A stretch of DNA of 23,725 nt, from IMG/VR virus record IMGVR_UViG_3300027971_000219, positions 1-23,725 of that record; one strand, given 5' to 3'. Positions 1 through 23,725 of this stretch are shown piece after piece (within the stretch, counting starts at the first letter, position 1; each line of letters begins with the position of its first letter). Origin of the DNA: a virus. The translations under genes were made by a program, and so were the position numbers. A model generated the notes under the pieces. It saw only the letters and a list, made by a program, of their open reading frames with translations, searched no databases and was not told the origin of the DNA.

Positions 1-137
1 TCACGCAGTATCTCGCGCTGCCATTTGCGCGGCCCGCTGAACTTAGCTAACGGTGTGTTGGGTTGGCCCCAAGGAAACGCAAACAGTACAAACGCTTCAG
101 GATCGTTCGCTATCGCGGGTGACCACAATCGCGTCAT
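1..137 (-). CDS. terL: Terminase large subunit, N-terminal fragment (cut by the left window edge)
   Basis: TerL is the ATPase-nuclease motor that packages DNA into the prohead. Only the first 45 or so codons are here, because the gene runs off the left edge. Translating leftward from the ATG at 137 gives MTRLWSPAIANDPEAF, then VLFAFPWGQ and FSGPRKWQREIL. The pattern of a short lead, DP.AFVLFAFPWG and GPRKWQREIL is the usual start of this TerL family, just ahead of the ATPase domain. The Walker motifs lie outside the window. The start falls inside the end of the small subunit gene, overlapping it by 41 bases in another frame, so translation is probably coupled. A weak GAAGAG lies upstream of the ATG. 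Identity rests on motif recognition by eye plus the neighbouring terS; the exact start is less sure than the family. Confidence 0.85.
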   Translation of the reverse strand, partial: MTRLWSPAIANDPEAFVLFAFPWGQPNTPLAKFSGPRKWQREILR

Positions 138-558
138 CAATGTCTGCTCTTCGGCTGATGTATAGATCGTTTTTTGCATTCTCTAGCACTCTGGTTTGCG
201 CGGCTTCTAGCGCCTGTGTGATGCTGATCCGTTGATACACATCAACACTAACTTCTTGCTTGGCAGTCCACTCGTGACGATGACGCAGGATCTCTAACGC
301 GGCCTTGGCGTCGCCACCTAACGCCGCGCTATTAAGAACCTGCGAGATCTCTCTTTCATTGTCAGCGCGGCCTTTTTGTTCAGCCATTTCCGCTAACGGA
401 TCTAGCTGACACAGTTGCCGGTACTCAGCGGGCAGCATACCAGCCGCCAGCGCCAGCGAGTCACCTTTCAGACCTAACTTTGCCGCGTCGTAGATTGACT
501 GAAGACGCGCCTCTGTTGCCTGAACATTTCTGACAGTTAGTGGCAAAGATTTGAACAT
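97..558 (-). CDS. terS: Probable terminase small subunit
   Basis: A 153-residue protein directly upstream of terL, where TerS is normally found. TerS recognises the packaging site and loads TerL on the DNA. Residues about 20-55 (AAKLGLKGDSLALAAGM, then AEYRQL) look like a helix-turn-helix region, followed by DPLAEMAEQKGRADNE and a helical, charged C-terminus. This order resembles the small protein found next to terL in many phages, but the family is poorly conserved, so the call leans on context. No clear Shine-Dalgarno sequence precedes the ATG at 558; the upstream sequence is a run of A and T, so the start could be slightly different or the leader very short. It is the first leftward gene after the control region and diverges from the plus-strand small genes. 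Confidence 0.72.
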   Translation of the reverse strand: MFKSLPLTVRNVQATEARLQSIYDAAKLGLKGDSLALAAGMLPAEYRQLCQLDPLAEMAEQKGRADNEREISQVLNSAALGGDAKAALEILRHRHEWTAKQEVSVDVYQRISITQALEAAQTRVLENAKNDLYISRRADIDDAIVVTRDSERS

Positions 559-663
559 GGCTGAAGTGTAACAAAAAAATTTTAAAAAATGTTTGCGGGG
601 GGTGCGTTACCGTGACCGGTCGGGCCGCCGGCCCTACCCGGCCCCCTCGGGCCAAAAGCCAAA

Positions 664-823
664 TGTGCCCGCTGTTTGCCATGGGCACAATGGCCGGTGC
701 GCCCCCGGTGTGCACCCGGTGTGCACCCGATGTGCACCCGATGTGCGCTCCCGGTGTGTGCCCGCTGTGCCCGCTGTTGAGCGTCCTAAAAAACCCTTAT
801 AAAACGTAGTAATGTGCCCGGTG
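664..823. repeat. Degenerate array of about 11-bp repeats (GTGTGCACCCG)
   Basis: Two perfect tandem copies of GTGTGCACCCG lie at 708-718 and 719-729, then ATGTGCACCCG at 730-740. Diverged units follow at 741-753, 754-764 and 765-776. Related TGTGCCCG units lie apart at 664-674 and 813-823. The three central units each contain the palindrome GTGCAC. The 11-bp period puts copies on nearly one face of the helix, which suits cooperative binding of an initiator or regulator (inference). Confidence 0.75.
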
Positions 824-829
824 TTTTGC

Positions 830-867
830 CGCTCACAAAAACAGTACTTTTTTTTAGAATGTGAGCG
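830..867. repeat. Perfect 8-bp inverted repeat CGCTCACA / TGTGAGCG
   Basis: CGCTCACA at 830-837 is mirrored by TGTGAGCG at 860-867, separated by 22 bases that include a run of T. The left arm belongs to the same CGCTCACAAA motif that recurs at 1069-1078 and 1080-1089, so one protein may bind all four sites. Alternatively the arms form a hairpin in RNA. Confidence 0.55.
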
Positions 868-960
868 TTTCCCGATGTTAACTACGCTAAAAAATCGGCG
901 CGGGAAAAAACGCGGGCGAAAGCGCGCCGTTTTGCGGGTAATTTTCCGGCAAAATTCCCC

Positions 961-1002
961 TATATATAAAATTCAATTTTTTTCAAAAGTAGACTAGTTA
1001 AC
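961..1002. other. AT-rich tract, possible unwinding element
   Basis: About 40 bases composed almost only of A and T (TATATATAAAATTCAATTT onward, ending at GTTAAC) sit within an otherwise GC-rich control region, downstream of the repeat array. Such a tract could be a DNA unwinding element of an origin or the AT-rich upstream part of a promoter. No well-spaced -35/-10 pair was found in it. Confidence 0.35.
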
Positions 1003-1043
1003 ATCCGGGCACACCCCGCAAACCCGCGCCGTTATGCCGTTTT

Positions 1044-1099
1044 GTGTGGACACTTGCCCCTCAAAAAACGCTCACAAAACGCTCACAAAGTGTCCACAC
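1044..1099. repeat. 12-bp inverted repeat enclosing two CGCTCACAAA direct repeats
   Basis: GTGTGGACACTT (1044-1055) is the exact reverse complement of AAGTGTCCACAC (1088-1099). Between the arms lie two direct copies of CGCTCACAAA (1069-1078 and 1080-1089) at an 11-bp step. The element ends 22 bases before the -35 box at 1122, a position suited to an operator or activator site (inference). Confidence 0.6.
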
Positions 1100-1121
1100 T
1101 CACGAAAGCGTGCGAAACTTG

Positions 1122-1150
1122 TTGACACACACGGCCGAACGTGCGAATAT
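1122..1150 (+). promoter_or_regulatory. Candidate sigma70-type promoter for the rightward small-gene operon
   Basis: A perfect -35 TTGACA at 1122-1127 is followed after 17 bases by GAATAT (1145-1150), a weak -10 with 3 of 6 matches. A start near 1157 would leave a leader of about 47 bases before the ATG at 1204. Direct repeats CGTGCGAA at 1109-1116 and 1140-1147 flank the -35 and overlap the -10, as expected for a regulated promoter with a poor -10. The position is well supported; the -10 is not certain. Confidence 0.5.
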
Positions 1151-1203
1151 CTACCCATGGCGCACACGTCGCGCGTCATTCACTAACCTACGGAGAATCT
1201 AAA

Positions 1204-1518
1204 ATGGAAGTCACGACGAAAATGAAAAACGGCGATCCGATCGCCACGTTCAAAGCGCACGCGTTGATCGTGATCGCGGGCACGGAAACGCACAAGCTCG
1301 CGTTGCATAAGGACGGATTTGGCGCATGGAAGGTAACGCACCCTGAATCGGGCGCTTGCGTGGCGCACGTGCGCGGTCAATACAAGGGTGCGCTTGTGTC
1401 GTCTAAAGGATTCACTCTTAAAGAAGCGCGCGCGGCCGCACAAGCGCAAGTTGACGCGTTGATCGAATCCATCGGATCGGCAAAATTTAACGCTGTACTT
1501 GCCGGGGCCGCAAAATGA
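1204..1518 (+). CDS. Small hypothetical phage protein, 104 residues
   Basis: I do not recognise this protein. The ATG at 1204 is preferred over an in-frame ATG at 1141 because GGAG lies 8 bases before it and because 1141 would fall inside the promoter. The product is basic and soluble, starting MEVTTKMKNGDPIATF, with a likely beta-rich first half (ALIVIAGTETHKLALH, GAWKVTHPESG) and a helical second half (LKEARAAAQAQVDALIES). It has no signal peptide or membrane segment. It is first in the rightward operon and its last bases overlap the next gene by 4 (ATGA), so expression of the two is coupled. It may be an early accessory or host-takeover protein, judged by position alone. Confidence 0.75.
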   Translation: MEVTTKMKNGDPIATFKAHALIVIAGTETHKLALHKDGFGAWKVTHPESGACVAHVRGQYKGALVSSKGFTLKEARAAAQAQVDALIESIGSAKFNAVLAGAAK

Positions 1519-2192
1519 TCCACTTTGTCGCAAAATCATCCAACACGAAAACCGGGCCGATCCCGATCACTTACAGTGCGCGCGATACGTGCCCCGCTAG
1601 TTGCGGGCAGATGAAAGCTTGTTACGCTGACGCGGGTTTTCACACTCGTTTGAATTGGGACAAGGTCCCGACGCGCGGAAAAGATATCGCCACGGTCGCG
1701 GACAAAATTCGCGCGTTGAAACCCGCGACGCTATGGCGGTTTAACGTCGCGGGCGATCTTCCGGGCATCGGTGAGGATATTGACGGCCCCGCGTTTGCGC
1801 AGCTAATCGAAGCGAATCGCGGCCGTCGCGGGTTTACGTACACTCATAAACACTCCGATCGCGCGATTAAATTCGCGCGCTACGCGACCAAGCGCGGGTT
1901 TACGGTCAATCTATCGGCCGATGACGCGGGCCATGCTGACAAGCTTGCGGAGACGGGTTTACCCGTCGCGGTCGTCGTTCCACTTGGCACGCCCGAACGT
2001 ACCACCACCCCAGCGGGCCGCGCTATCGTCGTGTGTCCGGCTCAAACCCGCGACGACGTTACGTGCTACACGTGCGGATTGTGCGCCCGCGCTAATCGCA
2101 AGGTTATCGTCGGGTTTCTTGCGCACGGCACGCGCGCCAAAACGGCCGATGCTATCGCGCGTCGGGTTATTCCACTTAAGGTGACCAAGTGA
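1515..2192 (+). CDS. Cysteine-rich phage protein, possible metal or Fe-S enzyme
   Basis: A 225-residue protein of a type often seen, unnamed, in tailed phages; I believe databases class it as a domain of unknown function (DUF7227-like), but this is from memory. It has two cysteine clusters: C26-x3-C30-x5-C36 (CPASCGQMKACYA) and C174-x9-C184-x2-C187-x2-C190 (CPAQTRDDVTCYTCGLC). Between them are WRFNVAGDLPG at about 74-84 and FTYTHKH near 107-113, then alternating strands and helices (VNLSADD, VAVVVPLG). The CxxxCxxxxxCYA cluster recalls the phage Gp37/Gp68 group (DUF5131), whose members resemble radical-SAM enzymes. A cluster-binding barrel fold is therefore plausible, but the substrate is unknown. 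It overlaps its neighbours by 4 bases on both sides (ATGA, GTGA). Confidence 0.85.
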   Translation: MIHFVAKSSNTKTGPIPITYSARDTCPASCGQMKACYADAGFHTRLNWDKVPTRGKDIATVADKIRALKPATLWRFNVAGDLPGIGEDIDGPAFAQLIEANRGRRGFTYTHKHSDRAIKFARYATKRGFTVNLSADDAGHADKLAETGLPVAVVVPLGTPERTTTPAGRAIVVCPAQTRDDVTCYTCGLCARANRKVIVGFLAHGTRAKTADAIARRVIPLKVTK

Positions 2193-2377
2193 ATCACTAC
2201 ACGGCAAAATTCAAACGCTACACGGACGAAATGCTGAAAACAGCATTAGCAGACTGTCACGTTGCACTAGGCGTCGGAGAGACGCTTTTCAGCCCCGCCT
2301 ACATTGCAAAATTGTGGGCCGAAATTGACGCGATCCGAGACGTTCAACTTTCACGTAAACCAAAGGCTAAACAATGA
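2189..2377 (+). CDS. Small hypothetical phage protein, 62 residues
   Basis: The GTG start at 2189 overlaps the previous stop (GTGA), and the stop overlaps the next ATG (ATGA), so this gene sits in a chain of coupled small genes. The product (FKRYTDEMLKTALADCH, then SPAYIAKLWAEIDAIRD) is predicted all-helical with a charged C-terminus. The pattern YTDEML..AL.DCH...YI.KLWAEIDAIRD resembles short unnamed proteins common in tailed phages. Function is not known. It has no membrane segment or obvious DNA-binding motif. Confidence 0.75.
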   Translation: MNHYTAKFKRYTDEMLKTALADCHVALGVGETLFSPAYIAKLWAEIDAIRDVQLSRKPKAKQ

Positions 2378-2472
2378 AACTTGAAACCTATTGCACGCTC
2401 GCGCTTATCGCGTGGATCATCGTAACGAGCGTCATATTGGCCGAAAATATAGCGGCCGCTCTGTGTCGTTAG
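2374..2472 (+). CDS. Membrane micropeptide, 32 residues
   Basis: An ATG overlapping the previous stop (ATGA) opens 32 codons. The peptide MKLETYCTLALIAWIIVTSV then continues ILAENIAAALCR, forming a single predicted transmembrane helix (about residues 7-24). Its place in a coupled chain with a 4-base overlap supports it as a gene. It could act at the host membrane, but nothing in the sequence says how. Confidence 0.5.
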   Translation: MKLETYCTLALIAWIIVTSVILAENIAAALCR

Positions 2473-2522
2473 TGATCGCGGCCATATTGGCCGCCATCCT
2501 AGTGATCATCCTAGACTTATAA
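2472..2522 (+). CDS. Possible 16-residue hydrophobic peptide
   Basis: A GTG sharing its first base with the previous TAG stop opens MIAAILAAILVIILDL, then TAA at 2520-2522, just before the terminator. It is wholly hydrophobic. A gene this short cannot be proved from sequence; the shared-base junction is the only support. Confidence 0.22.
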   Translation: MIAAILAAILVIILDL

Positions 2523-2523
2523 A

Positions 2524-2545
2524 AAACGGCCCCACGGGGCCGTTT
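2524..2545. terminator. Bidirectional intrinsic terminator
   Basis: CGGCCCC (2527-2533) pairs with GGGGCCG (2536-2542), and flanking AAA/TTT extends the stem to about 10 bp with a tiny loop. On the plus strand TTTCTC follows; on the minus strand the run of A at 2521-2526 gives at least six T. It lies exactly between the convergent rightward small genes and leftward primase-helicase gene and can stop both. Confidence 0.85.
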
Positions 2546-2546
2546 C

Positions 2547-4799
2547 TCATTGCGGGTTCGGTTGATAGTCCGGTTCTACCATCCGACGCAGCGTAGACGC
2601 GCCCACGGCCGCAAGATCGGGCGCGCAATATACGTGGCGCTTCGATTCAAGCCCACGCGCGGCAACGCGGCCGCAATCGATCCACCCTGCCTCTTTGATC
2701 GCTTGCAATAACGCTTGTTGATACAGCTTCAAACCAGCGGGCGCGCTACGCGCGAGATCGTCAAGTACAGCTTGCAATGGTGCAGCGATAACCCCCCGCG
2801 TGAATATCCCGCGTCGCCCGCGCATTAATTCAAGGATATAAGACTCTGCGCCTGACAGCGAGTTTTCCGTCATCGTTTGCTTGAATTCCGTCATAGGCGG
2901 GGCCGCGCCCGGATTGAAGCGCGACACGTCGCGCGCGTGCAACCAAGCCGCCACGGCCGCGCGGCCGCCCGTTCTAAGCCATTGCCAGATTGCGGCCCCA
3001 TCGGCGTCTGACATGCGGCCCGCATGCGACCAGATACAGAACCAACGGCGATCTTGCGCGCTGATTGATATAGGCAATAGGTCATTCGAGAATGCCAGCA
3101 CGAACCCACGGTTCGCCATCATATAGGGGTGAAGTCCCTTCCGATTGACCGCCAACACCTCAGGCGGGGCCGCGATAATAGGTTTCAGTTTATTGGCTAG
3201 GACGCGCCTATCGGCCGCAAGGGCTTCCTTTAGCTCGTTAATAACTAGAATCTCAGACTCTAGTTGATAGCCCCATTGCGACGTTAGCGATTCATTGTCG
3301 ACTAACCCTAAATTATGCTTATTGTCCCCGCAGACGGCCCATATAAACGGGTCGTACATCGTATCCTTGCCCGACCCTTCATCGGACGCGTGCAGAATAG
3401 CGTGGTTGATCTTCACGCGCGGGTTCTGCACTTTATAGGCCATAACGTCCCATATATGATCTAGTTCCGACTGTACCGGGACTAGTTTGCGACAATGATC
3501 GATCCACGCTTGTATAGGCCCCGCTATAGGCGTCGGGCGCGCGTCGACCCAACGGTTCGCATAGGGTAGATTGTCCCGCACGGCTAGAACCGACTCGCCC
3601 GCCGCATAGGTTAGGCCCGCGAGGATATGGCCGCCTGCGGCCGTTCGGTTTTCGTCGAACCATAGGGACGGGTTGATAATGCGCGCCTTGCCACCGTTAT
3701 TGTGCAGCGAATGGCACATAATCCCGCGATAGGTCGCGTCAAACGCCCGCCGCGATATAAGGACACGGTCCACTAGGTCGAAGTAGGCGTCATCCGACTG
3801 CACATAAGCGAAACGCTTAAACCAGTCGGCCCGCTCTACCCGCGCCCGCTCGCGCGCCTCGACTTGCGCGATCACGGCCTTGGCGTCATCGGTGAACATC
3901 TCCGTGGGCGTTAGTTTGGACAACGCCCCGCCCATCACGGACGCCAATAACTCATCACGTAAGCCATAGGTCCGCTTGGGGCCGCCTTGCTCTTCAACCC
4001 ACGCTAGAAACCGCGCGGAGTCCCACTCAACGCAATGCGAGTGCAGACAACAATACGCCCGACTTGCGGGCATATAGCGACCCTCTGGGTTACCGTCCGA
4101 ATGTTCCGCGCTATTAGGGCAGATCACGCCCCACCAGCCCGCCGAGTTACCTTTTTGTGTGACTTCTTTACGTTCGACCAGCCACGCTAGAACGTCATCC
4201 GAGCCGTCATCCTTTAGGACGCCCGGACGGAATGTCGTGGTCTCGACTGCGCCGGGGACGACCGATAAAGCGCCGCAGATTTCTTCAAGGCTAAACTCGC
4301 GCGACGGGTTGAACTCAACCAAGCGAGCGGCGAAGCGCCCGCGTCCGGGCTTTAGGTTGATCGAGCCGGGAATACGGATATTGCGAACCGGATTGATAGC
4401 GCCGGGGTCCGTATAGCCCGCTGCCGCTATAGCCTTGATAGCCGCGCTATAGACGGATTTGTGCGGCTGATCGTCTAGCCGGAATACGTAGCACCATTGA
4501 AAGTTATCCTTCGACGTTTCAATAATCCACGTAGGTCTGATCGTCGGCGTTTTCGATTTCGTACCGACGTCATCTAACACCAAACACCACACGTTTTCAC
4601 AGAACGCAGCACCCGCGCTGACCCGCTGACCGTCAAACCGCGATTCGATGAACGAGCCAATATTGACGTACCACGCACCCTCGCCGCGCGGCCTACGCGA
4701 CGCGGGGTAGGCATAGCCGCCATCGCGCTCGACTTGTTTAGTAAATAGTACAACTTCACCCTCTGGTGCGAGGGCTATGATATGATCCACGAGTTCCAT
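2547..4799 (-). CDS. Primase-helicase (AEP/RepB-type primase plus SF3-like helicase)
   Basis: A 750-residue replication protein that should unwind DNA and prime synthesis for the phage polymerase. Residues about 70-160 show primase-type motifs: WCLVLDDVGTK (acidic D76/D77), WIIETSKDNFQWCYVF (91-106) and PVRNIRIPGSINLKPG (137-152). A zinc-ribbon-like cluster follows: C227, H233, C250/C251, H253, C256. The helicase has a Walker A ASDEGSGKDT (471-480), a Walker B ESEILVINEL (514-523), a sensor-like FVLAFSND (566-573) and an RR pair (584-585). The whole resembles DUF5906-type proteins and the NrS-1 phage primase-polymerase. The start at 4799 has AGGAG 5 bases upstream. It is the last gene of the leftward replication block and ends next to the bidirectional terminator. 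Confidence 0.88.
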   Translation of the reverse strand: MELVDHIIALAPEGEVVLFTKQVERDGGYAYPASRRPRGEGAWYVNIGSFIESRFDGQRVSAGAAFCENVWCLVLDDVGTKSKTPTIRPTWIIETSKDNFQWCYVFRLDDQPHKSVYSAAIKAIAAAGYTDPGAINPVRNIRIPGSINLKPGRGRFAARLVEFNPSREFSLEEICGALSVVPGAVETTTFRPGVLKDDGSDDVLAWLVERKEVTQKGNSAGWWGVICPNSAEHSDGNPEGRYMPASRAYCCLHSHCVEWDSARFLAWVEEQGGPKRTYGLRDELLASVMGGALSKLTPTEMFTDDAKAVIAQVEARERARVERADWFKRFAYVQSDDAYFDLVDRVLISRRAFDATYRGIMCHSLHNNGGKARIINPSLWFDENRTAAGGHILAGLTYAAGESVLAVRDNLPYANRWVDARPTPIAGPIQAWIDHCRKLVPVQSELDHIWDVMAYKVQNPRVKINHAILHASDEGSGKDTMYDPFIWAVCGDNKHNLGLVDNESLTSQWGYQLESEILVINELKEALAADRRVLANKLKPIIAAPPEVLAVNRKGLHPYMMANRGFVLAFSNDLLPISISAQDRRWFCIWSHAGRMSDADGAAIWQWLRTGGRAAVAAWLHARDVSRFNPGAAPPMTEFKQTMTENSLSGAESYILELMRGRRGIFTRGVIAAPLQAVLDDLARSAPAGLKLYQQALLQAIKEAGWIDCGRVAARGLESKRHVYCAPDLAAVGASTLRRMVEPDYQPNPQ

Positions 4800-4815
4800 G
4801 TGCTCTCCTAAGTTG

Positions 4816-4843
4816 ATCCCGCCCTAGCCGGCGGGATTTTTTT
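4816..4843 (+). terminator. Hairpin with T-tract oriented on the plus strand
   Basis: ATCCCGCC (4816-4823) pairs with GGCGGGAT (4830-4837) around a 6-base loop, followed on the plus strand by seven T (4837-4843). This is a textbook intrinsic terminator, but for transcripts antisense to the surrounding leftward genes. On the minus strand the same hairpin sits 16 bases before the primase-helicase ATG, with A residues in front and no T-tract after, so it may instead shape the leader of that gene. Confidence 0.65.
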
Positions 4844-4914
4844 CAGTTGTTGCCATCCGCGCATGAAATGCACGGCACTACATCAGGTTCTTCCAAAGTC
4901 GTGTCGTAATCGCG
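4843..4914 (-). other. In-frame coding-like tail after the PP-loop gene stop
   Basis: The 24 codons after the TAA at 4915-4917 stay in the same frame and end in TGA. They encode RDYDTTLEEPDVVPCISC followed by ADGNN. The CISC pair could complete a four-cysteine site with CFFCP of the main frame. There is no separate start codon with a ribosome binding site, so it reads as the lost or readthrough C-terminus, not a new gene. Confidence 0.6.
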
Positions 4915-5598
4915 TTAAGAGAACCGCCTTCCCAGCCCTTTGACGCTTGTTAGCTTGGCGTTAGATTCCATATCCAACGCCCGTTGAAACAGCACCGGAT
5001 AAGTCTGCTTTAACTCTGCAATCTCCGGCTTCTTAGATGCCGGACAAAAAAAGCAAGCCGACTTACCCGGACGCGGTAAACCAGCGCGGTCAATCGCTGC
5101 TAAACAATCTGGCCGCGACCACTCCCATTGAACCAACGGATAGTGATATCGGTACTTTTCATCTTCAATCGGGGCCTTCATCCAACGCCGCGTTTCCCCA
5201 AATTCGTATCCGATAAATTTGTCTACTTTGTTACCGTTGCGCCAGACTGCCTTTGCTTGATCGTGGTTGTTAGCGTACTTTTCTTGCGGAGCAATCTTAA
5301 ATTTCTGCGAGCACCCTTTAAAACCGTAAGCCAGAGATGGCAACATCTCCGCTTCTAAACAGTTCTCTTCTAACGTGTGGACGCGCCCGTCACGGCGCAC
5401 TTTTTTTACCACGGTGATAAGCGGCATCCCGTGTTTACGAAGCCACTCCTGCATCCGTTCAATGTGTTCGTAAGTGTGCGGGCGCTCACCGCCCGTATCC
5501 GCAAACAAAATCAAATCAAATGGTTCAAGCCCGCGCTCAACCCACCCGCACAAAATTGCTGTGCTATCCGTCCCGCCGCCAAAAGATAGTATTTTCAT
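4915..5598 (-). CDS. PAPS-reductase-like PP-loop ATPase, possibly truncated by an in-frame TAA
   Basis: A 227-residue member of the phosphoadenosine-phosphosulfate reductase / PP-loop family. Such enzymes activate a substrate with ATP and often handle sulfur; the true substrate of phage members is unknown. The PP-loop is SFGGGTDS (5-12), then ADTGGERP (33-40), KGCSQK (C96), IGYEFGETRRW (129-139) and CFFCP (C182, C185). The start at 5598 overlaps the end of polA (ATGA) and has GAGG 8 bases upstream. The frame ends with GLGRRFS and TAA at 4915-4917, but stays open for 23 more codons to a TGA at 4843-4845, encoding RDYDTTLEEPDVVPCISC and ADGNN. That tail carries a second CxxC matching the usual end of these proteins as I recall them. 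The stop may be a mutation, an assembly error or a readthrough site. Confidence 0.85.
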   Translation of the reverse strand: MKILSFGGGTDSTAILCGWVERGLEPFDLILFADTGGERPHTYEHIERMQEWLRKHGMPLITVVKKVRRDGRVHTLEENCLEAEMLPSLAYGFKGCSQKFKIAPQEKYANNHDQAKAVWRNGNKVDKFIGYEFGETRRWMKAPIEDEKYRYHYPLVQWEWSRPDCLAAIDRAGLPRPGKSACFFCPASKKPEIAELKQTYPVLFQRALDMESNAKLTSVKGLGRRFS

Positions 5599-7451
5599 TT
5601 CCCATACCTCGTCATAGTTTTAACTTCTGCCTTCAACGGCAGACCCGTCGCCCACGGCGGCGACGTACACATGACGCGGCGTAATACGTCGGGGTCACCG
5701 TCCTCAAGGACGATCTCATCGTGTACGTGAAGCACTACGTTATCTAGCTGACGTAGCGCGTGGCGTAGCACATCATTTGCGACTGCTTGCGTGATGTTCT
5801 CGCAAGCCAAGCCCTTCCATAATCTAGCGCGCGGCCATTCTTTAGCGTCGGCGGCGGGCTTCCAAGCGGCTTTACAATAGGAAATGCCATCTTCTTCCAG
5901 TTTGGCGAACGGGTAACACAGAACGCGGCCCGAAGGAAGAATGTACCAGAGATGTTGGCGGTCGAACAGATAAGTCACCCGACCCGCGCTGAACTCGGCG
6001 TTCGGCGTGTGCATAGCTGATGTATAGGCTCGCTCTAACTCAGACCAGAACCGCACGGCCCATTGATTAGACCGCCGCCACGCATCTACCATGCGCCGCG
6101 CGTCGGCTTCCGGTAAATGGATACCATAGGCCCGACCCATTGCCGCGAACGCGCCTACGCCTCCGGCGTACCCGCACGATAGCTCCTGAACCTTGCCGAT
6201 CTGGCGCTGATCATCGGTCACCTGATCGACTGAGCATCCGAAGGTCGCGGCGGCGTTGATCTTATAGATGTCTTGGTCAAACTGCTTGAGCTTCTCGTCG
6301 CCCATGCCAGACAGCCACGGGTTAACGCGCGCCTCGATAGCCGACCAGTCCGCGACTACGAAATTACCAACAAGCGCGGGTCGGAGCATCCCTTTGAGCA
6401 CATCTGTAACTCTTCGTCCGTGAAAAGGGACAATTGCTCGACCGGCAGCCATGTCGTCTCGGACAGTTGCGGGGTCTCTGGCGGTCTTGCGAGTGAAATT
6501 GTGAACTTGTGCTCCGTAACTTGAAGCACGCCCAGTAGCGGACCCCCCAGCAAATACAAATGCACCCCGTACCCTGTCGTCTTCGACATCTGCTAACTCC
6601 TGTAAACGCTTAAATTTCGCAATCGAGGACGCCCATAGATCGTCCGCGCATTGCACCACCTCACGCACATCTGAATCTAGGTCATCACACGCTAATAGAT
6701 TAGCGCGGACCGCCTTGTCGATGCTGTACTTCTCACCGACCCACATGAGCTTCTTCTGCTCGTCGGTCACCCGCGCCAGCACCCACTCGCGCATCCGTGG
6801 CGAGCGCACGGCCAGACCGCCCGTGATCTCGGTTACGATACTTTGTATCTCGGCTAGTTCGGCGTCAGCGTAGCGAATAGCGGCCTTGCATAGTGCAACG
6901 TCCACCTTCACGCCTCGGTCGTTGATGCGCTCGTTTACGTGGTAATCAGTCATCTCATCTTGAGATAGTTGACGCAGGGCAAGACTTATGGCGCGCATAG
7001 CGCGCACGTCCTGCTCGCAATACTCTATGAGTTCTGGGATGAGCTTGTCATTGTATGGCGGCACGCAGCATTGCCGCACAAGGTAATCGCCGCGCCGATC
7101 TTTCTTCATGTCAGCGCCAGCGAAGCGACCAACGTCCTCAAGCGAACCCGGCGCGCAGTTTGCGCGGGCTTGTGTTGCGGTGCAATAGAACTGCTCAAGA
7201 TCAAAGTTGATCTGAAGCACATACCAAAAAATCAGACGCTCAAACGCGGCGTTATGCGCTCTTATCTGACCTTTATGATTTAACACATCAGACGGGAATG
7301 TTAAATCTGGGGTCCAAGTTTTAACAGGTCCGTCGTCGAAAGCGTAGGACATACAGATGACTTCGGTTTCCAAGTCCTGCGCGTAGTTATAGACACCCGC
7401 GACCCGAAGGTCGCAGGTGCTACGGGTCTCAAAGTCAACCCAAAGGATCAC
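5595..7451 (-). CDS. polA: Family A DNA polymerase with 3'-5' exonuclease domain
   Basis: The replicative polymerase of the phage, 618 residues. The proofreading domain shows Exo I VDFETRS (5-11), Exo II HNAAFE (66-71) and Exo III YCEQD (144-148). The polymerase domain shows motif A VVADWSAIEAR (365-375, D368), motif B RQIGKVQELSCGYAGG (R416, K420, Y428) and motif C HVHDE (575-579). The residue aligned with E. coli Pol I F762 (four after the motif B lysine) is L424. No 5'-3' exonuclease domain is present, as usual for phage enzymes. The start is a GTG at 7451 directly after the stop of the upstream gene, with a close AGGG. The end overlaps the PP-loop gene by 4 bases. Confidence 0.95.
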   Translation of the reverse strand: MILWVDFETRSTCDLRVAGVYNYAQDLETEVICMSYAFDDGPVKTWTPDLTFPSDVLNHKGQIRAHNAAFERLIFWYVLQINFDLEQFYCTATQARANCAPGSLEDVGRFAGADMKKDRRGDYLVRQCCVPPYNDKLIPELIEYCEQDVRAMRAISLALRQLSQDEMTDYHVNERINDRGVKVDVALCKAAIRYADAELAEIQSIVTEITGGLAVRSPRMREWVLARVTDEQKKLMWVGEKYSIDKAVRANLLACDDLDSDVREVVQCADDLWASSIAKFKRLQELADVEDDRVRGAFVFAGGSATGRASSYGAQVHNFTRKTARDPATVRDDMAAGRAIVPFHGRRVTDVLKGMLRPALVGNFVVADWSAIEARVNPWLSGMGDEKLKQFDQDIYKINAAATFGCSVDQVTDDQRQIGKVQELSCGYAGGVGAFAAMGRAYGIHLPEADARRMVDAWRRSNQWAVRFWSELERAYTSAMHTPNAEFSAGRVTYLFDRQHLWYILPSGRVLCYPFAKLEEDGISYCKAAWKPAADAKEWPRARLWKGLACENITQAVANDVLRHALRQLDNVVLHVHDEIVLEDGDPDVLRRVMCTSPPWATGLPLKAEVKTMTRYGK

Positions 7452-8069
7452 TTACCCTGCGCGACGACGACGCGTCGGCTGGGGAGCTTCCTCTTCAGGT
7501 CCATCCATCGACATAAACTCGACGATCTCAAAGATCGGCGTGAAAATGCGACCGTAGGACTTGTGCTGGTAATGCTCTTTTTTGAGCAGCACCACCGGCA
7601 CGGGCTTCGACTCATCTACAGACACTTGGTTTGCAAACGCGCTTGCCAAGGCTTCGTAGGAACGCTTGCCGCCAACCGAAGTCGTCGTGTAGCGCGCCTC
7701 TAAACCCTTGTCCTCGCCCGTCAAACACTTAAGCGAGAACCCGACTTGCTTCTCCCAACCGCGAGCGGCATGGGGAGGCGCGTCGTCCGTGTCTGGCAGC
7801 GGATCGGTCAGCGCGACCATACGCTCACCCAGCACAACGCCGTCGCCCCAGGCGATCCAACCATGTACGAAGGAAAACGGGTTGACCGCCCACTTAGAGT
7901 CAGACTCAACTTCAGTCTGATCCGCGCCGAACACCCAATGGCCGGTCTTGTCCATTTTCAGGATGACCGAACCAGCGGAAGCCGCCGGGGCTGCAACGGT
8001 CTTGATCGCCGTTGCGATTGCTGCGAGAGCGGGGAGACCAGCTTTATTGAAGGCTACTAAATTTGACAT
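7452..8069 (-). CDS. Unrecognised replication-block protein, possibly ssDNA-binding
   Basis: Starts at 8069 (MSNLVAFNKAGLPALAA), with GGA 7 bases upstream; an ATG at 8072 and a TTG at 8081 are alternatives. The 205-residue product has an alanine-rich helical first 40 residues, a beta-rich core (SVILKMDKTGHWVFGAD, SFVHGWIAWGDGVVLGE, QVGFSLKCLTGEDKGLEA), and a tail with acidic residues (MDGPEEEAPQP) and then arginines (RRRR). It lies between the Cas4-like nuclease and polA. In related phage blocks that position is often held by a ssDNA-binding or recombination partner, and a beta-rich core with an acidic tail segment would fit. I cannot place it in a family, so that role is inference from position. 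Confidence 0.8.
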   Translation of the reverse strand: MSNLVAFNKAGLPALAAIATAIKTVAAPAASAGSVILKMDKTGHWVFGADQTEVESDSKWAVNPFSFVHGWIAWGDGVVLGERMVALTDPLPDTDDAPPHAARGWEKQVGFSLKCLTGEDKGLEARYTTTSVGGKRSYEALASAFANQVSVDESKPVPVVLLKKEHYQHKSYGRIFTPIFEIVEFMSMDGPEEEAPQPTRRRRAG

Positions 8070-8073
8070 CATT

Positions 8074-9198
8074 TCATCCAAGTTTAAGAAGAGCAGTTTT
8101 CATCTGCTCGGGAAGGAACACAACCGCTGACCGGGGATCACTCTCCGGGGCGATTGTGGTTCCCGACGACACCGCAACAACGATGTCATCGGGGAGGTTG
8201 AGTTTACTCTTTTTCAAGATCTTCTCAACCTTGGCGGGCGACAGCAGGGCTGTTTCCACCAATTCTGAACGGTCGACGCCTAGCTTACTTAGCGCAAAAT
8301 ACGCCTTGTCCTCGTCGATCCATTGGCGCAACGCGCGCTTGGGGACCAGCTTGTAACCCGGAACAGGCTCGCCAGACTCAAGAATCTGGTGCGCCAGATC
8401 GCGCAGGTCGCCAATCCACTTTTCGACCAGATCGGCGGTTGCCAAGTACGCGCCGATCTTCGCGGGGTCTAGGTCCTTGATCTGCACCTTTAGCGCGCGC
8501 TCTGCCGCGCCGGTCATCTGCGGGCAGATCGGCTTGGCAGGGCAGTAGCGGCAATGATCGCCAACTTTAAGCGGGGCAGCGGCGTTCTGTGACGCTGTAA
8601 CGGCGTGAACGAGATCACGCTCAAACTGCTTAACGCGCGCCACGGTAGTCGTCCAACGCTTGACCGCTGGCGGCTGGACAATGACCATCTCAACCTCAGA
8701 TACATCCGCAAACGCCCATTCCAGACCCTTAGTCCGCATCGCAGCAGCGGCGTAAAACAGCAACTGCTCGTTCTCTTCAACGTCTACTTCACCACGGCCA
8801 AACTTCCAGTCGAGGATGATGGCGCGGTCGTCGATCCGACCGATCAGGTCAGCAGACCCAAACACGTTTGGGAGCAGTTTGCCGAAGTTGACATGGGCTT
8901 CAATTTGATACTCCATGTTGCCGTCTGGGTCGATTTCGGTTAGCGCCGCCATCGCTGGAATAATCTTCTCGTCGATCAGATCCTCCGTGAGCGTTTGGTC
9001 GTTGTAGACCATGCCGAGCACGCTTTTGATCTCAAGCGATGGGTCTTCTAATAGCGTCGCCATCGCGTTGTGGCACAACGTGCCTTCGTCAGCCGCGTCA
9101 CTTCCCAATTTGGGAGGCATCTTCTGCACAAGCGCCACGCTGCCGGGGCAGTTGACGACGCGCTTGGCGGTCGAGCCGCCTACGATATTAGAGTGCAT
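8074..9198 (-). CDS. Cas4/RecB-like PD-(D/E)XK nuclease (DUF2800 type)
   Basis: A 374-residue nuclease of the phage DUF2800 kind, expected to resect DNA ends in replication or recombination. It shows E38 and H43 in DEGTLCHNA, D117 in FGSADLIG, D130-x-K132 in ILDWKFGRG, and Q145 with Y149 in EQLLFYAA, which together form a PD-(D/E)XK active site. Cysteines C17 (NCPGS) and C216, C219, C225 (CRYCPAKPICP) match the iron-sulfur ligands of Cas4 and AddB-type nucleases. The C-terminal 120 residues form a helical extension. GAGG lies 7 bases before the ATG at 9198. The start lies inside the end of the 59-residue gene upstream by 11 bases. Confidence 0.88.
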   Translation of the reverse strand: MHSNIVGGSTAKRVVNCPGSVALVQKMPPKLGSDAADEGTLCHNAMATLLEDPSLEIKSVLGMVYNDQTLTEDLIDEKIIPAMAALTEIDPDGNMEYQIEAHVNFGKLLPNVFGSADLIGRIDDRAIILDWKFGRGEVDVEENEQLLFYAAAAMRTKGLEWAFADVSEVEMVIVQPPAVKRWTTTVARVKQFERDLVHAVTASQNAAAPLKVGDHCRYCPAKPICPQMTGAAERALKVQIKDLDPAKIGAYLATADLVEKWIGDLRDLAHQILESGEPVPGYKLVPKRALRQWIDEDKAYFALSKLGVDRSELVETALLSPAKVEKILKKSKLNLPDDIVVAVSSGTTIAPESDPRSAVVFLPEQMKTALLKLG

Positions 9199-9367
9199 TT
9201 TGTGACCTCGCTTTCATCATAGCGTCTGCTAGTTTGTAAGCGTGTTCGGACGAAAACTGGCGAAGCAGATCAGGATCGTCAATCACGCCTTCGTCGTCTA
9301 GTTTGGTAAGAAACCAAGTTACTACTTGGGCGGCGAAATAGTCGCGGGGGGTGAGTTCAGAGTGCAT
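9188..9367 (-). CDS. Small hypothetical protein, 59 residues
   Basis: This gene fills the gap between two called genes, overlapping each by 11 bases. It reads MHSELTPRDYFAAQVVTW, then FLTKLDDEGVIDDPDLLRQF and SSEHAYKLADAMMKARSQ, ending NAL. It is predicted helical and acidic, with no membrane segment. The coding-like composition and the tight overlaps on both sides support it. Function is unknown; an early accessory protein is the natural guess from its place at the head of the replication block. Confidence 0.7.
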   Translation of the reverse strand: MHSELTPRDYFAAQVVTWFLTKLDDEGVIDDPDLLRQFSSEHAYKLADAMMKARSQNAL

Positions 9368-9656
9368 TTGCTTTCCCTTTGATGAGGTTCGTTAGTGATT
9401 CCTGCGACAGCATCGCAGGGTTGTGACGCCCGAGCATCTTAGTTACCCACCCGCGCGGCCAGAGCAGCGACAGGGACACTTTAGCGCCCATGCCGATCAA
9501 CTCTGCCGTGGTGTAGGTCTTGCCGCCGGGGAAGACCCAAGTGTTCTTGATGCGCCAATGCGGTACGCACATCAGGTTGCCCTTGTAGAACACGGGGGTG
9601 AGGTCCAACGGCTCAAAATCCCCGTTGTCATCTTCCATTCTGTGGATGAGGTTCAT
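9357..9656 (-). CDS. Hypothetical protein, 99 residues
   Basis: I do not recognise it. The ATG at 9656 is chosen because it overlaps the previous stop (ATGA) and has AGAGG about 10 bases upstream; longer in-frame starts would run deep into that gene. The product contains DLTPVFYKGNLMCVPHW, IKNTWVFPGGKTYTTAEL and a basic helical end (RGWVTKMLGRHNP). The first half looks beta-rich, the second helical. It is part of the leftward operon that continues into the Cas4-like nuclease. Confidence 0.65.
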   Translation of the reverse strand: MNLIHRMEDDNGDFEPLDLTPVFYKGNLMCVPHWRIKNTWVFPGGKTYTTAELIGMGAKVSLSLLWPRGWVTKMLGRHNPAMLSQESLTNLIKGKANAL

Positions 9657-9817
9657 TCTGCGGTGTCCTCTTTTTCGTAAGTAAATTCTGCGCGGTAAAG
9701 GAAGGCGTAGCTGCTGCATTCAAACTTCACCGTGTTGAACTTGGTGTTAGGGAGAAGGCTTTCTAAGTAAGTGATGAGGATGTTCTGAACTTCTTCGCGG
9801 TCTAGGGTAATTTTCAT
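9653..9817 (-). CDS. Small hypothetical protein, 54 residues, first gene of the leftward block
   Basis: The ATG at 9817 is preferred to an upstream in-frame start because the promoter lies between them and AGG sits about 10 bases before it. The product starts MKITLDREEVQNILITYL and then contains FNTVKFECSSYAFLYRAEFT, giving a helix followed by two beta strands and an acidic end. It is the first gene behind the leftward promoter at 9851-9879, so it should be made early. No function can be assigned. Confidence 0.68.
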   Translation of the reverse strand: MKITLDREEVQNILITYLESLLPNTKFNTVKFECSSYAFLYRAEFTYEKEDTAE

Positions 9818-9850
9818 TTGAGAGTACCTGTGTGGTTGGTTGGAGATGTC

Positions 9851-9879
9851 ATCTTGCCCGACCACGATCTGCTTGTCAA
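9851..9879 (-). promoter_or_regulatory. Candidate leftward promoter for the replication block
   Basis: On the minus strand a perfect TTGACA (9879-9874) is followed after 17 bases by CAAGAT (9856-9851), 3 of 6 matches to the -10 consensus. A start near 9844 leaves about 27 bases of leader to the ATG at 9817. Its -35 overlaps that of the rightward promoter. Confidence 0.5.
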
Positions 9880-9901
9880 CAACTTTTTTGCAAGATATGA
9901 T
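9873..9901 (+). promoter_or_regulatory. Strong candidate rightward promoter for the VRR-NUC/helicase block
   Basis: TTGTCA (9873-9878, 5 of 6) and TATGAT (9896-9901, 5 of 6) are separated by exactly 17 bases. The predicted start, about 7 bases after the -10, falls at or next to the ATG at 9908, so the first mRNA would be leaderless or nearly so. Confidence 0.7.
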
Positions 9902-9907
9902 GACGGC

Positions 9908-10189
9908 ATGAAAGAAAGCGAAATCGAGCGCCACTTCGTCTGGACTGTTGAGACGATGGGCGGCAAAACGTACAAGTTCACAAGCCCCGGCGTTCGGGGC
10001 GTGGCTGACCGCGTGGCGTGTCTGCCGGACGGGTCAACGTGGTTTGTGGAACTCAAAACCAAGGGGGGCAAACTCAGCAAACTACAGGAACACTTCGGCG
10101 CAACCATGCGTCAACTTAACCAAAACTACACAGTAATCTGGAACCTAGAAGGGGTAACACAATGGTCCTTAGACCTTACCAAGAAGTAG
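9908..10189 (+). CDS. VRR-NUC domain nuclease
   Basis: A compact 93-residue nuclease of the VRR-NUC family (PD-(D/E)XK fold), common beside phage SNF2 helicases, with likely activity on branched or structured DNA. Motifs: KESEIERHFV at the N-terminus, YKFTSPGVRGVADR (22-35, D34), FVELKTKGG (E48, K50) and Q60 in the following helix. Family members typically begin with a similar M.ESEIE, so the ATG at 9908 is preferred over the longer open frame from 9818, which would cross the promoter. No Shine-Dalgarno sequence precedes it. It overlaps the helicase gene by 28 bases. Confidence 0.88.
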   Translation: MKESEIERHFVWTVETMGGKTYKFTSPGVRGVADRVACLPDGSTWFVELKTKGGKLSKLQEHFGATMRQLNQNYTVIWNLEGVTQWSLDLTKK

Positions 10190-11472
10190 CCGCAGACTTT
10201 CTGTACGGCCAAGATCGCGCGATGATCCTAGCGCCCGTGGGGGCTGGCAAGACGGCGATCACGTTGACCGCGCTGTCGGCGCTGCTCAAAATCAAACGCA
10301 ACGCCTTAGTGCTTGCGCCCAAACGGGTAGCCGAAAGCGTCTGGGCGACCGAGGCCGCAAAGTGGGCGCCAGAGCTAACCGTCGCGGTCGCGGTTGGCAC
10401 ACCAAAGCAACGCCAGAAAGCGTTTGAGTCTGGCGCGCAGGTGGTGGTGACGAACTACGACAACATCCAGTCGATGCCGCACTTGGATTTTGACTGCATC
10501 ATCTTTGACGAACTGACGCGGCTCAAGAACCCATACGGCGCGCGGTTCAAGGCGCTCGCCAAGCTGATAGATAAAATCGAAATCCGGTGGGGCTTGACCG
10601 GATCGTTTACCAGCAACGGGTTGGAAGATGTCTACGGGCAATGCAAGATCATCGACCAGACGCTGCTCGGGCGCTCCAAGGGCGCGTTCTTGCAACAGTA
10701 CTTCATCGCCATAAACCCTGAGTTCGGCCAATGGACGCCGCGCGCCGGTAGTTTGGAACACGTAATGGAACGTATCAAACCGGCTACCTACGTCCTTGAA
10801 CCGGGCGAGTACAGCGACAAGTTACCGCCGCTGCACATCGTTCACGTGGACTGTCAGATGCCGATGGATCACTACAACAAACTTAAAAAAGAGTTTGTTC
10901 TCGATAATATTGTGGCGGTCAACGCTGGCGTGGTGACGGGCAAGCTGCAACAGATGGCGTCGGGGTTCATATACGACACGTATCAGACGCCCGATCTGGT
11001 TATGAAGGGCAAGTTCATCACGCATCAGACGCCGATCTGGTTCTCAAAACATAAGTTTGAGGCGCTGGACGATTTGCTGGCCGAGAACCAACACGCCAAC
11101 ACAATTCTGGTGTACCAGTACCAAGAAGAATTGATGGAACTGCACCGCCGTTACTCCAATCTAGTTACGCTTGACGATGATAACGCCATCGGGCGCTGGA
11201 ACGCCGGTCAGATTGAACTGCTGGCGGTCCACCCTAAGTCTGCTGGTCACGGGCTGAATCTTCAGCACGGCGGCTGCAAGATGGTCTTCGTGTCGCTGCC
11301 GTGGTCGCTGGAACTGTTTGAACAGACGGTCGGACGCCTACACCGCAGCGGCCAGCGCCACGACGTCTGGGTCTACATTATGTCAACTCAGAAGACGATT
11401 GACGAAAAAATTTGGACGGCGCTTCAGGACAAACGCGCCGTGTCTGACATTGCTATGGAGGCGCTCAAGTGA
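10162..11472 (+). CDS. SNF2/SF2-type DNA helicase
   Basis: A 436-residue superfamily 2 ATPase of the SNF2 branch, probably remodelling replication forks or recombination intermediates with the neighbouring VRR-NUC nuclease. Motifs: LRPYQ (Q-like, 3-7), Walker A APVGAGKTA (24-32), LVLAPKRV (Ia, about 49-56), TNYDNI (97-102), motif II IIFDELTRLKN (113-123; DELT in place of DEAH), motif III LTGSFTSN (145-152), motif V HPKSAGHGLNLQ and motif VI QTVGRLHRSGQ (about 388-398). The ATG at 10162 has AAGGGG upstream and lies within the nuclease gene. There is no accessory domain, so it is a minimal core of the kind found in phages. Confidence 0.93.
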   Translation: MVLRPYQEVAADFLYGQDRAMILAPVGAGKTAITLTALSALLKIKRNALVLAPKRVAESVWATEAAKWAPELTVAVAVGTPKQRQKAFESGAQVVVTNYDNIQSMPHLDFDCIIFDELTRLKNPYGARFKALAKLIDKIEIRWGLTGSFTSNGLEDVYGQCKIIDQTLLGRSKGAFLQQYFIAINPEFGQWTPRAGSLEHVMERIKPATYVLEPGEYSDKLPPLHIVHVDCQMPMDHYNKLKKEFVLDNIVAVNAGVVTGKLQQMASGFIYDTYQTPDLVMKGKFITHQTPIWFSKHKFEALDDLLAENQHANTILVYQYQEELMELHRRYSNLVTLDDDNAIGRWNAGQIELLAVHPKSAGHGLNLQHGGCKMVFVSLPWSLELFEQTVGRLHRSGQRHDVWVYIMSTQKTIDEKIWTALQDKRAVSDIAMEALK

Positions 11473-11684
11473 AACGAAAAGACATTATTGAAATAGCAAA
11501 CGAAGTGTGGGAAGTAGAGTCTTTTCCTTCACCCGCTGTATTAAAACTTATTAAGTTCGCCAACCTTGTCGCCGTGCATGAGCGGGAAGCGTGTGTTGCG
11601 ATAGTTCTAGACAACAGCGATGCCGAAGGCATTTGCTGTACCGATGACGTGCTTGAAGCCTTCCGACAAAGGGGGGAGACATGA
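11469..11684 (+). CDS. Small hypothetical phage protein, 71 residues
   Basis: The GTG start overlaps the helicase stop (GTGA). The product begins MKRKDIIEIANEVWEVES and contains LIKFANLVAVHEREACVAIV, a helix pattern (ER-A-L-V-A-x-EREAC) seen in many short unnamed phage proteins. It is acidic and helical. The stop overlaps the next ATG (ATGA). Function is unknown; the family resemblance is by eye. Confidence 0.75.
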   Translation: MKRKDIIEIANEVWEVESFPSPAVLKLIKFANLVAVHEREACVAIVLDNSDAEGICCTDDVLEAFRQRGET

Positions 11685-11824
11685 GATACGGCATCCTTGA
11701 CGACGAGGGGCGCGTCGTCCGGTGGGTCTGGCATATGCCGACGTACCCGCACATCGTCCAAAAAATCAAACGCCAGCGCAAACCGAAGCTGGATCTATCT
11801 AACGTATCGGAGGCTTTATTTTGA
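11681..11824 (+). CDS. Small hypothetical phage protein, 47 residues
   Basis: The ATG at 11681 is preceded by GGGGGGAG, a strong ribosome binding site, and overlaps the previous stop. The peptide begins MRYGILDDEGRVVRWVWH and continues through a basic stretch (KIKRQRKPKLDL) to SEALF. The layout of a short beta hairpin, a YP.IVQK helix, basic residues and a final ALF matches short unnamed proteins in related phages. Function unknown. Confidence 0.7.
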   Translation: MRYGILDDEGRVVRWVWHMPTYPHIVQKIKRQRKPKLDLSNVSEALF

Positions 11825-11991
11825 TCATCAACGGCAGAATCATCAAAGACTGGGACAAGTCCCAGATCAGCACCGCCTACCAGCGCCCCAACCAGTTCCG
11901 CGTCATCACGTGGGACATGGGCAGGGTTCAAAGCTGGCTGTTGGGTAAGCAACCGCTGGCTCGCACACTACTAGAGAAGGTGATCCGATGA
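11821..11991 (+). CDS. Small hypothetical protein with TTG start, 56 residues
   Basis: TTG at 11821 overlaps the previous stop (TTGA) and has GGAGG (11809-11813) seven bases upstream, an excellent site that decides this rare start. The product reads MIINGRIIKDWDKSQIST and continues FRVITWDMGRVQSWLLG to a helical end. It is small and mixed alpha/beta. The stop overlaps the next ATG. I do not recognise it. Confidence 0.62.
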   Translation: MIINGRIIKDWDKSQISTAYQRPNQFRVITWDMGRVQSWLLGKQPLARTLLEKVIR

Positions 11992-12206
11992 AATTAGTCC
12001 GGGCAAAACTAATCGCCGCGCGGGAAGAACTTATAATTCGCCAGCGCGAACTGGCCGCAGCGCAGCGCAACTACAACCGCGTACTTGAAACGCTCAAAGA
12101 TTTAGAGGTGCGAATTGAATCACACTTGGCGGGGCTTAAACGTAGCTCTGAAGACGCTGGACGAGCAGATAGTGTTGGAGATGTTGAACCACGAGAAAGC
12201 GACTGA
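11988..12206 (+). CDS. Small coiled-coil protein, 72 residues
   Basis: The product begins MKLVRAKLIAAREELIIRQ and forms a long charged helix with a coiled-coil heptad look to about residue 45. After that (LKRSSEDAGRADSVGDVEP) the sequence turns disordered. That change happens where the next gene opens in the +1 frame at 12115, so the last 25 residues may be a by-product of that overlap. Start is an ATGA overlap with the previous gene. Confidence 0.6.
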   Translation: MKLVRAKLIAAREELIIRQRELAAAQRNYNRVLETLKDLEVRIESHLAGLKRSSEDAGRADSVGDVEPRESD

Positions 12207-12306
12207 GGGGCGCGCCAGCATCCTGCGCCGCATCCATCAACGCTATAACGTGCTGCGCGTATCGCGCGAGCGTATTGAACTACTTCAACAGGCTAAACAA
12301 CCATGA
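12115..12306 (+). CDS. Small helical protein overlapping the previous gene, up to 63 residues
   Basis: The frame opens at TTG 12115, six bases after GAGG, and contains LKTLDEQIVLEMLNHEKA and a basic helical end (ILRRIHQRYNVLRVSRERIE). The coding-like helix pattern supports it. It overlaps the previous gene by 92 bases in the +1 frame. An internal ATG at 12181 is another possible start. The two frames may also be halves of one coiled-coil protein split by a frameshift. The stop overlaps the next ATG (ATGA). Confidence 0.55.
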   Translation: MNHTWRGLNVALKTLDEQIVLEMLNHEKATEGRASILRRIHQRYNVLRVSRERIELLQQAKQP

Positions 12307-12512
12307 CTGATTTCGGCGCATGGCGCTATGAGAACCTTGTGCAGTTCGCCAAGGAATCGACCGAACGGATGAACCTACTCAACGCGGAGATTGAGGCGCT
12401 AAACGCCGACCTAAAAGCGGCGATTAACGCCTACCGCGACCTACTTCGCCGCGACTCCCTTGGATTTCTCAAAGCTACGCATCCCGCCGAAGCCGAGAAG
12501 ACCGGCGAGTAG
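12303..12512 (+). CDS. Small hypothetical phage protein, 69 residues
   Basis: Starts with an ATGA overlap. The product MTDFGAWRYENLVQFAKEST then continues as a coiled-coil helix (MNLLNAEIEALNADLKAAI) to YRDLLRR. The opening F..WRY.NLV.FA matches short phage proteins I have seen unnamed. The last 23 codons overlap the end of the holin gene on the other strand; these may be a non-conserved extension. It is the last gene of the rightward block. Confidence 0.68.
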   Translation: MTDFGAWRYENLVQFAKESTERMNLLNAEIEALNADLKAAINAYRDLLRRDSLGFLKATHPAEAEKTGE

Positions 12513-12878
12513 GGTCATCAACTGTTCTACTTGGAGGTCTGGTGGCGCGGCCAGACCCTTCGGGATCAGGTCAACTCCCTGCCCAAACGCCCAGATCCAT
12601 TGCATCAAAGGGTAGCCAAGAAATTGGTAAGCCAAACCTGCAACCCCAACCCAACCCACAGCAGGACGCCAGCCAGAGACAAATACGCTAGTAGACGCCG
12701 CTTCGATCTTGTTGATGTCCACTTGCGCGAGGTCTGTAGCTTGGTCGATACGCTTCTCTTCCAAGTCAAGCTTGCGGTCTTCCAACGCCATTTGAAGGCG
12801 TTCTTTGTCTGTCGTAATGAGGTCGCCCGCGACCTTGCCCACGCCTTCAATTATTGACCCTATTCCAATCAAATCCAT
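12441..12878 (-). CDS. Holin of the three-TM (GTA holin) type
   Basis: A 145-residue membrane protein next to the endolysin, expected to form the membrane lesion that releases it at lysis. It has an N-terminal amphipathic stretch (IGSIIEGVGKVAGDLI), a charged helix (about 24-60), a hydrophobic segment beginning GWRPAVGWVGVAGLAYQF (69-90), and a second around LMTLLAGLLGFGGMRSF (120-136). GWRP..GW....A and the LLG.GG.RS.EK end are characteristic of the GTA_holin_3TM family. The start codon shares bases with the endolysin stop (TAATG). It is the last gene of the leftward late block and its 3' end overlaps the convergent rightward gene by 72 bases. Confidence 0.85.
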   Translation of the reverse strand: MDLIGIGSIIEGVGKVAGDLITTDKERLQMALEDRKLDLEEKRIDQATDLAQVDINKIEAASTSVFVSGWRPAVGWVGVAGLAYQFLGYPLMQWIWAFGQGVDLIPKGLAAPPDLQVEQLMTLLAGLLGFGGMRSFEKSKGVAAK

Positions 12879-13393
12879 TACTTGAGTCCTTGCAAGGTAC
12901 GGTTGATCCAGCCAAGGAGGAACTTGGACTGGGTACGATTCTTGTTGCAGATGTCAGCGTAGCGCGTGATCTTCGCCAGCGCGTAGGCTTTTTTGAAGGC
13001 TTCAGATTCAACATTGTTGAACTTCTGCAAGGTCTTGTCGCCAACCGATCCGTCTGGCGTAGCACCTACGATCAACTGCGCCAGCTTGACTGCGACTTTG
13101 ATGCCGGTGTTTACGCCGAAGTTGAAGATGTTTTCTGCAACAACTTGCTGCGTAATTTCATCCCCTCGGATACGATCCCAAAACTCAACTTTATAAAAGT
13201 TACGCACCATCCCAGTAAGGAGTGGGTTGTCCATAGCACCGTGGTCAATAAGGTTCCAACCGGGCCAGTTAGGGTTTGGGTTGCGTGCAATTCCCGCATA
13301 AGTCATTCCACCAGTATCGTCTTTAACAGTATGTAAAACGTAACCACCTTCATCAACGATCATTTTGTCAAAAGCTGGGTCAAAGTTAGCCAT
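12878..13393 (-). CDS. Endolysin, glycoside hydrolase family 108
   Basis: A 171-residue muramidase that cleaves the peptidoglycan glycan strand at lysis. The N-terminal GH108 domain shows VDEGGYV with catalytic E15, followed by TGGMTYAGIA (about 27-36). The second half (residues about 100-171: AQLIVGATPDGSVGDKTL) resembles the peptidoglycan-binding segment common to this family. No signal peptide, so release depends on the holin. The ATG at 13393 shares a base with the previous stop (TGATG) and has AGAAGG at good spacing; a GTG one codon upstream is the alternative. It is directly followed by the holin gene. Confidence 0.9.
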   Translation of the reverse strand: MANFDPAFDKMIVDEGGYVLHTVKDDTGGMTYAGIARNPNPNWPGWNLIDHGAMDNPLLTGMVRNFYKVEFWDRIRGDEITQQVVAENIFNFGVNTGIKVAVKLAQLIVGATPDGSVGDKTLQKFNNVESEAFKKAYALAKITRYADICNKNRTQSKFLLGWINRTLQGLK

Positions 13394-13698
13394 CACTTCA
13401 CCTTCTGCTCAAGAATGACAATCCGCTCTCGGTTCAGATGAATAAGTTCTCGGTTTTCACCGATCTGTTTCTCTAAATCTTGGCGCAACTTTTCCCGCGC
13501 CAGTTCTGCGCCGCTGTTGGCGGCTTGCTTGTTGTCGCTGGTGACCACAAGGCTGATCTTGGCGTTAAGAACCGTCACATCATGCGTAATCTTGTCCAAC
13601 GCGCTCATCAGGTAGACAACGCAGGTAAACAAAATTGGTAAGACGGCAAACGCGGTCTTCTCAATCAACTGACTTTTGGCTTCCAGTTTTTCAGTCAT
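13393..13698 (-). CDS. Single-TM coiled-coil protein of the lysis region
   Basis: A 101-residue protein with a short cytoplasmic start (MTEKLEAKSQLIEKTA), one transmembrane helix (AFAVLPILFTCVVYLMSAL, about 16-34) and a long coiled coil to the end (LAREKLRQDLEKQIGENREL and onward). Next to endolysin and holin, it could be an inner-membrane spanin, an antiholin or a second holin. The N-terminal anchor plus periplasmic coiled coil fits an i-spanin layout, but no partner lipoprotein was found, so the role stays open. It overlaps the metallophosphoesterase stop (ATGA). Confidence 0.75.
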   Translation of the reverse strand: MTEKLEAKSQLIEKTAFAVLPILFTCVVYLMSALDKITHDVTVLNAKISLVVTSDNKQAANSGAELAREKLRQDLEKQIGENRELIHLNRERIVILEQKVK

Positions 13699-14648
13699 AG
13701 TTTGCTCACATCAATAAGTTGACCACGGAAGTTGATGATACCTTCTGCGTGTTTGCTGACTAGCTCCGGCCAGAGCGGTTTACTGTCTTTCATCGTTATG
13801 ACGGCAAACCCGCTGCGCCAGTTGACCGGACCGTCTTCAAGGTAGTCAATAAACTGTGGCCCATCAATCTCAGCAAGCGTACCAGTATCTACACCCCATC
13901 GAGTCCCATTATAGTCCCCAAACGGCGTGACTTTGAGGCTGTGTAAATGGCCGGTGATAGTCGTGACGCCAGAATTGACCGTGTTGTTATGGGTAGCGTG
14001 AACGCCGCCTTTATAGCGGTGCTTGACCACTACGTTGTCTGACAGCCAGCAAGACCAGCAGGGGTGCCATTTGGGGAAATGGTCTTTGAGCGCCGTGCCG
14101 CCGACGCCCTCAAACTGTGGCGCTGCCTCGGATAGACGCGATTCAAAGCGCGAGTCGTGATTACCTAGCGGCCAGATCAGTTGCGTGTGATGGCGCGCCT
14201 TTTCGCAAGCGTCTTCGATCTCTTTGAGCGCCGCTTGGCACGCTTCTAGCTCCTGCTTCACGTTTGGGACCGCGCTCCAATTTATTCTAGTGTGTCTGCT
14301 GATCGAACTTCCGTCAAAAATATCGCCGTTGGCGATTACGATATGCGGCTTAAGTTCGTTTATAGCCCATAGGAGGCCCTTGAAGGCAGTTGTTCTGATC
14401 CCCGGCCAGAAGTGGGCGTCAGAAAAAATGATAGCGATGCCATCAGTCAAGCCAGCTTCGTGTCTGGCTTTTTGAATGTGAATTGGTTTGCCAACTGCAA
14501 GATTAAGTTTTAACTTATTTTCTAAAGAACGACGCCTAGAATGAACGCGCCGCTCAGAAATCCCCGTGAATCTGGCAACTTTGACGGGTGATTTAAGTTC
14601 TTCCCATATCCGCAAAAACTCTTCGTCGCTGATTTTTTGTGGTTTCAT
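13695..14648 (-). CDS. Calcineurin-like metallophosphoesterase with N-terminal HTH
   Basis: A 317-residue enzyme that should cleave phosphoester bonds with two metal ions. The first 50 residues (VKVARFTGISERRVHSRRR) form a helix-turn-helix-like domain. Then come the metallophosphoesterase motifs: D77-x-H79 (SDAHF), G108-D109 (ANGDIFDG), G162-N163-H164-D165, H217/H220 (GGVHATHN) and G233-H234-L235-H236. The full motif set implies an active enzyme. Similar proteins occur in tailed phages near structural or lysis genes; the substrate is unknown, with DNA ends or cyclic nucleotides among the options. The HTH suggests it acts on or at DNA. Confidence 0.88.
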   Translation of the reverse strand: MKPQKISDEEFLRIWEELKSPVKVARFTGISERRVHSRRRSLENKLKLNLAVGKPIHIQKARHEAGLTDGIAIIFSDAHFWPGIRTTAFKGLLWAINELKPHIVIANGDIFDGSSISRHTRINWSAVPNVKQELEACQAALKEIEDACEKARHHTQLIWPLGNHDSRFESRLSEAAPQFEGVGGTALKDHFPKWHPCWSCWLSDNVVVKHRYKGGVHATHNNTVNSGVTTITGHLHSLKVTPFGDYNGTRWGVDTGTLAEIDGPQFIDYLEDGPVNWRSGFAVITMKDSKPLWPELVSKHAEGIINFRGQLIDVSKL

Positions 14649-14703
14649 TCTTCATCCTATTAGAAGAACCACATCAAATAGCACAGTTTTGTTGCGGTTG
14701 GGT

Positions 14704-14728
14704 GACCCCCCAAGGTCATCGGGGGGTC
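14704..14728 (-). terminator. Strong stem-loop without a T-tract
   Basis: GACCCCCC (14704-14711) pairs with GGGGGGTC (14721-14728), an 8-bp GC-rich stem with a 9-base loop, in the 86-base gap after the acidic protein gene. No run of T follows on the minus strand, so it is either a weak or factor-dependent terminator, or a processing or stability hairpin within the late mRNA. Confidence 0.45.
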
Positions 14729-14734
14729 TGAGCA

Positions 14735-14956
14735 TTACTCGTCGGTCTGCTCGTCGATTTCCTCTTCTTCGACTTCAACTTCTTCGTCATCAGCGTGAGC
14801 TTGGAAGAGCGCGTCGGCGGTCGAAGAGAACAAAGAAGAAAGCGTGAACTCGTTGATGTTCGATGCTTTAGCAACGAGGAAAGCCACCGAGAACAGCGCG
14901 TTCAGGGCGTCAACTGGCTCAGAATCATTGATCGCGGCGAGGATGTCGTCTTTCAT
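14735..14956 (-). CDS. Small acidic-tailed protein, 73 residues
   Basis: The ATG at 14956 is chosen because GGAG lies 6 bases upstream; an ATG at 14983 would add nine residues without a good site. The product MKDDILAAINDSEPVDALN and the following FSVAFLVAKASNINEFTLSS are helical, and the end is very acidic (DDEEVEVEEEEIDEQ). The sequence resembles no enzyme. Acidic tails of this kind occur in DNA mimics, chaperone-like or scaffold-like proteins, but there is no direct evidence. It lies between ejection and lysis genes in the late block. Confidence 0.65.
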   Translation of the reverse strand: MKDDILAAINDSEPVDALNALFSVAFLVAKASNINEFTLSSLFSSTADALFQAHADDEEVEVEEEEIDEQTDE

Positions 14957-15005
14957 GTCAGGCTCCAGAAAAAGGAACTTCATCTTACGAACTGTCGATT
15001 ACCGT

Positions 15006-15197
15006 TTAATGACCTTTCAGAATGATGGACAGCAACATCATAATGATCGCACCACCGCCTGTGATCAGGATCTGCTCTAGGCGCTTAATCCGCGCATGGA
15101 TACCGCGCGTCTCTTTCTCGATACCTTCGTACCGGATCGCGCAGACGTCCACGTGGGCGTCAATCTTGTGATCAACTTCAGATAATGTAACCATCAT
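15006..15197 (-). CDS. Small tail-anchored membrane protein, 63 residues
   Basis: The first 40 residues (VDHKIDAHVDVCAIRYEGIE, then IHARIKRLEQ) form a charged helix; the last 20 (ILITGGGAIIMMLLSIILK) form a C-terminal transmembrane segment. This layout is frequent in small late phage proteins annotated as holin-like. The start overlaps the stop of the large ejection protein (ATGA), with an alternative ATG one codon later. A role in lysis or membrane passage of DNA is possible; the sequence alone does not decide. Confidence 0.7.
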   Translation of the reverse strand: MMVTLSEVDHKIDAHVDVCAIRYEGIEKETRGIHARIKRLEQILITGGGAIIMMLLSIILKGH

Positions 15198-16927
15198 TGG
15201 CCTAATTGATTGACTACAGGAAGGCCCATTAATGCGTTACGCAATCCGGGCGTAAGGGTATCTCGGGCTAAAAAATCGGCGCGGTTATAGTTTGGGAGCG
15301 CGCGGCTTTGCCCCATCCGTGACAACAAATAAGCGCGTGCGGCGGCAGAAGTTGCTTCCGGTACGACAGCACCAAGCGCCGCCGTTATAGGACCACCAGT
15401 CATCGCGCCTACCCCCGCGCCGACCATACCAGTCATGCCGCGTCCAAGCATTGTGCCGGTCCCCGGCGCGCCAAATTGCGATGGCGGCTGGTTAACACGC
15501 GGCGCTACGTTTGCAAACGCCCCGATAGTTTGAAGATCACCAGTAAGATAATCGCCACGTTGTAGATCTCGCGCTAATTTTTTAGCGTCAATAGAACCAG
15601 ACCCTTCCCGCACCGCGTCTTCTACAACATGGCTGATAGCCATACGTTGCCGCGACGCCCTAAACTGTTCAAGCATTGCTTGAGCGTTAGGGTTTCCGGC
15701 GTTTGCTAGATTTCGCTCAATTTGATCTTCAAGCGCATTTGAAATCTGGCGCTGCGTGTGAGCTAGATCGTTGTTACCGTTCCTAAAATTAGCCGTTGCC
15801 TGTTGACGTAGCGTTCGGGTCGCTTGTATAGCGTCACCAGCGTCAAATGTCCCTACCCGAAACGGCGCAATTGCTTGCGTTACGACGTCAGGAACCGCGC
15901 CGGGAAATGACCGCGCTGGCCCGGTGTACTGTTGATTGATTTGGTTTAAAGTTGCTTGAAATGCGTTATCTGTAGGCATCTGCCCAAGATTTTGCAACGG
16001 CGCGTATCCAGTATTAAACTCATCCGCGCGTATGCGTTGCATCGCTTGTGATGTGATTGGTTCGTTTACAGGCAAACCAACCGCGCGGCGCGCCAGTCTG
16101 TCAGTAGTCTGCTGGTTAGACGATGACGCCGCCTGTTCAAGGCGCGTCTTGCCGCCAATACGCTCAAGCAACACGTTTTGGCTTGATGGAGAAATACTGC
16201 CGGGGCTGACAACAAAACCTTCTTGTTGCGCTTGCCGAATGGTCGCGTCTCGAACCGCGTTTTGTTGTTGCGCGGCTTGTAAAGTTGCTTGCCGTCTTTG
16301 CGCCGCTGCGGTTATGCTCGCTGGCGTAGCCATACCTGCGGCGACGCCCAACTCAGGACTGCCGGTTGTTTCAGCAACAGTCTGACCAGCGGCCCCACCC
16401 AACATATTTTTAAGGACTACAGAACTTAACTCAGGCAATGTACGCGATGGAGTCATTAATCCACCCGTACCGGCTTGAACAATAGAACTAAGCACACGTT
16501 GCTCTGGCGTTCTGTTTTGTTCTGCTTTAATCAGTCCAAGTCTACGCAACGCATTTGTCGCGTAGTCTGGCGTTGTGATGCTGCTTGGTTCTGGCGCAAG
16601 ATCACGCCGCCCCGCTAAAGTAGCGAGCGTTCCAAACCCCATTTTGCCCAGATTTATAATGTTGTACGGCGCATTCAGCAACAAGTCTGCTGTGCCGCCC
16701 AACATTTCATACGGCGCGCTTTCAATAACCCGCATAGTCTCCGGCGCTGCGGGCGCGCGCGGCGTAAATTTAGGTTCGGCTTTTGTCAGATGCGTAATGA
16801 CATCAGCGTCGGAATACCCTTCTTTACGCGCGCCAGCGAGATCAAACTTGCGTTGTTGGGCAAGATACCCCGCTATGTCAGCGTCTGAGTATCCTTCTTT
16901 GCGAGCGCCTTCAATATCGAATGCCAT
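15194..16927 (-). CDS. Large internal virion/ejection-type protein with N-terminal tandem motif
   Basis: A 577-residue alanine- and glutamine-rich protein in the ejection-protein position. It opens with two near-identical 25-residue units (FDIEGARKEGYSDADIAGYL and FDLAGARKEGYSDADV), then proline-rich linker, helical stretches (AAAQRRQATLQAAQQQ), and glycine-rich hydrophobic segments near the end (MTGMVGAGVGAMTGG). The EGYSD.DI motif often marks phage virion proteins delivered with DNA. Such proteins form or line the channel across the host envelope. The start at 16927 has GGGAG 5 bases upstream. Identity is from position and motif, not a named family. Confidence 0.75.
   Translation of the reverse strand: MAFDIEGARKEGYSDADIAGYLAQQRKFDLAGARKEGYSDADVITHLTKAEPKFTPRAPAAPETMRVIESAPYEMLGGTADLLLNAPYNIINLGKMGFGTLATLAGRRDLAPEPSSITTPDYATNALRRLGLIKAEQNRTPEQRVLSSIVQAGTGGLMTPSRTLPELSSVVLKNMLGGAAGQTVAETTGSPELGVAAGMATPASITAAAQRRQATLQAAQQQNAVRDATIRQAQQEGFVVSPGSISPSSQNVLLERIGGKTRLEQAASSSNQQTTDRLARRAVGLPVNEPITSQAMQRIRADEFNTGYAPLQNLGQMPTDNAFQATLNQINQQYTGPARSFPGAVPDVVTQAIAPFRVGTFDAGDAIQATRTLRQQATANFRNGNNDLAHTQRQISNALEDQIERNLANAGNPNAQAMLEQFRASRQRMAISHVVEDAVREGSGSIDAKKLARDLQRGDYLTGDLQTIGAFANVAPRVNQPPSQFGAPGTGTMLGRGMTGMVGAGVGAMTGGPITAALGAVVPEATSAAARAYLLSRMGQSRALPNYNRADFLARDTLTPGLRNALMGLPVVNQLGQ
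16772..16921 (-). repeat. Two tandem 75-bp units encoding the KEGYSDAD motif
   Basis: Residues 3-27 and 28-52 of the 577-residue protein align without gaps around GARKEGYSDAD. The DNA has diverged at silent positions (for example AAAGAAGGATAC against AAAGAAGGGTAT), so the protein motif has been held while the DNA drifted. Confidence 0.8.
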
Positions 16928-16928
16928 A

Positions 16929-18380
16929 TCAACTCCCGAAAGCGTTTAAAGGACGCATTGCTTTACCGGCGGGCGCGGTGGCAGGAGCGGCAGGCGCGGC
17001 AGGCGCGGCGGCGGCAGGGCGATTGGCGCGGTATTCGTAAGTAGAATCGTACTTATCGCGGAGGATTTGCTTAGAACTTCTAAGTTGAGAAACCGCATCA
17101 TCGAGCGCATTTTGAATGCTTGGTGCGTCTTGAACTCGATCAATTGCAGCAAACGAAGCGTCTAACTTACGACCTTCTTCGTTTGACACGCTGCCCAGCG
17201 CGCTGCCCGTTTTGGACTGGTTTTTGAGATCTTGAATGGCTTGGAATCCACCTTTAGCTTTAATTTTGTCGTACAGCGCTTTCGCTTCTCTACCTTCAGA
17301 AGTTATACCGCCAATACGTCCAGCTAAAATTCCAGATATTTGAGACAACCCAGGATGGTTTCGAAGTTTCTCCATATCTTTTATGAAGTTATCGCTTTGC
17401 GCTTCAAAACTTTTTATCGTAGACGTCGCAGCAGGATAGTCAGCCTCACGTTTCTGCTGGTCTTTAGGCGAAAGACCCGTAAATTCAGACGCGGGTGTTT
17501 TACCAACAGCTTGCGATGGGGTAGCGTATTCTACTTTGCCTGTTTTTTCATTTATGATTTTTACCGGCGTTGGCGCTTCTGGAGCCATACCGCGCGCGAT
17601 TACGTTACCTTTTGAATCAAACAAAGTTTCGCCGCGCGATACGCCTGTTGGCGCGCGTTCGGCGGCTGGCAGCGTAATCGGCGCTTGCCCGGGCAGCACA
17701 ATAGTTTGCCCGGGGCTAAATGTTTGAGGTCTACGCAGTTCGGCGATTTGACGCGACAATTCCGAAACCATAGGCATGATGGCCGGATTTTGAGCCGCAA
17801 GCATTGTCAAACCATTACGTTTGCGTTCCAGTTCTGCAATTTGCGCGAGTACATTATCACCAAAATTAGATGGCAATCCTGACGGCCCAAGAAGCGCGTT
17901 TGTAGGCGCTGGTGCTTGCTCCGGCAAGTTAGAGCGCATCTTGATGCCAGTACCGCCGCCGCTTAAATTTTCTACAGACAACGCTGGACTTTGGATAGGC
18001 GCGGTAGTTGCAACAGGCGCGGGTTGCGCGGGCGCGGGTTCGCCGCCGCCCATAGCAGCTAAAAAGTTTTTCTGAAACTGCCGTTTTTCTAATATTTTAT
18101 ACCCAAGATCCACGTAATGTTGGACCCCAGATTTAATCATTTCGTTAGCGGCAACATCAAGATCGGGTGGCCCACCAGCTCCTGCTATGTTTTGGCGCAA
18201 TTTTTCTAGAGCAGAACGATCTTGTTGGATTTGCGCCAACTGTTGTTCATGCAACTGTCGAGCAACGCGCCCAGACTTGATCTGCTCAAGCGCCGCCACA
18301 TCCTGCAAAGGATCTGGCATATTAAACTTGGGCGCTTGGTAAGCGTTTACAATCGTTGGGTCAAGAGGTCTGAGTGCCAT
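16929..18380 (-). CDS. Structural/ejection-associated protein, low-complexity, 483 residues
   Basis: The product begins MALRPLDPTIVNAYQAPKF, followed by a helix rich in Q, E and K (about 25-110), Pro/Ala/Gly linkers, a second helix (IAELERKRNGLTMLAAQ), a mixed region with NEKTGKVEYATPSQAV, and a helical C-terminal third (KDQQKREADYPAATSTIKSF onward). The end is Ala-Pro repeats. I know no fixed function, but proteins with this start occur next to DNA transfer proteins in podovirus-like genomes. AAAGG precedes the ATG at 18380. It sits between two ejection-type genes and probably shares their role inside the virion. Confidence 0.75.
   Translation of the reverse strand: MALRPLDPTIVNAYQAPKFNMPDPLQDVAALEQIKSGRVARQLHEQQLAQIQQDRSALEKLRQNIAGAGGPPDLDVAANEMIKSGVQHYVDLGYKILEKRQFQKNFLAAMGGGEPAPAQPAPVATTAPIQSPALSVENLSGGGTGIKMRSNLPEQAPAPTNALLGPSGLPSNFGDNVLAQIAELERKRNGLTMLAAQNPAIMPMVSELSRQIAELRRPQTFSPGQTIVLPGQAPITLPAAERAPTGVSRGETLFDSKGNVIARGMAPEAPTPVKIINEKTGKVEYATPSQAVGKTPASEFTGLSPKDQQKREADYPAATSTIKSFEAQSDNFIKDMEKLRNHPGLSQISGILAGRIGGITSEGREAKALYDKIKAKGGFQAIQDLKNQSKTGSALGSVSNEEGRKLDASFAAIDRVQDAPSIQNALDDAVSQLRSSKQILRDKYDSTYEYRANRPAAAAPAAPAAPATAPAGKAMRPLNAFGS
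16981..17017 (-). repeat. 9-bp tandem repeats encoding Ala-Ala-Pro
   Basis: GCAGGAGCG, GCAGGCGCG and GCAGGCGCG follow one another at 16981-17007 with a partial further unit. They encode the APAAPAAPA linker near the C-terminus of the 483-residue protein. Repeats like this can gain or lose units by slippage. Confidence 0.7.
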
Positions 18381-18392
18381 AATTGACCTTTA

Positions 18393-19070
18393 TTATGGTA
18401 AAGAATATTGGTTGGGGTAGGTGTTGCCGTACATTCCAGCCAACGCATTTGTGCGTTGCCCATATTGATACATTTGACCGGCCTGACCAAGCGCGCTAGA
18501 CAATGCGTTAGATCCACCAAGATACCCAGACGCGCGGGCGGTTCCGATGTCTTGCAAATTCTGACCGGTTTGCGCGCCAAATTGTTGCGCCGCGTTAGTC
18601 AACGCTCCAGTTGCAGTCTGCCCAACACCAGCCAATGACTGAAGCGGGTTAAGTTGCGCGTTACGTTCAGTCTGATAACGATTAAAAGCGTTTGTGTATT
18701 CTTGCGACGCCAGATCTTGACCGTAGCGTTGCGCGCCTTTAAGGGTAGCGCCTGACAACAACCCACCACGCGCGGCGGCAGTACGGTCAAGTGCTTTCAT
18801 GCCCTCAGACAATCGAAAAGCGTACCCCGGATCTTGCGTAAACTGATCCATGCCAAACTTAGTGTAGTCACTAAGCGGAATTAGCTTGTTGAGCGCGCCG
18901 ATACCTGCTTGACGAAACGGTTCTTGAAGTTCAACTTGCTTGTTAAACATCCGTTCTTGAGCATCTTGCGCCGCTTGAGTCGCTTGCGCTTGCGTATTTG
19001 CGGCTTTATTGGCCGAACTTGCGCCAAATACACTAGACGCGACAATAGCGGCAGGTAGCATCCAAGGCAT
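18393..19070 (-). CDS. DNA transfer (ejection) protein
   Basis: A 225-residue protein recognisable as the phage DNA transfer protein type. It starts with a hydrophobic segment (MLPAAIVASSVFGASSANKA), then a coiled region and the motif block DPGYAFRLSEGMKALDR, AAARGGLLSGATLKGAQRYG and YTNAFNRYQTERNAQLNPLQ, followed by SLAGVGQTATGAL and a Gly/Ala/Gln end. That order is typical of short-tailed phages, where the protein leaves the virion and helps DNA cross the envelope. AAGGAG lies 7 bases before the ATG. It precedes the two larger ejection-type genes in the transcript. Confidence 0.88.
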   Translation of the reverse strand: MPWMLPAAIVASSVFGASSANKAANTQAQATQAAQDAQERMFNKQVELQEPFRQAGIGALNKLIPLSDYTKFGMDQFTQDPGYAFRLSEGMKALDRTAAARGGLLSGATLKGAQRYGQDLASQEYTNAFNRYQTERNAQLNPLQSLAGVGQTATGALTNAAQQFGAQTGQNLQDIGTARASGYLGGSNALSSALGQAGQMYQYGQRTNALAGMYGNTYPNQYSLP

Positions 19071-19071
19071 C

Positions 19072-19416
19072 TCAATACTCCTTTTCCAGAATCTGCATTA
19101 CGTTTGCAAACTCTGTCATGTTCGCTGGTTGAATCAGCGTGTCATCAATTTCGTTTTCATCTGTACAGTTTGTCGCGTGGATGCAGTACCAAACCGAATC
19201 GGTCAAGGTCTTAACACCGTGATGTTTGTTGGCTTCAATAGTAAAACACGCAGGGGCGTTGACAACCGATGTTTTTCCATCCACTGCGATTTCTACCGAC
19301 CCACTAGCCAAAATCGAAAGATGGTCATACTTGTGGGCGTGTTGAACCAACACATGACCTGCCGGTATGCGCGACTCTTTGGCGTAGACGTTGGGGCCGA
19401 AAAAATGTTGGATCAC
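19072..19416 (-). CDS. Cupin-fold metal-binding protein
   Basis: A 114-residue single-domain cupin. The GTG at 19416 overlaps the fibre gene stop (GTGA) and has GGAGG 5 bases upstream, so translation is coupled to the fibre gene. Motif 1 is HAHKYDHLSIL (H26, H28, H32), followed by ASGSVEIAVDGKTSVV; motif 2 is ANKHHGVKTL (H65/H66). The histidines could hold a metal ion. Small cupins occur next to tail fibre genes in several phages; sugar modification or binding, or a virion part, are possibilities. The reaction cannot be read from the sequence. Confidence 0.82.
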   Translation of the reverse strand: MIQHFFGPNVYAKESRIPAGHVLVQHAHKYDHLSILASGSVEIAVDGKTSVVNAPACFTIEANKHHGVKTLTDSVWYCIHATNCTDENEIDDTLIQPANMTEFANVMQILEKEY

Positions 19417-21257
19417 CCAATCCTCCAGTTCGTACCATCATAGTATACGGGTACGTTATTGCTGCCGCCACCAACAACCGTGCTGGCGAACGTCGTAGCA
19501 TTGGCGTCCGTAACCATTGCGGTCCAACCTTTGACGGGGCTGGCTGGCAACGTAGCAACTGTATATGTTTGAAGTTTTAGCGGTTTTAAAGCGTTGGCAG
19601 ACGCGGCATCAACCTGAAACACTCCAGCCCCACCAATCAAGAAATTTAATTGATTGGTTGCTCTAGCGTATGAGATATAGTTAGTCGGAGAAAAATTGAT
19701 CTGAGGTGTACCGTTGGCAAGCGTCTTGTCACCACCAAGGTTTAGATAGAAGTAATCGTCAACCGCTTGGGTTGGAGCCAGATTCCAGACGTTGCCATTG
19801 GTTGCGCCGCTGGTGTTGTTGGTCAACTGAACGCTGCCGGACATCAACAAGATGCCAGCGGTCGTGTTGTTGATCCCGTACCCGCCGTTACCAATCAGTT
19901 TGCCGCCGCTCACGCGCACGTTGTAGCTGTCAATGTTTGAGTCAACATACAACCCGTCGCTGACCGCGCCGGTAACGTAAGGCATGACAAAATCGTAATC
20001 CACGCCAGACAACACTCGGATCGCCGCGCTCTTTGCGTAGTCAATCTCAACCTGGCCCACTCGACCAATCGCGGGGAAGAACGCCGGAACGGCAGTAATT
20101 GGAGTGGTTGCAACCGACTGAGCGGTTGACACGGTGTAGTTGGTTGAATTAATAAGGCCGGTGATCGTAGTGCCAGCAGTTACGCCAGTACCAGATATGA
20201 CCATGCCAACCACAATCGGACTAGATGGCGCGGTGGCCAGCGTCAAAGTTGTACCGGCGATAGATCCGCTGGTGACTGACTTGTATCCGCCAACCGTGTT
20301 CTGAATGATAAACCCGTAGCTGGATTGTGTGCTGCTGCTACCGCCGCAGACCAGACCCATGTACTTGACGTTCAGGCTGTTGCAGTTGCCGTCCCATTCA
20401 AACCCATAGTAGTCAGGACCGGGGTCAAGCACACAGAAATTGATTGACAAAATGTCCGACCGCTTGGCAGCGTCGCCGTACCACTTGATGCCGGGACCGC
20501 GAATGATACCCCACATCCATTCTAGTTGAACGGTGTTGGCTTGTTCAACATACAACGCGCCAAACGCATCGTACAGATACGCCCGCTCAATTGTCACTCG
20601 ATTGGCGTTGCTGATGTAGATTGCGTAGCCGGTGGTTTGACCGGGCGAGTTAAAGTTGAGAGACAACTTAACGCCGATGCTGCCACCGCCAACGGTGACG
20701 CTATTGATCGCGCCAGAGGTCTTGAGAACGCCGGGGCCACCAACCCATTGGTAGTTGGTCGTGACCGATAGCGCGGTGGTGTGCAGGTAGGTTTTACCAG
20801 CCGCAAGATATACGTCACGCCCGGTATTGATTGCGTTCTGTAGCGCGGTGGTATCGTTGGTTGTACCGTCGCCAACAGCGCCAAAGTCTTCTGGATAGAC
20901 GTAACCCAAACGAAGTTTGGCCTGAACAGTCTCAGTAACTGCGCCCGTGCCAGACTCAACGTAGGTGATATTGGCCGAGCTAGTCAGAACCGAGATGTTG
21001 TCAACGGTCCAGACCTCAACATCGGTAGATGTGGTGAGCTTGAACTTGTACGAAGAAGTGCCAAGCCAGATGCTGCATTCGCCGCGACTGTCTAGAATGA
21101 CCGGATTGGAATTCGCCGTGTTGCCGGTGTAATCGGTGTAGGTCGTAAGCGGCGTGGTAGTTCCGGCTGCGTAGGTGTAAACCTTCCCGCCAGACAACGG
21201 CACACCGTTACTATCTAAAAATTGCAGTTTCGGCTGCGGCGAAATATAAGTTGTCAT
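19413..21257 (-). CDS. Tail fibre/tailspike with beta-helix domain (copy with inserted domain)
   Basis: A 614-residue receptor-binding or depolymerase protein. The ATG at 21257 is chosen because MTTYISPQPKLQFLDSNGVP is the typical start of this fibre family; the longer frame lies over the upstream gene. Residues 1-90 form a virion-attachment-like domain (SGGKVYTYAAGTTTPLTTYT). YPEDFGAVGDGTTNDT (121-136) opens a pectate-lyase-3-like right-handed beta-helix. Residues about 325-393 are an insert (SGSIAGTTLTLA, VGMVISGTGVTAGTTI) absent from the upstream paralogue. The C-terminus (TVATLP...STVVGGG...DGTNWRIG) is a common fibre tip module. The stop overlaps the cupin start. Confidence 0.87.
   Translation of the reverse strand: MTTYISPQPKLQFLDSNGVPLSGGKVYTYAAGTTTPLTTYTDYTGNTANSNPVILDSRGECSIWLGTSSYKFKLTTSTDVEVWTVDNISVLTSSANITYVESGTGAVTETVQAKLRLGYVYPEDFGAVGDGTTNDTTALQNAINTGRDVYLAAGKTYLHTTALSVTTNYQWVGGPGVLKTSGAINSVTVGGGSIGVKLSLNFNSPGQTTGYAIYISNANRVTIERAYLYDAFGALYVEQANTVQLEWMWGIIRGPGIKWYGDAAKRSDILSINFCVLDPGPDYYGFEWDGNCNSLNVKYMGLVCGGSSSTQSSYGFIIQNTVGGYKSVTSGSIAGTTLTLATAPSSPIVVGMVISGTGVTAGTTITGLINSTNYTVSTAQSVATTPITAVPAFFPAIGRVGQVEIDYAKSAAIRVLSGVDYDFVMPYVTGAVSDGLYVDSNIDSYNVRVSGGKLIGNGGYGINNTTAGILLMSGSVQLTNNTSGATNGNVWNLAPTQAVDDYFYLNLGGDKTLANGTPQINFSPTNYISYARATNQLNFLIGGAGVFQVDAASANALKPLKLQTYTVATLPASPVKGWTAMVTDANATTFASTVVGGGSNNVPVYYDGTNWRIG
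20079..20285 (-). other. Inserted domain within the 614-residue fibre
   Basis: The encoded stretch of about 69 residues (SGSIAGTTLTLATAPSS, VGMVISGTGVTAGTTITGL, NYTVSTAQ) sits between two segments that are nearly continuous in the paralogue. Its form, Gly/Thr-rich with GTTLT, VGM.ISGTGV.AGT.I and YTVS.AQ, recalls a module widely seen inserted in phage structural proteins. Confidence 0.65.
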
Positions 21258-21258
21258 A

Positions 21259-23148
21259 TCAGGTTTTCCAACTGGTTCCGTCAAAGAAGACTCGAACAAC
21301 GGAGGTGCCGCCTCCGACAACGGTCGTATTGTACAATGGGGCGAGCGCGTCTGTAACGTAGGCCATCGCTCCCTGAATGCCTGTAGGAAGCGTTGCCACC
21401 GTGTACTGAGGTAAGACAAAGGGCTGAAGCGATTGGGCATAAGTGGGTGTTACCTTAAAGATCCCGTTGCCAGCAATTTGGAAGTTGTAGCTGTTGTTTG
21501 TGCGGTCGTAGGCTAAATAGTCATTCGTATCAAACACCAGATTCGGGTTGGCTCCCGACATCTGCATATAGTACGTCGCGTCAGCGTAAAATCCGGTTCC
21601 AGTTATAAAGTTGCCGCTAAAGTCGCCCGAAGCGTTGCGCTGCACAAGATACAGCGGGGTGTTGGCGCTAGTCGCGTTTACAGTAATGTTTGGCGTTGCG
21701 CCGCCAGAAGAATTAACGGGGCTAGTTGCGGTTACGCTTGTGACGCCGCCACCACCGCTGACGGTCGCCCAAAACAGATTGTTAGATCCGTCTGTGCTGA
21801 GAACTTGGTTGGACGTCCCAATCGCCGTTGGTAGCGTATACGTCACCGACGGACCAGATGCGGCTGGCGAAAAGCCGGTATAGCCAGTCGTTGACCCAAT
21901 CAAACGCAACCCAGTAGCATAAACCGGCACATACGATTGAGTTGCTGCGCCCGAAAACGTAACCGTTCCGCTACCGCCAATCTGAAGGTTTAGCTCGTTA
22001 GCCGTGCGGTTGTACGAAAGAAAATCCGTAGGGGCAAAGACAATCTGAGGCGAATTGCTGCTGGTTGTCAGGTAGAAATCGTCATCAATTGCCTGACGCG
22101 GTGTTTTGTTCCAGACCGAGCCGTTAGTTTCACCCAGACCGTTGGAGTACAACGAAGTGTTACCGCTGTACAGTAATACGCCGCCCAAGTTGTTAATGCC
22201 GTAGCCACCGTTGCCGATAGACTTGCCGCCTGTAATGCGGACTTCGTAAGCGTTGATCGCCGCAGCAATTCGGAACCCGTCTGACGCCGCGCCGAGAACG
22301 TATGGCATCACAAAGTCATAGTCCAGACCGGCTTGAATCTCTACGCCGATGCCGGTGGAGTAATCCACCTCTACCTGACCAATGCGACCGATAGCAGGAA
22401 AGGTTGTCACGCCGCCCGTATTGCGGATGATCATGCCCTTGCCGCCGATGATGCCAAGGTACTTGACCGTCAAACTATGGCAGTTACCGTCCCAGTCCAT
22501 GCCGTAGTAGGTATCGCCCGGATCTACAACAACGGCATTCAGGATCAGCAGGTCAGATCGAGTTGAGTCGTTGCCGTACCATTTGACGCCAGGGCCTGTG
22601 AGCGATGCCCACATAAAGTCCACAACCACCCAGTTGGCCTGTTGTACGTACAAACCACCAAACCCTCTGATGATGTTGAGCTTGTTAATCTTGACGCGGC
22701 TACTGTTGTTGATATAAACAGCCCAACCAGCAGTCTGCGTTGGCGAGTCAAAGGTCAGATCCAACTGAATGCCGGTCACAATTGTGGCCGTTGGTGAGAT
22801 CAGTTCTAGACCGTTGATCGCGCCAGCAATCCGCAAAACCCCAGGCCCACCAAACGACTGGTTAGGCGTGGACATCGTAAGCGTTGTACCAACCGCGTAG
22901 ATGCGTCCGGGCGGCAGGTAAACGTCAAACCCAGAATCTAACGCAGCTTGAATGCTGGCCGAATCGTCAGCCGCACCGTCACCAACCGCACCGTAATCGC
23001 CGGGAGTTACCGCGTTGGCGCTTTGGTTGGTCTTGGTGTATTGGTTGTTGAAAAACCGATACCATTCACGCGAGATCAGCTTGGTTCGTTCGTCTGTTAA
23101 CGGAACCCGCGAGGCCGGAATCGTAGTGATGTTATTGCTAACAGCCAT
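21259..23148 (-). CDS. Tail fibre/tailspike with beta-helix domain (upstream paralogue)
   Basis: A 629-residue fibre. The N-terminus (LTDERTKLISREWYRFFN, about 17-34) resembles the short attachment segment of phage fibres. DYGAVGDGAADDSASI (51-66) opens a pectate-lyase-3-like beta-helix that matches the next gene segment by segment (GPGVLRIAGAIN, KWYGNDSTRSDLL, DYDFVMPYV, NGGYGINN). A Gly/Thr region then follows (GGGGVTSVTATSPVNSSGG), and a C-terminal TVATLP...TTVVGGG...FFDGTSWKT tip. The start ATG overlaps the previous stop (TAATG). It probably binds or degrades a host surface polysaccharide; the active site is not obvious by eye. Confidence 0.87.
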   Translation of the reverse strand: MAVSNNITTIPASRVPLTDERTKLISREWYRFFNNQYTKTNQSANAVTPGDYGAVGDGAADDSASIQAALDSGFDVYLPPGRIYAVGTTLTMSTPNQSFGGPGVLRIAGAINGLELISPTATIVTGIQLDLTFDSPTQTAGWAVYINNSSRVKINKLNIIRGFGGLYVQQANWVVVDFMWASLTGPGVKWYGNDSTRSDLLILNAVVVDPGDTYYGMDWDGNCHSLTVKYLGIIGGKGMIIRNTGGVTTFPAIGRIGQVEVDYSTGIGVEIQAGLDYDFVMPYVLGAASDGFRIAAAINAYEVRITGGKSIGNGGYGINNLGGVLLYSGNTSLYSNGLGETNGSVWNKTPRQAIDDDFYLTTSSNSPQIVFAPTDFLSYNRTANELNLQIGGSGTVTFSGAATQSYVPVYATGLRLIGSTTGYTGFSPAASGPSVTYTLPTAIGTSNQVLSTDGSNNLFWATVSGGGGVTSVTATSPVNSSGGATPNITVNATSANTPLYLVQRNASGDFSGNFITGTGFYADATYYMQMSGANPNLVFDTNDYLAYDRTNNSYNFQIAGNGIFKVTPTYAQSLQPFVLPQYTVATLPTGIQGAMAYVTDALAPLYNTTVVGGGTSVVRVFFDGTSWKT

Positions 23149-23725
23149 TACGCATTCGTCCCGCTAAGATGCAGTTCAGCGCCCATGATGGCGATCTTGA
23201 CCGGATCTGTACCGGACACTTCGTAAACTCGATCACGCAGTTTGAGCGTCATACCGAGCCGCCGCCAGAATACGCGCTGTTGGTAAACACCGATCTTGCC
23301 GATTGGTGACCAATGCTCGTTTGACCAAGTGTGACCACCATCGTCCGACCAGCGCAACATAACTTTTGGGTCTACACCTAATCCGCTGGCAGCTTCAGAA
23401 GAAATCAAAAAGTCGCCCGATTCGGTTGTTATAAACAAACCGCTTTCAGTAATTAAAAAAGTCAGGTCGCTGTACGGCAATCCGCTTACGCCAACCCCAG
23501 ATTCGCAGTCTAGTTGTAGGCTATGGTGCGCTGTACGGTTTAGGTTATTCTGCCCAGTAGCCAACGCCCGCCAAGAACGCAGCCACTTTTGGGCACTGCC
23601 GTTGTCAGCGTAAACGTCTAGGTCAAAGGCGTACAGATTACCGTTCTCATAATCGCCAACAACAACTTCGCTGTTGTACGTCATCTGGCAGTTGCTGCGA
23701 TGCCGTGTAAAGCTACCGTTGTCAA
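23148..23725 (-). CDS. P22 gp10-like head-tail (DNA stabilization) protein, C-terminal part
   Basis: The frame is open through the right window edge (DNGSFTRHRSNCQ before the internal ATG at 23684), so only the C-terminal 192 or so residues are present. They contain VVVGDYENGNLYAFDLDVY, SLQLDCESGVGV, a core DPKVMLRWSDDGGHTWSNE, then IGKIGVYQQRVFWRRLG and SGTDPVKIAIMGAELHL. This is the usual C-terminal pattern of phage stabilization proteins of the P22 gp10 type, which close the head-tail channel after packaging. It ends with a TAATG overlap to the first fibre gene, consistent with a short-tailed virion. Confidence 0.82.
   Translation of the reverse strand, partial: DNGSFTRHRSNCQMTYNSEVVVGDYENGNLYAFDLDVYADNGSAQKWLRSWRALATGQNNLNRTAHHSLQLDCESGVGVSGLPYSDLTFLITESGLFITTESGDFLISSEAASGLGVDPKVMLRWSDDGGHTWSNEHWSPIGKIGVYQQRVFWRRLGMTLKLRDRVYEVSGTDPVKIAIMGAELHLSGTNA

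Follow-up and report, generated by a model that had tools for sequence, protein, structure and literature searches.

The window analysed here, a linear virus record of 23,725 bases, carries near its left end a candidate gene for the terminase small subunit (terS; 97-558, minus strand, 153 amino acids). Its product has no match in Pfam or PHROGs, and the identification rests on gene order in relatives: in locus L022 the next gene after terS encodes the terminase large subunit (phrog_2, E 6e-43) and is followed by the portal gene, and in the GenBank record MW202483 the annotated large terminase gene is the neighbour of terS. The gap between terS and the repeat array, at 570-655, contains a conserved A-rich tract and a GC-rich block with the core GGCCCTACCC, both located outside the variable array. 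Of 68 non-redundant loci, 56 carry GGCCC followed by TACCC, TGG, CCACC or TCACC upstream of terS, and they include members of both array classes described below. This block is a possible candidate for a packaging (cos/pac) or terS-control site, and as a packaging candidate it is better than the array itself. In DNA folding, the GC-rich stretch at 595-660 does not surpass its shuffles (z 0.11).

To the right of the array we identified by eye a putative promoter (TTGACA and GAATAT spaced by 17 nt; 1122-1150, plus strand) that may serve the rightward operon and that is absent from the list returned by a consensus promoter scan. The rightward genes at 1204-2192 (plus strand), a 104-residue ORF and a DUF7227/GP88-like ORF, are accessory and do not occur in all relatives; the small genes in this stretch and in the equivalent interval of relatives are highly variable and are exchanged between array classes. 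The gene for a primase-helicase of 750 residues, which we propose as the initiator, follows on the minus strand at 2547-4799 (DUF5906, E 2.5e-11). The array is thus not directly beside the primase gene but ends about 1.4 kb beyond its stop, with the operon in between. The gap between the primase and polymerase genes is occupied by a PAPS-reductase-like gene (4915-5598, minus strand) that resembles SspD and looks accessory, since it had no match in the 24 close-relative loci tested. Elsewhere in the window, genes for a VRR-NUC-like nuclease and an SNF2-type helicase (9818-11472, plus strand) lie amid the leftward replication genes, and two neighbouring, overlapping large ORFs (19413-21440 and 21259-23148, minus strand) have long stretches that are alike by eye and may stem from the duplication of a tail-fibre or spike gene.

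The original prediction placed an iteron-like array at 664-823, consisting of three tandem 11-bp units and at least five diverged relatives around a palindromic GTGCAC. Both sets of copies were recovered: perfect copies of TGTGCACCCG(G/A) start at 709, 720 and 731 (TGTGCACCCGR, 709-741, plus strand), and diverged ones start at 664, 673, 742, 755/757, 766 and 813. The repeats are real, but their common core is TGT-NNN-C instead of the palindrome, and the array, present where it had been placed, continues beyond 823 up to about 1099. The origin repeat of P4 fits the same core. Tandem Repeats Finder reported 694-770 with a period of 11, 6.8 copies and 77% matches, and 694-777 contains 37 recurring 9-mers (mean 1.34 and maximum 22 in 2000 dinucleotide-preserving shuffles). 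Between 656 and 1110 there are 22 TGTNNNC sites, 14 on the plus and 8 on the minus strand, where about 4.5 are expected; the shuffle means are 3.3 and 1.2, respectively, and none of the 2000 shuffles reached the total of 22. The density is 48.4 sites per kb, as compared to 7.7 per kb over the whole window, and in six contigs the densest 800 bp contains 50-88% of the sites of the genome. An Rfam scan gave no match at the gathering score, and comparison of the DNA of the region with phage records resulted in a sole match of 34 A-rich bases (E 0.3).

The sites form two sets around an AT-rich tract at 961-990, the AT-richest 30-mer of 801-1100 (27 of 30 A/T) and a candidate unwinding element. The left set (664-886) is mostly forward, with plus-strand sites at 664, 673, 709, 720, 731, 742, 755, 757, 766, 813, 860 and 876 and minus-strand exceptions at 683 and 831, i.e. 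12 of 14 sites are forward. The right set (997-1099) is mostly reversed (six of eight sites), with minus-strand sites at 997, 1007, 1046, 1070, 1081 and 1092; the two plus-strand sites, 1045 and 1091, both overlap the near-palindromic TGTGGACA/TGTCCACA. An inverted repeat, GTGTGGACACTT/AAGTGTCCACAC, is also part of the right set. The same orientation is found in relatives, the ratio of forward to reverse sites being 236/14 on the left and 6/70 on the right in class A, and 91/0 and 0/17 in class B. Two iteron sets around an AT-rich region were observed in the window and in classes A, B, K, M and E, and the layout is mixed in class Y (2 loci).

Relatives were obtained by a TerS search (best 80 of 201 related loci, 42 of those 80 with a TerS identity of at least 88%) and by a search with the primase C-terminus (best 80 of 391 loci). 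Absence of the array from close relatives had been named as what would refute the original reading; we found an array at the same site in relatives, although the repeat words differ. In the relatives for which the region upstream of terS was available, the terS-adjacent slot holds dense short repeats whose word changes even at 98-99% TerS identity. In class A, which is window-like, the words are TGTACCC, TGTGCCC, TGTGAGC, TGTTTGC and TGTGCACCC, with a variable triplet (ACC, GCC, GAG, GCA, TTG and others), and in class B they are TGTCAGCAAT and variants; TerS is 97-99% identical to that of the window across both classes, and the arrays are nonetheless different. A second motif finder performed well for most groups and gave a poor consensus in class A and in single-locus groups. 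Farther relatives use TGTGGACA, TGTAGTCA, TGTAGGCA, TGTTGGC, TATTGYCA, ATGGGTCA or GTGGGGTA, and here the words are sorted by the primase end, not by TerS. The array word of MW202483 is TGTTTACAT, with GTTTACA occurring 11 times in the densest 600 bp; in this record (L159, 10009-11707) the dense TGTTTACAT array adjoins an annotated homing endonuclease gene and the terS position. Two loci that belong to class A by array and primase (L011 and L036) still have two or three words of class B close to terS, which looks like a trace of recombination.

The array class follows the C-terminal half of the primase-helicase. The array class was taken from word counts and compared with the class of the primase C-terminal half wherever TerS identity was at least 89% and both regions were available. 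The two were concordant in all 39 such loci (27 in A, counting the window, and 12 in B), a few of which contribute only the last 70-110 primase residues and some of which are near-copies. Primase residues 1-300 exhibit no class structure, the A-B identity of 0.82-1.00 being like that within A, whereas for residues 301-750 the identity is 0.47-0.87 between A and B, 0.75-1.00 within A and 0.91-0.99 within B. The DNA polymerase is not sorted by class either, with 90-98% identity to that of the window in 17 A loci and 94-97% in 7 B loci. Moreover, the two classes have genes of the interval between array and primase in common, with identities reaching 97%; in L006, L009 and L013, for example, one such ORF starts about 600 bp away from terS. 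The pairing of array and primase thus persists despite recombination between them.

The half of the protein that sorts with the array (residues 291-750; 2550-3929, minus strand) comprises the helicase and a predicted winged helix. DUF5906 is present in all 38 members of set A1, the RepB_primase match is below the cut-off, and the primase-helicase of the window has no Toprim match. An AlphaFold model of residues 291-750 (38 sequences) has a pLDDT of 81.3 and superimposes on the C-terminal region of the NrS-1 polymerase (6k9c; Z 22.4, rmsd 6.5 over 349 residues), its closest fold match, and on the SaPI5 primase-helicase (7om0; Z 15.7, rmsd 5.3 over 298 residues), where mostly the helicase is aligned and not the winged helix. 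The predicted winged helix covers approximately residues 650-725 (2625-2852, minus strand), and the C-terminal 118 residues modelled alone adopt a winged-helix topology with a pLDDT of 84.5. The name rests on this topology, as the winged helix alone gave no Foldseek match to solved structures at E 0.001 or better and its structural matches are generic and weak (best VIA, Z 6.2; the P4 alpha domain is absent among the matches listed). The wing segment GRVAARGLESKRH (residues 710-722; 2634-2672, minus strand) includes residues 713 and 718, which in the predicted model are located in the loop joining two wing strands. No free-standing winged helix was found among ORFs shorter than 350 residues, the 25 such ORFs of 324 HMM hits all touching a contig end and ORFs of at least 350 residues being presumed to be primase.

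That the array type tracks the C-terminal half and wing of the primase-helicase, and that the sites are opposed around an AT-rich tract, supports the original suggestion of an origin or initiator-binding array. We consider it likely that the array provides the iterons of the phage's replication origin, which would be opened by the phage's own primase-helicase with the wing reading the variable triplet. GC skew, which had been put forward as a check, gave no consistent signal in six contigs. The original prediction also named a repressor-binding array. An operator of the rightward operon, to which a repressor, an activator or possibly the primase-helicase itself as an autoregulator would bind, would fit the location of the array ahead of the rightward genes and of a promoter-like element; furthermore, co-variation tells the reader of the array and not its purpose. 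However, no rightward ORF family is present in all 39 loci, the widest occurring in 25 of 39 in a count with a 45-residue cut-off and a start-codon rule that very small or unusual genes may escape, and a binder encoded by the rightward operon is therefore disfavoured. In addition, the array co-varies with a helicase initiator, and its sites lie on both sides of the AT-rich tract as they do in iteron origins. We thus regard an array that is an operator and not an origin as improbable, while a dual role as operator and origin, or a separate repressor, may exist.

Next, array similarity, expressed as shared repeated 6-mers, was correlated with protein identity in 68 non-redundant of 113 loci. The correlation was r 0.72 for the wing (13 residues), 0.66 for the helicase, 0.63 for the winged helix without the wing and 0.47 for TerS, and the partial correlation given the helicase was 0.43 for the wing and 0.06 for TerS, in statistics that use related loci, and hence non-independent events, and no phylogenetic model. 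These values bear on a possible role of the array as a packaging site (pac/cos) that TerS would recognise. Although the array adjoins terS in the relatives examined and the conserved GC-rich block next to it resembles a packaging site, the arrays of classes A and B differ at nearly constant TerS, and mean array similarity is 0.025 in the 121 pairs that combine a TerS identity of at least 95% with a helicase identity of less than 80%. The packaging site was rejected because the array type does not follow the TerS type, and we judge a cos/pac recognition region at the array to be very unlikely.

Consistent with an origin read by the primase-helicase, the identity of single wing residues is associated with the repeat word. 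At a helicase identity of at least 0.93 array similarity was 0.521 for pairs with the same residue 713 (n=158) and 0.097 for pairs with a different one (n=24), the two sets being drawn partly from different clades. Given the overall identity of the C-terminal half, the best array predictors among its approximately 350 columns were residues 713 (0.283) and 718 (0.246), followed by 732. We then analysed a cluster of loci whose helicases share 91-100% identity with the L118 helicase (22 loci taken, 18 after array duplicates had been dropped, contigs from the discovery set included). Here array similarity was 0.502 in the 46 pairs with the same residue 713 and 0.023 in the 107 pairs with different ones, at nearly the same helicase identity (0.957 and 0.949, respectively; permutation p 0.0001). 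In this cluster Lys713 goes with TGTGGACA, Met713 with TGTAGTCA, Tyr713 with TGTAGGCA and Ala713 with TATTGYCA (TATTGTCA or TATTGCCA); L175 (K) has no iteron word in the stretch examined and L183 (M) has a weaker word. The K-wing exceptions in the discovery set are L123, L125 and partly L114, and a distant subfamily with RVKATPNG wings uses ATGGGTCA. As the triplet varies within class A, the simple code is best supported outside the class of the window itself.

Wing-to-word rules were fixed before new loci were scored. We fetched 178 new loci, 77 of which were scored and 75 of which had a prediction; the remainder was dropped owing to a gene end already in the set (40), duplication (8), less than 1200 bases downstream (7) or lack of a wing pattern (46). 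With the pre-registered measure 50 of 73 called loci were correct. The word ATTGYC, which is degenerate and favours itself in this measure, makes up 20 of the 23 wrong calls, and it had been predicted for 17 of the 50 correct loci. A denser measure, based on 7-base words in the densest 800 bp and added after the rules but before any result, gave 44 correct of 48 called loci, with 27 uncalled, as compared to about 18 correct expected from shuffled predictions (hand calculation). The misses are L226, L260, L263 and L276. Lys wings with TGTGGAC and A/G-SRE wings with TGTTGGC were each found on an L050-like backbone besides their own.

These predictions also argue against repeats that are mostly microsatellite-like slippage products, hitchhiking with a linked gene module in the absence of specific recognition. 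In relatives, among them L005, L013 and L022, the slot around 694-755 is filled by other low-complexity repeats rich in GC, so that the tandem copies themselves may be slippage, and slippage probably shapes the tandem itself; array and primase are, moreover, near each other. As an account of the whole array, slippage is nevertheless highly improbable, given the success on new loci over shuffled predictions, the sharing of genes across classes inside the module, the strict site orientation and the concentration of sites in the densest 800 bp. Use of the iterons as a preferred priming template is hardly credible: priming by the NrS-1 polymerase depends largely on an 8-nt template sequence, according to excerpts of PMC7102993, and the C-terminal half here resembles that of NrS-1, but the primase half has no class structure while the arrays do, and the same excerpts give only two copies of the recognition sequence and no array for the NrS-1 genome.

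An origin composed of iterons and a cognate primase-helicase has several precedents, which we compare here on the basis of excerpts of the sources cited. The C-terminal domains of SaPI Rep proteins recognise iterons downstream of rep (PMC7581432), and PICI origins consist of an AT-rich region flanked by two iteron sets (PMC6092414). The window shares with both the D5/SF3-type helicase, whose C-terminal part here is a putative DNA-binding one, and short iterons 3' of rep in two sets around an AT-rich region (PMC7581432, PMC6092414). It differs in that an operon separates rep from the array, whereas the SaPI/PICI origin lies immediately 3' of rep, in that it belongs to a phage and not to a satellite, the relative L022 carrying large terminase and portal genes, and in that the iteron word varies between near-identical phages. 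P4 alpha is likewise a primase-helicase, whose winged helix binds the origin repeats (PMC4234260), as the predicted winged helix here may do; its primase is of the Toprim type (PMC4234260), in contrast to the protein of the window with its sub-threshold RepB_primase match only. That the rep-ori module here would work like SaPI/PICI and P4 replicons is, by analogy, the best explanation. In PLE satellites of Vibrio cholerae, RepA is exchanged together with its origin, and a nuclease directed at the origin provides selection for change (PMC8263062). Co-variation of initiator and iterons is seen in both systems and their exchange as a unit would be common to both, but the PLE initiator is of the RepA_N family and its iterons are about 30 bp long and reside in a satellite (PMC8263062), and in the phages studied here no free-standing winged-helix copy was found in ORFs shorter than 350 residues. 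Close geminivirus relatives also often have different Rep-specific iterons (PMC12548392), but their Rep is unrelated and replication is by the rolling-circle mode.

Taken together, we infer the following mode of action. The primase-helicase, with a D5/SF3-like helicase ring and a C-terminal winged helix, would bind the TGTNNNC iterons via the winged helix, with the wing loop reading the variable triplet. The oppositely oriented iteron sets would load helicase rings onto the intervening AT-rich tract, which would melt and then be unwound and primed. Origin specificity could change either by a change in the wing or by exchange of the C-terminal half and the array as a module, and conflict of the kind described for PLE satellites may underlie the diversification. 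Tentatively, and with somewhat less than even confidence, we propose that in these podovirus-like phages wing residue 713, helped by residue 718, selects the triplet of TGT-NNN-C, so that near-identical phages would come to have origins blind to one another; the pressure behind this would perhaps come from co-infecting relatives, satellites or origin-directed nucleases.

We found no report of a wing-iteron correspondence in phages in the open-licence literature searched, part of which was represented by excerpts. Iteron origins with a cognate helicase-initiator are already known from satellites and islands. If our proposal is true, the same principle would operate in free-standing phages, and nature would provide dozens of wing-iteron pairs on nearly constant backbones. 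One could then test directly how the DNA target of a winged helix shifts, by what means phages keep their origins apart from those of near relatives, and whether conflict is the driving force.
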